Source: Moraxella haemolytica
GTDB taxonomy: Bacteria; Pseudomonadota; Gammaproteobacteria; Pseudomonadales; Moraxellaceae
Direction of reading: 5' to 3'
Assembly (NCBI RefSeq): GCF_030177935.1
Contig: NZ_CP089974.1
Coordinates: forward strand, 744,001-808,000
Length of the DNA stretch: 64,000 nucleotides
Shown: one piece after another, positions 1 through 64,000 of the stretch
Numbering within the stretch: position 1 is the stretch's first letter
Layout: each line of letters starts with the position of its first letter
Program-made: the position numbers and the translations under genes
The notes under the pieces: model-generated
Seen by the model: the letters and a program-made list of their open reading frames with translations, nothing else
Databases searched by the model: none
Told to the model about the DNA's origin: nothing

Positions 1-1827
1 GCATTATCAGCAGGGGTTCAGCGAATGGTACGCTCGGAAACTGGCACCTCTGGCGTGATGTTCACTCTAGACACCGAGAGTGGCTTTAATGAAGTGGTGT
101 TTATTACAGCAAGCTATGGTCTTGGTGAGATGGTTGTCCAAGGGGCAGTAAACCCTGATGAATTTTATCTGTCAAAAGCACTACTTGCTCAAAACCGCCC
201 TGCGGTGGTTCGTCGTAATTTAGGCTCAAAACACATCAAGATGGTCTATGGTGATGAGGGTAGTACCAAGCGTTCAACTAAGATTGTTGATGTAGAAAAG
301 GCAGACCGTCAGCAGTTTGCTTTATCAACCGATGAACTGACCGCTCTTGCCAAGCAAGCACTGATTATTGAGAAGCACTACGGCTGTCCTATGGATATTG
401 AATGGGCAAAAGATGGTGATACAGGCGAACTATTTATCGTGCAGGCACGCCCAGAGACAGTGAAATCTCGCCAAGACAAAACAAGCATGGAGCGTTATGT
501 CATCAACTCCAAAGGGGCAAAAGTGCTATGTGAGGGTCGCTCTATCGGTCAGCGTATCGGTTCTGGAAAAGTGCGTATCGTTAGCAATCTCAATGAGATG
601 AGTAAGGTTGAAGAAGGTGATGTGCTGGTGTCTGACATGACCGACCCAGATTGGGAGCCGGTGATGAAGCGAGCGTCTGCCATCATTACCAATCGTGGCG
701 GCCGTACTTGTCATGCCGCCATCATCGCTCGTGAGCTTGGCGTACCTGCCATTGTTGGCTGTGGTAATGCCACCGAGCTTTTAACAGATGGTCAGGCGGT
801 TACTGTATCATGTGCTGAGGGCGATACAGGATTTATTTATGATGGCAGGCTTGATTTTGAAGTGCAAAAAAACTCCATCGCTACCATGCCAGAGCTTGCC
901 TTTAAAGTCATGATGAATGTCGGCAATCCAGACCGTGCGTTTGATTTTGCTCAGATTCCTAATGAGGGCGTGGGCTTGGCACGACTAGAATTCATCATCA
1001 ACCGCATGATTGGTGTGCACCCAAAAGCCTTATTAAATGTAGATAGCTTGCCCCAAGAAACTCAATTGCAAGTCTTTGAGCGTATGGCAGGCTATAACTC
1101 GCCTGTGGAATTTTATATCAATAAGCTGATTGAGGGTATTTCTACTCTTGCGGTAGCGTTTTATGATAAGCCTGTGATTGTGCGTATGAGTGATTTTAAA
1201 TCCAATGAATACGCCAACTTGATCGGTGGTAAACTCTACGAGCCACACGAAGAAAATCCAATGCTTGGTTTCCGTGGGGCAAGTCGCTATATTTCGGATA
1301 ATTTCCGTGATTGCTTTGAGCTTGAATGCCGTGCGTTAAAATATGTGCGTGAGGAGATGGGCTTGACGAATGTCAAAATCATGATTCCGTTTGTACGCAC
1401 CACCACAGAAGCAGCCCAAGTGATTGAGCTACTAGAAAAAAATGGCTTAAAGCGTGGTCAAAACGGTCTTGAGATTATCATGATGTGCGAGTTGCCGACC
1501 AATGCTTTGCTTGCTGATGAGTTTTTGGAGTATTTTGATGGTTTTTCCATCGGTTCAAATGACTTAACTCAGCTTACACTTGGTCTTGATCGTGATAGTG
1601 GCATTGTTTCGCACTTGTTTGATGAGCGAGACCTTGCGGTCAAAAAACTGCTTAGTATGGCGATTGAAGCGTGTCGCAAACAAGGCAAATATGTCGGCAT
1701 TTGCGGTCAAGGACCTTCAGATCACCCAGATCTTGCTCGCTGGTTGATGGAGCAGGGCATTGATTCGGTATCCCTAAACCCTGATAGCGTACTTGATACT
1801 TGGTTATTTTTAGCAAAGGATAAGTAA
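1..1827 (+). CDS. ppsA: Phosphoenolpyruvate synthase, C-terminal part (5' end outside window)
   Basis: Makes phosphoenolpyruvate from pyruvate and ATP, giving AMP and phosphate, the entry step of gluconeogenesis. The reading frame is open from base 1 (A-L-S-A-G-V-Q-R), so the gene starts upstream; 608 residues are visible and roughly the first 185 of a usual 790 are missing. Seen: the end of the ATP-grasp nucleotide-binding domain ([10 protein letters not shown]), then the swivelling phosphohistidine domain with GGRTCHAA, whose His codon is at 712-714. The PEP-binding TIM barrel follows, with GFRGASRY and the late [11 protein letters not shown] and CGQGPS motifs. It ends in a strong terminator at 1845-1893. 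Family assignment is certain from the motif order; pyruvate phosphate dikinase is less likely because of the sequence around the active His. Confidence 0.95.
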
Positions 1828-1844
1828 TTAAAAATTTGTTGTTT

Positions 1845-1893
1845 TCCTGCAAGTCTTGTTTTTGTTGCAAAAATAGGGCTTGCAGGATTTTTT
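1845..1893 (+). terminator. Rho-independent terminator of ppsA
   Basis: Nine-base arms TCCTGCAAG (1845-1853) and CTTGCAGGA (1879-1887) enclose a second inner stem of T and A runs, followed by six Ts. It lies 18 bases after the ppsA stop. Confidence 0.85.
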
Positions 1894-1914
1894 ATACAAT
1901 ACAATAAATTTTTG

Positions 1915-1943
1915 TTGACTTTATAACTATGTTATGATACAAG
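1915..1943 (+). promoter_or_regulatory. Possible sigma70 promoter for the TPR-like gene
   Basis: TTGACT is followed after 17 bases by TACAAG, a weak -10. It lies about 25 bases before the ATG at 1966. There is no convincing Shine-Dalgarno in front of that ATG, so start and promoter are both tentative. Confidence 0.35.
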
Positions 1944-1965
1944 TATTGGAACCATTCTTAGCTTA

Positions 1966-2775
1966 ATGGAGTTTTTTACGGTTGAAGTTAAAAAATTGGA
2001 ATTGGTTGTTCATCACGATACTAGAAATGTCATTGCTTTCTCTTCTGTAAAAGATTTGTTTAGAAAACTGGGTCTGAATGAACAAAACTTTGATCCAAGT
2101 CTATCTAAAAATCTATATCTGTTTTATCCCACTGATATGGTTGTAAAATCTAATTTTTATCAGTGCAATCTTAGTTTGACAGAAAAAATTCCTTTGGAGC
2201 AAAGAATTCGTTATAGAACCAAAAATGTTTTGGATTCGGTATACGCTAAGATTATTGACTATATCAATAAAAACATTGATGGAGAAAAATTATCTGTCTA
2301 TGTTGTATGCAACTCTTATTTGGATGAATTTAGCCAGAGGTTTTTTGAGATGGCTCAAAAATTTGGCGGTTGGGAGGTTTCCTGTAAAATTCAGCATAAT
2401 TACTCTTTAAATTCAGATAAAAATCAAAATGATGAAAATTTATATAATAAATTAAGTACACTAAAATCCAATGGAAAAAGTGATTTTGATAAGGGTTTGT
2501 ATGATGATTTAATTAATATCTCACTTGAATATTTAAATGCTGGCGATGCTTTGACTGCAAAAAATATCTGTAATTTTGTTAAGAATTTTTATAGCGATTC
2601 TGATTTATGGAATACTCTTTCTATATCTGAACAAATGCTAAGAAATCCAATAATGTCTGAATATTATTTAGATTTAATATTAAATAACAATAATATTGAA
2701 AATACAAAAATGGTTCTAGATATTCTAAGGCTATGCTATATGCTAGAGTACACAGTAAAGAACTTCAAAGTATAG
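1966..2775 (+). CDS. Unknown protein, N-terminal half of a frameshifted tetratricopeptide-like gene
   Basis: I do not recognise this 269-residue protein. Residues 1 to about 150 look like a mixed alpha/beta domain (segments LYLFYPTDMVV and KLSVYVVCNSYLDEF). From about residue 165 it becomes helical and repeat-like (DLINISLEYLNAGDALTAKN), as in tetratricopeptide proteins. The last dozen residues (LRLCYMLEYTVK) look like out-of-frame translation. Adding one A near 2727-2728 would give LKAMLYARVHSKELQ and run straight into the downstream frame, so this and 2733-3608 are best read as one gene of about 548 residues broken by a -1 frameshift. Base composition is clearly more AT-rich than neighbouring housekeeping genes, which suggests acquisition. 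No catalytic motif is visible. It may belong with the peptide gene at 3659-3727 and the MFS gene at 3829. Confidence 0.55.
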   Translation: MEFFTVEVKKLELVVHHDTRNVIAFSSVKDLFRKLGLNEQNFDPSLSKNLYLFYPTDMVVKSNFYQCNLSLTEKIPLEQRIRYRTKNVLDSVYAKIIDYINKNIDGEKLSVYVVCNSYLDEFSQRFFEMAQKFGGWEVSCKIQHNYSLNSDKNQNDENLYNKLSTLKSNGKSDFDKGLYDDLINISLEYLNAGDALTAKNICNFVKNFYSDSDLWNTLSISEQMLRNPIMSEYYLDLILNNNNIENTKMVLDILRLCYMLEYTVKNFKV

Positions 2776-3608
2776 AAAAGTCAGAGTCTTTATTGAATCA
2801 AGCCTATAATGAAATTACAAGCTCTGATGAGTATCTAAATAATGTTCCAAATGCAATTTTTTCAGCTTTATTTAATCGTAATGGGTATGCTTTGATTTTA
2901 TTTCGAAATAATAAAATGGAAGAGGCAAAAAATTTAATGATAGATTGTATTGCTCAAATTGACAATATATCGATCATTGATGGAGAAGAAAAATTAGAAT
3001 TGTATCGTTCTGTTTTGGCGTACAATTTGGCTCAATGTTATGAAAGGCTTGGCGATTATAATAATGCCATCATCTCTTTAAATAGACTTTTGGATAAAGA
3101 TAAGTTAATGGATACTTATTATTTGGATTTGGCAAGAGTTTATGGTTATTTAAATGATATAGATTCTGCGATTTTTAGTTGCAGACAGACAACATTAATC
3201 AACCCTTACAGTCATCAAAACTGGGCAACCCTTGCTTATTGGCAATTACAAAAAACATTGTATTTAGATTCAGCATTTAACTATTATTATGCTTATAAAT
3301 TGTGTCTTGATCCTAAAAAGTCTTTAATGTATCTAAATGATGCTCTCTACTCAAAAATTTTATCCAAAGAACAAGATTGTTGTCCTGATTTAGAAGCGGT
3401 GTTAAAGAATTTTGTAACAAATAAAGAATTATTTGGCTTTGATGAAAGTGAGGTTGTAAAGTCTTTTAGTTTATTGGCGGAAACAGAGTTGTGTAAAGGT
3501 AATCAGAAGCAAGCCCTTGATTATTTATCATTAGCACTGGTTAAATTTCCCAATAATAACATTTTAAAACAAAACTATGAATTTTTAAGTTCTTTATATT
3601 TTGAATAA
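2733..3608 (+). CDS. Tetratricopeptide repeat protein, C-terminal half of the frameshifted gene
   Basis: 291 residues made of repeated helix pairs. TPR-like units include residues 86-115 (AYNLAQCYERLGDYNNAIISLNR), then DTYYLDLARVYGYLNDIDSAI and WATLAYWQLQKTLYLDSAFN, and a last unit LAETELCKGNQKQALDYLSLAL. TPRs bind peptides or proteins; no enzyme domain is seen. The ATG at 2733 has no ribosome binding site and lies inside the upstream frame. The product is therefore probably made only as part of the fused protein, unless the base missing near 2728 is a sequencing error. The gene ends at a hairpin shared with the converging peptide gene. A role in sensing, or as scaffold for, the neighbouring small peptide is a guess from position only. 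Confidence 0.6.
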   Translation: MLYARVHSKELQSIEKSESLLNQAYNEITSSDEYLNNVPNAIFSALFNRNGYALILFRNNKMEEAKNLMIDCIAQIDNISIIDGEEKLELYRSVLAYNLAQCYERLGDYNNAIISLNRLLDKDKLMDTYYLDLARVYGYLNDIDSAIFSCRQTTLINPYSHQNWATLAYWQLQKTLYLDSAFNYYYAYKLCLDPKKSLMYLNDALYSKILSKEQDCCPDLEAVLKNFVTNKELFGFDESEVVKSFSLLAETELCKGNQKQALDYLSLALVKFPNNNILKQNYEFLSSLYFE

Positions 3609-3639
3609 AACACGGCTAAATGTCGATTTAGCCGTGTTT
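3608..3639. terminator. Bidirectional hairpin between the TPR-like gene and the peptide gene
   Basis: Thirteen-base perfect arms AAACACGGCTAAA (3608-3620) and TTTAGCCGTGTTT (3627-3639) around a six-base loop. It starts at the last base of the TPR-like stop codon and lies 20 bases beyond the stop of the minus-strand peptide gene, so it can end both converging transcripts. Confidence 0.75.
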
Positions 3640-3658
3640 CTACATCTTTTGCTAAAGC

Positions 3659-3727
3659 TTACTTCATATGATAAAGTAGATCATGATTGACTTTTTTCAT
3701 TTCTGGCACTTGAATTGCTAGTTGCAT
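3659..3727 (-). CDS. Small peptide, 22 residues, unknown; possible modified or signalling peptide precursor
   Basis: A short open frame on the minus strand: ATG at 3727-3725, stop TAA at 3661-3659. The product begins MQLAIQVPEM and ends DLLYHMK, with KKVNH between. It has no signal peptide, membrane segment or cysteine. Support for a real gene: a good Shine-Dalgarno AGGAG six bases before the ATG; a near-perfect sigma70 promoter on the same strand (TTGACT, 17 bases, TATATT at 3791-3819); a terminator hairpin at 3608-3639. It lies between a TPR-like gene and a divergent MFS exporter, which is how genes for exported, modified or pheromone peptides are often arranged. I see no maturation enzyme such as a radical SAM, YcaO, ThiF-like or MNIO protein nearby. 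Its function is unknown; it could instead be a leader peptide or small regulatory protein. Confidence 0.6.
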   Translation of the reverse strand: MQLAIQVPEMKKVNHDLLYHMK

Positions 3728-3762
3728 AGCAGTCTCCTTTTCAAGTGAGTTGAAATTTTTCA

Positions 3763-3787
3763 AAATGTCAGATTTTTTCTGACATTT
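3763..3787. promoter_or_regulatory. Inverted repeat (operator or 5' hairpin) between the peptide and MFS genes
   Basis: Nine-base perfect arms AAATGTCAG (3763-3771) and CTGACATTT (3779-3787) around seven bases. On the minus strand it sits at the expected transcription start, four bases past the -10 of the peptide promoter. On the plus strand it lies upstream of the MFS gene. This is the usual place for a repressor of both genes, or for a 5' stabilising hairpin on the peptide mRNA. Confidence 0.6.
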
Positions 3788-3790
3788 CTT

Positions 3791-3819
3791 AATATACAAT
3801 ATATTTTTTAAAAAGTCAA
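3791..3819 (-). promoter_or_regulatory. Sigma70 promoter of the 22-residue peptide gene
   Basis: On the minus strand, -35 TTGACT (3819-3814), a 17-base spacer and -10 TATATT (3796-3791). Transcription would start near 3784, giving a leader of about 55 bases that carries the inverted repeat and the AGGAG site. Confidence 0.75.
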
Positions 3820-3828
3820 GAGTTTTTT

Positions 3829-5028
3829 ATGATTAAAGAAATTTTTTTTGCTAACCCAAATGTAAAGCGGTATGCTTTTTTTATGCTCTTTTTTCAGATG
3901 GGTATGGCAATATCACTGGCTTCTATGCCAATTTATTTTAAAAATGAAAACGCCATCTCCGCCTACGGAATGGCATATTCGGTTATGGCGGTAACAGGGG
4001 TGTTTTCTTTTGTTTATGGAATGTTTGTAGATAAAATTGGTTTTGCCAAAGCCTTGTTATTTGCTTTATTATTATACGCCCTTGCTTTATCTATGCGGGT
4101 ATTTACGCACCCAGTCATTGCGGTTATGACGGCAATAATCGCAGGTGTTGGTGCATCTACTGCCATTCTCGCCAATCGCTCTTGGGTTCTACAAATTTCT
4201 GAAGACAGTACTCAGAATACCACCAAATTAACCGCAATGCGTTCTATGATTGTCAATATTGCTATGTTGGTTGGGACGGGTCTTGTATCGTTGGCGGTGT
4301 ATGTATTTGGTTCTATTTATTTTTGGTTATTGTTAATGGCAGGCGGTTTTGTTTTTATGTCAAGTGTGTTTGCCTATCAGAATATTAAGTTTGATAAATT
4401 GAAAAAGGTAGCAATTAAGCCGAAAGAAAAAATATCCATAAAAAATATTTTAACCTTATCTACTATTTTGTTTATTTTATCTAATTTTGTTGTTGGTTTT
4501 TATGTTGGTTTATTTAAGCCTTACTTGATTTTGATGTTTGTGGAGTATGGTGTTTCCGAATCTAAGTCGGTATTTATTTATCTGATGACGACCGTTATGT
4601 CTATTTTGGTAAATATGCTATTATTGAAATATAATAACAAATTTAAAAATATGCCTTTTATTGGATTTTTTGTTGCAATGATGGGTTATATTTTGTCTTT
4701 TTTGCTAATGTCTTTTGGCTTGCATTATGGTTTGGCTCTTTGGGTGCTGGTGTTAGCAACTTTGGCGAGAAGTGCATTTACTGGATTATCTTCATCTTTT
4801 GAAGAAGTATTAGAATATGAATTTCTTGATAAAGCAACTTTGGCGATGGCTTTGGGTTTTACCCAAACTGCTTTTTTGGCAGGAGATGCTGTTGGTTCAT
4901 TGGTTACAAGTTTATGGATTGTACCAAAAAATATAGCAGATTATGCCCAGATTTGTTTATATTGTGCAGTATTGGCAGCTGTTCATATGGCGATTATTTT
5001 TTTGTTAAAGTTATTGATAAAAAGATAG
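3829..5028 (+). CDS. Major facilitator superfamily transporter
   Basis: A 399-residue inner membrane protein with about twelve hydrophobic segments and a short cytoplasmic loop rich in lysine between helices 6 and 7 (residues 190-210, KKVAIKPKEK), as in MFS proteins. The loop between helices 2 and 3 has a weak version of the family motif (YGMFVDKIGFAKA). The substrate cannot be read from the sequence. Start ATG at 3829 has AAGAG eight bases before it. The gene is AT-rich like the TPR-like gene, and is divergent from the 22-residue peptide gene with an inverted repeat between them. Export of that peptide or of a product made from it is a reasonable guess, but drug or metabolite efflux is equally possible. 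Confidence 0.8.
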   Translation: MIKEIFFANPNVKRYAFFMLFFQMGMAISLASMPIYFKNENAISAYGMAYSVMAVTGVFSFVYGMFVDKIGFAKALLFALLLYALALSMRVFTHPVIAVMTAIIAGVGASTAILANRSWVLQISEDSTQNTTKLTAMRSMIVNIAMLVGTGLVSLAVYVFGSIYFWLLLMAGGFVFMSSVFAYQNIKFDKLKKVAIKPKEKISIKNILTLSTILFILSNFVVGFYVGLFKPYLILMFVEYGVSESKSVFIYLMTTVMSILVNMLLLKYNNKFKNMPFIGFFVAMMGYILSFLLMSFGLHYGLALWVLVLATLARSAFTGLSSSFEEVLEYEFLDKATLAMALGFTQTAFLAGDAVGSLVTSLWIVPKNIADYAQICLYCAVLAAVHMAIIFLLKLLIKR

Positions 5029-5361
5029 TATTGGTGTAAGGTGTGTGATGCACCATCATGACGGAAGGTCATTTCAACTGTTTTTTTGGATTGTCATCAC
5101 CAAATCAATGTGTGATGAAACAGCATCAATGTTGTTTAAATATGTCATGATGGGTAGGGGTGCAATACATCATTCAAGTCATATCAGCAATCAATTTAAC
5201 TTGTTATGTTTCATTAATCCTGCACTCATGACATTAAATGAAAAACTAAGAAAACAAATCATCATCAGACGAAATTTGTTCATTGAGAAAATTCACATTC
5301 AATTATTGTAACTTGCCACATTTTCGTTTAAAATAAAAAATTTCATCATGACGACAGTAAA
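5029..5361. other. Intergenic stretch, no gene supported
   Basis: 333 bases between the MFS gene and the GYF/RDD gene. One open frame of 88 codons (5045-5311) was looked at and not accepted: its His/Met-rich start and the composition of the rest do not look like protein. No clear terminator hairpin was found. ATCATGACG occurs near both ends (5053 and 5345) but is too short to mean much. Confidence 0.6.
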
Positions 5362-6276
5362 ATGAAAATTTTTTTAGCTAGAAATAAAGTTCAAGCAGGT
5401 CCATACACTCTCGAAGAGGTCAATATCATGCTTTCATCAGGAGCGGTGGTTCTTGATGATTTGATGTGGCATGCGGGAATGAATGGTTGGCAAAAAATTG
5501 GCGATGTTACTGGTGGTCAACTAAGTTACCAGCCAAACACCACCAATTTGCAGTCAGCCAATCAGTCAGCCCAGCCATCAAGTCAGCGTGGTTTTGGCGA
5601 TAATGTTGAGCTCAAAACACACGCAGATAAGCGTGTGAGTGTTGATGAGTTGTATGGTCGTCAGCCAATCAACCCAGCCAAACCAAACCCATCAAATTCA
5701 TTGAATGGCAAAGTTTATCATCCCTCTGAAACTGTGTACGCATCTATCGGCAGTCGTTTTTTGGCATTGGCAATTAACATGACTTTATTTCTTGTTGCAT
5801 TCATGCCGTTTATTTCAGGATTGATGAAGTTGAATCCTGATCGTCAGCTGATGACCACCGGCAGCTTTGAATCACGCATGGCATATGCCCAAACCCTCGC
5901 TGAGCAGATTCCAACTCAAGTAGCAACCATGACGCTCCTTATGCTTGGCGGATATTTTTTGATTCAGTTGCTACTTATCATCATGCGTGGGCAATCGTTT
6001 GGCAAACTGGTTACCGGCATTCGTGCTGTTGATGAAAAGACTGGCAAACTACCGTCATTTGGTGCTTTGGTAGGTGTTCGCACCATTTTATTGTTGGTAA
6101 TTTATTGGCTTGCGATGGCACTGCCTTTTAATTTAGCGTTAGTACTGGTTGCGGTGAATTACTTTTTGGCAGCTAAGAGTGATAAAAAGCAAGGCTGGCA
6201 TGATAGATTGGCAAAAACTGTTATTGTCAAGGCACATTCTGATCAGCTTAATAAAACCAAAACGCACAACAAATAA
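5362..6276 (+). CDS. GYF-domain and RDD-family membrane protein
   Basis: 304 residues. Residues 1-55 form a GYF_2-type domain (GPYTLEEVNIMLSSG, then WHAGMNGWQKIGDV), usually a small peptide-binding module at the start of bacterial membrane proteins. Residues 60-125 are a Pro/Asn/Gln-rich linker. Residues 125-285 are an RDD domain: SRFLALAIN at the start of the first membrane helix, a second helix near 192-208, GQSFGKLVTGIRAVD after it, and a final hydrophobic pair. RDD proteins lie in the inner membrane; some act in sodium or other ion transport, most are uncharacterised. The gene is followed by ung, with no shared function evident. Confidence 0.85.
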   Translation: MKIFLARNKVQAGPYTLEEVNIMLSSGAVVLDDLMWHAGMNGWQKIGDVTGGQLSYQPNTTNLQSANQSAQPSSQRGFGDNVELKTHADKRVSVDELYGRQPINPAKPNPSNSLNGKVYHPSETVYASIGSRFLALAINMTLFLVAFMPFISGLMKLNPDRQLMTTGSFESRMAYAQTLAEQIPTQVATMTLLMLGGYFLIQLLLIIMRGQSFGKLVTGIRAVDEKTGKLPSFGALVGVRTILLLVIYWLAMALPFNLALVLVAVNYFLAAKSDKKQGWHDRLAKTVIVKAHSDQLNKTKTHNK

Positions 6277-6342
6277 TCCAAAATCATGGTTGGACGGCAT
6301 AAAAAATTAAAAACAGTCGTCCAATTTTCAATATGGTTAGTC

Positions 6343-7062
6343 ATGAATACTCAATACACCTCCGACCAACTCACCGCCTTACAAAAAGTCCAGTTGCCCG
6401 ATGATTGGAAAATGGCGTTATGCGATGTTCTGCTGTCTGCCACTATGGACAATCTGCGTGCATTTTTGCAACATGAATATGCACAGAACAAGACCATCTA
6501 TCCTTCTAAATCATTGATTTTTAATGCATTAAATACCACACCTTTATCAAGTGTAAAGGTCGTCATACTGGGGCAAGATCCTTATCATGGGGTGGGGCAG
6601 GCGATGGGATTGTCATTTAGTGTTCCCAAAATCATCCCCAAGCCACCAAGCCTGCAAAATATCCTAAAAGAATTGGCGATGGATTTAAATATTCCTGTAT
6701 CGGCTCATGGCGATCTGACGCACTGGGCAAATCAAGGCGTATTACTGCTTAATGCTACGCTCACCGTTGAAAATGGGCAGGCAGGTTCTCATCAAGGTAG
6801 GGGCTGGGAAGAGTTCACCGATGCAGTGATTGATGTCATCAATAAAAAAACCGACCATACGGTATTTATCCTTTGGGGCAGTTATGCCAAGAAAAAGGGG
6901 CGGTTTATTGACACATCTCGCCACTTGATTTTAACCGCAAATCACCCATCCCCCTTATCGGCAAATCGTGGTGGATTTTTTGGTTCTCGTCCGTTTTCGC
7001 AGACCAATGATTATCTTGTCAGACACGGCAAAGGGGCGATTGATTGGATGCTACCACAGTAA
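6343..7062 (+). CDS. ung: Uracil-DNA glycosylase
   Basis: Removes uracil from DNA, starting base excision repair after cytosine deamination or dUTP incorporation. The family-1 motifs are all present: GQDPYHG (catalytic Asp about residue 79), LLLNATLTVE, and HPSPLSA carrying the active-site His. The frame is open from 6286, but the ATG at 6343 gives the usual length of 239 residues and the usual N-terminus; the 19 extra residues do not look conserved. No strong Shine-Dalgarno is seen at either. The stop codon overlaps the ATG of tadA in a TAATG arrangement. Confidence 0.95.
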   Translation: MNTQYTSDQLTALQKVQLPDDWKMALCDVLLSATMDNLRAFLQHEYAQNKTIYPSKSLIFNALNTTPLSSVKVVILGQDPYHGVGQAMGLSFSVPKIIPKPPSLQNILKELAMDLNIPVSAHGDLTHWANQGVLLLNATLTVENGQAGSHQGRGWEEFTDAVIDVINKKTDHTVFILWGSYAKKKGRFIDTSRHLILTANHPSPLSANRGGFFGSRPFSQTNDYLVRHGKGAIDWMLPQ

Positions 7063-7649
7063 TGGCGTATCGTGGCATTGCATATGACCTTGTGTCTAAA
7101 ATGGCGTGTGTTTTGCCAAATTTTAGCTCCTTGAAATTTTGGTCGCCTACCGATGTTATCATGATGAATCAAGCCTTAACCCTTGCCAGACATGGGGCGG
7201 AGCGTGGCGAGATACCTGTGGGGGCTGTGGTGGTGCATGACGGGCAGATTTTGGGTGAAGGCTTTAATTGCCCGATTGGCACGCACGACCCAACGCACCA
7301 TGCCGAAATTGTTGCCTTGCGTCAGGCGTGCAGGCGGGTGCAAAATTATCGCCTGCCGATTGGCAGTACGCTGTATGTTACATTAGAGCCGTGTACCATG
7401 TGTTTTGGTTCGCTCATTCATGCCCGTGTGAGCCGTGTGGTGTTTGGGGCGTATGAACCAAAAGCAGGGGCGATGGCAAGCCAGTTAAATCTTGCCAAAG
7501 AGCCTTTTTATAATCACACCATCGCCATTCAAGGTGGACTGTTGGCAAATGAAAGTTCAATGATGTTAAGCCAATTTTTTAAACAAAGACGAGCTGATAA
7601 GAAAAAGGCGAGAATTGAAAGCCAAATCAATGAAGGATGTAAAGTCTAA
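7062..7649 (+). CDS. tadA: tRNA-specific adenosine deaminase
   Basis: Deaminates the wobble adenosine 34 of tRNA-Arg(ACG) to inosine. The zinc site of the cytidine deaminase fold is intact: HAE (about residues 80-82, with the proton-shuttling Glu) and PCTMC (about 110-114). Start: the ATG at 7062 overlaps the ung stop (TAATG), suggesting translational coupling and giving 195 residues. This is longer at the N-terminus than usual; the core begins at MMNQALTLA, so ATG 7101 or 7161 are possible alternatives. The C-terminus is basic, as in other TadA proteins. Its stop overlaps the start of the open frame that contains cmk. Confidence 0.93.
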   Translation: MAYRGIAYDLVSKMACVLPNFSSLKFWSPTDVIMMNQALTLARHGAERGEIPVGAVVVHDGQILGEGFNCPIGTHDPTHHAEIVALRQACRRVQNYRLPIGSTLYVTLEPCTMCFGSLIHARVSRVVFGAYEPKAGAMASQLNLAKEPFYNHTIAIQGGLLANESSMMLSQFFKQRRADKKKARIESQINEGCKV

Positions 7650-7702
7650 TGATGGATTTTCATCTTACCAGTTATTTTGTAAAAATATTAAAGAGAACTT
7701 CT

Positions 7703-8392
7703 ATGACAACCCCAAAAATCATCACCATTGACGGCCCTTCGGGGGCAGGTAAAGGCACGGTGACATATCGCCTTGCCGAGCATTTTGGTTTTGAGTTGTT
7801 AGATAGTGGGGCGTTGTATCGCATCATTGGTCTGATGGCATTTAAAAACGGTTTGCTTGACGATACAGAGATTGACGAGCAAAAAGTTGCCAAATTAACC
7901 CAGTCTTTAAACCTATCTTTTCGCCCCAATACCACCACAAAAACAGTGGAAATCCTAGTGGATAATACGCCCTTAACGGACGACATTCGCAATGAAATCG
8001 TGGGCGGATATGCATCTAGGGTAGCTGTATTGCCAAGCGTGCGAACGGCTTTATTTGACTTACAAAAAAACATGGCAAAAGACAAGGCGGGGCTTGTGGC
8101 AGATGGGCGAGACATGGGGACGGTGATTTTCCCCGATGCCCCTGTTAAGGTATTTTTGACCGCAAGTGCTAAGGCTCGTGCTGACAGACGGGTGCTACAA
8201 TTACAAACAGCAGGCAAAGTGTTGGATTATCATGCGATTTTGGCAGACATCATCGCCCGAGATGAGCGAGATGAGAATCGTGCCGTTGCCCCAAGTCGCC
8301 CTGCCATAGATGCCCTTGTGATTGATAGCTCAGACAAATCGGCAGATGTGGTGTTTGATGAGATTTTGGCGTTTGCACAGGGTAAATTATGA
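7703..8392 (+). CDS. cmk: Cytidylate kinase
   Basis: Phosphorylates CMP and dCMP to the diphosphates with ATP. 229 residues, the usual length. The P-loop GPSGAGKGT is near residues 10-18, followed by LLDSGALYRI (CMP-binding) and DGRDMGTVIFPDA; the LID contains RDERDENRAVAPSRPA. The frame is open from 7649, but the ATG at 7703 has AAGAGA just before it and starts directly at the conserved MTTPKIITIDG; the extra 18 residues are not conserved in kind. In many gammaproteobacteria cmk lies just upstream of rpsA; here a broken GNAT gene lies between the two. Confidence 0.95.
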   Translation: MTTPKIITIDGPSGAGKGTVTYRLAEHFGFELLDSGALYRIIGLMAFKNGLLDDTEIDEQKVAKLTQSLNLSFRPNTTTKTVEILVDNTPLTDDIRNEIVGGYASRVAVLPSVRTALFDLQKNMAKDKAGLVADGRDMGTVIFPDAPVKVFLTASAKARADRRVLQLQTAGKVLDYHAILADIIARDERDENRAVAPSRPAIDALVIDSSDKSADVVFDEILAFAQGKL

Positions 8393-8858
8393 TAATGCTT
8401 ACTCCACTTAGCACCACACACCAAGATGAACTGTCTTATGAGTTAAACGATGAACAAATGCAGTTCACCACCCTGCCAAAAGACTGGTTTGATGATGAGC
8501 TTGTGGATGCTTATAGGGTGGTGATTTTGGACGATGGCTTGCATCGGGCAGTGGGGTTTTTGTGCTAGATTTTGGATAGGACAAATACCGCTACACCGAT
8601 AATTCTAATGCCGTCCTGCTTCGCTCGATGTCAATAAACCCTGCTTTTCAAGGTATGGGATATGCCAAGAACGCTATGAATTTCAAATGTTTATAAGAAT
8701 TTTGTAAAACGCATATCCCCCTTTGTAATGAGATTGTACTTGGGGTAAATCACGCCAATGCGTCCGCCCAAAGACTTTATGAAAAGGTGGGTTTTATAAG
8801 GCAAGTGCGAACCGTTATGGGGCAAAAGGGCAGCAGTGGGTGTATTATCTTAAAATAA
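8389..8858 (+). pseudogene. GNAT family N-acetyltransferase, multiply frameshifted remnant
   Basis: The ATG at 8389 overlaps the cmk stop (ATGA) and reads for 59 codons (DDELVDAYRVVILDDGLHR) to TAG at 8566-8568. The family then continues in other frames. VLLRSMSINPAFQGMGYAKNAM, with the acetyl-CoA-binding Q-G-x-G-x-A signature, is near 8609-8675. GVNHANASAQRLYEKVGF, the last GNAT strand and helix, is near 8750-8800. The final piece ends at TAA 8856-8858. At least two frameshifts and an in-frame stop are needed to join the pieces, so no full-length enzyme is made. The original substrate cannot be told. Confidence 0.8.
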
Positions 8859-8883
8859 ATCGCTATCTATTTTAATAAATATC

Positions 8884-8892
8884 TGATATAAT
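8884..8892 (+). promoter_or_regulatory. Extended -10 promoter of rpsA
   Basis: TGATATAAT is a TG-n extended -10 with a perfect TATAAT (8887-8892). No good -35 is seen upstream, as expected for extended -10 promoters. The leader would be about 110 bases. Confidence 0.6.
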
Positions 8893-8934
8893 TATTGGGT
8901 TTATCATATTTTTGTGTTGCTATTTGAGTCAAAA

Positions 8935-8980
8935 CCAGCACCTCTCAATAGCACACATCACTTGAACCGTACTGTGCTGG
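8935..8980 (+). promoter_or_regulatory. Stem-loop in the rpsA leader
   Basis: Arms CCAGCAC (8935-8941) and GTGCTGG (8974-8980) enclose 32 bases, ending 31 bases before the rpsA ATG. In E. coli, S1 represses its own translation through a structured leader; a similar role here is inferred. Confidence 0.45.
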
Positions 8981-9011
8981 ACAGGCTACGGCTAATTTTA
9001 AGGTATTACTA

Positions 9012-10685
9012 ATGAGTTTATCATTTGCTGAACTGTTTGAACAAAGCAACGCCAACGAAATCAAAGTTGAGATCGGTGCTGTAATTTCTGGTACAGTCGT
9101 TGCCATTGACAACGAGCGTATCACTGTTGACACTGGTCTGAAATCAGAAGGCTTTATTGTGCGTTCAGAATTCTTGAACGAAGCTGGCGAACTAGAAGTT
9201 GCCATTGGCGATAAAGTTGATGTTGTTGTTGAAAAAGTTGACAACGGTATGGGCGAAACTGTTCTTTCTCGTGAAAAAGCGAAGCGTGAAGAAAGTTGGC
9301 GTGCTCTTGAGCAGCTTCATGAAAATGACGAAATCGTTACTGGTCTTATCTCTTCTAAAGTTAAAGGTGGCTTTACTGTTGAGATTGGTTCTGTGCGTGC
9401 GTTCCTACCAGGTTCATTGGTAGATGTTCGTCCTGTTCGTGAAACCACTCATCTAGAAGGCAAAGAGCTAGAGTTTAAAGTCATCAAGATTGACAAGCAA
9501 CGCAACAACATTGTTGTATCTCGTCGTGCTGTTATGGAAGCTGAAAACTCAGCTGAGCGTGATGAGCTACTAGCTAAGCTAGAAGAAGGTATGGAAGTTC
9601 AAGGTATCGTTAAGAACCTAACTGACTACGGTGCATTCGTTGATCTAGGTGGCATTGATGGTCTACTGCACATCACTGATATGGCATGGAAACGCATCAA
9701 GCATCCATCAGAAGCGGTAGAAGTTGGTCAAGACCTTAAAGTAAAAGTATTGAAGTTTGACCGTGAGCGTAACCGTGTATCTCTAAGTCTAAAACAACTT
9801 GGCTCTGATCCTTGGGGAGAAGTTGAGCAAACTTACCCAGTAGGTACCATCACTAAAGCTTGTGTAACTAACCTAACTGACTACGGTTGCTTTGCAGAAA
9901 TCGCAGAAGGTATTGAAGGTTTGGTGCATGTGTCTGAAATGGATCATACTAATAAAAACATCCACCCATCAAAAGTTGTTCAAGTGGGCGATGAAGTTGA
10001 TGTTATGGTTCTTGAAATTGATGGTGAGCGTCGTCGCATCAGCTTGGGCATCAAGCAAACCATGCCAAACCCATGGGAAGAGTTTGACAAAAACCATGCC
10101 AAAGGTGACAAAATCTCTGGTACCATCAAGTCAATCACTGACTTTGGCTTGTTCATCGGTCTAGAAGGCGGTATTGATGGTCTGGTTCATCTATCAGACA
10201 TCTCTTGGACTGAGTCTGGCGAAGAAGCTATCCGCAACTATACCAAAGGCGATACTGTAGAAGCTGTTGTTCTACAAGTGGATGCAGAAGCTAACCGTAT
10301 CAGTCTAGGCATCAAACAGCTTAACTCTGACCCATTCAATGAGTATCTATTGGCTAACGACCGTGGTGCTATCGTAAAAGGTTCGGTTAAAGAAGTAGAT
10401 GCTAAAGGTGCTGTTATTACTCTAGCTGATGAAGTAGAAGGCTACCTAGCTGCTGCTGACATCGCTCGTGAGCGTACCGAAGATGCTTCTAAAGTACTAA
10501 GCGTTGGTGATGAAGTAGAAGCAAAAATCGTTCGTATTGATCGTAAATCTCGTGGTATCACTCTATCTGTGAAAGCCAAAGATGAAGCTGATGAGCGTCA
10601 AGCCATCAGAGAGTTATCAAACACTGCAGCGGAGAATCAGCCTAAAACCCTAGGCGATATCTTTGCTAATCAGCTAAAAGGCTAA
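9012..10685 (+). CDS. rpsA: 30S ribosomal protein S1
   Basis: Binds single-stranded mRNA upstream of the start codon and brings it to the 30S subunit. 557 residues, the full gammaproteobacterial length, with six S1 OB-fold repeats at roughly 21-87, 105-171, 192-260, 277-347, 364-434 and 451-520. The repeated core is visible as [43 protein letters not shown] and [22 protein letters not shown]. The first two repeats are the divergent ribosome-binding ones. Codon use is strongly biased (GGT, CGT, GTT, CTA), as in highly expressed genes. AAGG lies nine bases before the ATG. A strong terminator follows at 10697. Confidence 0.98.
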
Positions 10686-10696
10686 TTTTAGTCCTA

Positions 10697-10736
10697 GCAA
10701 TAAAAAAGGGTGACAGTCGTTGCCCTTTTTTATTGC
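10697..10736 (+). terminator. rpsA terminator
   Basis: Fourteen-base perfect arms GCAATAAAAAAGGG and CCCTTTTTTATTGC around twelve bases, starting 12 bases after the rpsA stop. The T run lies inside the 3' arm. Confidence 0.9.
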
Positions 10737-10991
10737 TAATTTTTTAGTCATGTACTGTAAATGCTAATTACATATGATGACAGTATGGTGGATTGCCAAC
10801 TGATTACATAGTTGGGATATTAACGGATTTTTAGTTATGATAAAATATCTAACAAAATAATGAAAACTAACAAAAAATTCATTCACATTTGCCAATTTTT
10901 CCGTTATTATTAGCATCTGACGAAAATCTTACTAAAGATTGCATGTTTGTTAAGTAAATTGATGGATGATCCATCAACCAAGGTGGGGTAT
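10737..10991 (+). other. Leader and promoter region of ihfB
   Basis: AT-rich, no gene. TATGATAAAAT near 10837-10848 is a possible -10. The region between about 10850 and 10920 is full of A and T runs. A 19-base perfect inverted repeat lies at 10959-10977, just before the ribosome binding site. Confidence 0.4.
10959..10977. promoter_or_regulatory. 19-base inverted repeat before ihfB
   Basis: TTGATGGA-TGA-TCCATCAA, perfect eight-base arms, ends 14 bases before the ihfB ATG and just before the GGTGGGG ribosome binding site. It may be an operator or a hairpin that governs access of the ribosome. Confidence 0.55.
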
Positions 10992-11300
10992 ATGCAACAA
11001 GCTCAGCAAGTGATCAATAAATCTGACCTAATCTCAAATTTAGCATCCGCATGCGATGGCATAGAAGAATCAATTGTTGATGAAGCGGTGCGTGAAATTA
11101 TCGGTCTGATGGTTGATAGCTTATCACATGATGGTCGCATAGAAGTTCGTGGCTTTGGTAGTTTTTGTCTGCATCATCGAGATGCTCGTAATGCCCGAAA
11201 TCCTCGTACCGGTGAGACGGTCGCTGTTAAGGCGAAAGCCGTGCCATATTTTAAGCCGGGCAAGGCATTAAGAGAAGCGGTGGATGCAATTAACGACTGA
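10992..11300 (+). CDS. ihfB: Integration host factor subunit beta
   Basis: One half of the IHF heterodimer, which bends DNA sharply in recombination, replication and transcription. 102 residues, HU/IHF fold: N-terminal helices (INKSDLISNLA), then DGRIEVRGFGSFCLHHRDAR, and the DNA-intercalating arm ARNPRTGETV with its Pro. C-terminal VPYFKPGKALRE is typical. Start: ATG at 10992, with AAGGTGGGG before it, preferred to the in-frame start at 10947, which would add 15 unlike residues. The rpsA-ihfB order is conserved in gammaproteobacteria. The usual beta length is about 94, so it is slightly long at the N-terminus. Confidence 0.93.
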   Translation: MQQAQQVINKSDLISNLASACDGIEESIVDEAVREIIGLMVDSLSHDGRIEVRGFGSFCLHHRDARNARNPRTGETVAVKAKAVPYFKPGKALREAVDAIND

Positions 11301-11338
11301 TTTCATGCATATCATTTTATTTTAAATAGAGAAGTTCC

Positions 11339-11704
11339 ATGCATATTATTTTGATTATTCTTTTGGTAGCAGTTTGTGCTTATGCCATTGGCTTGGTGCT
11401 GATGAACAATAGTGAAGTTGCGGTGAATTTGATGTTCTCGCATGTACCGACAATGAATCTTGGTTTGTTGTTGGTTGTTACAATTGCACTTGGTATTGTT
11501 CTGGGAATGTTGCTTGCTTTGCTTGTTTTCCGTGTACTTCAAAATAAATGGGAAATTAGCCGTCTAAGAAAAGAGCTGAAACTTGCCCAATCACAGCTGA
11601 CTGAAGCAAATATTAAACTGGCTCAACAAGCTGAAATTCGTCCTGTGGATACTGTGATTGTAGAGAATGCAGCACCAAGTACCACACCAGCGTCCAATCT
11701 ATAA
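11339..11704 (+). CDS. LapA-domain membrane protein (lipopolysaccharide assembly protein A type)
   Basis: 121 residues with two membrane helices (about 3-21 and 42-65) joined by a short loop containing MNNSEVAVNLMF. A cytoplasmic coiled coil follows (about 70-100, NKWEISRLRKELKLAQSQL). This is the LapA/DUF1049 layout; in E. coli LapA works with LapB in controlling LpxC breakdown and lipopolysaccharide synthesis. No lapB follows here: pyrF is next, ten bases downstream. The ihfB-lapA-pyrF order is common in gammaproteobacteria. AGAG precedes the ATG. Confidence 0.85.
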   Translation: MHIILIILLVAVCAYAIGLVLMNNSEVAVNLMFSHVPTMNLGLLLVVTIALGIVLGMLLALLVFRVLQNKWEISRLRKELKLAQSQLTEANIKLAQQAEIRPVDTVIVENAAPSTTPASNL

Positions 11705-11713
11705 GTTAAGCTC

Positions 11714-12412
11714 ATGGTTAAATCTCCTATTATTGTCGCTGTTGATAAACACGACTTGTCTGGGGCGTTGATGTTGGCAGATGCCTTAGATCCAACGCTA
11801 TGTCGCCTAAAGGTGGGCAAAGAACTTTTTACGGCTTGTGGTCCAAAGGTGGTGCAAGAATTCCATCAGCGTGGCTTTGAGATTTTTTTGGATTTAAAAT
11901 TCCATGATATTCCCAATACCATCGCTCAGGCGGTGCTATCAGCTGCCGACTTGGGTGTGTGGATGGTCAATGTACACGCCATGTCAGGTTCAAGGGCAAT
12001 GACGCTTGCTAAATCACGCCTACAAGCAGGCGACTATCAGACGCTACTGATTGCTGTTACGGTCTTAACCTCAATGGCGAATGAAGAATTGGCAGAGCTT
12101 GGCATCGCAGGGGATATGACCTCACAGGTGTTACGATTAGCAACCTTAACCAAAAATGCCGGTTTAGATGGTGTGGTGTGTTCCGCTCAAGAAGCTCGCC
12201 TATTAAAGCAGCATTTGGGTGATGATTTTAAACTCATCACCCCTGGTATTCGCCTAGCTAGCGATGCTAAAGACGACCAGCAGCGTATCTGCACACCAAA
12301 AGAAGCCTTGAGCTATGGATCGGATTATTTGGTAATTGGTCGTTCTATCACAGGTGCGGATTGTCCTAATGATAAATTACAATTGATTGTAGATGAGTTG
12401 TCGGTTATTTAA
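11714..12412 (+). CDS. pyrF: Orotidine 5'-phosphate decarboxylase
   Basis: Last step of UMP synthesis: decarboxylates OMP. 232 residues, a usual length. The catalytic Asp-Lys-Asp network is visible in [17 protein letters not shown]; the phosphate loops include KVGKELF near residue 36 and [11 protein letters not shown] near the C-terminus. It follows the lapA-like gene closely and is probably cotranscribed with it and ihfB. It ends in a terminator at 12431-12460 that can also serve the converging ybeY. Confidence 0.97.
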
Positions 12413-12430
12413 GCCGTGCCTTATTCAAAT

Positions 12431-12460
12431 AAAAAAGCAATCTGACAAGATTGCTTTTTT
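12431..12460. terminator. Bidirectional terminator between pyrF and ybeY
   Basis: Thirteen-base arms AAAAAAGCAATCT and AGATTGCTTTTTT around GACA. A/T runs on both sides let it work in both directions. Confidence 0.88.
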
Positions 12461-12501
12461 GGTTTCGTGTTTAATTAATGACTAAACAGCAACTTAAGAA
12501 G

Positions 12502-13032
12502 CTAGGCGTAGGGGTTACTAATACCCAATCCTTGCAAAATCTCAATCTCAAAACCCTCCATCTCGTCTGCATCCATATCGCTGATTTCATGATCAAAACC
12601 TAATAAATGCAAAATACCATGCACAATGAGATGGGTGAGGTGGGATTTAAAAGTTTTATTTTGTTCATTTGCTTCACGCACCACAACATCATGGCAGATG
12701 ATGAGTTCGCCTAGTGGTATCTCACCCATCATCTCAAAAACATCAGGCGGTAGTTCGCTTGGATAAGACAAGATATTCGTGGCGTAATCTTTGCCATGAG
12801 CCTCCAAGTTTAGCATTTTACCTTCAATAGCGTTAGTAATGTAGATGTCTAGCGTCTTGGATTGATGCCAGTAATCCATCGCATCCTCAAAGTAAGCAAA
12901 ACAAACGCCTTTATTGAGTTTATCGCTCATGATAGATAGTGTGTGGTCTATGACTTGACTTATATATTTCTCATCATAGCGTTGACTGTCGATTTCATCG
13001 TGATAATCAATATAGAACAGGGTTTTAGCCAT
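12502..13032 (-). CDS. ybeY: Endoribonuclease YbeY
   Basis: Zinc-dependent endoribonuclease for 16S rRNA 3'-end processing and 70S quality control. 176 residues. The signature HGILHLLGFDHE gives the three zinc-ligand His at about residues 138, 142 and 148. The minus-strand frame is open back to 13275, but that part overlaps phoH and is its shadow; the ATG at 13032 (MAKTLFYIDY) gives the normal length and overlaps the end of phoH by eight bases, so the two are translationally coupled. phoH-ybeY is a conserved pair. Confidence 0.95.
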   Translation of the reverse strand: MAKTLFYIDYHDEIDSQRYDEKYISQVIDHTLSIMSDKLNKGVCFAYFEDAMDYWHQSKTLDIYITNAIEGKMLNLEAHGKDYATNILSYPSELPPDVFEMMGEIPLGELIICHDVVVREANEQNKTFKSHLTHLIVHGILHLLGFDHEISDMDADEMEGFEIEILQGLGISNPYA

Positions 13033-14092
13033 TATTAGGTTCCGCATCATTTTGGTTTTGTACTTCTTGGGTTTTGGCAAGCTCTTTGGTGAGTTGTGCA
13101 GCCTTACGCTCAGCTTTAAGCCTTTCTTGTTCATCATCAAAGGCGTCATAGGCCTGAACGATTTTTTGTACCAAATGATGACGCACCACATCTTTGCTGT
13201 CAAAGCGAGTGATGTGAATCTCATCAATCTTGGATAAAATATCCAAAGCTTGGGAGAGACCTGACTTATGCCCACGGGGCAAATCCACTTGTGTCATGTC
13301 GCCTGTAATTACCGCACGAGAGCCAAAACCTAGTCGGGTAAGAAACATCTTCATCTGCTCTGGTGTGGTATTTTGTGCTTCATCAAGAATCACAAAGCTA
13401 TTATTCAGTGTGCGACCACGCATATAAGCAAGGGGGGCTACCTCAATGATTTGTCGCTCAAGTAGCTTGCCTACTTTTTCAAACCCAAGCATTTCATATA
13501 AGGCATCATATAGCGGACGCAAATAAGGATCAATCTTTTGGGTTAAATCGCCTGGTAAAAAACCTAATTTTTCGCCCGCTTCAACAGCAGGTCGTACAAG
13601 TAAGATTCGCTCAATCTCCCCACGCTCTAGCATATCTACGGCACAAGCCACCGCTAAATAAGTCTTACCTGTGCCAGCAGGACCGACACCAAATGAGACA
13701 TCGGAGATAAGGATTTTTTTGACATATTCTTGTTGATTGTAGCCTCTAGGGGTAATTTTACCTTTGCGAGTTCTTAGGCTAATGTCGGCATAAAGAGGCT
13801 TTTTGTTTTGGGTGTCTGATTTAACAGCATCTCGTGCCAGACTTGATTGGATAATGAGATGCAACTCTTCACCATCGATGTCATTGTTGGCAATCTTAGC
13901 AAGTTTGTTAATAATGAACTCACCACGCTCAACCATGTTAATATCACCTATTAAGGTGAAATTGTTTTGTCGTTGTATGATTTGGATTCCTAGGCGTTCT
14001 TGTAGGTATTTTAGATGTTTGTTGTATTCGCCAGCTAAATTGCGTAGCTCGTTAGTATCTAGTGCTAGGGTAAGCGTACGGGTAATGCTCAA
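13025..14092 (-). CDS. ybeZ: PhoH family ATPase (YbeZ type)
   Basis: 355 residues. N-terminal about 110 residues carry a KH-like RNA-binding region (LKYLQERLGIQIIQRQNNFTLIGD), followed by the PhoH ATPase domain with Walker A GPAGTGKT at about 137-144 and Walker B FVILDEAQNTT near 230. It acts beside YbeY in rRNA and ribosome metabolism; the exact reaction is not settled for the family. The charged C-terminal tail (KAERKAAQLTKELAKTQE) looks like a coiled coil. First gene of the phoH-ybeY pair; its stop lies inside the ybeY start region. Confidence 0.93.
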   Translation of the reverse strand: MSITRTLTLALDTNELRNLAGEYNKHLKYLQERLGIQIIQRQNNFTLIGDINMVERGEFIINKLAKIANNDIDGEELHLIIQSSLARDAVKSDTQNKKPLYADISLRTRKGKITPRGYNQQEYVKKILISDVSFGVGPAGTGKTYLAVACAVDMLERGEIERILLVRPAVEAGEKLGFLPGDLTQKIDPYLRPLYDALYEMLGFEKVGKLLERQIIEVAPLAYMRGRTLNNSFVILDEAQNTTPEQMKMFLTRLGFGSRAVITGDMTQVDLPRGHKSGLSQALDILSKIDEIHITRFDSKDVVRHHLVQKIVQAYDAFDDEQERLKAERKAAQLTKELAKTQEVQNQNDAEPNNG

Positions 14093-14188
14093 GAATTTTT
14101 CCTTAATTTTGTCATAAAATATAAAAAGCGATGATGGTCATCTGTGGTTATAATAAGGATTTGTATAGAGATTTTCAAGCTAAAAAAC

Positions 14189-14219
14189 AAAAAAGCCTTT
14201 CGTATTGAAAGGCTTTTTT
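14189..14219 (-). terminator. tRNA-Asn terminator
   Basis: Stem AAAAAAGCCTTT(C)/(G)AAAGGCTTTTTT with a short loop, 22 bases beyond the 3' end of the tRNA on the minus strand. Confidence 0.85.
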
Positions 14220-14240
14220 GTTGCTGTTTCTAGCAGAAAA

Positions 14241-14316
14241 TGGCTCCCCAACCTGGGCTCGAACCAGGGACACACGGATTAACAGTCCGATGCTCTACCG
14301 ACTGAGCTATTGGGGA
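14241..14316 (-). tRNA. tRNA-Asn (GTT)
   Basis: 76 bases including an encoded CCA. Acceptor stem TCCCCAA pairs with TTGGGGA; the D arm is GCTCAGTCGGTAGAGC; the anticodon loop CTGTTAA has anticodon GTT; the T arm is CTGGTTCGAGCCCAG; the discriminator base is G. All four stems pair. Confidence 0.98.
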
Positions 14317-14346
14317 ATATCTAGCAAGTCGCTTAAGATGGTGCGT

Positions 14347-14374
14347 ATTATAACAGGTTTTTTATGCTTGTCAA
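14347..14374 (-). promoter_or_regulatory. Promoter of tRNA-Asn
   Basis: On the minus strand, TTGACA (14374-14369), 16-base spacer, TATAAT (14352-14347): both hexamers are perfect consensus. It lies about 30 bases upstream of the mature tRNA. Confidence 0.9.
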
Positions 14375-14433
14375 TAAAAAAATGAAATTTTTATCAATTT
14401 TTTGGTATTTTTATTAAAAATAAGCAATAAAAA

Positions 14434-14617
14434 TACCAAAGTGCCGCTGCAAAGGGGTTACCATGAACCGTGAAGTTCAAGGCGGAAGGCATCACTATTT
14501 ATTATGGCTTCCTGATACATCGCAAAGATGCAGGCCTGCTCAACAAAATAGTAGTCATGCGTTCCTAAAGTAAGATTATCGGCTCAGGAATACGCTCTGC
14601 TGGCGAACACTTCAGTG
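14434..14617 (-). ncRNA. ssrS: 6S RNA
   Basis: Recognised on the minus strand from conserved blocks: near the 5' end CACTGAAGTG and TTCGCCAGCAG, then CCTGAGCCGATAATCTT, and near the 3' end CCTTGAAC followed by a C-A-C-G-G-T-T-C-A stretch and GCAGCGGCACTTTGG. The 5' ACTGAAGTG pairs with 3' CACTTTGGT (with G-U pairs) to close the long hairpin. 6S RNA mimics an open promoter and sequesters sigma70 RNA polymerase in stationary phase. A promoter is well placed just upstream. About 184 bases; the ends are estimated from the pairing and the promoter. Confidence 0.88.
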
Positions 14618-14623
14618 AGGGTC

Positions 14624-14651
14624 ATTATAACATCTTTTGGTTAATTTTCAA
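14624..14651 (-). promoter_or_regulatory. Promoter of 6S RNA
   Basis: On the minus strand, TTGAAA (14651-14646), 16-base spacer, TATAAT (14629-14624). The start would fall near 14617, where the conserved 6S sequence begins. Confidence 0.8.
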
Positions 14652-14702
14652 GTTGGCTTTGGCTTATTTGGTGGTTAAGTTGTTGGTTTTTTGGGATAAA
14701 AA

Positions 14703-14727
14703 ACCCATAAGAGTGTCTCTTATGGGT
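14703..14727 (-). terminator. folE terminator
   Basis: Eleven-base perfect arms ACCCATAAGAG and CTCTTATGGGT around three bases. On the minus strand it is followed by six Ts and lies 20 bases after the folE stop. Confidence 0.88.
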
Positions 14728-14746
14728 AAATGAAGTGATGGTTGGA

Positions 14747-15352
14747 TTAACCAAAAGCAGGACTTCGTCTTGGAATGGCATCCAAAAATTCACCACGAGC
14801 TTGGTTGTTGGTGGTGAATTCGCCCAGCATGCTGACCGTGCGAGTGGTGGATTGTTGCTTGCCGACACCACGCATCATCATGCACATATGACTGGCATCC
14901 ATCACGACCGCCACGCCACGACACCCTGTTAATTCTTCAATGGCAATGGCAACTTGCTTGGTGAGATTTTCTTGAATTTGTAAGCGACGAGCATACATAT
15001 CAACGATGCGTGCTACTTTGGATAGACCAAGTACCTTGCCATTAGGCAGATAGCCGACATGAGCTACACCATAAAAAGGTAGTAGATGATGCTCGCACAA
15101 AGAATAAAATTCAATATTTTGCACCAACACTAACTCAGGATTGTCTGATGCAAAGATGGCATCATTAGCAACAACCTTAAGCGACTGATGGTAACCACGA
15201 GTTAGGTGGCCAAAAGCCTTGGCTGCACGCATGGGCGTATCTAAGAGTCCTTCTCTGCTTAGGTCTTCGCCGCTGCCTTTGATGATATTGGCGTAGTGGT
15301 GAGCGATCTGCTCATAATCGGGGATAAAGTTGGTGTTATCGGATTTTGACAT
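14747..15352 (-). CDS. folE: GTP cyclohydrolase I
   Basis: Converts GTP to dihydroneopterin triphosphate, the first step to tetrahydrofolate. Zinc ligands and catalytic residues are seen in [20 protein letters not shown] and [20 protein letters not shown]; the C-terminal [14 protein letters not shown] is also typical. 201 residues from ATG 15352 (MSKSDN); ATG 15358 two codons earlier and a longer frame to 15394 are possible, none with a strong Shine-Dalgarno. It stands alone on the minus strand, divergent from argC, and ends in a strong terminator before 6S RNA. Type IA (FolE1), since the CEHH zinc motif is present. Confidence 0.96.
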
Positions 15353-15647
15353 GGTCATATGTGGCTTAAGAGAGCTTGAGAAAATTATTAACAATATAGC
15401 TTAACTTAAAATCAGATTTTATCAAGTCAAAATAGCAAAAAATAGTAAAAATTTTTAAAAATTAGCAAAAGGTTTGGTTGTAGTTGATGGTGAATGTTAA
15501 AAAGCGGTTTTAAATTCGCTAAAAATGTGGTTGTGTTGGTTTGTAAATTGCTTATTTTGTGATAATGGCTGGCACAGTTAAGGGGATTGGTGGTACAATT
15601 TGTAGTGTTTTTGTATTTTAATATCTAATTTTGGCGTGGAGAGGTGT

Positions 15648-16718
15648 ATGTCAGAGCAACAAAAGCAGATTAAAGTGGGTATTGTCGGTGGTACGGGTTA
15701 TACAGGCGTGGAGCTGATCCGTCTGCTGTCTTGTCATCCGCTAATAATGATTGTCATGCTAACTTCTCGCACAGAGGTAGGTAGGCAGGTAAGCGAACTA
15801 TTTCCGAATTTGCGTGGTATTTGTGATATCGCCTTTAGCGATGCTGATGATGAGAAGCTAACTGAATGTGATGTGGTGTTTTTTGCGACACCGCATGGGG
15901 TTGCGATGAAGTCGGCACCGTTATTAACAAGTCGTGGGGTAAAAATCATTGATTTGGCAGCGGATTTTCGTTTGCAAGATTTGACCGCTTTTCAGCGGTG
16001 GTATGACATGACGCACGAATGTGAAGAGATTTTGAGACAATCGGCTTATGGACTGCCTGAGATTAACCGCCATTTAATTAAAGACGCTCAAGTTGTCGGT
16101 AATCCTGGTTGTTATCCGACTACTGCCATCTTGGGTTTGGCTGCCATTATTGCAGAACAAAACCGTCAAAGTACGCCACTGATTGATGAGCATATCATCA
16201 TTGATGCTAAATCTGGCATCTCTGGTGCAGGGCGTAGTGCTAAGCTGAACTTGATATTTAGTGAGACTTCGGATAATTTTAGTGCGTATGGCGTGTCAGG
16301 TCATCGTCATTTGCCAGAGATTGAACAAGGGGTTCATGGGTTGCTTGGTTCAATATTTAACCATAAAATTCGCTTTGTACCGCACTTAGTGCCGATGATT
16401 CGTGGTATGTTTAGCACTATTCATCTGACCTTAACCAAGGCAGGACAGCAAGTCGATTGGCAGGCGGTGTTTGAATCAAGATTTAAAGATGAGTTTTTTG
16501 TTGATGTATTGCCAAAACAGGTGCTTCCACAGACTCGCCATACTCGTGCATCTAATTTTTTAAAAATTGGCATTCATCAAGATGGAGATATCTTGACAAT
16601 TATGGTGGTACAGGACAATCTGGTTAAGGGTGCAGCAGGGCAAGCAGTACAAAACATGAATATCATGTTTGGGCTAGATGAAAAACTGGGTTTGGAAGTT
16701 GTGCCTGTAACACCATAA
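15648..16718 (+). CDS. argC: N-acetyl-gamma-glutamyl-phosphate reductase
   Basis: Third step of arginine synthesis: NADPH-dependent reduction of N-acetylglutamyl phosphate to the semialdehyde. 356 residues. N-terminal Rossmann motif VGIVGGTGYTGVELIRLL; catalytic Cys in GNPGCYPTT about residue 152; SGISGAGRSAK and the His-containing SGHRHLPEIEQG follow. The ATG at 15648 is chosen over the in-frame GTG at 15636 because GGAGAGG lies just in front of it. No other arg gene is nearby, so arginine genes are scattered here. It is divergent from folE over about 295 bases. Confidence 0.96.
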   Translation: MSEQQKQIKVGIVGGTGYTGVELIRLLSCHPLIMIVMLTSRTEVGRQVSELFPNLRGICDIAFSDADDEKLTECDVVFFATPHGVAMKSAPLLTSRGVKIIDLAADFRLQDLTAFQRWYDMTHECEEILRQSAYGLPEINRHLIKDAQVVGNPGCYPTTAILGLAAIIAEQNRQSTPLIDEHIIIDAKSGISGAGRSAKLNLIFSETSDNFSAYGVSGHRHLPEIEQGVHGLLGSIFNHKIRFVPHLVPMIRGMFSTIHLTLTKAGQQVDWQAVFESRFKDEFFVDVLPKQVLPQTRHTRASNFLKIGIHQDGDILTIMVVQDNLVKGAAGQAVQNMNIMFGLDEKLGLEVVPVTP

Positions 16719-16769
16719 AGTAATTTAAGCTGTATTTGAAAATATAAAGTACTATTTTGGAGAGAAAAA

Positions 16770-16982
16770 GTGAGTATTGAAACTTTGACCTTAAAGGTTT
16801 TTGGAATGACTTGTGGTGGCTGTAAAACTTCGGTCAATAATGCATTGGTTGAGCTTGCAGGTGTGCAGGCAGTCGAGGTAAGTTTGCCACTTGAACAGGC
16901 GGTTGTTACTTATGATGATGAGCTGATTGATGAGAGTCAAATCATAGAGACCATTGAAGAGATGGGATTTAGCACCACTTAG
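16770..16982 (+). CDS. Copper chaperone, heavy-metal-associated domain protein
   Basis: 70 residues forming one HMA domain (beta-alpha-beta-beta-alpha-beta) with the metal site MTCGGC at about residues 13-18. Such CopZ-type proteins carry Cu(I) to a P1B ATPase; copA lies 418 bases downstream on the same strand, which supports this. Start is GTG at 16770 with GGAGAG five bases before it. The terminator at 17178-17211 separates it from copA, so the two are probably separate transcripts. Confidence 0.88.
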   Translation: MSIETLTLKVFGMTCGGCKTSVNNALVELAGVQAVEVSLPLEQAVVTYDDELIDESQIIETIEEMGFSTT

Positions 16983-17400
16983 TGTGTAAGACCTTCAGGC
17001 GTCGTGGAGACTCAATCACTGTTTTTGCATGACAAATAAATAAAACATATTTTTCATATCCCTTTTATTAAAAAAGTGCTAGTCAAATAACCATAAATCC
17101 TGCTAGCTTCATTGAAAAATATATGACTTTTTATTTTTGTACAAATGCAGAAGTTGGTTACACTTGATGAAATGGATAAAAAACCGAAAAAAGTGATTTT
17201 TTCGGTTTTTTTATTGGGTGGTTTGGGTTTATTGGGATATACAATGCGATCATCTAAAGAGCATTAAGATTACTTAAAGTATGTATGATGCTAGAACGGC
17301 TGTGCCTAAATTCGGTATCTATCTAAAAGTATCGTTGAATATTCTTTATTTGTACCCATGTAAGATTAATATGGCAGACAAAAAGATAATAGGTAAAAGC
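16983..17400 (+). other. Intergenic region between the copper chaperone and copA
   Basis: Holds a terminator at 17178-17211, about 195 bases after the chaperone stop, so there is either a long 3' untranslated region or a small RNA of unknown start. TATACAAT near 17237 may be the copA -10. I see no long CueR-type palindrome. Confidence 0.4.
17178..17211 (+). terminator. Terminator upstream of copA
   Basis: Arms AAAAAACCGAAAAAA and TTTTTTCGGTTTTTT around GTGA; perfect 15-base stem ending in Ts. Confidence 0.85.
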
Positions 17401-19671
17401 ATGAGTACACCCACCCAAGATCCCATTAAGCAAAGATACGCCATCTTAGGCATGACTTGCCAAGCCTGTGCCAACCGCCTAGAGAAGGTATTGCATAAAA
17501 ATCCTGCTGTGGTGTCAGCACAGGTGAATTTTGCCACTGAGACACTCAGTATCACCCATCATCAGGCAGATGCTCAAGAAGTGTTGTCATGGATTAAGAA
17601 AGGGGGGTTTGAGGGTAAGCTGATTGATAATGAGCATAACCGAGCAAGTAAACAGGCTGACAATGCGTCAGATTTTCCTTGGTACTTGGTGTTATTGTGG
17701 GGGCTGTCTTTGCCTTTTTGGGTGGGTATGGTCGGCATGATGGTGGGCAGTCATTCGCTGATGATACCTGTATGGATGCAGTTTTTGTTGGCAAGTGTGG
17801 TGCAGTTTGGCTTTGGTTGGCGGTTTTATATGGGGGCGTGGGCGTCACTTCGTGGTGGTCTTGCCAATATGGATACGCTAGTAGCCTTAGGCACGACAGC
17901 GATTTGGGCGTATTCAACCTATCTATGGCTAAGTATGGGGCAACAGTCTCATCATCAAGTTTATTTTGAGGCATCGGTGATGGTGATGGCGTTTGTCAGT
18001 CTGGGTAAATACCTAGAGCTACGCACCAAGCAACAAAGCCTAGATAGCATCTCTATGCTGATGAGCTTGGTGCCAACTACCGTCCCTGTGCGACAAGGTG
18101 AGCGATGGGTTACGACCAAGATGGCACTTGTCAATGAGAATGATATTCTGCTAGCTCGTATGGGTGATCGTATCGCTGCTGATGGCGAGATGATACTGGG
18201 AGAGGGCTTGGTGGATGTGGCACACTTGACAGGGGAGAGTCAGCCCATCTTTAAAAAAGTGGGTGATATAGTGCTAGCAGGAAGTATTGTGCTAGATGGT
18301 GGTTTTGAATACCGAGTGTCAAGGTTGGGTGAACATACCGCTTTGGGTGATACCATCTTGGCACTTGGTGAGGCTCAAGGAACAAAAGCCAGTATTGCTA
18401 GAATGACCGATCGTGTAACAGCGGTGTTTGTGCCTGTCGTGGTGGTGATTGCCATATTGGTCTTTATGATCAATTGGTTGATGTTGGGTGTGTTTGATGA
18501 AGCATTGATGCGAGCGGTGGCGGTGTTGGTGATTGCTTGTCCTTGTGCTTTGGGGCTTGCCACGCCTGCTGCCATCATGGCAGGCATGGGAACAGCAGCA
18601 CGGCATGGGGTGCGTTTTAAGGACGCAGTAAGTTTGGAGGCGGCAGGAGCAGTTGATACAGTTGTCTTTGATAAGACAGGTACGCTGACGGTGGGCGTGC
18701 CTAGCATTGCAGCGGTTTATTTGGCTGATGGTGCAAGTTACGATGAGGTATTGATGTTAACAGCAAGCCTTGAGCAATACGCCAATCATCCGCTAGCAAA
18801 TACACTAGTGAACACTGCTTTACAGCAAAACTTAAGTCTAAAAGAGATTGATAATCCTACCACCATTGTCGGACAGGGCATGATGGGAGAAATGGCGGGC
18901 GTGGGTGTGATTAAAGTTGGAGCGCTGGGTTTTGTGGGCTTTGATGGTGATTTTAAAGAGCTAAATCGGTCGCAAAAAGCGAACATCATCTATCCACACG
19001 CTACCTTAATGGATGATGAGCCATCCTTATCCACTCCTAACAATCATCTCTTTGATAGCATTTGGCAAATCGCCACGCAGGTTGCTTTATCGGTTGATGG
19101 GCGTGTTTTGGCTGTATTTGCTTTGCTTGATAAACCAAAAGATCATGCCAAAACTGTCATCAATCATCTACAACAAGATGGCATCAATGTCATCATGATG
19201 AGTGGCGATCACGATGGTGTGGTGGCACATATCGCAGGTGAGCTTGGTATTGATAACCACTATGGCAAAATGTCACCACGAGACAAGGCAGATGAAATCA
19301 TCAAATTGCAACAACAAGGCAAACAGGTGGCGATGGTGGGTGATGGTGTGAATGATGCACCAGCGATGGCAGCTGCTCGAGCGAGCTTCTCGGTGCATGA
19401 TGCGGCAAGTATCGCCAAGCACACGGCTACCGCTGAGATTATTGGTGACTCAGTAACGCACGCCCATCATGCGGTTGTCATCGCAAAAGCTACGCTTGCC
19501 ATTATTAAGCAAAACTTATTTTTTGCTTTTATTTATAATGCCATTGGTATCGTATTGGCAGGTGTGGGATTGCTTAACCCAATTATTGCAGCGGCGGCAA
19601 TGGCGTTGAGCTCTATCTCGGTGCTTACCAATGCTTTGCGTCTAAAGCGATTGAAATTAAATAAGACTTAG
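17401..19671 (+). CDS. copA: Copper-translocating P-type ATPase
   Basis: Exports Cu(I) from the cytoplasm across the inner membrane using ATP. 756 residues from ATG 17401. One N-terminal HMA domain with GMTCQACANR, then membrane helices, TGES in the actuator domain, CPCALGLATP in helix 6 (Cu(I)-binding), DKTGTLT with the phosphorylated Asp, and GDGVNDAPA in the hinge. Late membrane residues YNAIG and MALSSISV fit subgroup P1B-1 (Cu+). The frame is open from 17281, but the first 40 residues are unlike the family; ATG 17401 has AGG upstream. An insert of about 40 residues lies in the nucleotide-binding domain (near codons for FKELNRSQKANI). Confidence 0.95.
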   Translation: MSTPTQDPIKQRYAILGMTCQACANRLEKVLHKNPAVVSAQVNFATETLSITHHQADAQEVLSWIKKGGFEGKLIDNEHNRASKQADNASDFPWYLVLLWGLSLPFWVGMVGMMVGSHSLMIPVWMQFLLASVVQFGFGWRFYMGAWASLRGGLANMDTLVALGTTAIWAYSTYLWLSMGQQSHHQVYFEASVMVMAFVSLGKYLELRTKQQSLDSISMLMSLVPTTVPVRQGERWVTTKMALVNENDILLARMGDRIAADGEMILGEGLVDVAHLTGESQPIFKKVGDIVLAGSIVLDGGFEYRVSRLGEHTALGDTILALGEAQGTKASIARMTDRVTAVFVPVVVVIAILVFMINWLMLGVFDEALMRAVAVLVIACPCALGLATPAAIMAGMGTAARHGVRFKDAVSLEAAGAVDTVVFDKTGTLTVGVPSIAAVYLADGASYDEVLMLTASLEQYANHPLANTLVNTALQQNLSLKEIDNPTTIVGQGMMGEMAGVGVIKVGALGFVGFDGDFKELNRSQKANIIYPHATLMDDEPSLSTPNNHLFDSIWQIATQVALSVDGRVLAVFALLDKPKDHAKTVINHLQQDGINVIMMSGDHDGVVAHIAGELGIDNHYGKMSPRDKADEIIKLQQQGKQVAMVGDGVNDAPAMAAARASFSVHDAASIAKHTATAEIIGDSVTHAHHAVVIAKATLAIIKQNLFFAFIYNAIGIVLAGVGLLNPIIAAAAMALSSISVLTNALRLKRLKLNKT

Positions 19672-19742
19672 AAATCAAGTCTGGTTTGGGCTGTATGAGA
19701 GCGAAGTGTTTTTGTGAACTTTTAGATTTTTTGATAAAATAG

Positions 19743-19772
19743 TTAAAAGTCTAATGAGATATTTGCTATAAT
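19743..19772 (+). promoter_or_regulatory. Promoter upstream of 19805
   Basis: TGCTATAAT at 19764-19772 is an extended -10 with perfect TATAAT; a weak -35 TTAAAA lies 18 bases upstream. Start codon 32 bases later. Confidence 0.5.
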
Positions 19773-19804
19773 AACTAAATTTTGTTTGGTTTATTGTAAA
19801 GATT

Positions 19805-20587
19805 ATGTCAAAAACATTACAATCACAACATAGAGCGATTCACTCAAAGAGTCAGGTTGGCACTACCGCACAAATCTTAGCACTCTTTTTGGTGGCATTG
19901 GTGTTTACATCGCTGGTTGTGGCGTTTGTTGGTTATCGGTTTGGTCATCGTCAAGGGCTATACACCGCTAAATACGCTGCTATTGAGACAGGAAAATCTA
20001 CAGATGTAAGTACATTGTCTGCTGAAAATATCCGCCTAAAACAGCAGATTGATGCCATCACCAAAGAGCGAGACATTAGCCTTAACAATATCGAACGCTT
20101 AAATACAGAGCAAAACAATCTGGAAATTAAAAATCTACAGCTTACTCAAGTCAATGATTTGTTAAAATCATCGGTGGCAGCACAAGGTGGTGTGGCGTTA
20201 AAAGTGATTGGGTCTAAGATTGTTGCTTTGCCTGAAAATATATTTGAATATCGCTTTGATGTTGCCATGATTGATGTATCAGGTAGGGCGGTGAGTATGA
20301 TACCACGCCTAACACTGCTTAATGCTACCAGTATGGTGGAGATTCCGCTAGAGCCATCAAATTATCAGATTGATGGTGTGGCAAATATTCGTGGGCGTTT
20401 TGTGATGCCAAAAGGTTTTGTGCCACGCCAGATGAAACTTGAGCTGATCGCAGGTGAACAAAAAATTCAGCAGTTGTATAATTGGCGGGTTGGTAAAATC
20501 ATCGGTGATGCACCGACTTCATTATCAGAGGTGGGGAGTATAAACAAAAAAACCAATCAAAAGCAATTAACCAAAGGTCGGGCGTAG
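19805..20587 (+). CDS. DUF6776-like single-pass membrane protein with coiled coil
   Basis: 260 residues. One membrane helix at about 24-46 (ILALFLVALVFTSLVVAFVGY). A coiled coil follows at about 72-120 (ENIRLKQQIDAITKERD to EIKNLQLTQVNDLL), then a beta-rich periplasmic domain at about 130-245. The layout matches conserved gammaproteobacterial proteins of unknown function often labelled DUF6776. Topology suggests N-terminus inside and the rest in the periplasm. It precedes clpS, possibly in the same transcript. The function is not known. Confidence 0.7.
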   Translation: MSKTLQSQHRAIHSKSQVGTTAQILALFLVALVFTSLVVAFVGYRFGHRQGLYTAKYAAIETGKSTDVSTLSAENIRLKQQIDAITKERDISLNNIERLNTEQNNLEIKNLQLTQVNDLLKSSVAAQGGVALKVIGSKIVALPENIFEYRFDVAMIDVSGRAVSMIPRLTLLNATSMVEIPLEPSNYQIDGVANIRGRFVMPKGFVPRQMKLELIAGEQKIQQLYNWRVGKIIGDAPTSLSEVGSINKKTNQKQLTKGRA

Positions 20588-20639
20588 GCTCGGCTTTTTG
20601 TTAGGTATGTATAAGACTATTATTAATAACCACTTAATT

Positions 20640-21020
20640 ATGAATAATGATTTACTTATGAGTATATTCTCCCATCAAAATCATCAAATGAAGCCATCGG
20701 GTATGACCTTTGATATGGACTCTGATGTCGCCTTAGATGAGATAACGGATGTGGCGACCGAACGCCTAGAGCCGCTGCTGTATTCGGTCGTTTTGCATAA
20801 TGATGATTATACGACAATGGATTTTGTGGTTCATGTCTTGGTTGATGTCTTTGGGCATACGCTGGATAAAGCGGTGGAACTGATGTATTGTGTTCATGAG
20901 AAAGGTCGTGCGGTGGTGGCAGTTTTGCCATACGATATCGCTGAAATGCGAGTCGCTCAAGTAACCGAATTGGCTGAAGCGTTGGAGTATCCGCTTTTAG
21001 CTACACTTGAAAAAAATTAA
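20640..21020 (+). CDS. clpS: ATP-dependent Clp protease adaptor ClpS
   Basis: Delivers N-end-rule substrates (Leu, Phe, Tyr, Trp N-termini) to ClpAP. The core is clear: YSVVLHNDDYTTMDFVVHVL, then FGHTLDKAVELMYCVHEKGRAVV and a final helix; Asn-Asp of HNDD and His of CVHEKG form the N-degron pocket. Start is uncertain: the frame is open from 20598, and ATG 20607, 20640 and 20658 all lack a clear ribosome binding site; 20640 is taken, giving 126 residues. clpA follows 129 bases downstream, the standard pairing. Confidence 0.9.
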   Translation: MNNDLLMSIFSHQNHQMKPSGMTFDMDSDVALDEITDVATERLEPLLYSVVLHNDDYTTMDFVVHVLVDVFGHTLDKAVELMYCVHEKGRAVVAVLPYDIAEMRVAQVTELAEALEYPLLATLEKN

Positions 21021-21149
21021 GATAGAAGGTTGAGTTTTAATAATCCATTGATAACAAAAACCTTTGGTAATATCCGAACAGCAATAATCAGGCTTACTAA
21101 CTTTGCCTAATTGTGCAGCTTGGGGTAAAAAATTAGATATGGTAGGAGA

Positions 21150-23477
21150 GTGATGTTTAGTACGGATTTTCAATTGGTGCGTCAAGAGATTGAGCGTTAT
21201 ACCAAAAATCATCGCCATGAGTTTATTACGGTAGAGCATTTGTTGCTTGGTTTGTTAAGCAGTCCTAATATTCAGGAGATGTTTGGTGATTTTGGTGTGG
21301 ATATTGATAAGCTTGGCGATGCTCTAAAGATTTATTTGGCGGACTATATTCCAAAAACAGCTGATGATAGGCTGACTGCCAAACCCACCAAGAGCTGTGA
21401 GCGAGTCTTGCAAAGAGCCATCTGGCATCAGCAATCTAGTGGTACAGAGCGTTTGATTGATTGTGTGGATATTTTGGTGGCGATTTTTGGTGAAAAAGAT
21501 ACGCAAGCACTACATTTACTAACGACACATGATATTAGTAAACTGCGAGTGCTTCGTTATATCTCACATCGTGGTCAGTCAGAAGAATTAGAGTCTGCTA
21601 ATTCTGCTGACAATAAGCCAAGACAGACAACCACCAAGATTAAAAATCCTATCCAAGCATTTACCATCAATCTGAACGAAAAAGCCAAAGCGGCAAAGAT
21701 TGACCCGCTGATTGGTCGTGAGGCAGAGATTGAGCGTACAGCCCAAGTGCTGTGTCGTCGCCGCAAAAATAATCCTTTGCTTGTGGGGGAGGCAGGTGTG
21801 GGTAAAACTGCCATTGCAGAGGGTTTGGCATGGCTTATCGTCCATGATAAAGCACCAAAACCACTAAAAAACACCATCATCTATGCCTTGGATATTGGGT
21901 CTTTGGTGGCGGGAACGAAATTTCGTGGCGACTTTGAAGACCGCCTAAAAGCCATCTTGCACGCCCTAAATAGCGAGCAAGATGCAGTGCTGTTTATTGA
22001 TGAGATTCACACCATGATTGGGACAGGCTTAACCATGAGTAGCATGATGGATATGTCCAACCTTATCAAGCCTGCTTTGTCAAATGGTGAGCTTCGTTGT
22101 ATTGGTTCGACAACCTTTAATGAATACCGTCAAATCTTTGAAAAAGACCAAGCATTATCTCGTAGATTTCAGCGTATTGATATAGCAGAACCCAGTCAAG
22201 CTGATGCACTGGGTATTTTAAAGGGTTTAAAGGATAAATATGAGTCACATCATCATGTTTATTATACCGATGAGGCACTCGAGGCGGCGGTGTCTTTATC
22301 AGCACGCTACATTCAAGATAGGTTTTTGCCTGACAAGGCGATTGATGTGATGGATGAGGTGGGTGCACGCACTCGGTTTACTGCCAAAGATGATGGAATA
22401 AATGCGGATAGCCCCACGGTTATTGATGTGGCGATGGTTGAAGAGGTGGTTTCAAAAATTGCTCGCATACCACCAAAATCTGTCTCAAAAGACGATAAAG
22501 AAAGTTTAAAACATTTAGCTTGTAATCTCAAACATGTTATTTTTGGGCAAGATGAAGCAATTGATGGCTTGGTTGATGCCATCAAATTATCACGGGCTGG
22601 ACTAAAACCAGTTGATAAGCCTATTGGTGCCTTCATGTTTTCAGGTCCAACAGGCGTGGGTAAGACAGAAGTCTGTAAGCAGCTTGCCTTAGCCTTGGGA
22701 GTGGAGCTTGTACGCTTTGATATGAGTGAATACATGGAATCTCATACGGCTTCACGCTTGATTGGTTCGCCGCCAGGTTATGTGGGATTTGAGCAAGGTG
22801 GGCTATTGACCGAAAAAATCCATAAACACCCATATTCCGTACTACTACTTGATGAGATTGAAAAGGCACATCCTGATGTGTTTAATCTGCTGTTGCAAGT
22901 CATGGACCATGGCACATTGACGGACAATAATGGTCGTGTTGTATCATTTAAGCAGGTGGTTTTGGTCATGACGACCAATGTTGGTGCTACAAGCATTAGC
23001 CGAGCGTCTATGGGTTTTACACATCAAGACCACACCAGTGATAATGGCGAAGCGTTAAAGCGTGCCTTTACGCCTGAGTTTCGTAATCGCTTGGACGCTA
23101 TTGTCAATTTTGCACCGCTTGATGAGAAAGTTATCATCTCTGTGGTGGATAAATTCATCGCCGAGTTACAAACCCAGCTTAATGATAAGCAAGTTTTACT
23201 AGAAGTAGATGATGCAGTACGCCAGTATCTTGCCAAAAATGGATATGATAGGCTTATGGGTGCACGCCCGATGGCAAGACTTATCCAAAATGAAATCAAA
23301 AAAGTGCTGGCAGAGATGATTTTATTTGGTGATTTAAGTCAGGGTGGCACAGTGCAGATTTCACTTGAAACAATTCATGCAGACAATGTCGGTGAGACAA
23401 ATAAAACCGATGACGCACCGCTAGAAAAATTACGCTTTGATGTGGTACAATCCACCCATCAAGAGTTGTCTGTTTAG
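21150..23477 (+). CDS. clpA: ATP-dependent Clp protease ATP-binding subunit ClpA
   Basis: Hexameric AAA+ unfoldase that feeds proteins, including ClpS-bound N-end-rule substrates and ssrA-tagged ones, to ClpP. 775 residues. Clp_N domain at about 1-145 ([10 protein letters not shown]); first AAA domain with Walker A GEAGVGKT (about residues 213-220) and [10 protein letters not shown]; second AAA domain with GPTGVGKTE (about 499-507), [13 protein letters not shown] and the C-terminal D2 small domain [17 protein letters not shown] stands just before the ATG. No clpP is in the window. Confidence 0.97.
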
Positions 23478-23529
23478 ACGGTTGGTGATATGGTTTTTGG
23501 CTAATTTTTATTTAATAAAGGAAGGCTTT

Positions 23530-24384
23530 ATGGTACAGATTTTAGATGGCAAGGCGTTGGCAAGCTCGGTTGAGCATGAACTATCGGTACGAGTGGCGAC
23601 ATTAAAAGACAAGACGGGTCGTACACCAATTTTGGCGACCATTTTGGTTGGCGATGACCCAGCATCAGCGACTTATGTGCGTATGAAAGGCAACGCCTGC
23701 AAGCGTATCGGCATGGATAGCATTCGTGTGGAAATGCCTAAGAATACCACCACTGAAGAGTTGCTTGCCAAGATTGACGAGCTAAATGCCAACCCTGATG
23801 TTCATGGCATTTTGTTGCAACACCCTGTGCCATCACAGATTGATGAGCGTGCGTGTTTTGACCGTATTAGTCTGGATAAAGATGTTGATGGCGTTACTTG
23901 TTTGGGCTATGGACGCATGGCGATGGGTGAGTCAGCTTATGGTTCTTGTACGCCACAAGGCATCATGCACCTGCTTACTCATCATAATATTGAGCTGTCA
24001 GGCAAGCATGCGGTGGTGATTGGTCGCAGTGCTATTTTGGGTAAGCCAATGGCAGCGATGCTATTAAATGCTAACTGCACGGTTACCATATGTCATTCAC
24101 GCACCCAAAATCTTGCCGAGCATGTTCGTAATGCTGATATTGTTGTTGGTGCGGTGGGTGTGCCAGAGCTGATTAAAAAAGACTGGATTAAGCAGGGGGT
24201 AATCGTTGTGGACGCAGGATTCCATCCAACGCCAGATGGCGGTTGTGGCGACATTGAGCTTGATGGCATTCAAGCGGTGGCAGCAGCCTACACACCTGTT
24301 CCAGGTGGTGTTGGTCCAATGACAATCAACACTTTAATTCGTCAGACGGTAGAAGCTGCCGAGAAGGAAGCAGGTATTTGCTGA
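23530..24384 (+). CDS. folD: Bifunctional methylenetetrahydrofolate dehydrogenase/cyclohydrolase
   Basis: Interconverts 5,10-methylene-THF, 5,10-methenyl-THF and 10-formyl-THF, using NADP. 284 residues. Seen: [20 protein letters not shown] with the catalytic Tyr-x-x-x-Lys, [21 protein letters not shown], the Rossmann motif [14 protein letters not shown] and the end [14 protein letters not shown]. The frame opens earlier at 23437, inside clpA, but ATG 23530 has AAGGAAGG before it and begins at the conserved [11 protein letters not shown]. It ends in a terminator. Confidence 0.97.
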
Positions 24385-24404
24385 TATTGATTGTTTTTAA
24401 AATT

Positions 24405-24428
24405 AAACCGTTCTTTTGAGCGGTTTTT
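24405..24428 (+). terminator. folD terminator
   Basis: AAACCGTTC pairs with GAGCGGTTT (one G-U pair) around TTTT, followed by Ts, 20 bases after the folD stop. Confidence 0.8.
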
Positions 24429-24444
24429 TCATATCAACCAATCA

Positions 24445-25239
24445 TTATCCGCTACCATCATTGCTTTGTGATTCTTGTTCTGTGTTGTCGTCAAAGGTGG
24501 GTTCTGCTAGATGTTCATAGGGCTGACAATATCGTGGTGCAAATAGGCTTTGTCCGTGCTCATCACCAATATATCGCCAGTGCCATGATTCTTCTGATAC
24601 ACCGCTTTTTTCGGAATACTCTTTGGTGAATGTCTGTTCCCAACCGTATTTATGGGCATGATCAAGTAGCCATTGATAGCCTTTGGTCTTGGTGAATTTC
24701 TCATCAATCGGAGCAAAATCTACCGCATATCCTGTGTGATGTTCGGAATATCCTGCAGGTGAGGAAGTGTGATAGATGGTCTCAATGGGCTGTTTTTGAC
24801 GAAGCTTACGCTTGATGATGGCATCTTGGGCACGCACTGAGCGAAAAATAGAGCTTGGGTATAGGGCTACTTTATCTTTAGCGGCAGCCTTAACCAATGT
24901 TTGTAGTGGTTCTTTGACATCTTTATGAATGAGTTTGTTCTCATGCTCTTGGTCGCCATAACCACTCCATACCAGATATTCAGCAATCACTTCATCATAA
25001 GCAAAATGCTCAATATTGACTTTTAGGGCATCTGGTGAGCAGATGGGCTTAGGTGGTGTGTCAATCGTGTTTTCTTGAGAATGGGTATATGCTAGGCTAT
25101 CTTGGGTGTTTAATTGTGCTAAGATTGCTTGAATGGTTTTATCATCTGTAATATCTAACGCCTGTGCCTGCGTGGCCATTAGTGTTGTTAGCATGATTAA
25201 AGATAGGCGTGTTAGCTGTGTGGTTTTTTTAATGAACAT
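24445..25239 (-). CDS. D-alanyl-D-alanine carboxypeptidase, VanY/M15B type
   Basis: 264 residues with an N-terminal signal peptide (basic MFIKKTTQ, hydrophobic LSLIMLTTLMA, then TQAQA before the mature part), so periplasmic. The zinc peptidase motifs are present: SEHHTGYAVDF (His and Asp ligands) and ESWHWRY (catalytic Glu, His ligand). Such enzymes cut the terminal D-Ala from peptidoglycan peptides. No van resistance genes are nearby, so a cell-wall recycling or remodelling role is more likely than vancomycin resistance, which would not matter in a Gram-negative cell. The C-terminal tail is acidic and low-complexity. Confidence 0.88.
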   Translation of the reverse strand: MFIKKTTQLTRLSLIMLTTLMATQAQALDITDDKTIQAILAQLNTQDSLAYTHSQENTIDTPPKPICSPDALKVNIEHFAYDEVIAEYLVWSGYGDQEHENKLIHKDVKEPLQTLVKAAAKDKVALYPSSIFRSVRAQDAIIKRKLRQKQPIETIYHTSSPAGYSEHHTGYAVDFAPIDEKFTKTKGYQWLLDHAHKYGWEQTFTKEYSEKSGVSEESWHWRYIGDEHGQSLFAPRYCQPYEHLAEPTFDDNTEQESQSNDGSG

Positions 25240-25344
25240 ATGCTTAATTCAAATCAGACTGTGTGATAGATATATTATACGGATTTAATCTATAGATGCG
25301 ATAGGTTGGGTATACAATGTTCGTGGTTGCCAAATGACCGTCCA

Positions 25345-26436
25345 TTAAGATTGCTCGCTAAGAATGCTTGGGCGATTTGGTTCGCTTAGCACATCAATAA
25401 AGGCTGATAGCACCACTGTGGCAAATGTACCTTTAGGCAGGGTGAATTCAACCACCAAAGTCGTATCATCTTGCCATTGCCATACTAACTCATGCACCAA
25501 AAGGCGAGTGGCACGGCGAGCCATCTTGATGCCTACTTTTTCTAAGCCTTGAACAAGTGTGCGGTATTTGTCATCATGAAAAATATGATTTTCAGTGGCA
25601 AGTGCATCTTGACTGGCTTTATTATCGCCTACGCCATATAAGGCGATGGTGGGGTGTATGTCATGTATTTGTAGCCGTTTAATGATTGTGTCATCAATGT
25701 CTGCAGTAAAAATTGAACCTGTGCCATCAAGATTGAACACTTCTCCCGTTAAGGGTTTGTCCCAACTGTCATCTGCTACACGAGTAGCCAAAATCTCATT
25801 AAATAGATGGCTACGAGCCGATGAAATAAGCAGGCTATGGCGTTCTAGGTCTTTTTTATGAGGTTTGTAGGGTTTATCGCTGTTTAGTAACTGTTCAAAA
25901 AAAGCAATCGCTTTGGTGATGTTTTCACCACCATTACCAAACCGTTGTTCGCCAAAATAGTTTGGTACGCCATGTTGCAAGAGATGTTCTAGTCGTGCAT
26001 TGATGGCGAATTGATCGCCTTTAATGTTTTTTAAAGTGATGCAAAAGTGATTGTTCTTGTGTGTGCCACGATTGAGCTTGCGACCATGCCAAGCTGATTT
26101 TATGATGTGTACTGCTTCATTGGCGTGGAGCTTGTCTTTAATAAAATCATCAAAATTGCCATCAGGTAGGGTTTTGGTGGGTAAACGCAGACTAAACCAT
26201 TGGTAGGTTTTGGCATGACGGTCTTTTAATCCTGAATACCCCACATCACGACTAGGGATGTTTGCCCAGTTTGATAGCAGGCGTGCAACAAAAGTGGTGT
26301 TGAGATTGATTTTCTCGACATATACCCATAAATGCTCACCCACACTATCAAAATCTAAGGTTAGCTGTTCGGTAACGATAAAATCAGCGGGCGTTTGTTT
26401 TAGTGTGGCGGTAATGGACGGCGAATGTATGGACAT
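25345..26436 (-). CDS. truD: tRNA pseudouridine(13) synthase
   Basis: Makes pseudouridine at position 13 of tRNA-Glu. 363 residues. Motif I region GYSGLKDRHAKTYQWFS holds the catalytic Asp (about residue 71). NNHFCITLKNI, VPNYFGEQRFGNGGEN and the late RRATRLLVHEL and EFTLPKGTFATVVL are all typical of TruD, including the TruD-specific insertion between the two halves of the fold. The start ATG at 26436 is followed at once by MSIHSPS. No partner gene is evident. Confidence 0.95.
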   Translation of the reverse strand: MSIHSPSITATLKQTPADFIVTEQLTLDFDSVGEHLWVYVEKINLNTTFVARLLSNWANIPSRDVGYSGLKDRHAKTYQWFSLRLPTKTLPDGNFDDFIKDKLHANEAVHIIKSAWHGRKLNRGTHKNNHFCITLKNIKGDQFAINARLEHLLQHGVPNYFGEQRFGNGGENITKAIAFFEQLLNSDKPYKPHKKDLERHSLLISSARSHLFNEILATRVADDSWDKPLTGEVFNLDGTGSIFTADIDDTIIKRLQIHDIHPTIALYGVGDNKASQDALATENHIFHDDKYRTLVQGLEKVGIKMARRATRLLVHELVWQWQDDTTLVVEFTLPKGTFATVVLSAFIDVLSEPNRPSILSEQS

Positions 26437-26740
26437 GATGGATGGCTAATCTGGGTAGTTGGTCAATAGACGGTATTAAACCATGTTTTTGGGTTTTTCT
26501 CAAACTTTATTCGGATATTTGGCGTATTTGCTTAATTGACCTAATTAAAAAAGACAATGTAATTGCCAATAAAAACAGCGAATGAATCTAAATGGTGCTA
26601 GTGGGTTTTAACCAATAACCAAAATAATGACAAGCATTTAAAATGACTGCCCAGTCTTTTTCAGGGCATTGCAGGAATGGTTGCTTTATTTTACAGTTAG
26701 TCATGTGATTGTTTGATATTATTTTCTATGGAGATGGATT
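26437..26740 (+). other. Promoter region between truD and the acyl-CoA dehydrogenases
   Basis: 304 bases, AT-rich, no gene. A 17-base inverted repeat TTAATT-GACCT-AATTAA at 26532-26548 could be an operator; TTGACC lies within it. TATGGAGATGG before 26741 holds the ribosome binding site. Confidence 0.4.
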
Positions 26741-28564
26741 ATGCAATATATCGCACCGATTCGTGATATGAAGTTTGTGATGCACGAACTGTTAGACTCA
26801 CAAGCCCACTACGCCAACATTCCTGATTATTGTGAGCTAGACATTGATACGATTAATAGCTATCTTGAGGCGGCGGCGGACTTTGCTCAGTCGGTACTAT
26901 CTCCGCTCAACCGCACAGGCGATATTGAGGGCTGTGCCTTTAAAGATGGTGCGGTAATAACGCCGACAGGTTTTAAAGAGGCTTATGAGCAGTATTGTGA
27001 GCTTGGTTTTGCAGCATTAAACGCTGATCCAGACTTTGGTGGTCTTGGGTTACCAACTTCACTGTCAAGTGCGGTCAGTGAGATCATGGGTGCAGCAAAC
27101 TGGTCATTTGCGATGTATCCGGGTTTGTCGCATGGGGCGATACAGACCATTGAACATCATGGCACTGATGAACAAAAAGCAACTTATCTAGAGAAGATGA
27201 ATACAGGTGTCTGGTCAGGGACAATGTGCCTAACCGAAGCACACGCAGGTTCGGACTTGGGCATTATTAAGACTCGTGCTGTGCCGAATGCTGATGGTAG
27301 CTATGCCATTACAGGACAAAAAATCTTTATTTCGGCAGGTGAGCATGACCTTACTGAGAATATCATTCACATTGTTTTGGCACGCTTACCTGACGCCCCT
27401 GCTGGTACGAAAGGGATTTCGCTATTTATTGTGCCAAAATTCTTGGTTGATGGCGATGGAACGCTGGGCGAGCGTAATGGCGTGGCGTGTGGCTCTATTG
27501 AACATAAAATGGGCATCAAAGCATCAGCAACTTGTGTGATGAATTTTGATGGGGCGACTGGTTATCTGATTGGACCAAAGAATCGTGGTCTTAACTGTAT
27601 GTTTACCTTTATGAATGTTGCACGCATTGGCACGGCAATTCAGGGCTTGGCAGCATCAGAATTTGCCTTTCAAGGTTCACTAAAATATGCCAAAGACCGC
27701 ACTGCCATGCGTTCGATTTCTGGAGCAAAAGAACCTAATAAGCCTGCCGATAGCATCATTCATCATCCTGCGGTCAGAAATATGCTACTGACTCAAAAAG
27801 CGTTCAGTGAAGGGGGTAGGGCTTTGGTATACTATCTATCTTGGTTTGCTGATATTGTGGCAAAGGCTGATGGAGCGGAGGCTAAATTTGCTGATGAAAT
27901 GCTGTCATTATTAACACCGATTGCCAAAGCATTCTTGACGGAGACAGGGCTTGAATCAGCCAATTTGGGTGTGCAAGTCTATGGCGGTCATGGCTATATC
28001 AGTGAATGGGGTATGGAACAAAATCTGCGTGATACTCGCATTGCTTGTTTGTATGAGGGAACAACAGAGATTCAATCCTTAGATTTATTGGTACGCAAGG
28101 TGCTAGGTTCACAAGGTAGGTTGTTGGCAAACTTCACCAAAATCATCCATCAGTTCTGCAAAGAAAATCAAGATGATGACCGTATGGGGCAGATGATTGG
28201 TCAGCTTGCCAAATTAAATAGGCAGTGGGGCGATATTACCGCACGCATCGGCATGCAAGGCACGCAGAATCTCGATGCTGTGGGTGCAGCAGCGGTAGAT
28301 TATCTATTTTTTAGTGGTTATGTAACGCTAGGCTACTTATGGGCAAGAATGGCAGTAGTGGCTTATGCCAAGCTTGATGAGATGAATGCAAGTTTGGATG
28401 TGGACAAGTCTTTGCAAGGCGAATATGGTTTTTATGATGCCAAAGTAAAAACGGCAGAGTTTTATTTTGCCAAGCTCATGCCACGCACTTTTGTTCATGC
28501 TGCACGCATCAATAGTAGCCATACGACTTTGATGGCGATGACAAGTGAGCAGTTTGCTTTTTAA
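26741..28564 (+). CDS. Acyl-CoA dehydrogenase, 600-residue type (first of a pair)
   Basis: FAD enzyme that puts a trans-2 double bond into acyl-CoA in fatty acid beta-oxidation. 607 residues: N-terminal extension, then the three-part dehydrogenase fold (WSGTMCLTEAHAGSDLG contacting FAD and substrate; SIEHKMGIKASATCVMNFD in the middle domain). QVYGGHGYISEWGMEQNLRDTRI and CLYEGTTEIQ follow, with the catalytic Glu region, then an extra C-terminal helical domain of the Acyl-CoA_dh_C kind. This length class includes DmdC-like enzymes; chain-length preference cannot be read. GGAGATGG precedes the ATG. It closely resembles the next gene, a tandem duplication. Confidence 0.92.
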   Translation: MQYIAPIRDMKFVMHELLDSQAHYANIPDYCELDIDTINSYLEAAADFAQSVLSPLNRTGDIEGCAFKDGAVITPTGFKEAYEQYCELGFAALNADPDFGGLGLPTSLSSAVSEIMGAANWSFAMYPGLSHGAIQTIEHHGTDEQKATYLEKMNTGVWSGTMCLTEAHAGSDLGIIKTRAVPNADGSYAITGQKIFISAGEHDLTENIIHIVLARLPDAPAGTKGISLFIVPKFLVDGDGTLGERNGVACGSIEHKMGIKASATCVMNFDGATGYLIGPKNRGLNCMFTFMNVARIGTAIQGLAASEFAFQGSLKYAKDRTAMRSISGAKEPNKPADSIIHHPAVRNMLLTQKAFSEGGRALVYYLSWFADIVAKADGAEAKFADEMLSLLTPIAKAFLTETGLESANLGVQVYGGHGYISEWGMEQNLRDTRIACLYEGTTEIQSLDLLVRKVLGSQGRLLANFTKIIHQFCKENQDDDRMGQMIGQLAKLNRQWGDITARIGMQGTQNLDAVGAAAVDYLFFSGYVTLGYLWARMAVVAYAKLDEMNASLDVDKSLQGEYGFYDAKVKTAEFYFAKLMPRTFVHAARINSSHTTLMAMTSEQFAF

Positions 28565-28701
28565 AATGGCTAAATTAAAAACCGATTGATGGTGGCTTAA
28601 TTGAGCCAGCAGTTAGCAAACCACTTTTATCTTGACCTGATGGTCAAAATATGTTTTGATAAAACTGTCTTATTGCATTCAGGATATAAAAGGAGTTAGT
28701 G

Positions 28702-30477
28702 ATGACTTTGACCTATACCGCACCTTTGGACGAAATGCGTTTTACGCTAAACGAAGTCTTTGACGCACCAAATTTATGGAAAAATACACCGGCATTGTCG
28801 CATATGGATGGCGATACGGTGGATATGATTTTAGAGGAGATGGCAAAATTTAGTCGTGAGGTACTACTGCCACTGAATCAGTCAGGCGATGAAGAGGGTG
28901 CAACATATCTAGGCGATGGTAAGGTTGCCACCCCAACAGGCTTTAAAGAAGCATTTCGTGCGTACAGCGAGATGGGCTGGATTGGCTTGGGTGGTTCGCC
29001 TGAATTTGGTGGGCAGGGTATGCCAAAGATGGTCAGTATGCTCACCGAAGAGATGATGTTCTCGGCGAACCAGTCCTTTGCTTTATATCCAAACTTGACC
29101 GTTGGGGCGAGTCTGTGCTTGCAGGCTGGAGGTAGTGATGAACAAAAGGCAACTTATTTGCCTAAGCTCTATACAGGTGAATGGTCAGGGACGATGTGCC
29201 TAACTGAAGCACACGCAGGAACAGACTTGGGCATCATTAAGACCCGTGCCGTACCGAATGCTGATGGCTCTTATAACATCACGGGGACGAAGATTTTTAT
29301 CACAGGTGGTGAGCATGATTTGGCGGATAATATTATCCATCTAGTGCTTGCAAAAACACCTGATGCCCCTGCCGGCTCAAAAGGCATATCGTTATTTATT
29401 GTGCCAAAATTTCTTATTGATGATGATGGTAGCTTGGGCGAAAGAAACCATGTGTCAGCAGGCTCAATTGAACATAAAATGGGTATTAAAGCATCAGCAA
29501 CTTGCGTGATGAATTTTGATAATGCTAAGGGTTATATAGTGGGTGCAGAAAATACAGGGCTTGCCACCATGTTCGTCATGATGAATTATGAGCGTGTAAC
29601 AATGGGGCTGCAAGGCTTGGGAGCAAGCGTGCTGGCTTATCAAAATGCGTGCAACTATGCCAAAGACCGTCTACAAGGTCGCCACGATGATGGTGTTAAA
29701 AATACCGATAAGGCAGCCGACCCAATCATTGGCTTTGGTGATGTTCGCCGTATGTTACTCAATGCCAAAGCCAATAGTGTTGCTTCTCGTACCTTTGCCA
29801 TGTATGTTGCAAAGGCACTTGATGTGGTGAAATTTAGTGATGACGATACTCAAAAATCCCAAGCTAGTGCCAAGGTTGCTTTGCTTACCCCTGTTGTAAA
29901 AGCGTTTTTGACCGATATGGCATTCCATGCAACCGTTGATTGTCAGCAGGTTTTTGGTGGTCATGGCTATATCCGTGAATGGGGTATGGAGCAGATTGTC
30001 CGTGATACTCGCATCAGTCAAATTTATGAAGGAACGAATGGCATTCAGTCGCTTGACCTGTTGGGTCGTAAGGTGATAAAAAATGATGGTAAAGCAATGT
30101 TTGCTTTTTTAAATGAAATTCGCACTGCCTGCCAAGCTAGCCAAACCCAACATGTCATTAAAGCATCTTTGGTAGATGCAGTAGAGTGTGTTGAACAACT
30201 CACCAAAGATTTAATAAGTGTCTCTAAGACTGATGTGCACGCCATCAACACTTCTGCAGTGGATTATCTGCACGCAGTAGGTTATCTGTGTTATGGCTAT
30301 ATGTACCTGCTTGTTGTTAATGCTAGCGAATCTAAAGTAGGCGAGTTTTACAATGAGCGTATCAAGCTCGCCAATTATTTTGTATCACGCATCTTGCCCA
30401 AACTTTTTGCTCATGCGCAAATGGCAAAGGCAGGTTCTGAGAGTATCATGGCATTTGATGAGTCATTTTTTGGCTAA
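28702..30477 (+). CDS. Acyl-CoA dehydrogenase, 600-residue type (second of a pair)
   Basis: Paralogue of the gene just upstream, 591 residues. The same blocks occur at the same spacing: WSGTMCLTEAHAGTDLG, SIEHKMGIKASATCVMNFD, QVFGGHGYIREWGMEQIVRDTRI and IYEGTNGIQSLDLLGRK with the catalytic Glu. This last block is nearer the family norm than in the first copy (CLYEGTTEIQ). AGGAG lies six bases before ATG 28702; an in-frame GTG at 28699 is the other possible start. The gap of 137 bases has no terminator, so the two may be cotranscribed. The two copies probably differ in substrate range. Confidence 0.92.
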   Translation: MTLTYTAPLDEMRFTLNEVFDAPNLWKNTPALSHMDGDTVDMILEEMAKFSREVLLPLNQSGDEEGATYLGDGKVATPTGFKEAFRAYSEMGWIGLGGSPEFGGQGMPKMVSMLTEEMMFSANQSFALYPNLTVGASLCLQAGGSDEQKATYLPKLYTGEWSGTMCLTEAHAGTDLGIIKTRAVPNADGSYNITGTKIFITGGEHDLADNIIHLVLAKTPDAPAGSKGISLFIVPKFLIDDDGSLGERNHVSAGSIEHKMGIKASATCVMNFDNAKGYIVGAENTGLATMFVMMNYERVTMGLQGLGASVLAYQNACNYAKDRLQGRHDDGVKNTDKAADPIIGFGDVRRMLLNAKANSVASRTFAMYVAKALDVVKFSDDDTQKSQASAKVALLTPVVKAFLTDMAFHATVDCQQVFGGHGYIREWGMEQIVRDTRISQIYEGTNGIQSLDLLGRKVIKNDGKAMFAFLNEIRTACQASQTQHVIKASLVDAVECVEQLTKDLISVSKTDVHAINTSAVDYLHAVGYLCYGYMYLLVVNASESKVGEFYNERIKLANYFVSRILPKLFAHAQMAKAGSESIMAFDESFFG

Positions 30478-30498
30478 TTGACTTGGTGTTGATACAAT

Positions 30499-30525
30499 AA
30501 AAGACGGTCTTGTGCTGTCTTTTTT
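30499..30525 (+). terminator. Probable terminator of the acyl-CoA dehydrogenase pair
   Basis: AAAAGAC and GTCTTTT arms around eleven bases, followed by Ts, 21 bases past the stop. Confidence 0.6.
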
Positions 30526-30589
30526 ATGAATTTTATATAATATACTTACTATTTTTTATGGCTAAAGTAGCAAATCAAGAAATATAAAA

Positions 30590-30621
30590 ATGCCTTAATC
30601 TAAAATTTTAGATTAAGGCAT
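30590..30621 (-). terminator. pckG terminator, 32-base perfect palindrome
   Basis: Sixteen bases (ATGCCTTAATCTAAAA) and their exact complement run without a loop. On the minus strand it is followed by TTTTATATTT. It lies 38 bases past the pckG stop. Confidence 0.8.
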
Positions 30622-30658
30622 TTGTGCAAGATGTCATCTTGTGATAACTGAACTTGAC

Positions 30659-32491
30659 TTATAGAGCTTGAATGTCATTAACCAACTTAGCTTGATGGTC
30701 AATTAGGGTTTGTGGCATACGCTCGCCTAGTTTTTCAAACAAGACTTTGTGATCTGCCAGTTCTTTTATCCAAGCATCTTTATCTTGACTGGTTAACAAA
30801 TCAAATTCCTGTTCGCTAAAATCAGATTCTGCCCAATTGATGTCATTATAAGTTGGAACAAGACCAATCGGCGTATGAACAGCATTGGCACTGCCTTCAC
30901 AACGGTTAATAATCCATTCTAGTACACGCATATTCTGTCCAAAGCCAGGCCATACGAAGTTGCCATCGGCATCACGGCGGAACCAGTTCACCTTAAACAT
31001 TTTGGGTAGTTGCGTGCCATGAGCTTGGGTTAGTTGTTCTAGTTTTTCACCCATTTCTAGCCAGTTGGTAAAATAATCAGCCATGTTATAGCCTGCAAAT
31101 GGCAACATTGCAAATGGATCACGGCGTACCACACCTTGTGCACCTGTGGCGGCGGCAGTGGTTTCAGAACCCATGGTGGCGGCTTTATACACGCCATCTA
31201 CCCAGTCAAAGGCTTCAGATACTAATGGCACAGTGTCGGCACGACGACCACCAAAGATGAATGCAGAAATTGGCACACCTTCAGGGTTTTCCCATTGTGG
31301 GTCGATGGAAGGGCATTGAGCTGCCGATACAGTAAAGCGAGCGTTGGCATGTGATGCTTTTTCACTACCGTCATGTTTTTCTCGCTTCCAGTTGATGAGA
31401 TTTTCTGGTGTTTCTTTGGTTTTGCCTTCCCACCATGCTTCACCATCTTCTGTCATGGCGACATTGGTATAAATAACATCGGAATGCAATGTACTCATAC
31501 AGTTGGAGTTTGTTTTGGTATTTGTACCAGGAGCGACACCAAAGAAGCCTGCTTCTGGATTGATGGCGTATAGTTTGCCGTCAGCTGATGGTTTAATCCA
31601 AGCGATGTCATCGCCAACAGTTTCAACTTTCCAGCCTTCATAGCCTGCCGGTGGAATCAACATGGCAAAATTAGTTTTACCACAGGCCGATGGGAATGCT
31701 GCAGCGATATAATGTTTTTTGCCTTGCGGATTGGTTACACCCAAGATAAGCATGTGCTCAGCCAACCAACCTTGCTCACGACCCATGACAGATGCAATGC
31801 GAAGTGCTAGGCATTTTTTGCCAAGTAGGGCGTTGCCACCATAGCCTGAACCATAAGACCAGATTTCACGAGTTTCTGGGAAGTGGACGATGTATTTGTC
31901 ATCATTACAAGGCCATGCCACATCTTTTTGACCTGCTGTCAGTGGTGCACCCACAGAGTGAACGCAAGGCACAAAATCGCCTGATTCGCCAAGTGCATCA
32001 TAAACTGCTTTGCCCATACGAGCCATTTTACGCATGCTCGTTACGACATAAGGGCTGTCGGTCAGTTCAACACCAATGTGGGCGATATGGCTACCCAAAG
32101 GACCCATGCTAAACGGCACAACATACATGATGCGACCTGCCATGCAACCATCAAATTTTTCATTTAAGATGGCACGCATCTCGCTCGGGGCTTTCCAATT
32201 ATTGGTTGCACCAGCATCAATCTCTTGTTCTGAGCAGATAAAAGTGCGGTCTTCTACACGAGCCACATCAGAAGGGTCGGAAAATGCCAAATAAGAATTT
32301 GGGTGCTTTTCTTCATTGAGCTTAATCATGGTGCCATTGTCAATCATCAGATTGATTAGGCGGTTATACTCTTCTTCTGAGCCATCGCACCATTCAATGC
32401 GAGCGGGCTTGGTGAGAGTTGCGATTTTGGCAACCCAATTTATTAGGGCTTGGTGGCGGACAAAGTCTGGTGCGGTAATTGTTGTGGTCAT
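30659..32491 (-). CDS. pckG: Phosphoenolpyruvate carboxykinase (GTP)
   Basis: Makes phosphoenolpyruvate from oxaloacetate and GTP; with PpsA at the window start this is the second gluconeogenic entry. 610 residues, the usual GTP-type length. Seen: [16 protein letters not shown]-like [12 protein letters not shown] near 130, the P-loop and active-site Cys in FPSACGKTN (about 265-273), VGDDIAWIK with the metal site, [14 protein letters not shown], and [14 protein letters not shown] with the guanine/oxaloacetate Arg. The ATP-dependent family (pckA) has a different P-loop, so pckG is clear. The long upstream region carries repeated TGACAG/CTGTCA elements. It ends in a palindromic terminator. Confidence 0.97.
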
Positions 32492-32896
32492 GCGATTATC
32501 TCAATCATAAAAAATGAAAGTAAAACCTATTTAAAAGAACTTAAAAACAATAGCATCATTACTTATTTCGTGATGATGGGAAGGCTGTCAATATTGGTTA
32601 CTTGACAGTCTGTCATATATTATGCAAAGATTTATAATTGTGCAGTCTTTGCTTTTTTTTGTGTATTAAAACATATTTTGATACAATTGATAATAAATAT
32701 TCATAAAATAAATGGTCATATTTTTGGATTTTATATATTGGTTGCCTTGTTATACTTTGGCTTGCTTTGTGGTAATAAGTGGTTGTTGGTATTGCATTTA
32801 GTGTATGTTTATTTGATTAATGAGACGCAATTAAATTCTACCCAATAGATTGCATCTATTGTTGCATGAGACTGTGATAAAATCTGTCATATAAAG
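32492..32896. other. Regulatory region upstream of pckG and downstream of the thioesterase gene
   Basis: 405 bases, no gene. It holds three CTGTCA/TGACAG half-sites at 32585-32615 and a hairpin CAATAGAT-TGC-ATCTATTG at 32843-32861, which lies 36 bases beyond the thioesterase stop and may end that transcript, although no T run follows. The pckG promoter must lie here on the minus strand; TTGACA hexamers occur within the half-sites. Confidence 0.5.
32585..32615. promoter_or_regulatory. Triple TGACAG/CTGTCA element upstream of pckG
   Basis: CTGTCAA (32585-32591), TTGACAG (32602-32608) and CTGTCA (32610-32615). The first two form an inverted repeat with a 10-base gap; the last two form TGACAG-T-CTGTCA. 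About 100 bases upstream of the pckG start; a plausible repressor or activator site. Confidence 0.5.
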
Positions 32897-33442
32897 CTAC
32901 TCACTTGGATAAGGACGCAGTCTGTCTGTTTCAATCCACGCCTGCACCCATTCATCGGGTGGCAGATTGATGTCGGTGTAGCCTAGGCTGTCCAAGACTT
33001 CTTTGGTGGGTAGGGTTTTGCCAGATTTAAAATTTGTAACCGCAGTACGCAATAAAGCATGGCAGGTGCATTTACCCTTGACCCACATCGTCTGCTCAAT
33101 ATAAAACCATCGTTCATCAATCGCACAAATACGAGTTTTCATTGTAACCTTATCAAAAGCACGAATTCGCTTGCGATACTGAATGGTACTGCCCGCCACC
33201 ACCAAGCCCCAGCGATTTTTGATGAGCTTTGCCCCAAGTCCTGTACGAATGGCAAAATCAGTACGACCTAAGTCAAATAGCGTAAAAATCCGTCCATTGT
33301 TCATCTCAAGAAAATTATCAATGTCATTCACATTGGCGGTGAAATGATATTCGCTGATATCAGTCAAACTTAAGCCATCTCCTTGTTTGAGACTAAGCGA
33401 GCTTTTGATGATTGTTTTGGTTAAGCGTAAAAACGGATACAT
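32897..33442 (-). CDS. Acyl-CoA thioesterase family protein (hotdog fold)
   Basis: 181 residues resembling the THEM6/4-hydroxybenzoyl-CoA thioesterase-like group. Seen: SEYHFTANVNDIDNFLEMNNGRIFTLFDLGRTDF, the usual N-terminal block with the N-N-G-R core. GLVVAGSTIQYRKRIRAFDKVTMKTRI follows, the central strand pair, then ERWFYIEQTMW and a C-terminal LPPDEWVQAWIETDR. Proteins of this sort are soluble or loosely membrane-bound and hydrolyse acyl-CoA or a related thioester; the substrate is unknown. It stands alone on the minus strand between rluB and pckG. Confidence 0.8.
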   Translation of the reverse strand: MYPFLRLTKTIIKSSLSLKQGDGLSLTDISEYHFTANVNDIDNFLEMNNGRIFTLFDLGRTDFAIRTGLGAKLIKNRWGLVVAGSTIQYRKRIRAFDKVTMKTRICAIDERWFYIEQTMWVKGKCTCHALLRTAVTNFKSGKTLPTKEVLDSLGYTDINLPPDEWVQAWIETDRLRPYPSE

Positions 33443-33484
33443 GATAACTTCCTTGCGATGAGCTATTTGTTGTCATCAAACTTG

Positions 33485-34510
33485 TCAAACCTGATAAAAC
33501 TTGGCGTTTTTTAGGTTGGGCGAATTTGATTTTTCGGTACGCTCTTTTGATTGCGATCTGCCTTTATGGGTAGATTTGCCGTTCATACGGTTGCGGCGTT
33601 CTTCTTCTCGTTCATGTCTTTCGTGCTTTTGACGGCGAATCTCACGAGATTTTAGTGGTTTTTTATGAATGCGAGCTTGTTTTTCTTTGGTGGCAGTGTT
33701 TAAGCCTGTACCAATGCGAGGGCGTAGACCGACCGTTTCGATGAGTTTGCCGATTTCTTTGGCGTCAAGCTCAATAAATCGCCCTGTACGCAGCTCTTTT
33801 GGTAGTAGCACAGTGCCGTAGCGAGTACGAATCAGGCGTGAGACTTTAAGTTCTTGGGATTCGAACATACGACGCACTTCACGCTTACGACCTTCTTTGA
33901 TTTTGACATGATACCACTTATTAACGCCAGCACCGCCACCTTCTTTGATGTCATCAAACTTTGCCATGCCATCTTCAAGTTCAACGCCACGAGTTAAATT
34001 CTGGGCAATTGTTGGGGTTACCTCGCCTAGCACACGCACCGCATACTCACGAGTTATCTCGCTTGATGGGTGCATGAGCCGATGAGCCAATTCGCCATCG
34101 TTGGTAAATAGCAGTAGCCCTGATGAATTAATGTCTAGACGACCGACCATGACCCATCTATCACCTGTCAATTTGGGCAGACGATCAAAGACGGTAGGGC
34201 GACCTTCTGGGTCGGATGCGGACGAAATCTCGCCTTCAGGTTTATGATAAGCGATGACACGGCGGCGTTTTTCTCTTTCTGCTTTGATGCGTACAAGTCG
34301 CCCATCAACACGAATCTCATCAGTGGTGGTGGCACGGTCGCCTAGAGTCGCGATTTGCCCATTGATGGAGACACGCCCCGCCTTGATGATGTCTTCTAGA
34401 CCACGCCGTGAGCCTAGACCCATGCGAGCGAGTAATTTTTGGAGTTTTTCGCCTTCTGGACGAGATTGGGTGGACTCTTGTGTGTCGGTGATGCTGGTCA
34501 TGTCGTTCAT
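33485..34510 (-). CDS. rluB: 23S rRNA pseudouridine(2605) synthase
   Basis: 341 residues. N-terminal S4 RNA-binding domain (KLQKLLARMGLGSRRGLEDIIKAGRVSING, about residues 20-55). The RsuA-type catalytic domain follows, with GRLDINSSGLLLFTNDGE holding the catalytic Asp, then KEGRKREVRRMFES. A very basic C-terminal tail of about 70 residues (KPLKSREIRRQKHERHEREEE) probably binds rRNA. RluB rather than RluE/F/RsuA is preferred from the length and basic tail and from the scpA-scpB-rluB order, which is conserved. Start ATG 34510 has AGGAA seven bases before it; the frame opens ten codons earlier. Confidence 0.9.
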   Translation of the reverse strand: MNDMTSITDTQESTQSRPEGEKLQKLLARMGLGSRRGLEDIIKAGRVSINGQIATLGDRATTTDEIRVDGRLVRIKAEREKRRRVIAYHKPEGEISSASDPEGRPTVFDRLPKLTGDRWVMVGRLDINSSGLLLFTNDGELAHRLMHPSSEITREYAVRVLGEVTPTIAQNLTRGVELEDGMAKFDDIKEGGGAGVNKWYHVKIKEGRKREVRRMFESQELKVSRLIRTRYGTVLLPKELRTGRFIELDAKEIGKLIETVGLRPRIGTGLNTATKEKQARIHKKPLKSREIRRQKHERHEREEERRNRMNGKSTHKGRSQSKERTEKSNSPNLKNAKFYQV

Positions 34511-34653
34511 GATGATGTTCCTGTGGTTGGAAAATAACATTTCACAATGTTAAAAGATTTTATGATAAAGGGTTGATGTAGATTTGGCAAGTTAAAAATA
34601 CAAATAGTAACTTTTTATCAGCTGTTTTATGATTAAGCAAGCATGATGATTGG

Positions 34654-35280
34654 TTATGGGGGGCTTGAGTGTGTATCATTGGGTTTTAGGTTTGGCAATT
34701 CGGGCAGTGGTGGTAACTCATCAAGACTATTTAGACCAAACGCGTCCAAAAAAGCAGGCGTGGTGTGCAGTAGGGCGGGTTTTCCCAGTGTGTCTTTATG
34801 ACCTTTTTCTACAATCCAGCCCTTATCAAACAGTTGTCTTAGAATATTACTAGAGACAGTAACGCCACGCACCTGTTCGATGTCCCCACGAGTAACAGGC
34901 TGTTTGTAAGCGATGACGCTTAAGGTTTCAAGTAGGGCTTGGCTTAGCGTTTCAAGTCGCTCGGGGAAAATCTGCTGAATAAGTCTTGCGTAGCTATCCT
35001 TAATCTGTAGGCGATAGCCACTGGCGGTTTTGCCTAGTGCCAGTACACTGCCTGAGAGTCGCTCTTTTAGGATAATAAGTGCCATCTGCAGTTCGTTATG
35101 ACTCATAGATAGGTGCTTTTTTAGGTCATTGTCGGTTAAAGGGGTTTCACTGGCGTGCAGTAAAACTTCAATGTAGCGACTCAAAGCCTCGGCGGTGGCA
35201 TGTTCTTCAAGGGCTTGGCGTTCGTCAAGCGGTTTGTCATCTGCGATGTTTAAAGGTGTGGGACTGATTGATTGTTCCAT
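34654..35280 (-). CDS. scpB: Segregation and condensation protein B
   Basis: Forms the ScpAB part of the bacterial SMC condensin complex. 208 residues. Two winged-helix domains: YIEVLLHASETPLTDNDLKKHL, and LSQALLETLSVIAYKQPVTRGDIEQVRGV, the most conserved block. KGWIVEKGHKDTLGKPALLHTT follows. The frame is open back to 35424, overlapping scpA; ATG 35280 (MEQSISPTPL) is chosen because the family begins near there, although no clear Shine-Dalgarno is seen and a longer product cannot be excluded. Directly downstream of scpA; no smc or mksB gene is in the window. Confidence 0.92.
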   Translation of the reverse strand: MEQSISPTPLNIADDKPLDERQALEEHATAEALSRYIEVLLHASETPLTDNDLKKHLSMSHNELQMALIILKERLSGSVLALGKTASGYRLQIKDSYARLIQQIFPERLETLSQALLETLSVIAYKQPVTRGDIEQVRGVTVSSNILRQLFDKGWIVEKGHKDTLGKPALLHTTPAFLDAFGLNSLDELPPLPELPNLKPNDTHSSPP

Positions 35281-35365
35281 ATGTTTTATTTGTTTGTATT
35301 GGCGGTTATGGGTGGGTTCGGTTTTGGGTGTTGATTGGCTTATCTGATTGATGGTGAGATGATAC

Positions 35366-36304
35366 CTAGTGTAGCCAATATAAGGTCTGTTCATCAATGG
35401 CATATGCGATATGCTCAACATCAACTGCTTGCTTGGCTGATGATTGGTCGTTTAGCGATGCTGATTGTTTTTGTTTTTTTGGTGCAGGATTGATAAATAA
35501 ATCATCTGCCTTGATGTCGTTGGAGATCATCACCTCACCAAAGCCAATCAAACCTCGTTTTATCAGTTCTAATATTGCCACAAAACTTACCACCACGCCC
35601 AGTTTGCCTTGAGTGGGATTAAGAAGTTCTTTAAAAGTTGCTTTGCCTTGTTTGCTCATGGTTTGGCTGATGTCAGCTATGCGTTCAGGCAACGGCACAG
35701 GGTCGGTAGCGACCGTATGTATCTGATGGTCAGTCTTAATGTGCATATTGACTAGACTATTGATCAAAATATTGGGCGAGTATTTTGGTAGCTCAGCACG
35801 CATTGCCTGAACACTAGGCAGGCTTGTCCATGCTAAAAATACATCTCTTTCAAGACGAATTAAGCCGTCTAGTCGTTTGGCAGCTTCTTTGATTTGGGCA
35901 TATTCTTCTAGCTTTCTAATCAGCCTTGCTTTGGGACTTAGTTCATCATCAACAATATCGGGCTGTGGCAGTAGTAGTTCGCTTTTGATGGCGATGAGTG
36001 TACTTGCCATTAGCAAATAATCGCCTGCCAGTTCAAAATATTCTTCATCTAAGTCTTTGATATAGCTAAGATACTGCTCGGTAATGGGTAAAATGGCTGT
36101 TTCGGTCAAATCAAAGTTATTTTTTTTGACCAGATACAATAAAAAATCAAGCGGACCTGCAAATTGCTCAAGCCAAATAGCAAACGCCTGTGGTGGAATG
36201 TACAGGTCTTCAGGTAGGCTTTCAACAGGTGTATCAAAGATACGAATCGTGTTGGTATCTTGATTGGTGCCAGTCTCGGTGCTATGGGTTGTGCTATTTG
36301 TCAT
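35366..36304 (-). CDS. scpA: Segregation and condensation protein A
   Basis: Kleisin subunit that bridges SMC heads. 312 residues. The core begins FAIWLEQFAGPLDFLLYLVKKNNFDLTETAIL, followed by YLLMASTLIAIKSELLLP, the standard ScpA signature, and ends with FVAILELIKRGLIGFG, the C-terminal winged helix that binds the SMC head. The frame opens at 36343, inside the end of trpS; ATG 36304, two bases past the trpS stop, gives a usual start (MTNSTTHST) and a coupled arrangement trpS-scpA-scpB. Confidence 0.93.
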   Translation of the reverse strand: MTNSTTHSTETGTNQDTNTIRIFDTPVESLPEDLYIPPQAFAIWLEQFAGPLDFLLYLVKKNNFDLTETAILPITEQYLSYIKDLDEEYFELAGDYLLMASTLIAIKSELLLPQPDIVDDELSPKARLIRKLEEYAQIKEAAKRLDGLIRLERDVFLAWTSLPSVQAMRAELPKYSPNILINSLVNMHIKTDHQIHTVATDPVPLPERIADISQTMSKQGKATFKELLNPTQGKLGVVVSFVAILELIKRGLIGFGEVMISNDIKADDLFINPAPKKQKQSASLNDQSSAKQAVDVEHIAYAIDEQTLYWLH

Positions 36305-36305
36305 G

Positions 36306-37370
36306 TTATTTAAGTTTAGCAAGCGGTTTGATGCCAACAGCACGGCGAGTCTTCTCTAATTGTTTATGTGCCACACGGCGAGCCTTAGCTGCCCCCATTT
36401 GTAGGATTTCTTCTAACTCTTTGGGGTTGTTCATTAGTTCAAAGTAGCGAGCACGCATTGGGGCGATTTCATCATTGATTTTGTTAAATAAAATCTCTTT
36501 GGCTTCGCCCCAGCCGATACCACGGCGATAATGGTCTGCCAGTGCTGCGATTTCATCAGCATTAGCAAAGGCACGATAAATCTCAAAAATGGTGCATTCG
36601 TCAGGATTTTTTGGTTCTTCTGGGGCTTGTGAATTGGTAACGATTTGTGAGATGGCTTTTTTTAGGGCTTTTTCTGGGTCAATTTGTGGATTGCCATCGC
36701 CAAACAAAGGAATGGTGTTGCCGTATGATTTGCTCATCTTACGACCATCAAGCCCTGTCAATAGTGGGGTGTTTTCATCAACGACAGCATTTGGCTGAAC
36801 AAATAACGACTTGTATTTAAAATTAAAAGTCCCTGCGATATCCCTTGCCATCTCTATGTGTTGCACTTGGTCTTTACCAACTGGCACATGGGTGGCATTA
36901 AACATTAAGATATCTGCTGCCATCAACACAGGGTAGCTAAACAATCCCATGGTAATGCCAAAATCAGGGTCGTGGCCTTCTTTGGCGGTATTGATGTCTA
37001 CTGCTGCTTTATAGGCGTGAGCACGGTTCATCAATCCTTTGGCACATGAGCAGTTAAGCACCCAAGCAAGCTCTGGAATTTCAGGAATGTCTGACTGACG
37101 ATAAAAGGTAACTGCTTGTGGGTCAAGACCACAAGCAAGCCAAGTGGCAGCGATGGCACGAGTAGAACGGTGGATTTCGTCAGGGTTGAAGCATTTGATG
37201 AGTGCGTGAAAATCCGCCAAGAAGAAGAACGCATCACCTTCATTTCGTGCGATTGCTTCGTTGGCAGCTTTGATGGCAGGGCGAATTGAGCCAACATAAT
37301 TGCCTAGATGAGGGATTCCTGTGGTGGTGATGCCTGTTAGAACTCGTTTTTTCTGTGCGGTGTCGTTCAT
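36306..37370 (-). CDS. trpS: Tryptophanyl-tRNA synthetase
   Basis: Class I aminoacyl-tRNA synthetase charging tRNA-Trp. 354 residues. The HIGH-type motif appears as [11 protein letters not shown] and the KMSKS motif as [37 protein letters not shown] is the usual middle block. Length is normal for TrpS. It starts the trpS-scpA-scpB group and overlaps the reading region of scpA closely. Confidence 0.96.
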
Positions 37371-37419
37371 GAGTTATCCTTATTGTATTTTTGTTGATGT
37401 GTGCTTTGATTGAGATTTA

Positions 37420-38214
37420 TTAGGATTTTAGTACATCCAAATCTTCTTTACAAATGGGACTATGTGCCTGCTGACAAAAATCAGGATCAAGTTTGCAGAT
37501 GGCGGATTGCAGTTCATCGATGCGTTTGTCTTGATTTTGGATATGAGCCAGTAGGGCGGCAATGCTAGTCGCCACGGGGTCTTGGGTGTCTGGTTTTAAT
37601 CCGTAGGCGTTGAACAGTTCATCGGCGGCTTGGCTTTGTTCTTGACTGACTTTTGGGGCGGGTTTTTTATCGCTACGATCAATCATGCGTGCGGCAGAGC
37701 CGACCATGGTGGCGTTGTCAGGCACGGGTTTAACAACGACAGCGTTTGAGCCAATTTTGGCATTATCGCCTACAGTAAATCCCCCCAAAATCTTTGCTCC
37801 AGCACCCACCACGACATTATTGCCTAAGGTAGGGTGTCGTTTCGCCCCTTTTTCCCATGACACCCCACCTAAGGTTACGCCATGATATAAGGTAACATCA
37901 TCACCAATCTCTGCTGTCTCACCGATCACGACACCCATGCCGTGGTCAATGAATAGGCGTTTGCCGATTTTGGCGGCAGGGTGAATCTCAATGCCTGTTA
38001 GCACACGGCTGACATGCGATAAAGTGCGTGCAACAAATTTATGTTCATGCGTCCATAAAGTGTGGGCAACACGATGCAAAGTGCGTGCGTGAATACCAGG
38101 ATAAGCAACACACACTTCTAGTTTGGTGCGTGCAGCAGGATCTTTTTTGAGCACAGCTTCCAAATCATCATTGATGGCATCGCCAAGTGCTTTGATTTTT
38201 TGAATGATGGACAC
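37420..38214 (-). CDS. cysE: Serine O-acetyltransferase
   Basis: Makes O-acetylserine from serine and acetyl-CoA, the committed step of cysteine synthesis. 264 residues. An N-terminal helical domain is followed by the left-handed parallel beta-helix of hexapeptide repeats: [54 protein letters not shown] and AKIGSNAVV. The catalytic His is in DHGMG. After the hexapeptides a longer tail (about 90 residues) ends with several Cys and Asp, longer than in short cysE homologues. It lies next to trmJ, a common order. Confidence 0.95.
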
Positions 38215-38359
38215 AGCGTTATCCTTGTATTGAGTGTCTGTGATTAAAAAGTTTAATATGGTATGCCAAGTTTAATCGGGTGTAACACTTAATAGGTGTG
38301 GGTATATTTTAAAGTATTCTTACCATCTTTGCCAACATCAATGCGTGTTTTTGGCATGC

Positions 38360-39166
38360 TTAATGTAATTTTTGTTCAATTTTGGCAAGCAGTGCACTGA
38401 GTAGGGCGTATTCTTTTTGGTCAAGTTGTATCCGACTATTCATGCGAGATAAGCGATTGGGTAAGTTTTTTAGGTCGTGAGTGTCTGCCAAGCCAAGTCT
38501 GCACATCAAACTGATGATGCGGTTGTTGAGTTTGGTTTTTTGAGTATGAGTGATGGCAGGCTCGTCCCAGTCTTGGCGAATGGTAAGATAAAAACCATCA
38601 TTGGTGGTATCATCATGGACATCATCACTTGGGCTTTGAGAAAAATCATGATAGATGAATGATGCGATGACCTGTATGGCGGATGCGACATTAAGCACAG
38701 GATAAGCAGGGTTGGCAGGGATTTGGATATGGTAATCCGCCAAAGCCAGCTCGTCATTAGTCAGCCCTCTATCTTCTCGCCCAAAGAGTATGCCGATGGT
38801 GGTGTTTTGTTCACTGTTTGCATGAATTGTATGGGTATCAAAGAAATTTGCCAGAACCTTAGCCCCTTGCTGTGGGGTAATGGTGGGTCTTGGTAGGTGG
38901 CGTGTGCGAGCCGATGCTGCCAAAATGAGTGAGCAGTCCGCCACCGCTTCATCAATACTATTTGCGATACGAGCTTTATCTAAAATCGTTGTCGCACCTG
39001 CGGCATGGGCATGACTGGTCTCATCAATGGGTAAACGGGGATTTACCACCACTAAATCGCTAAGACCCATTGTGTGCATGGCACGAGCGGCTGAGCCAAT
39101 ATTGGCAGGCAAGGTAGTACCAACCATGATGATGCGAATGTTAGATAGGTGTGCTAATCGGTTCAT
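38360..39166 (-). CDS. trmJ: tRNA (cytidine/uridine-2'-O-)-methyltransferase TrmJ
   Basis: SPOUT-class methyltransferase that uses S-adenosylmethionine to methylate the 2'-O of residue 32 in several tRNAs. 268 residues. Motif 1 is IRIIMVGTTLPANIGSAARAMHTMGL, motif 2 is IGILFGREDRGLTNDEL and motif 3 is ANPAYPVLNVASAIQVIA, the trefoil-knot AdoMet site. The C-terminal helical extension (ALLSALLAKIEQKL) is typical of TrmJ and separates it from TrmL. trmJ-cysE adjacency is common in gammaproteobacteria. Confidence 0.93.
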   Translation of the reverse strand: MNRLAHLSNIRIIMVGTTLPANIGSAARAMHTMGLSDLVVVNPRLPIDETSHAHAAGATTILDKARIANSIDEAVADCSLILAASARTRHLPRPTITPQQGAKVLANFFDTHTIHANSEQNTTIGILFGREDRGLTNDELALADYHIQIPANPAYPVLNVASAIQVIASFIYHDFSQSPSDDVHDDTTNDGFYLTIRQDWDEPAITHTQKTKLNNRIISLMCRLGLADTHDLKNLPNRLSRMNSRIQLDQKEYALLSALLAKIEQKLH

Positions 39167-39241
39167 GAAAGCTTATCGCTACTTGTAAATATGAGTGTTT
39201 GGGTGATTGGTCTAATGAATATCTTAGGTTGCATGGTTGTG

Positions 39242-42200
39242 TCATTTGAGTAATAAATTCTCAGGCGGTAATAGAGCCTGTAAGCCACTAATAATGGCAT
39301 CACTAGGATGTAGCCGAAATCGCTCATTTACCAGTAGCCGACTGATGCTACAGTCATCATACAAAAATAAAGATACAGGCAAACAGCCATCTTTGATGAA
39401 TGTTGGCGTTGTCGTGGTTAGCTCGTTGCCTTCTTCGTCATACGCAATGGCATCTTCAATATCTTCTTGGGTATCAAAGATGAGCGATGTGTCATCAGGG
39501 GGGTTGTTTTCTTTGAGTAGTGAGATGATGCCTGATAGCGTCTGTGTATCATGAGCGTGTAGCTTAATATTTACTGAACTTAGATGTTTTAAGCGTGCTT
39601 GGGTGAGAGTCATGGCATCTTGCATTCTAGCAAAAATACGCCCATCATTCTCACGCACGCTCAATTTGGCAATGATGATGATGCCGTTTAGGTCAGGTAG
39701 CATCTCCCAATCTTCTTTGGCGATTTTTTTGAGTTCTGTGGCGTTTGGAGTTTTGGCCTCTAAGACCGATTTTAATTGGTTGAATTTATCAGTAAAACAG
39801 CTGACTTCCACACGGCAACTGCCATCATCTAGTGTGATGGCTACTCGGTTGCCAAAGTTTGCAACATCAATCACCAATCCTGCCACTCGTGCGTATTTAT
39901 TATAACCTGTATCTGATAACTCAGATAGGTGGGTTATGTTGGTGTATTTTTTGAGTTCGTCTCTATACTTGTCAAGGGGGTGTCCTGTCAGATATAGCCC
40001 AAGTGTGTCTTTTTCGCCTTTAAGACGAGTTTGATTGCCCCAAATCACAGATGGTAGCTCTGGTGCGACAGACAGATCGTCATCAACTTCGCCAAACAAA
40101 TCAAAAGTACCTGCCAGTTCGTTTTGTCGATTTTGTTCGGCGACCTGCATGGCGGCAGGCAATTGTTCCCATAGTCCGCCACGAATATGATGGCGTAACT
40201 CTTGGGTAGCAAATTCTGGCTTGATATGCACTGCCAAATCATCAAAACAGCCTGCACAAATTAGGGCCTCTAAGGCTCGCTTGCCGACTTTTTTTATGTC
40301 TACACGATTGCAAAAGTCATAAAGATCTTTGAATGCACCATCTTTTCTGGCCTTAACAATGCTTGCTACGGCATCTTCACCCACGCCTTTTACTGCACCC
40401 AACCCATAGATAATCGTCTTGTCATCTTGGACGACAAATCGCCAGTCGCTATGGTTTACACTTGGTGGAATGACCGACAACCCAAAGTTTTCTTTGCAAT
40501 CAGAAATCAAAAATACGATGGCATCAGTATCGTCCATCTCCGATGTTAAGACGGCTGCCATGAATTCGGCAGGGTAATAATATTTTAAATAGGCGGTTTG
40601 ATAAGCAAGTACACCATAGGCTGCCGAGTGTGATTTGTTAAAGCCGTAGCCTGCAAATTTTTCTACCAAATCAAATATCTGACCTGCCAGCTCGCCTAAG
40701 ACGCCTTGTCCGATTGCCCCATCAACAAAAATGCTACGCTGTTTTGCCATCTCTTCGGGTTTTTTCTTTCCCATTGCACGGCGTAACATATCAGCACCGC
40801 CTAGCGTATAGCCTGAGAGAATCTGGGCGATTTGCATGACTTGTTCTTGATAGACGATGACGCCATAGGTTGCCTTAAGCGGCGGCTCTAGCCATTCATG
40901 CTGAAAGTCTGGGTGTGGATAGGCAGGTTCTTGAATACCATGTTTGCGGTCAATGAAGTCAGTTACCATGCCAGATTCTAAAGGTCCTGGTCGGTACAAG
41001 GCACACATCGCAATCACATCTTCGATGTTGGTGGGCTTTAGCTGTTTTAGGTATTTTTTCATGCCTGAACTTTCAAGCTGAAATACAGCGGTGGTGTTGC
41101 CTGACTGAAGCACCGATTCATAAACTTGGCCATCGTCTAAAGGTAGTTTTTCAAGATCAATGGGCTCTTGACCGAGTTTGGCACGAGTGATGTTGATGTT
41201 ATCAACCGCTGCCTGAATGACGGTTAGGTTTCGCAGCCCTAAAAAGTCAAATTTTACCAGTCCTACTGCTTCCACATCATCCTTATCAAACTGGCTGACA
41301 GGATGCCCTTCATCATCGCAGTACACCGCACTAAAATCGCTGATACGATTAGGGGCAATGAGTACACCACCTGCGTGTTTGCCGACATTGCGAGTCAAAC
41401 CTTCAAGTTTTTCTGCCATATCCCAAATTTCTTTGGCGGCATCGTGGTCAGGGTGTGTTGAGTCGTCTTTTAGGAGCTCTTGGAGTTGTTGTTCTTCTTT
41501 TAGGGCATCAGCCAGTGAGATACCAGGGGTTTTTGGAATGAGTTTTGACATTTTGTCGGCAAGACCCAAAGGCTTACCCTGTACTCGTGCCACATCTCGC
41601 ACGACTGCACGAGCTGCCATTGTACCAAAGGTGATGATTTGTGAAACGGCTTGACGACCATAGGTATGACCGACATAATCAATAACTCGGTCTCGCCCTT
41701 CAATACAAAAATCAATATCAAAGTCAGGCATGGAGACACGCTCAGGGTTTAAGAAGCGTTCAAACAGCAAATCGTATTCTAGCGGATCAAGATCGGTGAT
41801 GTTCAAACTATATGCAACCAGCGATCCTGCTCCTGAGCCACGACCAGGACCGACAGGAACGCCGTTGGCTTTTGCCCAGCGGATAAAGTCCATAACGATG
41901 AGAAAGTAGCCTGGAAAACCCATTTTTAAGATGATATCTAATTCATAATCTAGGCGTTCTTGATAAGATTGGTAGATATCCCCCCATGAGTCATCTCGGG
42001 TGTCAATGGGGTATAGTTTGGCTAGGCGTTGGTCGAGACCTTCGGCACTAATTTTGCGAAAGAAACTCTCGATGGTCTCGCCATCTGGAATGGGGAATTC
42101 TGGCAGGACATTGATACCAAGTGTTAGGCTGACATTGCACCGAGAAGCGAGCAAGCTAGTATTTTCAATGACTTGTGGAATGTCCAAAAACAGCTCTGCC

Positions 42201-42994
42201 ATCTCGTCTTGGCTACGAAAATACTGTTCTTGGGTGTATTTTTTTGGGCGGTTTGGGTCATCTAGGGTGTAGCCTGTGGCAATACACACACGAGCTTCAT
42301 GTGCGTCAAAGTCGCTACTTATTTCATCATCCTTTCCTATGCTAATGCCTTCTGGTACAGGATTTAAAAAACGCACATCATTATGGGCGATGATGGGAAT
42401 GCCTGCTTTAGAGCCATGAATGACGACTTGCTTGTTGTAGTCGTTGTCCGTGCTGTGCGTGCGTTTGATGCCAAGATATAGACGATCGCCAAAGACATTT
42501 TGCCACGGTTCAATAGCAGCGGCGAACATCTCTGGGTGAGTGCCTTTTAGGGCGATGGTGGCTTCGGAGCGGTCGGTTAAGATGGCAATGATGCCGTCAT
42601 TGCGTTCAAATAGGGCATCTTTGGTGATGATGGGTGTATGAACGGATACCGTGCCATTATCATTCATGGGACGGCCGGTATAAGCGTCTGACAATAGGCG
42701 AAGTAGGTTTTTATAGCCATCATTATTCATGGCATAGAGAATGGCGGTATGACCATTTGCTTCGGCATGATGATCAATGGCATCACCGATGGTGGCCTCT
42801 AGCCCGATGATGGGCTTAATGCCTGCTGCTGTGCAGGCTTTGTAGAACTTGACCACAGCGAACATGTTGTTCAAATCTGCCAGACCCAGTGCTACTTGTC
42901 CGTCTGCTTTGGCGGCTTTAACCAGTTCTTTGATACGCACGATGGAATCAACGATGGCGAACTCGCTATGTACGCCCAAATGCACAAATGCCAT
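39242..42994 (-). CDS. dnaE: DNA polymerase III subunit alpha
   Basis: Replicative polymerase, 1250 residues. PHP domain at about 1-270 (FVHLGVHSEFAIVDS at the start). The polymerase core contains GRGSGAGSLVAYSLNITDLDP, then PDFDIDF (about residues 422-428, the catalytic Asp residues) and NVGKHAGGVLIAP. Fingers include YRPGPLESGMVTDF and FNKSHSAAYGVLAYQTAYLKYYYP. Helix-hairpin-helix and OB fold (YARVAGLVIDV) are at the C-terminus. Somewhat longer than the E. coli 1160 residues. It is divergent from recC across about 210 bases. Confidence 0.98.
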   Translation of the reverse strand: MAFVHLGVHSEFAIVDSIVRIKELVKAAKADGQVALGLADLNNMFAVVKFYKACTAAGIKPIIGLEATIGDAIDHHAEANGHTAILYAMNNDGYKNLLRLLSDAYTGRPMNDNGTVSVHTPIITKDALFERNDGIIAILTDRSEATIALKGTHPEMFAAAIEPWQNVFGDRLYLGIKRTHSTDNDYNKQVVIHGSKAGIPIIAHNDVRFLNPVPEGISIGKDDEISSDFDAHEARVCIATGYTLDDPNRPKKYTQEQYFRSQDEMAELFLDIPQVIENTSLLASRCNVSLTLGINVLPEFPIPDGETIESFFRKISAEGLDQRLAKLYPIDTRDDSWGDIYQSYQERLDYELDIILKMGFPGYFLIVMDFIRWAKANGVPVGPGRGSGAGSLVAYSLNITDLDPLEYDLLFERFLNPERVSMPDFDIDFCIEGRDRVIDYVGHTYGRQAVSQIITFGTMAARAVVRDVARVQGKPLGLADKMSKLIPKTPGISLADALKEEQQLQELLKDDSTHPDHDAAKEIWDMAEKLEGLTRNVGKHAGGVLIAPNRISDFSAVYCDDEGHPVSQFDKDDVEAVGLVKFDFLGLRNLTVIQAAVDNINITRAKLGQEPIDLEKLPLDDGQVYESVLQSGNTTAVFQLESSGMKKYLKQLKPTNIEDVIAMCALYRPGPLESGMVTDFIDRKHGIQEPAYPHPDFQHEWLEPPLKATYGVIVYQEQVMQIAQILSGYTLGGADMLRRAMGKKKPEEMAKQRSIFVDGAIGQGVLGELAGQIFDLVEKFAGYGFNKSHSAAYGVLAYQTAYLKYYYPAEFMAAVLTSEMDDTDAIVFLISDCKENFGLSVIPPSVNHSDWRFVVQDDKTIIYGLGAVKGVGEDAVASIVKARKDGAFKDLYDFCNRVDIKKVGKRALEALICAGCFDDLAVHIKPEFATQELRHHIRGGLWEQLPAAMQVAEQNRQNELAGTFDLFGEVDDDLSVAPELPSVIWGNQTRLKGEKDTLGLYLTGHPLDKYRDELKKYTNITHLSELSDTGYNKYARVAGLVIDVANFGNRVAITLDDGSCRVEVSCFTDKFNQLKSVLEAKTPNATELKKIAKEDWEMLPDLNGIIIIAKLSVRENDGRIFARMQDAMTLTQARLKHLSSVNIKLHAHDTQTLSGIISLLKENNPPDDTSLIFDTQEDIEDAIAYDEEGNELTTTTPTFIKDGCLPVSLFLYDDCSISRLLVNERFRLHPSDAIISGLQALLPPENLLLK

Positions 42995-43206
42995 GAATGT
43001 CCTTTGATGTTGCTAGGTGTTAAGCATAAAAGGATAGATTATAGCATTGATTGGGGGTTTTTTTAAGTGCTGGCGTGAAATATCTTTTAGGGGTGCTGAC
43101 TATATTTAATTTTTAAATGGCTAAATCCATCAAATCAAGGTACAATTCAAGGTGCAATCTTGATTGCTGTTGTCATCATTTTTATCCCTTAAATATTCAA
43201 AAAGCC

Positions 43207-46200
43207 ATGTTCCAAATCATCCAATCTAACGATACCGACACACTTGTCGATCAGCTCATTGAGTTTTATCAAAAAAACGACCAATATGGCAGTCTATCAG
43301 AGGCGATTTTTAGTCCTTTTACTGTCATTGTGCCATCTATGGTGCTTGGGAATTGGCTGACCAAAGAAGTTGCCATGCGAGCAGGGATTAGTACGCTTTT
43401 AATAGCACAGTTTTGGGGGCAATATCAATGGCGTATGATTGATAAGGTGCTGGGTATTGATGCAAAAAATAATGAGCATGATGCAGTAGCGGTGCCTGAG
43501 GTGGCGGTATTGTCTGCTTCGGTCATGCGTTGGCGACTTTTTGGCTTTTTAAATGAGACATCAGCCCAACTGCTTGAGCAGATTATTGATGATGAAACGC
43601 ATGTACTACATTTGTTATTCAAGCCGTTGTCAGATAAGGTAGAAGATGGTTATGTCTTAGAACCGAAGCGTCTATGGCAGGCGTGTGATGAGCTTTCTAA
43701 AGTATATGTTCGCTATCTGACCCATCGCCCTGAGTGGCTACACGCTTGGTCATTTGGTCTAGATTTGCCTGTATCGGTTGAAGAGATGATTCGTCAAAAA
43801 GATAAATTTGGCGATGAATTCGGTCGAGATGATGAGACGCCGTCTTGGTTATTGGAACATTATGAATCACTAGAGCGATTGCTCCGGTTTTTATGGCAGA
43901 CATTATTTTTTGAGGTGTATGAGTACCGTGAGATGCTTGAGAGGCGTTTTTGGGCGGTGCTTGATGGTGAACGAGGTGAAGCGACAAGACAGCAGGCAAT
44001 CAATGCTCTACCCAAAGATTTGTATTTGTTTACCGTGCAACAGATGCCCCAAGTGGAATTGTTGTTCTTAAAGCGGTTATCGCTTGTCATCAATGTGCAC
44101 TTGTTGCATTTTAACCCATCAAGAATGTTTTGGGCGGATATTGTTGATAAAAACTGGCTGATGACTCAAAAGATCATCAGGCCGAATGCTGTTTATTTAA
44201 AAGACTATGGTCATGGGTTGTTATCCAGACTAGGCAAGGAATCTCGTGAGACTTTTGCCATGTTGGCAGATATGTCTGGAGGCGAGTTTTATTATCAAGG
44301 CATAAATAATAGCGATATCAATGATGTCAACAAGAGTCAGCAAGATGATGTTTTTTTGGTTGATTGGCAAGATAGATTTATTCCACATACAGGCAAAGGG
44401 ATTTTAAGTGGGCTAAAACAAGACATTCTTATGTTGGGTGAGGGCGATGGTAGCGTGGCGATGGACGAGATGTTGTCTGTTTTGGGCAATAAAACCCATC
44501 AAAAACCCACCATGACCTTAACAGAACAATCCAATTACGCCTTACCTGAGCTTAGCATTCATGCTTGTCATAGCCTAAAGCGACAGCTTGAAATTGCTCG
44601 AACGATGATTGCTAAATATCTGAATACCGAGTATGCCGATGGCAAAAGACAGCTGTCGGATGTGGTGATTTTATTGCCTGATGTTGATGTGGCTCAAAAT
44701 GTCATTCATTCGGTATTTCCTGAAGGGGTGGGTATTGATGGCATGCGATTGCCGGTTAAAATTACAGGCATCACTGACCGCAGTATTGATGAGCTGATGA
44801 CAGCATTGACCGGCTTTTATCGCCTGCTTGGAGCAAAAGATGCTCGCTTTTATGCTGAAGAGTTTTATGAATGGCTGATGAATCCTGCTGTATATGAGAA
44901 CTTTAGCCTAAGTTTTGATGAGGCGTATCGAGCCAGAGAGTTGCTTGGTCTGGCAGGCTTTAAGAGGGGTTTTAATGCCGAGCACCTAAGCCAAACTCTG
45001 CACGATGAAGATACCGACTATCGCTACACTTTTAGTTATGCACTTGATCGTATTGTTATGGGTTTTATTGCACCAGATGCTCAGCACGCAAGTGATGTGC
45101 TATACCCCTTTGATTGGCAAAATGTTCATACATCAGAGGCAACTTTGCCATTGGGTGGTATCGGTCTTGATGATGAGCCTATCGTTTCGGCATTGTGCCG
45201 TATGTACGAAGCATTGGGTAAATTTGGCAATGACTACCAAAAAGTGGATACCGCTCAAGCATGGTTACATAAGATAGAAAGTGAGGTTATTGATACTTAT
45301 TTTTCTGCCATCAAGCAAAGCGTACAGATGCGATCCATATTTGATGCAAAAAATGCCATGCTCTCAAGCCTAAGAGCAAATACCAACTATTACAAACGCA
45401 CGCATCATCAAGGAGTGTATGTCTTACAAGATGACATTCGATTAAGTCTGGAGTTTGTGCTTGATAGTCTGACTGCAGCGGTGGGTATGCAGACAATCTC
45501 AGCTGAGCCATCTGGAGTGATTACGGTGGCAAGGTTTGGGGCGTTAAGAAACATTCCTTTTGGGTTGACCATCATGCTTGGCATGGACTTATCTGCCTTT
45601 CCAAGACAAGATAGGAACACTCGACTGGATTTGATGAAAGCAGGGCTTAAGCGTCGTGGCGACCGTACGAACGAAGATGATGACAATGGGGCGTTTTTGG
45701 ATGCATTGCTTTGCACCAAAGATGCCTGTGCTATTTTTTATAACGGCATGAGTCCTGATGGTAGCACGGTGCTCTTGCCTGCATCACCTGTAGGGGAGTT
45801 GATTGAGTTTCTCAAATCAGAGGTATATTGGCAAGTAGATGATGTGGCAGATGAGGCATTGATGGCACTCGGCGGTATGTTGCCAGAGTTGATAGCACGG
45901 CATCTGGTTACTTATCATCATGCCATGAATTTTGAACAGGGGGTGTTTTATCAAGCAAAAGATGTTGAGGCTGATGATGATTTTCAGGCGTATCTAAATA
46001 AACTGATTGATGCACAAAAGCATGAACAAAGGCGACATTTGCCACCTGCACCGATTTGGCAAAAGGTACGCCGTGTGATTGATGAATATCAAGAAGGGTC
46101 GGCAACAACGCTTGTTGCACTGCCAACAGATGATGAGATGCGATACATTACTGATGTCTTGATGGATAATCTGGCAATGGATCAACAAAATAATGCAAGG

Positions 46201-47268
46201 GGTCAGTCTGTTGATGAACTGCTTGATAAGTATCGCATTGAAGTGCCAAATTATCTAAGCATTAAAAACATGTTATATGTGATTAAATCGCCTGCCAAAG
46301 CCTACCTAAAAGGCAAATTTGCCCTAGATGATGAGATGGCAAATGATGAGGCAAATGAACCTTTGTCTCTGGATTATTTGGGTGGCTGGCAACTTCATCA
46401 GATGATACTGCAGGCATTTCGGCTAGGGGTATTTGATGGCATGCCAATGAATGCAATTAACCCAAAAACTTTATCTGATGTCATCAACAATCAGCAAAAC
46501 AATGAAATGACACAACTGCACACTGTGCATCATGATGCACTGTTGCCAGCAGGTGCGGTACGAATGAGTGTGCTACAAGATGGGCTTGACTTTGTGGTTG
46601 GTCAACTAGAAGCAATGCTTGGCGAGCTTGGCGAAACTCTAAATAGGGCTGCATCGCCAGATGATTGGCAGTACTCAAAGGTGCTAAGTGGATTGGAGGA
46701 GCAGACGGTAGCAATGACGCTAGGCTCACATCGCCTAAAACTGATGGCAGATATGCCTAAAACAGATGAAACAGTATGGAAAAATATGTCGGTCAGTCGA
46801 GCATCTGCGGAGCGTTTAATAGACTTTTGGCTACACCATCTGCTATGGCAGGTACATCGTCAGACTAATGAAAAAGACGAACAGCTTGGATATGGTAGAA
46901 GTATTTGGCGATTCAAAGAAGCGTCCCAACAGTTAAAAGCATTAAAAAATCTGGCAGGTCAAACAACCTATGAACTAAGCCCTGTGCGTGCTGATAAGGC
47001 ATCTAAACTACTACAAAATTTCATCATCTTTACTCTGCTTGGTTCAAAGCTACCCATCATACTAACCCCAATCAATGCTCTGCTGATGGCAAGGTTGCAG
47101 GGTGATACATCAAGCATTGGCAGTGCATGGGTGAATGAGATTTATGCGTTGATGATTGGTGATAGTGACCCAGAGCAGGTGCTGACATCGGCAGGGCAAC
47201 TAAGTGAGCCATTATACGAGGAGCTATTAAAAAATATTCGAGCATTTGGGGTGAGTGATGAGCAATAA
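43207..47268 (+). CDS. recC: Exodeoxyribonuclease V subunit gamma
   Basis: Subunit of RecBCD, which recognises Chi and splits the DNA strands ahead of the motors. 1353 residues. It begins with a usual RecC start (MFQIIQSNDTDTLVDQL). SPFTVIVPSMVLGNWLTKEVA and AQFWGQYQWRMIDKVLG follow, then the degenerate helicase-like body, including ITVARFGALRNIPFGLTIMLGMD and FPRQDRNTRLDLM. The frame is open from 43117, but those 30 residues (with DCCCHH) do not look conserved. It overlaps recB by 11 bases, so the two are coupled. Confidence 0.93.
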   Translation: MFQIIQSNDTDTLVDQLIEFYQKNDQYGSLSEAIFSPFTVIVPSMVLGNWLTKEVAMRAGISTLLIAQFWGQYQWRMIDKVLGIDAKNNEHDAVAVPEVAVLSASVMRWRLFGFLNETSAQLLEQIIDDETHVLHLLFKPLSDKVEDGYVLEPKRLWQACDELSKVYVRYLTHRPEWLHAWSFGLDLPVSVEEMIRQKDKFGDEFGRDDETPSWLLEHYESLERLLRFLWQTLFFEVYEYREMLERRFWAVLDGERGEATRQQAINALPKDLYLFTVQQMPQVELLFLKRLSLVINVHLLHFNPSRMFWADIVDKNWLMTQKIIRPNAVYLKDYGHGLLSRLGKESRETFAMLADMSGGEFYYQGINNSDINDVNKSQQDDVFLVDWQDRFIPHTGKGILSGLKQDILMLGEGDGSVAMDEMLSVLGNKTHQKPTMTLTEQSNYALPELSIHACHSLKRQLEIARTMIAKYLNTEYADGKRQLSDVVILLPDVDVAQNVIHSVFPEGVGIDGMRLPVKITGITDRSIDELMTALTGFYRLLGAKDARFYAEEFYEWLMNPAVYENFSLSFDEAYRARELLGLAGFKRGFNAEHLSQTLHDEDTDYRYTFSYALDRIVMGFIAPDAQHASDVLYPFDWQNVHTSEATLPLGGIGLDDEPIVSALCRMYEALGKFGNDYQKVDTAQAWLHKIESEVIDTYFSAIKQSVQMRSIFDAKNAMLSSLRANTNYYKRTHHQGVYVLQDDIRLSLEFVLDSLTAAVGMQTISAEPSGVITVARFGALRNIPFGLTIMLGMDLSAFPRQDRNTRLDLMKAGLKRRGDRTNEDDDNGAFLDALLCTKDACAIFYNGMSPDGSTVLLPASPVGELIEFLKSEVYWQVDDVADEALMALGGMLPELIARHLVTYHHAMNFEQGVFYQAKDVEADDDFQAYLNKLIDAQKHEQRRHLPPAPIWQKVRRVIDEYQEGSATTLVALPTDDEMRYITDVLMDNLAMDQQNNARGQSVDELLDKYRIEVPNYLSIKNMLYVIKSPAKAYLKGKFALDDEMANDEANEPLSLDYLGGWQLHQMILQAFRLGVFDGMPMNAINPKTLSDVINNQQNNEMTQLHTVHHDALLPAGAVRMSVLQDGLDFVVGQLEAMLGELGETLNRAASPDDWQYSKVLSGLEEQTVAMTLGSHRLKLMADMPKTDETVWKNMSVSRASAERLIDFWLHHLLWQVHRQTNEKDEQLGYGRSIWRFKEASQQLKALKNLAGQTTYELSPVRADKASKLLQNFIIFTLLGSKLPIILTPINALLMARLQGDTSSIGSAWVNEIYALMIGDSDPEQVLTSAGQLSEPLYEELLKNIRAFGVSDEQ

Positions 47269-50200
47269 AGTAGAGAATAAACAATCAGCCAACGCAGTAG
47301 CGTCCAATGGTCAGGATATGCCACCTGCCATCGCTTGCACCTTAAAAGGAGCATACCTGATAGAAGCATCGGCAGGTACAGGTAAGACTTGGACATTGAC
47401 GGGCATTATTTTGCGATTGTTCATTGAAGAAAAATACAATGTACAGCGTATGATAGCCACCACTTTCACTCGTGCTGCAGCCGCTGAGATGCAAGAGCGT
47501 ATCCAAGAACGCTTGACGGTGTTTTATCGCTATCTGTTGTGGTTAAAATCCAGCCAAGAGATGCACGCACACTGGTTTGATGATGCTTTAGCTCTTGATG
47601 AGCGAGCCGATGAGTTGGTTGCTACTGCACTGGGGGCGAATATTGTCGGAGCTGATGACCTCATCAATGTACATCTTATCAAACATCTTTTGGTTGATGG
47701 CGTGCCTGCTTTTGATGAGGCGATTCGTCGTGTGGGTCTGCTATTGGCTACTTTGGATAAGCTGTTTGTGGGGACGCTAGACAGCCTTGCTCAAAAATGG
47801 CTCAAAGAATTCTCCACAGAGATTGGACATCAGCCCAAAGCAGATATTTTATATGACAGTTCTGATATTAGTATCGCCATCATTCATGATGGTCTTAGGC
47901 AGGCACATACTCAGGTAATGAGTCAAAATCCTAAACTGTATGAGATGATCCGCCACGAAAACATATTTGGCGATATTGATCAGGCGTATCAATCAATCCA
48001 AGTTGCCATGAATTTTTTTAATGTGCCATTTAATGATGAGGCAACATTGATTGATGATCAGTATGTCGCAAGCCTACAAGAAATGGTGCTGGCGTTCACC
48101 AAGCTAGATACATCAGTGGTGGATAAGTTTTGCGATAAAGAGTATCGTGATTCGGTGGGGGTGCGTGCCACAGGCAAACTATTAAAACATTGGCATCGCT
48201 TGTTTGAGATTGTGCAGACGATGGCAGAGCATGGCACATCATTTGTTCGCCATCTAGATAAAACGCACACCGATTGGCTGTCTGCTGTTCATGAAGCCTT
48301 AGAAAAAGACAATGTGTTTAATAAAAAACATGATGAGAATGCCAAACGACTGCTGATGGGTTTTATTGATAAACATCTAACTGCTTTGGTGTTCATCTAT
48401 GAGAGTATTTGTCAACTACCCAATCAATACCGTACTCATCTGTACAAAACCCTTGCCCTTGCAGTCCGTGCCAAGACACCGACTTGGCTTGAAAATCAAG
48501 CCAAAACGACCTTTACCATTCAGATGCACAGGTTAAATCAGGCTTTGGCAAACAACCCAAGCCTTGCTAAGCATATTCGCCATCATTATCCTGTGATTTT
48601 GATTGATGAATCCCAAGATGTCAATGGAGCTCAAGTTGAACTGATCCAGCAGGTATATTTGTCTTATTTGATAAAGCAGTTAAATAAAGACAAGCCATCT
48701 TTGGGATTTTTGTTGTTGGTGGGTGATCCCAAGCAGGCGATTTATCGGTTTCGTGGTGGGGATGTCGCCAACTATAATCGCATGAAAAATACGGGCGTGG
48801 CGAATGCTTGCTATCCCATCATCAATCAACAGCTGTCTTTGTCTGTCAACCGCCGTTCAAATAAAGCCTTGATTGAGTCATTAAATGCGTGGTTTGATGA
48901 TGGCAAGGGCGAGCATGGCAATCTTGGTGAGGGTATTTATTATCAGACCATTACTGCCCATAATGAGAGCCAAAGGTTGTCTTGGCAGGCGGATACTCAA
49001 GATGAGCGACCAAGCTATCTAGGTAGGCAACCATTAGCCATGTTGCACTTAACTGCTAATGCCCAATCGCCCATCAGTCAGCTATTAGCATGGCATATCA
49101 ACAGCCTATTACAAGGCGGTCATACCATCAACACACAGGCAGGTGAGCGTGCCATCATGCCAAGCGATATTGCGGTATTAAGCTATAAAAATAAGTGGCT
49201 GCTAGCGGTCAAAGAGCATTTAGATGCGTTAAATATCCCAGCCATCGCCGCCCAAGAGACCAATGTCTTTAGTACGCAGGCAGGGCGTGATTTATATGCT
49301 TTATTAAGTGTGTGTGTGGAGATGAGTAATGTAGAAAAATTAGGTCGGCTATTGACTTCATCTTTTTTTGGCATGAGTCTTGATGAGGCGATGTTAATGC
49401 TTGGTGTTGATGATGAAATAGAAGGTCAAGCAAAATCAGAACTACTGATCTATCTGAATCAAGTCTTTGAAAGATGGCTACAGCACGGCGTGGCATCGGC
49501 ATTGAATTTGGCACTGGCAAAGCATCCATTCATGAAAGACGGTTCGCTATGGCTTAGCGTTGCTAGCTTTGGCGAGCGGTATTTGGCGGATGCGTGGCAG
49601 ATTTTAGAGCTGATTAGCACCCAAGAACATTTGCAGGCGTTGGCACTCATTGAGTGGTACAAGATGCAGATGTGTGGTGGCGACATACCTGATGCTCATA
49701 AACGACTGCCACTACCTAGCGAGTCTGGCGTGAATATGATGACCATTCATAAATCCAAAGGGCTTGAATTCCCTATTGTGTATGTGATTGGGCTTGATGA
49801 AGCGGTATCGGAAAATGGGACGCTATTTTATCCTTATACTGATACACAGTTCAATCGCCATTTATCCCCCAAACCCATTGGAAAAGACGGCGTAAATTAT
49901 CAACAGCTTGATCTAAAAGAAAGTATTGATGAACGCAAGCGGTTGGGTTATGTGGCACTGACTCGAGCATCTGAACAGATGTATGTGGTGGCAAAGGATT
50001 TGAATAAGCGACTACATACACACCAAAGACCGCTGTTTTTATGGTGTGATTGTGCTGACAGTGCTACGCTCTCCTTGCCATCTAGAATGCAAGGCAAGAT
50101 GGATTGGCTAAGTTTAGAGACTGATGACTATATCACTAAGCCCTATTCGTCCAATGATGTCAATCTTGTTCCTATTGACTATCTGGCATGGCATGAGATC

Positions 50201-51151
50201 ATGCATAAGACGGTGTTTTATGGTGCGGTGCAGACGAGTTTTACAGCACTCATTAGCCAGTTAGATTACAAAACCAAAGAGTTGCTTGCAGTTACGCCAG
50301 ACCATGATGAGTTGGTGGCTTTGACCGATTTGGAGACAATGGCGGACGAAGAAGCGTGTCATGATGACATTCGCACAACTTTCATGCGTGGTATGCTGGC
50401 AGGGGATTTTTTACATCAAGTCTTACAAAAAATAAACACTAAGGGCGAACCACAAGACAAATTATACAATATCAGTCGTGCGATTGATGAGGTGGCAAGG
50501 TATCTAGGAGTGCTTGACTATATGAGTCAAGATGCTCAAAGGGCGATGGGTATGCCCACTTCTGATAACAAGCATACTTTGCACAGACAGCTTGTGCTAT
50601 GGATGAATGATGTCATTCATGCACCTTTTGCTGCTTCAGGAGTAAATTTGGTATCTTTGACTGATTCATCAAGCGTAAAAGAAATGGGATTTTTGCTTGG
50701 AATGAAAGAGGGCTTTAGCATTGATGAGTTAAATGCTGCTTTTGAAGCATATAGCGATAAACCACTTAGCCTAACCAAAGATGATTCATACCAACCCTTA
50801 TATCGCTACTTAAAAGGTGGGATTGATTTGGTATATGAGCATGAAGGGCGGTTTTTTGTGGTGGATTATAAATCCAATTTTTTGGGCAATGGCATTCAAG
50901 CGTATCATGAGCAGGCATTGTTTGAGTCAATGGATAGGGCAGGCTACTGGCTACAAGCAGCGATTTATCAAGTGGCTTTGCATCGCTTATTAAAGATGCG
51001 TGTTAAAGACTATGTGGGCAATGAGCATCGCTATTTGGGTGCGGTGGAATATTTATTTTTGCGTGGTGTGGCTGATGATGAGCGGTTGGGTCGCATGGTG
51101 TGGCAAGTGCCGATAGAGTTGGTACGCCGTTTAGACGAGCTGTTTCGGTAA
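47258..51151 (+). CDS. recB: Exodeoxyribonuclease V subunit beta
   Basis: 3'-5' helicase and nuclease subunit of RecBCD. 1297 residues. UvrD-like motif I EASAGTGKTWTL is near residue 35-46, motif Ia ATTFTRAAAAEM follows, then VILIDESQDVNGAQ, LVGDPKQAIYRFRGGD and the late helicase block MMTIHKSKGLEFPIVYV and LGYVALTRAS. The C-terminal nuclease domain has GGIDLVYEHEGRFFVVDYKSN near residue 1187, with the Asp and Lys of the catalytic centre. GTG 47255 one codon earlier is the other possible start. In the recC-recB-recD order, with recD 57 bases on. Confidence 0.95.
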   Translation: MSNKVENKQSANAVASNGQDMPPAIACTLKGAYLIEASAGTGKTWTLTGIILRLFIEEKYNVQRMIATTFTRAAAAEMQERIQERLTVFYRYLLWLKSSQEMHAHWFDDALALDERADELVATALGANIVGADDLINVHLIKHLLVDGVPAFDEAIRRVGLLLATLDKLFVGTLDSLAQKWLKEFSTEIGHQPKADILYDSSDISIAIIHDGLRQAHTQVMSQNPKLYEMIRHENIFGDIDQAYQSIQVAMNFFNVPFNDEATLIDDQYVASLQEMVLAFTKLDTSVVDKFCDKEYRDSVGVRATGKLLKHWHRLFEIVQTMAEHGTSFVRHLDKTHTDWLSAVHEALEKDNVFNKKHDENAKRLLMGFIDKHLTALVFIYESICQLPNQYRTHLYKTLALAVRAKTPTWLENQAKTTFTIQMHRLNQALANNPSLAKHIRHHYPVILIDESQDVNGAQVELIQQVYLSYLIKQLNKDKPSLGFLLLVGDPKQAIYRFRGGDVANYNRMKNTGVANACYPIINQQLSLSVNRRSNKALIESLNAWFDDGKGEHGNLGEGIYYQTITAHNESQRLSWQADTQDERPSYLGRQPLAMLHLTANAQSPISQLLAWHINSLLQGGHTINTQAGERAIMPSDIAVLSYKNKWLLAVKEHLDALNIPAIAAQETNVFSTQAGRDLYALLSVCVEMSNVEKLGRLLTSSFFGMSLDEAMLMLGVDDEIEGQAKSELLIYLNQVFERWLQHGVASALNLALAKHPFMKDGSLWLSVASFGERYLADAWQILELISTQEHLQALALIEWYKMQMCGGDIPDAHKRLPLPSESGVNMMTIHKSKGLEFPIVYVIGLDEAVSENGTLFYPYTDTQFNRHLSPKPIGKDGVNYQQLDLKESIDERKRLGYVALTRASEQMYVVAKDLNKRLHTHQRPLFLWCDCADSATLSLPSRMQGKMDWLSLETDDYITKPYSSNDVNLVPIDYLAWHEIMHKTVFYGAVQTSFTALISQLDYKTKELLAVTPDHDELVALTDLETMADEEACHDDIRTTFMRGMLAGDFLHQVLQKINTKGEPQDKLYNISRAIDEVARYLGVLDYMSQDAQRAMGMPTSDNKHTLHRQLVLWMNDVIHAPFAASGVNLVSLTDSSSVKEMGFLLGMKEGFSIDELNAAFEAYSDKPLSLTKDDSYQPLYRYLKGGIDLVYEHEGRFFVVDYKSNFLGNGIQAYHEQALFESMDRAGYWLQAAIYQVALHRLLKMRVKDYVGNEHRYLGAVEYLFLRGVADDERLGRMVWQVPIELVRRLDELFR

Positions 51152-51208
51152 TGGTTCTATATTTTAGGGTATTGAAAATAAAAAGTACTAATTGATTGAG
51201 AAGACATC

Positions 51209-53197
51209 ATGAATACAATCGCTATTGACCGATATTTAACCGCACGCATTGCCGAAAATGCAAAGTGGTACCGTCATAAGAATCTGCTACAGGCAGATTA
51301 CATGATTGAAGACATTAAGACACACTTATTTTATGTGATGAGTCTTGCTGGTATGTTATCTTTGTCTGAAGGGCATACGGTGCTAGTTGTGCCAAAACAA
51401 CAGGGCGGTTGGCGGAGTTTTTTTGAGCCTGTCATGGATTATCTGCTGTCTTGGGTGAAAGATGAGCGGTTCTTGGTGGATTTTGATGAGATATTTATGC
51501 AGATTGATCATCATCAAGATAAGGCAAATCTAAAAGAGATTGTTGGTTGGTATTGCCGTACTTTTCATCGTGCCATTAGCCCAAATATTAAAATGACTTG
51601 GATGCTTGACTCAAAAGATGGTCTTGATGGTGTCTTTTTGAGCTTATTAAAGGTTTATTATTTCATCAAGTTTGTTTTGCATGATGACATAAAAGAGCTG
51701 TCAAGTTTCATACATGACACGCCTTTTGTTGATGATTATCAAGTAGCTCAATCAAGTCGTCCGCTCATCATCAAAGATACGCAGGAAGAATTTTATCTTT
51801 GGTCAAATAGGGCATGGCGTGCTGAACGCATGGCGATGCAACACATCTGGAGAATCTGTACAGTACAGATGACGCCTTTTGATATATCCAATCTGCCATC
51901 TACGCTCAACCATGAACAAAGATTGGCGATTGAAACGGTGAGTCGTCAGGCATTTACCATCATTACAGGCGGACCAGGGACGGGCAAGACTTTCACCGTT
52001 GCACAGATTGTTCTAGCATTACTCAAACAAAACCCTGATACCGACCTTGCGTTGGCGGCACCGACAGGTAAGGCGGCACAGCGTATGAGCGAATCATTAA
52101 AGGCTTCTTTGGCAAGATTTGACATACAAGTGGAGTTACCTGAGCCTAAAACTATTCATCGCTTGCTTGGCATTGGTCGGCATGGTACGCCCAGATATCA
52201 TGATAATCATACCATGCCACATGACATAATCATCATTGATGAAGCGTCTATGCTTGGGGCGGAGCTGTCTTGTAGTCTGTTGGCGGCAGTCAAGACAGGG
52301 GCTAGGCTGATTTTACTTGGTGATGCATATCAGTTGGCGGCGGTTGAAGCAGGAGCGGTGTTGGCGGATTTGTGCCGTGTTGATGCCTTGCAAAGTCATC
52401 GTGTGCATCTTGTGGAGTCAAAACGCTTTCATGCAGATTCTGATGTGGGCAGACTTGCCAATTTCATCAATAACAGTGCTGATACCATGCAAAAGGGCGA
52501 GGAGCTTATCACTCTTATGCAAACGAGTAATCAGCTGTCTTTTGTTAATATTGATGGCAAGTCTCATTACTATGAACAGCTGTCAGATGGTTATGTGGCT
52601 TATTTTGAGCAAAGTAAGAGACTGCTTGCACAGTTGCGTCATGATGATGAGCCAAGCAGATATCAAAAGATTCAGGCTCTATTTAATACCCTAGATCAAT
52701 ACCGAATCTTGTGTGCGTCCCACATTGGCGATGCAGGCGATAGTAAAATAAATGAGTTTTTATCAAAAAAACATCGTGGATGGTTAAATACCAAGCCCAG
52801 TGTTTCGGCGTGGTATCATGGTCGTGTAGTGATGGTGCAGACCAACCGCTATGACTTGGGTTTATTTAATGGCGATGTTGGGATTTGTTTGTATGATGGT
52901 CGTGAGATGGCGGTGTATTTTAATGCAGAGACTCTAAAAAAAGTTGCTATTGGTATGCTAGGTGGTGAGACTGTTACAACCGCTTATGTCATGACGGTGC
53001 ATAAATCTCAGGGTTCGGAGTTTGATAAAGTGGCAGTGGTATTTGATGATGACAATGCTCGTTTGTTGTCCAAAGAGCTGATTTATACTGCCATCACTCG
53101 TGCTAAAATATCAGTTGGTATTTATACGACAAATCAGGCTTTACAGATTGCAGTGAGTACGCCAACAGTACGCACCACAGGGCTTGAGTTACTGTGA
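51209..53197 (+). CDS. recD: Exodeoxyribonuclease V subunit alpha
   Basis: 5'-3' helicase subunit of RecBCD, superfamily 1B. 662 residues. Walker A GGPGTGKTFTV is near residue 255-262, followed by AAPTGKAAQRM, IIIDEASMLGAEL (Walker B) and LLGDAYQLAAVEAG. Near the end the RecD2-like fold finishes with MTVHKSQGSEFDKV and IYTAITRAK. It follows recB closely and ends by overlapping the 3' end of dusB, which converges with it, by nine bases. All three subunits are complete, so a working RecBCD is expected. Confidence 0.94.
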   Translation: MNTIAIDRYLTARIAENAKWYRHKNLLQADYMIEDIKTHLFYVMSLAGMLSLSEGHTVLVVPKQQGGWRSFFEPVMDYLLSWVKDERFLVDFDEIFMQIDHHQDKANLKEIVGWYCRTFHRAISPNIKMTWMLDSKDGLDGVFLSLLKVYYFIKFVLHDDIKELSSFIHDTPFVDDYQVAQSSRPLIIKDTQEEFYLWSNRAWRAERMAMQHIWRICTVQMTPFDISNLPSTLNHEQRLAIETVSRQAFTIITGGPGTGKTFTVAQIVLALLKQNPDTDLALAAPTGKAAQRMSESLKASLARFDIQVELPEPKTIHRLLGIGRHGTPRYHDNHTMPHDIIIIDEASMLGAELSCSLLAAVKTGARLILLGDAYQLAAVEAGAVLADLCRVDALQSHRVHLVESKRFHADSDVGRLANFINNSADTMQKGEELITLMQTSNQLSFVNIDGKSHYYEQLSDGYVAYFEQSKRLLAQLRHDDEPSRYQKIQALFNTLDQYRILCASHIGDAGDSKINEFLSKKHRGWLNTKPSVSAWYHGRVVMVQTNRYDLGLFNGDVGICLYDGREMAVYFNAETLKKVAIGMLGGETVTTAYVMTVHKSQGSEFDKVAVVFDDDNARLLSKELIYTAITRAKISVGIYTTNQALQIAVSTPTVRTTGLELL

Positions 53198-54175
53198 TTG
53201 TAAAAATTTCTTCACGGCGGCAAATTGTCCTTTGGTGGTGTCTTCTTGATACATGGCTTCACGAAAGGCATTAGAATTGGGTATGCCGCCTGTATACCAA
53301 GCGATGTGTTTTCTGGCAATGCGACAGCCTGAGTACTCCCCATAGAATTGATACAGCTCTTCTAGGTGGTTTAGGACGATGTGTTGTAGTTCGTCTATAC
53401 TGGGTTTGGGTAGGAGTTCACCTGTGCTAAGATAGTGATGAATATCACGAAATATCCAAGGGTTTCCTTGTGCTGCTCGTCCTATCATCACCGCATCTGC
53501 ACCAGTCATCTCATAGACGGCTTTGGCTTTTTGGGGGCTGTCAATATCGCCATTGACAATAACAGGAATGCTAAGAGTTTGTTTTACTTCTTTAATCAGT
53601 TCATAGCGAGCTTGTCCTGTGTAAAAATCTTCTCTGGTGCGACCATGAATGGCAATGGCAGCGACACCAGCAGCTTCGGCAATCTGAGCGATTTTTAGAA
53701 TATTTTCTTGACCGTTGGCAAAGCCGAGCCGTGTTTTTAGAGTAACAGGTACATCAACAGCATCCACTGCACTCTCAAGCAGAGCTTTGACCAAATTCTC
53801 ATCTTGAAGTAGGGCGGAACCTGCCAGTTTTTTGCACACTTTTTTGGCAGGACAGCCCATATTGATATCCACGATTTGTGCACCATTTGCCACTTGGAAG
53901 CGAGCGGCTTTGGCTAGCTTGTCAGGTTCTGCTCCTGCGATTTGTGCTGAGATGGGGGCGATTTCACTATCAAAATTGGCACGATAAAGCGATTTTTTGC
54001 GTGCATAAAGTGCGGTATCAGCGATAATCATCTCACTGACGGCATGACCTGCCCCAAATGATTTGCACAGCCGTCTAAAAGGATTATCGGTAACACCTGC
54101 CATAGGTGCTACAATTAGCCTATTAGTGATGGTTTGATTTTTGATGGCAAGTGGGGTGAGTAGTGGGTGTGTCAT
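53189..54175 (-). CDS. dusB: tRNA-dihydrouridine synthase B
   Basis: FMN enzyme reducing uridine 17 (by the E. coli family) of tRNA to dihydrouridine with NADPH. 328 residues. The TIM-barrel start is NRLIVAPMAGVTDNPFRRLC; the catalytic Cys is in DINMGCPAKKVCKKLAGSAL (about residue 108); IAIHGRTREDFYTGQARY and the FMN phosphate loop GADAVMIGRAAQGNPW follow. The C-terminal RIARKHIAWYTGG favours DusB over DusA or DusC. In many gammaproteobacteria dusB is followed by fis; here it converges on recD. Confidence 0.93.
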   Translation of the reverse strand: MTHPLLTPLAIKNQTITNRLIVAPMAGVTDNPFRRLCKSFGAGHAVSEMIIADTALYARKKSLYRANFDSEIAPISAQIAGAEPDKLAKAARFQVANGAQIVDINMGCPAKKVCKKLAGSALLQDENLVKALLESAVDAVDVPVTLKTRLGFANGQENILKIAQIAEAAGVAAIAIHGRTREDFYTGQARYELIKEVKQTLSIPVIVNGDIDSPQKAKAVYEMTGADAVMIGRAAQGNPWIFRDIHHYLSTGELLPKPSIDELQHIVLNHLEELYQFYGEYSGCRIARKHIAWYTGGIPNSNAFREAMYQEDTTKGQFAAVKKFLQSQ

Positions 54176-54216
54176 GGTTTGGGACTGTTATCATAAAGCC
54201 AATAAAAAAGATGAGA

Positions 54217-54242
54217 AAAAGACCACCATGTGGTGGTCTTTT
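54217..54242 (-). terminator. rpmB-rpmG terminator
   Basis: AAAAGACCACCA-TG-TGGTGGTCTTTT, perfect twelve-base arms, with a T run on the minus strand. It lies 22 bases past the rpmG stop, and about 40 bases upstream of the dusB start on the same strand. Confidence 0.85.
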
Positions 54243-54263
54243 GCGGTTCTTAAAAGCAAATCA

Positions 54264-54419
54264 TTACTTGATTTTGGCTTCTTTGAACAGTACATGCTGG
54301 CGAATTTTTGGATCAAATTTTTTGATTTCCATTTTACCAGGCATGGTACGCTTATTTTTGGTGGTGGTATAGAAATAACCAGTACCAGCAGTAGAAACTA
54401 GTTTAATTTTATCTCTCAT
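54264..54419 (-). CDS. rpmG: 50S ribosomal protein L33
   Basis: 51 residues, too short for many gene lists. Translation starts [19 protein letters not shown] and ends [10 protein letters not shown], with [18 protein letters not shown] between: the compact basic L33. No zinc-binding Cys pairs are present, so it is the zinc-free type. It lies 39 bases after rpmB, the conserved rpmB-rpmG pair, with AGGA upstream of the ATG. Confidence 0.96.
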
Positions 54420-54458
54420 GTTCGTATCCTCTTATGAATCTAAATAAAAAATCTACAA

Positions 54459-54695
54459 TTAGATTTTTTGACCTTGTGCGCGTAGGTCAGCAAGCACTTT
54501 ATCAATGCCGTGCTTGTCAATGATACGCATACCTTTAGATGATACACGAAGGCGTACGAAACGATTTTCAGACTCTACCCAAAAACGATGATTGTGCAGA
54601 TTTGGTAGAAAGCGACGACGGGTTTTGTTATTTGCGTGTGATACATTGTTACCCACTAGCGGGCGCTTTCCAGTCACTTGACATACTCGAGACAT
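54459..54695 (-). CDS. rpmB: 50S ribosomal protein L28
   Basis: 78 residues, the usual length: [23 protein letters not shown], then [22 protein letters not shown] and a C-terminal [18 protein letters not shown]. Binds 23S rRNA in the large subunit. Zinc-free type (one Cys). TAGGAG lies before the ATG. First gene of rpmB-rpmG, with a strong promoter far upstream (54876-54904) and a leader of about 174 bases. Confidence 0.97.
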
Positions 54696-54875
54696 GGTGA
54701 ACTCCTAATAATATGTGGCACGGATATTGAGCGGTATCGGGTGTGCCGTTTGGACAAGGTGCCTTATAAATGGTATGGACATAGCACAGGTTTGACCAAA
54801 CTTATAAAGTTACACCATTCTTTTTTGTTGTTAAAGGCGACAACAATCAAGAAATGGCAGAAAATTAAAGCCAAA

Positions 54876-54904
54876 ATTATACAGAAAATTTACTGGTATT
54901 TCAA
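54876..54904 (-). promoter_or_regulatory. Promoter of rpmB-rpmG
   Basis: On the minus strand, TTGAAA (54904-54899), exactly 17 bases, TATAAT (54881-54876). The start would fall near 54869, leaving an unusually long leader of about 174 bases before the rpmB ATG. Confidence 0.85.
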
Positions 54905-54961
54905 GTAAATTTCTAAGAATTTTAAATGATTTTGTATTGATGTTTGCCCATCAGTCCACGA

Positions 54962-55300
54962 TTAGCGTGGACTTAGTGCATTTTTTTCCAACCCAAAACC
55001 CTGCCAGCCATAGTGCATGAAGTTGCGAATATTGGCGTGGTCGCTACCTTCTGGAGTGGCAAGTACAGATTCATAATGCTCTGCAAATAGTTTTAGGGTG
55101 TCAAGCTGATTTAGACCATGTAGCTTGGCAAGACTAAATACTTTGGCAGAACCTTCATTGGTTCTAGCAGGATTCATAACTTCTCCATTACGAAAATCAA
55201 CAGGGGTGTAATGGTAATGGGCGTCAATAAAATTTAGCACATCAGCGAATTTAAACTCGCCAGTTTCAATGCTGTTTAGTAAAGATGAGATATTGCTCAT
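54962..55300 (-). CDS. HopJ type III effector-like protein (conserved, unlikely to be an effector here)
   Basis: 112 residues that match the HopJ family: F-K-F-A-D-V-L-N-F-I-D with HYHYTPVDFRNGEV, EGSAKVFSLAKLHGLNQLDTLKLFAEHY and NIRNFMHYGWQGF. The family is named for a Pseudomonas syringae type III effector but occurs in many bacteria without such a secretion system, and no secretion genes are seen here. The role is unknown. It lies 61 bases after csrA on the same strand. Confidence 0.85.
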   Translation of the reverse strand: MSNISSLLNSIETGEFKFADVLNFIDAHYHYTPVDFRNGEVMNPARTNEGSAKVFSLAKLHGLNQLDTLKLFAEHYESVLATPEGSDHANIRNFMHYGWQGFGLEKNALSPR

Positions 55301-55361
55301 GATGTCTCTTTTTTATGAATTTTCACTCAAATCGTTCGTTGCTGACTGATTATAGCACTGA

Positions 55362-55610
55362 TTAACGGTTGAAATAATCGTCATCGTCAAAAGATGGTGG
55401 GGCGAAGTTGCCTTGTTCTAGGTGGCTCATGTGTGCCTGCATAGAACGCTCATGTTGAATGCGTTGGTAGATTTCTTCACGATGAACCGCAATGTCTTTT
55501 GGGGCATTGACACCCAAGCGAACTTGATTGCCTTTAACACCAAGCACAGTAACGCTGACTTCATCGCCAATCATTAGAGTTTCGCCGACACGACGAGTTA
55601 GAATTAACAT
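55362..55610 (-). CDS. csrA: Carbon storage regulator CsrA
   Basis: Small dimeric RNA-binding protein that binds GGA motifs in mRNA leaders and represses or stabilises translation, affecting carbon storage, motility and biofilm. 82 residues. The core [39 protein letters not shown] is fully conserved, and [10 protein letters not shown] ends the core. The C-terminal extension of about 25 residues ([22 protein letters not shown]) makes it longer than the 61 residues of E. coli and is seen in Moraxellaceae. Downstream of lysC in alaS-lysC-csrA. Confidence 0.97.
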
Positions 55611-55803
55611 AGTATCGCTCCTTGCACGAAAAAAAGTTTAAATAAGTCAAAATACACTAAAAAATAAAAATACAAATTATAAAATACCCAAGTCGCTATT
55701 ATAAAACGCCTTGGGTATTTTGTCAGCTGATTTTGCGATAAGTTATGTAAATATTCTTATCAGAAACCAAAACTGCTGTTGTAAAATCGCTGATGATGCA
55801 AAA

Positions 55804-57090
55804 TTATAAGCCAGCGACTTTACTTTCACCATCTTCACGGTCAAGACCAAAGGCGGTATGCAAAGATTTTACAGCTTTTTCTAGATGTTGTTCTTGGATT
55901 AGGACAGATACCTTAATTTCAGAAGTTGAGATCATCTGCAGGTTGATATTTTGTGATGCCAAGGTTTCAAACATTTTGCTTGCCACGCCTGCATGAGAAC
56001 GCATACCCACACCAACGATAGAGACTTTCACAACTTTGTCATCGCCGACAATCTGAGTAGCACCGATGTCGTCTTTAACTTTTTCTTCTAGGATTTTGAT
56101 GGCTTTGTCATAATCGCCACGAGGTACGGTAAAACTAAAGTCGGTTACGCCATTTTCTGCGATGTTTTGAATAATCATGTCCACTTCGATGTTTGCAGCA
56201 CCGATAGGGCTTAAAATGGCAGAGGCAATACCTGGGCGGTCAGGCACGCCAAGTAGTGCAATTTTGGCTTCATCACGATTAAAGGCAATACCTGAAATTA
56301 CAGCGCGTTCCATATCATCTCCTTCGTCAATGGTAATCAAAGTACCGACATTTTGTTTAAATTCTTCATCAAAAGCACCATCAGTGCCTTCATCAAAACT
56401 AGACAGTACACGAAGCGGTACTTTGTATTTACCTGCAAATTCTACCGAGCGAATTTGCAGCACTTTTGAGCCAAGCGATGCCATCTCTAGCATTTCTTCA
56501 AAGGTAATCTTATCTAGCTTTTTGGCTTTTGAGGTAACTCGTGGGTCGGTGGTATAAACACCATCAACATCGGTGTAGATTTGGCATTCATCGGCACCGA
56601 TGGCAGCAGCGATGGCAACGCCTGTGGTGTCTGAACCACCACGACCAAGTGTGGTTAAGTCGTTATGTTTATTTACACCCTGAAAACCTGCAACGATAAG
56701 AACTTTGCCATCTGCCAATTCTTGTTTTAGGTTGTCAGCGTCAATATGTTCAATGCGTGCTTTGGTATGGGTTTCATCTGTTTTAATGGCGACTTGACGA
56801 CCTGTCATGGATTTGGCATCAACACCCAAGTCTTTTAGTGCCATAGCAAGTAGAGCGATAGAAACCTGCTCACCTGTGGCGACCATTTGGTCGTATTCTC
56901 GTGGGTCTGGGTCGTTGCTGATTTCTCGTGCCAGACCGATGAGACGGTTGGTCTCGCCACTCATGGCGGACACAACTACGACAACTTGATGACCGTGGTC
57001 ATGCCAACGCTTGACACGAGCTGCGACATTCTTGATGCGACTGGTATTACCCATTGAAGTGCCGCCATATTTTTGTACGATTAACGCCAT
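55804..57090 (-). CDS. lysC: Aspartate kinase
   Basis: Phosphorylates aspartate, the common step to lysine, methionine and threonine. 428 residues. N-terminal kinase motif VQKYGGTSMGNTSRIKNVA; GRGGSDTTGVAIAAAI and TDVDGVYTTDPR mark the substrate site. Two ACT domains at the C-terminus (GVPDRPGIASAILSP and SIVGVGMRSHAGVASKM) give feedback by lysine or threonine. ATG 57090 is preferred because AAAGG lies before it; the frame is open from 57129. It lies between alaS and csrA, the conserved gammaproteobacterial order. Confidence 0.96.
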   Translation of the reverse strand: MALIVQKYGGTSMGNTSRIKNVAARVKRWHDHGHQVVVVVSAMSGETNRLIGLAREISNDPDPREYDQMVATGEQVSIALLAMALKDLGVDAKSMTGRQVAIKTDETHTKARIEHIDADNLKQELADGKVLIVAGFQGVNKHNDLTTLGRGGSDTTGVAIAAAIGADECQIYTDVDGVYTTDPRVTSKAKKLDKITFEEMLEMASLGSKVLQIRSVEFAGKYKVPLRVLSSFDEGTDGAFDEEFKQNVGTLITIDEGDDMERAVISGIAFNRDEAKIALLGVPDRPGIASAILSPIGAANIEVDMIIQNIAENGVTDFSFTVPRGDYDKAIKILEEKVKDDIGATQIVGDDKVVKVSIVGVGMRSHAGVASKMFETLASQNINLQMISTSEIKVSVLIQEQHLEKAVKSLHTAFGLDREDGESKVAGL

Positions 57091-57285
57091 TGTGTTTACC
57101 TTTTGTTTAAAAAATGGTAGAAAACCCAAAGGTTGTAAATAAAAGTTCGCAGATTATAACTCAATTCATTGTTAAAATAAACTGATGAATTGATTATAAA
57201 AATCTATAAATACCCCAATAATTTGGAATATTTTGTAAATAATCCACCAGTGTGATTAAAAAGGCATGATTTTGCTTACTGTCTT

Positions 57286-57322
57286 ATTGGCGTAAGCCAT
57301 CATTTGTGATTGGCTTGCCAAT
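57286..57322. promoter_or_regulatory. Compound inverted repeat between alaS and lysC
   Basis: ATTGGCGTAAGCCAT (57286-57300) and ATTGGCTTGCCAAT (57309-57322) can pair with each other with a two-base bulge, and the second is also a palindrome by itself. No T run follows in either direction, so a simple terminator is unlikely. Confidence 0.35.
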
Positions 57323-57352
57323 ATCATGTCTTTTCATGGTGGCATTGACTGC

Positions 57353-60016
57353 TTAGGATAGCTGTTCTGCCAATGTCGCTGCCAAATTTGCTAATGCTTT
57401 ATCCACACCATCGGCATTGTTTGCACCGCCTTGGGCGAAATCTGGCTTACCGCCACCTTTGCCATCAAGGGTTTCGCAAAGTGATTTGATGATGTCTCCT
57501 GCTTTAACTTTTGAGATTAAATCTTTAGAAACACTTGCGGTCAGTGCGACTTTACCGTTGGTAATGCTTGCTAGAATGGCGATACCATCGGATAGTTTTG
57601 ATTTGATATCATCTGCCAAACCACGCAAAGACTTGGCATCTAGATTGTCTAGTTTAGCAATCAAAACAGGCGTGCCACCAATCATTTCAACCTTATCCAT
57701 TAGGGATTTGGCTTCAAGATTTGCCAGTTTTTGTTCTAGGCGTTCAAGCTGTTTTTCAAGCTCACGGTTACGCTCACTAAGGCTACCAACTCGTACACCA
57801 ATCTCATCACGCTTAGCCTTAAAATTGCTTGCTAAAGTCGCTAAAGTCTTTTCGCCTTGTTGCATATAATTGATTGCACCCATGCCAGTCAAGGCTTCAA
57901 TGCGACGAACGCCTGCGGCAATACCGCCTTCTGAGACGATTTTAAACAGACCGATTTCTCCTGTATGTACAACATGAATACCGCCACACAGCTCAATAGA
58001 AAAGGGTGTTTTGTCGGCTTTTTCGCCCATAGTAAGCACACGCACGGTCTCGCCGTATTTTTCACCAAACAGTGCCATTGCTCCTTTTTGTAGAGCCTGC
58101 TCAATAGGCAAATGTTCAATCTGAACAGGGCTGTTTTTTTGAATTTGTTCATTAACCATGCGTTCGATGGTCAATAGGTCATCTTGACTGATTGGTTCAT
58201 CATGTGAAAAGTCAAAACGCAATACCTCTGATGACACCAAAGAGCCTTTTTGGGCGACACCAGTACCTAATACGGTGCGTAGGGCGGCGTGTAGTAGGTG
58301 GGTTGCTGAGTGGTTTTTAGCAGATGCACGGCGAATGTCTTCGATGACTTGTGCATGGGCATTTTGGGTGTTTTTAATGGTCCCCATTTTTACTGTGCCA
58401 TAGTGAATGATGGCAGCACCTGATTTTTTGGTGTTTTGCACTTCAAAGACGCCAGACCCAGTGCTGATTTCGCCAAGTTCGCCAACTTGACCGCCACCTT
58501 CGGCATAAAATGGTGTGGCAGAAAGCACAACAACACCTGCATCGCCTTCGTGTAGCTCAAAGATTTCTTTGCCTTCTTGATACAGTCCTATGATTTGACT
58601 GTTGTGTTCTGATGAAGTATAGCCAACAAAGTCGGTTGGGTTATCTACTTTGATGGCGGTGGTATAATCTAGGTCAAATTTGCCTGCATCACGAGCTCGA
58701 ACACGCTGTTCTTGCATATGTGTTTCAAAACCTGCCTCATCAATATTGATGCCACGCTCACGGGTGATATCGGCGGTTAGGTCTGTTGGGAATCCATAAG
58801 TATCATATAGTTTAAAGACGGTCTCGCCAGCCAATGTATCGCCAGTATTTAGGTTTTCTAGTTCGCCTGACAGCAGACGCAACCCTTGAGCCAAAGTTTT
58901 AGCAAATTGCTCTTCTTCTTTTAAAATAACTGATTCAATTTCAGTTTGTTTTTCAATAAGCTGTGGGTAGGCTTGCCCCATTTCTTTGGCAAGGAAAGCC
59001 ACAAGTTTATGGAAGAATGCGTCTGTTGCACCCAATTTGTTGCCATGACGCACGGCACGACGAATGATACGACGCAACACATAGCCACGACCTTCATTGC
59101 TTGGACGAACGCCATCGGCAATAAGAAATGATACCGCACGAATGTGGTCGGCGATGACTTTAAATGATGGTTCATGGGTGCTATCCACACCGATGATGGC
59201 AGCGGCTGCATCCATCAGATTGACGAATAAATCAACTTCGTAGTTGCCATATTTGCCTTGTATGACTGAGCTGATTCGCTCAAGTCCCATGCCTGTATCA
59301 ACCGATGGCTTTGGCAATGGCTCTAAAGTGCCATCTTTTTGGCGATTAAATTGCATGAATACGCAGTTCCATACCTCTACATAGCGATCGCCATCTTCTT
59401 CGGATGTGCCAGGCAAACCACCTTCAATATGGTCCCCATAATCATAAAAAATCTCTGAACAAGGACCGCAAGGACCAGTATCGCCCATCGCCCAAAAATT
59501 ATCTGATTCGTACTGTTTGCCTTTATCGCCAATACGAATGATGCGTTCAGGGGCAAGCCCCACTTCTTGATGCCAGATATCAAAGGCTTCATCATCAGTG
59601 TGATACACGGTTACATATAGGCGTTCTTTGGGCAGGGCAAGCCATTGCTCTGAGGTCAAAAATTCCCAAGCGAACTTGATGGCATCTTTTTTGAAATAAT
59701 CACCAAAGCTAAAATTGCCCAGCATTTCAAAAAAAGTGTGATGGCGGGCGGTGTAACCGACATTATCAAGGTCATTGTGCTTACCACCTGCACGCACGCA
59801 TTTTTGTGAGCTGACGGCACGATGATAATCTCGTTTTTCAACCCCTAAAAAAGTATCTTTAAACTGATTCATACCTGCATTGGTGAATAGCAGGGTGGGG
59901 TCATTGTGCGGGATTAGGCTTGACGATGGGACTGGTGTGTGATTTTTGCTGGCAAAAAAATCAATGAATGCCTGACGAACTTCATGCAGCTGTAGAGTTT
60001 TAGTAAGATGACTCAT
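57353..60016 (-). CDS. alaS: Alanyl-tRNA synthetase
   Basis: Class II synthetase with editing domain, 887 residues. Class II blocks: [28 protein letters not shown] and [29 protein letters not shown] is motif 3. The editing domain holds [13 protein letters not shown] and, further on, CGGIHV with the zinc Cys and His. The oligomerisation and C-Ala domain ends with [18 protein letters not shown] lies just before the ATG. A palindrome lies in the leader at 60033-60047. Downstream come lysC and csrA after about 260 bases. Confidence 0.97.
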
Positions 60017-60032
60017 AAAAATTCCTTAAAAT

Positions 60033-60047
60033 CACATCACTGATGTG
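60033..60047. promoter_or_regulatory. 15-base palindrome in the alaS leader
   Basis: CACATCA-C-TGATGTG, perfect seven-base arms, 16 bases from the alaS start codon. E. coli AlaRS represses its own transcription by binding a palindrome near its start; a like role here is inferred. Confidence 0.45.
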
Positions 60048-60248
60048 CTTTTTGCTAAAGATGCTAAATCATTTTTGTGAAAAGTTGATGATGCTTAAGT
60101 AAGACGAAACTTTAGGCAATCATAAATCGTTAATTTTAGCATAAACTAACCCAAATAAAAGCAAATTTTCGTTAAATTGCCCGACTTTTTCGTTTAAGTA
60201 TAAAAAATGGTAATATCACAAAAAAATTAGGGATTTTTTAAAAACTAC

Positions 60249-60277
60249 TTAACATTTATGCAAAAAAGATGTATAAA
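60249..60277 (+). promoter_or_regulatory. Promoter of the 70-residue membrane protein
   Basis: TTAACA, 17 bases, TATAAA; start codon at 60320. Confidence 0.65.
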
Positions 60278-60319
60278 TAACGCAGTAGTTTTATTCCATA
60301 ATTTATTTAGGGGTATATC

Positions 60320-60532
60320 ATGAACATTCCATTACTCACCGCCATGTTTTCTATCGCCTTTACTGTTGCGGTAGGTATTTTGTTGATTATTGCTTTTGTT
60401 ACAGGTTTTGATAGCACGCCTTATATTTTGGGTGCAGTTGTTATTGGTGCACTCATCAGCTTGCCCATTGCAGTGATTGTTACCAAAAAGGTCAGTGCTT
60501 TGACTGGTGGTTCAAATCAGACTTCTGATTAA
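60320..60532 (+). CDS. Small two-helix membrane protein, unknown function
   Basis: 70 residues. Two hydrophobic segments at about 7-29 (FSIAFTVAVGILLIIAFVTGF) and 34-54 (YILGAVVIGALISLPIAVIVT), a short loop FDSTP, then a polar tail KKVSALTGGSNQTSD. AGGGG lies before the ATG and a good promoter stands upstream, so it is probably real. It resembles small unnamed proteins found next to alaS or purB; nothing in it shows a function. It stands alone with its own promoter. Confidence 0.7.
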   Translation: MNIPLLTAMFSIAFTVAVGILLIIAFVTGFDSTPYILGAVVIGALISLPIAVIVTKKVSALTGGSNQTSD

Positions 60533-60550
60533 ACTTTGCAGCCAAAAAAA

Positions 60551-60581
60551 ATCTAAGCCAAAGACATCACTTGGTTTAGAT
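60551..60581 (-). terminator. Second terminator downstream of purB
   Basis: ATCTAAGCCAA (60551-60561) pairs with TTGGTTTAGAT (60571-60581) with one G-U pair; on the minus strand a run of eight Ts follows. It backs up the stronger terminator at 60650. Confidence 0.65.
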
Positions 60582-60649
60582 ATGAAATTTTGGTGCTTCT
60601 TATTGATTTTATTGGTACTGATATGCCATCGGCAGTTGGTTGGTGCTAT

Positions 60650-60685
60650 AAATTAAAAGGCAGTGCGAGTACTGCCTTTTAATTT
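60650..60685. terminator. Bidirectional terminator downstream of purB
   Basis: Fifteen-base perfect arms AAATTAAAAGGCAGT and ACTGCCTTTTAATTT around six bases; A/T runs on both sides. Confidence 0.9.
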
Positions 60686-60726
60686 GATTGATTGGCAATG
60701 ACTTTAAATAATCAATTACTTTTCAA

Positions 60727-62171
<1,445 letters not shown>

Positions 62172-62291
62172 ACAAATTTTGTCGTTTTTAACCAGTTGCA
62201 TTTTGATTGCAAGTCGTTGGGTATATGTAGATAATTGGTTTACTTGTGTAGGTGGCTAAATTTTTGTATAATGCTATGTCATAAATTGAAC

Positions 62292-62319
62292 TTGACACAG
62301 GGTAAATGATGCATATAAT
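62292..62319 (+). promoter_or_regulatory. Perfect-consensus sigma70 promoter
   Basis: TTGACA, 16 bases, TATAAT, with both hexamers exact. It drives the methyltransferase-like pseudogene, start near 62326, giving a 47-base leader. A second TATAAT lies at 62267-62272. Confidence 0.85.
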
Positions 62320-62349
62320 CACAGCACACAGCATAGCCTAAGTTTTACC

Positions 62350-62372
62350 TGCACGCCTATTGGGGGTGTGCA
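62350..62372 (+). promoter_or_regulatory. Hairpin covering the ribosome binding site of the methyltransferase pseudogene
   Basis: TGCACGCC (62350-62357) pairs with GGTGTGCA (62365-62372, one G-U pair); the hairpin ends on the base before the ATG at 62373. The G-rich Shine-Dalgarno (62362-62366) lies in the loop and 3' arm, so folding could block translation. Confidence 0.5.
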
Positions 62373-63473
62373 ATGAGCAAACACATCTCTAAAGCCTTTT
62401 TGGAAGCCAAAACAGGCGTCAAACAAGACCCTACACCCACCAAGCCTAAGCACACCACACAAAGCAAGCCCACCAAAGCTAAAAAAGCGACCGCCACAGA
62501 CGGCGGTAACAGCACTCTACACGCCGCAAAGCGTGCCAAAAACGATGATTTTATACCTGCCTTGCCGACATAGAAAACGAACTACGCCATTATAAAGACC
62601 ATTTTAAGGACAAAATCGTCTATTGTAATTGCGATGACCCCTACGAGAGCAATTTTTTGCAGTATTTTTTGTTAAATTTTAAACGCTTGGGGCTAAAAAA
62701 ACTCATCACCACAGGCTATGCCACCAGTCCCATTGCAGGCACGCAGTTATCGTTATTTGAAGATAGTTACCCGCTTATCGTAAAGCCCACAAAATAGAAA
62801 TCACGAGCATTGATGATTTAAATTTGACAGACAATCAAATCATTAAATTAAGCGACTTGCCCAAAAAACCCAAGGCATCAAAATCACCAGTCTTAATGAC
62901 AGCAAAGCCAAAGACGGCACGGTATATTTGGGTGGGGATTTTAGAAGCAAAGAATGTAGCAAATTGCTATGCCAAGCCGATATTGTGGTTACCAATCCGC
63001 CATTTAGCTTGTTTCGTGAATATATCGCCCAGCTTATGGCGTATGATAAAAAATTTTTGGTAATCGGTAATCAAAACGCCATTACTTATAAAGAGATTTT
63101 TCCTCTTATTAAAGAAAATAAGCTGTGGTTGGGAAATCATTCGGTAAAAATATTTGTCGTACCAACTTTCATTCAAGCCAAAGACAATATTAAAAAAGGC
63201 GATGATGGTAAATATTACGCTAATTTTGGCAATGTGTGTTGGTTTACCAATTTAACCCACTCCAAACGCCAAGATTTACGGACATTTGGCGACAAAGATC
63301 GCCAAAAAGCCTATCAAGCCCAAAAGGGTATTTGCAAAATTTGCAATGAGTATTTTACGATTGATAAAATGGAAGCCGACCATATTATCCCTTGGGCAAA
63401 AGGGGGTAAAACCACTTTTGATAATTGCCAAATGCTATGCCAAAAATGCAATCGTACTAAGTCGGGGAAGTAA
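62373..63473 (+). pseudogene. EcoRI-type adenine methyltransferase joined to an HNH endonuclease domain, frameshifted
   Basis: Four reading-frame pieces join into one protein. (1) 62373-62573: a basic Thr/Lys-rich start, then LHAAKRAKNDDF. (2) From about 62555: YTCLADIENELRHYKDHF, IVYCNCDDPYESNFLQYF, LGLKKLITTGY. (3) About 62770-62865: KAHKIEITSIDDLN. (4) About 62870-63473: GDFRSKECSKLLCQADIVVTNPPF with the N6-adenine catalytic motif NPPF, then FLVIGNQNAITYKEIFPLIK and VCWFTNLTHSKR. Without a break it continues as an HNH nuclease domain: FGDKDRQKAYQAQKGICKIC, MEADHIIPWAKGGKTTFDNCQML, CQKCNRTKSGK. Three single-base frameshifts lie in short runs (TTTT near 62551, near 62770-62790, and A/C run near 62865), so no full-length enzyme is expected. 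The usual end of the methyltransferase seems replaced by the HNH domain. Confidence 0.78.
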
Positions 63474-63588
63474 TTGTTATTAAAATACCATTAAAAAGAT
63501 GCTAAAAATAGCCATTGTATTTTTGTAATGGCTATTGGTGTAGGCAGTCTTTTATTTTAGTTTTGTTTAAACCAAATACAAACTAAAT

Positions 63589-64000
63589 CTAAACCAAACA
63601 CGGTGCATCACACCAATCAATCACGCCCCCACCTAAGCAAACATCGCCATCATACAAAACCACCGACTGCCCAAGCGTAACGGCTCGTTGTGGCTCATCA
63701 AACACCACTTTGAGCGTATCGTCTTGAATAAACACGGTGCAGGCTTGGTCGGGCTGACGATAGCGAGTTTTGGCGGTAAGTTTTGAGCCGTCTTTGGGTG
63801 GACTGATGACCCAATCTAGTTTTGTGGCGGTCAAAGTGGTTGAGTGTAGTAGGGGGTGATTATGCCCTTGACCGACAATCAAGCGATTGTTCTTTAGGTC
63901 TTTTTGCAGTACAAACCAAGGCTCATCAGGACGACCAGAGACACCCCCAATGCCAATACCTCCTCGCTGACCAATGGTGTAATACATCAACCCATCGTGT
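63589..64000 (-). CDS. mnmA: tRNA 2-thiouridylase MnmA, C-terminal part (5' end outside window)
   Basis: Puts sulfur on the wobble uridine 34 of tRNA-Lys, -Glu and -Gln. Only the last 137 or so residues are visible; the frame runs through the window edge at 64000 with [19 protein letters not shown], the known motif between the catalytic and the C-terminal domain, then [19 protein letters not shown] and a beta-barrel domain ending in [18 protein letters not shown]. Both catalytic Cys residues lie outside the window. It lies on the same strand as purB, downstream of which it is often found. Confidence 0.93.

Follow-up and report, generated by a model that had tools for sequence, protein, structure and literature searches.

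What does a 22-residue minus-strand ORF do between an MFS transporter gene and a TPR-like gene in Moraxella haemolytica, and is so short a frame a gene at all? The locus lies in a 64-kb stretch of DNA, called the window here, and its features are collected in Table 1. The first-pass annotation of this DNA had argued for a gene from a near-consensus promoter, a good AGGAG site and a terminator, and had proposed a small peptide system with export, sensing and possibly a new maturation protein. The ORF and its ribosome site exist as it described them and, judged by comparison with related peptides, the ORF is a real gene.

Table 1. Features of the peptide locus, in positions of the window; G005 is the Moraxella genome with the nearest copy.
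Feature	Position	Strand	Remarks
Tract 98-100% identical to G005 (150-base bins)	1801..5550	.	flanks lower
TPR-partner gene, 5' part of the frameshifted gene; N-terminal domain without known family	1966..2775	+	without Pfam match
TPR-partner gene, 3' part of the frameshifted gene; TPR repeats, FNRNGY motif	2733..3608	+	
Strong hairpin between the convergent peptide and TPR genes	3607..3640	.	-20.3 kcal/mol, z -5.7
Gene of a 22-aa precursor-type peptide, MQLAIQVPEMKKVNHDLLYHMK	3659..3727	-	ORF list, homologues beside TPR genes
Ribosome-binding site AGGAG	3734..3738	-	6 nt ahead of the peptide ATG
Inverted repeat between promoter-like site and ribosome site	3762..3788	.	z -3.5
Promoter-like site TTGACT-17-TATATT for the peptide gene	3791..3819	-	10/12 matches; weak alone
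MFS transporter gene, divergent from the peptide gene	3829..5028	+	MFS_1, E 2.4e-13

The case for the gene was made with a profile that combines 19 peptides of bacteria other than Moraxellaceae, all with Tyr at residue 19 (Moraxella and Acinetobacter were excluded, and the Listeria peptide, with Tyr at 18, was omitted from the 20 candidates). When every start-to-stop frame of the window with a length of 19-60 aa was scored, nested starts counted, the window peptide ranked first of 2,433 (score 7.7, runner-up 0.5; background mean -23.7, sd 6.8). The earlier contention that the ORF goes beyond chance is thus upheld by an independent profile, and this rank together with a family of homologues beside TPR genes rules out a chance ORF. 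Lys or Gln at residue 2 and Tyr at residue 19 occur together in 3 of the 1,822 window frames of 19-40 aa, and Pro8 is present as well in one only. The window peptide has Met1, Gln2 and Tyr19, which fits the definition of a module peptide of 20-29 aa, and it ends in YHMK. A longer, TTG-started frame (3659-3799) covers the peptide; the ATG at 3727 is preferred because of its good ribosome site and the family alignment. Around the ribosome site, AAAAGGAGACT is identical in the window and in the Acinetobacter homologue.

Control sites carry little of this case. The promoter-like site is present, but is weak evidence by itself: 33 such sites were found in 5.5 kb, versus 22.1 ± 5.4 in shuffled sequence. 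Promoter-like sites are common in this AT-rich stretch and the case for the gene must therefore rest on homology; the argument that promoter and terminator alone prove a gene was dropped. Where a terminator had been claimed, the strong hairpin was recovered, but it has a poor T run and is absent from the output of the terminator scan; it is possibly a terminator common to the peptide and TPR genes. The inverted repeat ahead of the ribosome site may be an operator or a 5' hairpin; the Acinetobacter locus (L018), too, has an inverted repeat before its ribosome site, though a different one (z -2.8). The stretch is indeed AT-rich compared with its neighbours, with 26-35% GC in 500-base bins from 1751 to 5500, whereas the other bins of the first 12 kb mostly have 40-50%.

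The peptide belongs to an apparently undescribed family of 20-29 residues, encoded beside a TPR gene in distantly related bacteria; related peptides beside related TPR genes occur in Pseudomonadota, Actinomycetota, Bacillota, Fusobacteriota and one Bdellovibrionales MAG. Thirty peptides (29 distinct, lengths 20-29) were collected; they were selected by eye from short ORFs that have a ribosome site. These counts omit L019 (a degraded plasmid copy), L038 (peptide and TPR gene both broken), L044, L047, L048, L049, L059-L061, L063 and L064; L059-L061 and L064 have no convincing peptide, and the sole candidate in L063 is without Tyr. L027, L066 and L067 closely duplicate loci that are in the counts. 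The family follows the pattern MKL....P....KV.....Y, with Tyr at residue 19. This Tyr is exactly at residue 19 in 26 of the 30 peptides (elsewhere: Listeria 18, Streptobacillus 20, L062 18, L065 22), residue 2 is Lys in 25, Gln in 4 and Glu in 1, and Met1 and Tyr19 alone are invariant in an 18-row alignment. The net charge is 0 in the window copy and +1 to +8 in the other 29 peptides. Within Enterobacterales and within Streptomyces the N-terminal parts are alike and the tails differ; a similar N-terminal part with a variable tail after the Tyr is the pattern that a RiPP precursor, with its constant leader and variable core, would show (in the tail counts the Streptobacillus entry was measured from the second Tyr and is thus off). 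FSVMY-type cores recur in several phyla, and the residues flanking the Tyr are not conserved in Moraxella and Acinetobacter.

A TPR profile built from nine proteins (A1) retrieved 22 loci from the genome collection. An intact peptide lies upstream of the TPR gene in 17 of them, one peptide is broken (L038) and one is a distant candidate about 1.1 kb upstream (L049, MKNEKKALKAVLVRKAFRFEYNA); among the remaining three, no peptide was found in L047 and L048, and L044 is cut by the contig end. TPR relatives are present in 17 of 72,556 plasmid records, and plasmid loci with a peptide come from Klebsiella, Pantoea (2 species), Listeria, Streptobacillus, Priestia, Bacillus, Exiguobacterium and Acinetobacter. 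Most relatives have the short ORF directly upstream of TPR-MFS and in the same direction (for example MKMIKRKPAAKRVDFSVMYNR in Klebsiella), and Exiguobacterium has three tandem genes for one and the same peptide (MKTVVIKKNSVRAKVVLGYN), each with a ribosome site. A plasmid of A. lwoffii repeats the layout of the window, with a TPR gene, a facing peptide gene (MKLLVSSPAIVKVSYKTAYALKVEA) and a divergent MFS gene; by a profile without Acinetobacter, this peptide ranks first of 183 in its own locus (14.5 versus -7.5 for the runner-up). Genes of 20-29 codons readily escape annotation, and the collected peptides are missing from the annotated features of the plasmid records examined, whose gene table is stated to be incomplete.

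Closer to the window, its peptide was matched in 2 of the 57 genomes searched, the window's own included; the nearest copy, in G005, is 91% identical (20 of 22 residues alike). A peptide-profile search of the genus made the two known copies alone stand out, with E-values inflated since both are in the profile. Relatives occur in 3 of 249 family-level genomes, two of which are G005 and the genome of the window. At order level (390 genomes) and class level (369 genomes), whole-genome searches matched the window genome alone; one of these scored at most four candidates per genome and may miss relatives, and the other used one diverged query. No relatives were found in viral contigs, in phage records or in E. 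coli genomes searched with the Klebsiella DNA, and a genome-contig scan by the exact pattern of a single Moraxella TPR protein gave no match.

Per site, all 11 peptide pairs compared, each from outside Moraxella, have more silent than replacement change; the pairs were hand-chosen, are non-independent and in some cases have tails of unequal length. The Klebsiella/Pantoea peptides differ at 11 of 13.3 silent and 4 of 46.7 replacement sites, the Streptomyces peptides of L034 and L036 at 9 of 16.8 and 1 of 49.2, and an Arthrobacter pair at 6 of 16.7 and 0 of 58.3. The values are nearly equal in the L043/L037 pair (pS 0.27 vs pN 0.233), and there are only 3 changes in the Streptococcus pair. Faster silent change on the peptide codons is visible in other genera but not in the one Moraxella pair (window and G005), which is too close for a codon test: its peptides have 2 replacement and 0 silent differences, and its TPR and MFS genes together have 3 silent versus 11 replacement changes.

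The convergent TPR-like neighbour reported earlier does have TPR motifs, which are confined to ORF 2733-3608 among the module ORFs scanned, but the gene is frameshifted, a point that the earlier description missed. In G005 it is intact, as a single frame of 547 aa in which FNRNGY occupies residues 303-308; the same motif is in the 3' ORF of the window. The TPR gene is thus broken in the window's strain, and peptide production there is therefore doubtful. Invariant or nearly invariant positions of the TPR family include S-L-T and an Arg in the N-terminal part and, in the repeats, a Tyr, an Arg, the FNRNGY block, a His, an Asn and an Asp. The family is not named by any Pfam or NCBIfam model, the matches being mainly generic TPR ones, and the N-terminal part of about 160 residues has no reliable PDB or Pfam family (a STAS match in 1 of 14 members, E 0.13, was not trusted). 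Pfam gave no HTH or output domain in the TPR proteins of the window, L020, L022 and L026 or in 14 N-terminal parts. Three PADLOC models each matched 1 or 2 of 15 TPR proteins, with none in the first protein; the strongest match was to PDC-M71B, in one member (9.3e-7).

As had been proposed, the peptide gene stands between an MFS gene and a repeat-protein gene, with an MFS_1 match on one side and TPR motifs on the other. The common unit is peptide-TPR-MFS, often with an S9-type peptidase: the MFS was matched in 37 and the peptidase in 18 of 48 loci, a set in which near-copies, the source loci of the queries and four TPR-less Moraxella loci are counted as well. The module MFS was unmatched in the other 11 (L021, L042, L044, L047, L059-L065). 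Among these, the record of L062 does contain its own MFS gene despite the missing match, and in L047, where no peptide was found, a methyltransferase gene follows the TPR gene. Of the 17 other MFS proteins of the module, 14 are matched by the window MFS (E between 6e-55 and 1e-7), and the module MFS proteins form one subfamily save those of three Bacillus-group loci, which are of a different type and unmatched by the window MFS. With these three loci omitted, the pairwise distances of TPR and MFS proteins correlate at 0.94 over 14 loci, a value reached by 0 of 5,000 permutations, which shows that TPR and MFS are inherited together there. These comparisons support the view that the peptide, TPR and MFS genes would form a functional unit.

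The content of the module varies around this unit. Minimal versions (Moraxella, Acinetobacter, Listeria, Providencia) consist of peptide, TPR and MFS only, and no recognised enzyme was found in them. The Bacillus, Priestia and Exiguobacterium modules have an extra O-methyltransferase and a protein of 77-84 residues, and that of Exiguobacterium additionally has a ThiF protein. Regulators accompany some copies: an HTH regulator and a 44-aa prepeptide lie ahead of the operon in Streptococcus, and an RNPP_C regulator was found in Priestia (E 2e-20) and, about 2 kb off, in Exiguobacterium (E 1.7e-43). No RNPP-type regulators were seen by eye upstream of five other Bacillota loci (L020, L026, L031, L048, L049).

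Within Moraxella the module shows transfer and loss. On either side of the tract that the window shares with G005, identity is 78-88% (left) and 63-93% (right); a tract of 98-100% identity inside such diverged flanks indicates that the whole module was exchanged recently between species. The MFS gene is present in 6 of 22 genus genomes, the window's genome counted, the TPR gene in 2 and the peptide in the same 2. The expected co-occurrence is thus seen: the 2 MFS-bearing genomes with TPR have the peptide, the 4 without TPR lack it, and none of the six keeps MFS and TPR genes without a peptide; the two peptides are alike at 20 of 22 residues. The MFS tract of G020 is 96-100% identical to that of the window in 13 of 14 bins (85% in the other), and that of G016 is 95-100% identical in 12 bins. 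Between ppsA and the MFS gene, both G020 and G016 have TPR scraps only, namely a 66-base remnant of the 5' end (73% identical, E 4.6e-6) and, in G020, also a weak 3' remnant (45 bases, E 0.008). The MFS gene stands without TPR and peptide in 4 of the 6 Moraxella genomes that carry it; a pump kept after the loss of producer genes fits a self-protection gene, and an unrelated efflux role could fit too.

The reading that we favour, and hold to be somewhat probable, is that of a mobile module for the synthesis and export of a small ribosomal peptide; its product would most likely be antibacterial, and bacteriocin- or microcin-like. In the precursor of 20-29 residues, an N-terminal part of about 18 residues would be followed by the Tyr at 19 and then by a short tail that varies. 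The TPR protein would bind this precursor, probably gauging the fixed distance to Tyr19, with the leader lying along the TPR superhelix and Tyr19 presented at its end; it might then mature the precursor, recruit a host enzyme or peptidase, or keep the precursor safe in the cell. With nothing but peptide, TPR and MFS in the minimal versions, maturation of the peptide, its chaperoning or protection, or the recruitment of a host enzyme should fall to the TPR protein, which is supported as a candidate new maturation partner. The window MFS would serve as exporter and self-protection, exporting the product and shielding the producer, and the S9-type (prolyl-oligopeptidase-like) peptidase of many versions may act in processing or immunity. 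We infer that the window peptide is translated in the cell, bound, subject to any modification and exported, and that it has an antibacterial role.

A bolder form of this proposal, put forward tentatively, is that the modules represent a new class of ribosomal peptides in several phyla, for which a TPR protein without an enzyme domain recognised by the libraries searched would be the sole dedicated maturation factor. Its superhelix would act as a ruler that holds an 18-residue leader and presents Tyr19 and the tail for modification or cutting, and the MFS protein would export the product and immunise the producer. How a repeat protein without a recognised enzyme domain serves a precursor with a tyrosine at a fixed distance is then the mechanistic question. 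No description of a peptide-TPR-MFS system or of the TPR family was found in open-licence full-text literature. If the product is antibacterial or a signal, the class would be likely to escape cluster finders that rely on known enzymes, and the TPR motif together with the Tyr19 rule makes the system easy to search for.

Several other explanations account for parts of these data. Cell-to-cell signalling, which we consider unlikely, would have the MFS protein export a pheromone precursor that is trimmed to its tail, with the TPR protein as a Rap/Phr- or RRNPP-like receptor. As in RRNPP systems (Rap/Phr, TprA/PhrA), a short peptide gene adjoins the gene of a TPR protein; the N-terminal part is similar and the tail variable, and the conserved Asn in the TPR repeats could hold a peptide backbone as Asn residues do in RRNPP receptors. 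However, the TPR proteins scanned have no HTH or known output domain, the N-terminal part of most peptides is basic and not a hydrophobic secretion signal, and the module has a dedicated MFS and often a peptidase. A separate HTH regulator, moreover, adjoins the module or lies close to it in Streptococcus, Priestia and Exiguobacterium (RNPP_C in two). Such regulators also suit the favoured reading: a regulator-pheromone system of this type, TprA/PhrA, controls a lantibiotic cluster in pneumococcus, according to one report (PMC5436883). Of the export, sensing and maturation system first proposed for the window, the peptide gene, the unit and the TPR protein as maturation candidate stand, but sensing by the TPR protein loses ground, as Pfam gave no HTH domain. 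A precursor of a tyrosine-derived redox cofactor or metal-binding small molecule, made as PQQ is from PqqA, seems to us improbable. PqqA is a precursor of about 22 residues with a key Tyr near its C-terminus, and the module peptides resemble it in length and in the place of their Tyr; the invariance of Met1 and Tyr19 alone in the 18-row alignment, the FSVMY-type cores in several phyla and the frequent S9 peptidases would also suit such a role. Unlike PqqA, the module peptides have a variable Tyr context, unconserved in Moraxella and Acinetobacter. No redox enzyme, radical-SAM or PQQ biosynthesis gene was recognised among the module genes scanned, and the patchy, partly plasmid-borne distribution, with recent loss and transfer, is unlike that of a housekeeping cofactor.

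Two further explanations deny the peptide a role as a product. We give hardly any credence to the short ORF being a cis-acting leader (attenuator) that controls a downstream TPR-MFS efflux operon. Its place directly upstream of TPR-MFS, in the same direction, in most relatives would suit a leader, and a fixed Tyr could mark a site of ribosome stalling, but the three Exiguobacterium copies of the same peptide each have a ribosome site, and in Moraxella and Acinetobacter the ORF runs against the TPR gene and diverges from the MFS gene, so that on this opposite strand it cannot be a leader. Opposite strand and tandem copies together led us to reject a cis-acting leader peptide. A cassette for drug or peptide resistance, in which MFS efflux and an optional hydrolase do the work and peptide and TPR protein merely sense the drug, would explain why the MFS gene is kept without TPR or peptide and has spread between species, and why S9 hydrolases accompany the module. 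We rate its chances as low: sensing a drug would not call for a conserved translated peptide, and the faster silent change on the peptide outside Moraxella and its tandem amplification point to a product.

Compared with known peptide systems, a module that makes and exports a small peptide would be similar to microcin C in its minimal layout. Microcin C clusters comprise an MccA peptide, the ThiF-like nucleotidyltransferase MccB and an exporter MccC, which is an MFS protein in E. coli. One published MccA has 21 aa, likewise begins with MKI and has many Lys and Arg residues (PMC9239234). The likeness, as far as that account goes, lies in a very short precursor, one partner, an exporter and optional self-immunity enzymes, and the window module, too, has an MFS protein (MFS_1), which would export its peptide. 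In the window, however, the TPR protein occupies the position of MccB, and no ThiF protein was found among the module ORFs scanned or, by eye, in the ORF list of positions 1-10000. The Moraxella peptide ends in Lys rather than Asn; Asn-terminal peptides occur in some relatives only, and ThiF and an Asn-ending peptide occur together in Exiguobacterium only, among the loci whose annotation was examined. Membership of the microcin C group was rejected for want of ThiF and a terminal Asn, and the window module would at most work like microcin C.

TPR proteins are also found in peptide clusters of the FxSxx-COOH type and of other NCBIfam peptide systems, which is a likeness to the present module; the module peptides, by contrast, are without an FxSxx terminus. 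One TPR member, taken in full, has no NCBIfam match near a curated cut-off. FxSxx_TPR matches 3 of 15 TPR proteins (best E 1.4e-5) and mod_pep_cyc 7 of 15 (best E 1.6e-5), and both are generic repeat matches. A TPR-containing putative arginase is described together with MNIO enzymes in the biphenomycin system (PMC12257519), which, on that description, is different from the peptide-TPR-MFS module.

The TPR gene of the window's strain carries a frameshift, which reflects true decay of the gene or else a wrong base call; the same gene is whole in G005, a Moraxella relative. Elsewhere in the window, a short ORF is followed by out-of-frame remnants (e.g., NPAFQGMGYAKNAM), and this region, judged only by eye, looks like a decayed acetyltransferase-type gene.

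Coordinates of features in the window and at loci with TPR-family relatives in other bacteria.
Sequence	Feature	Positions
Window	TPR gene with frameshift	1966-3608
Window	Short ORF and remnants	8389-8860
Window	Short ORF	8389-8568
L019 (A. lwoffii plasmid)	Second module copy	6004-8365
L040 (Streptococcus)	HTH regulator and prepeptide	1977-3148
L047 (Crocinitomix)	TPR relative and methyltransferase gene	3944-6122
L049 (Levilactobacillus)	Candidate peptide	2405-2476
L058 (Exiguobacterium alkaliphilum plasmid pE73)	Locus	1316-3766

The second module copy in A. lwoffii is heavily degraded, and the same strain also has an intact copy on another plasmid (L027). A 10.7-kb Streptobacillus plasmid (L021) carries TPR, peptide and ABC-2 transporter genes, with no MFS match in the stretch of this plasmid that was read; this locus possibly uses another exporter type. 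In Crocinitomix, the TPR relative is followed by the methyltransferase gene, and neither an MFS match nor a peptide was found at the locus.

In Streptococcus, the gene for the HTH regulator and that for a prepeptide of 44 aa, which ends in GIDPGPANGKVF, lie directly 5' of the module, suggesting that the operon is likely under density control. The candidate peptide of Levilactobacillus ends in FRFEYNA and lies ~1.1 kb upstream of the TPR gene. More distant TPR loci in Streptomyces (L062, peptide KQDTVRTTTSYVAG) and Vibrio coralliilyticus (L065, peptide KKVRTTTPYQAA) differ in the type of their peptide and perhaps constitute a second subfamily.

On pE73, three tandem genes encode one and the same peptide with a C-terminal Asn, and a ThiF-family gene, a gene for an 84-aa protein and an O-methyltransferase gene are divergent from them; this gene set may form a bridge to chemistry of the microcin C kind.
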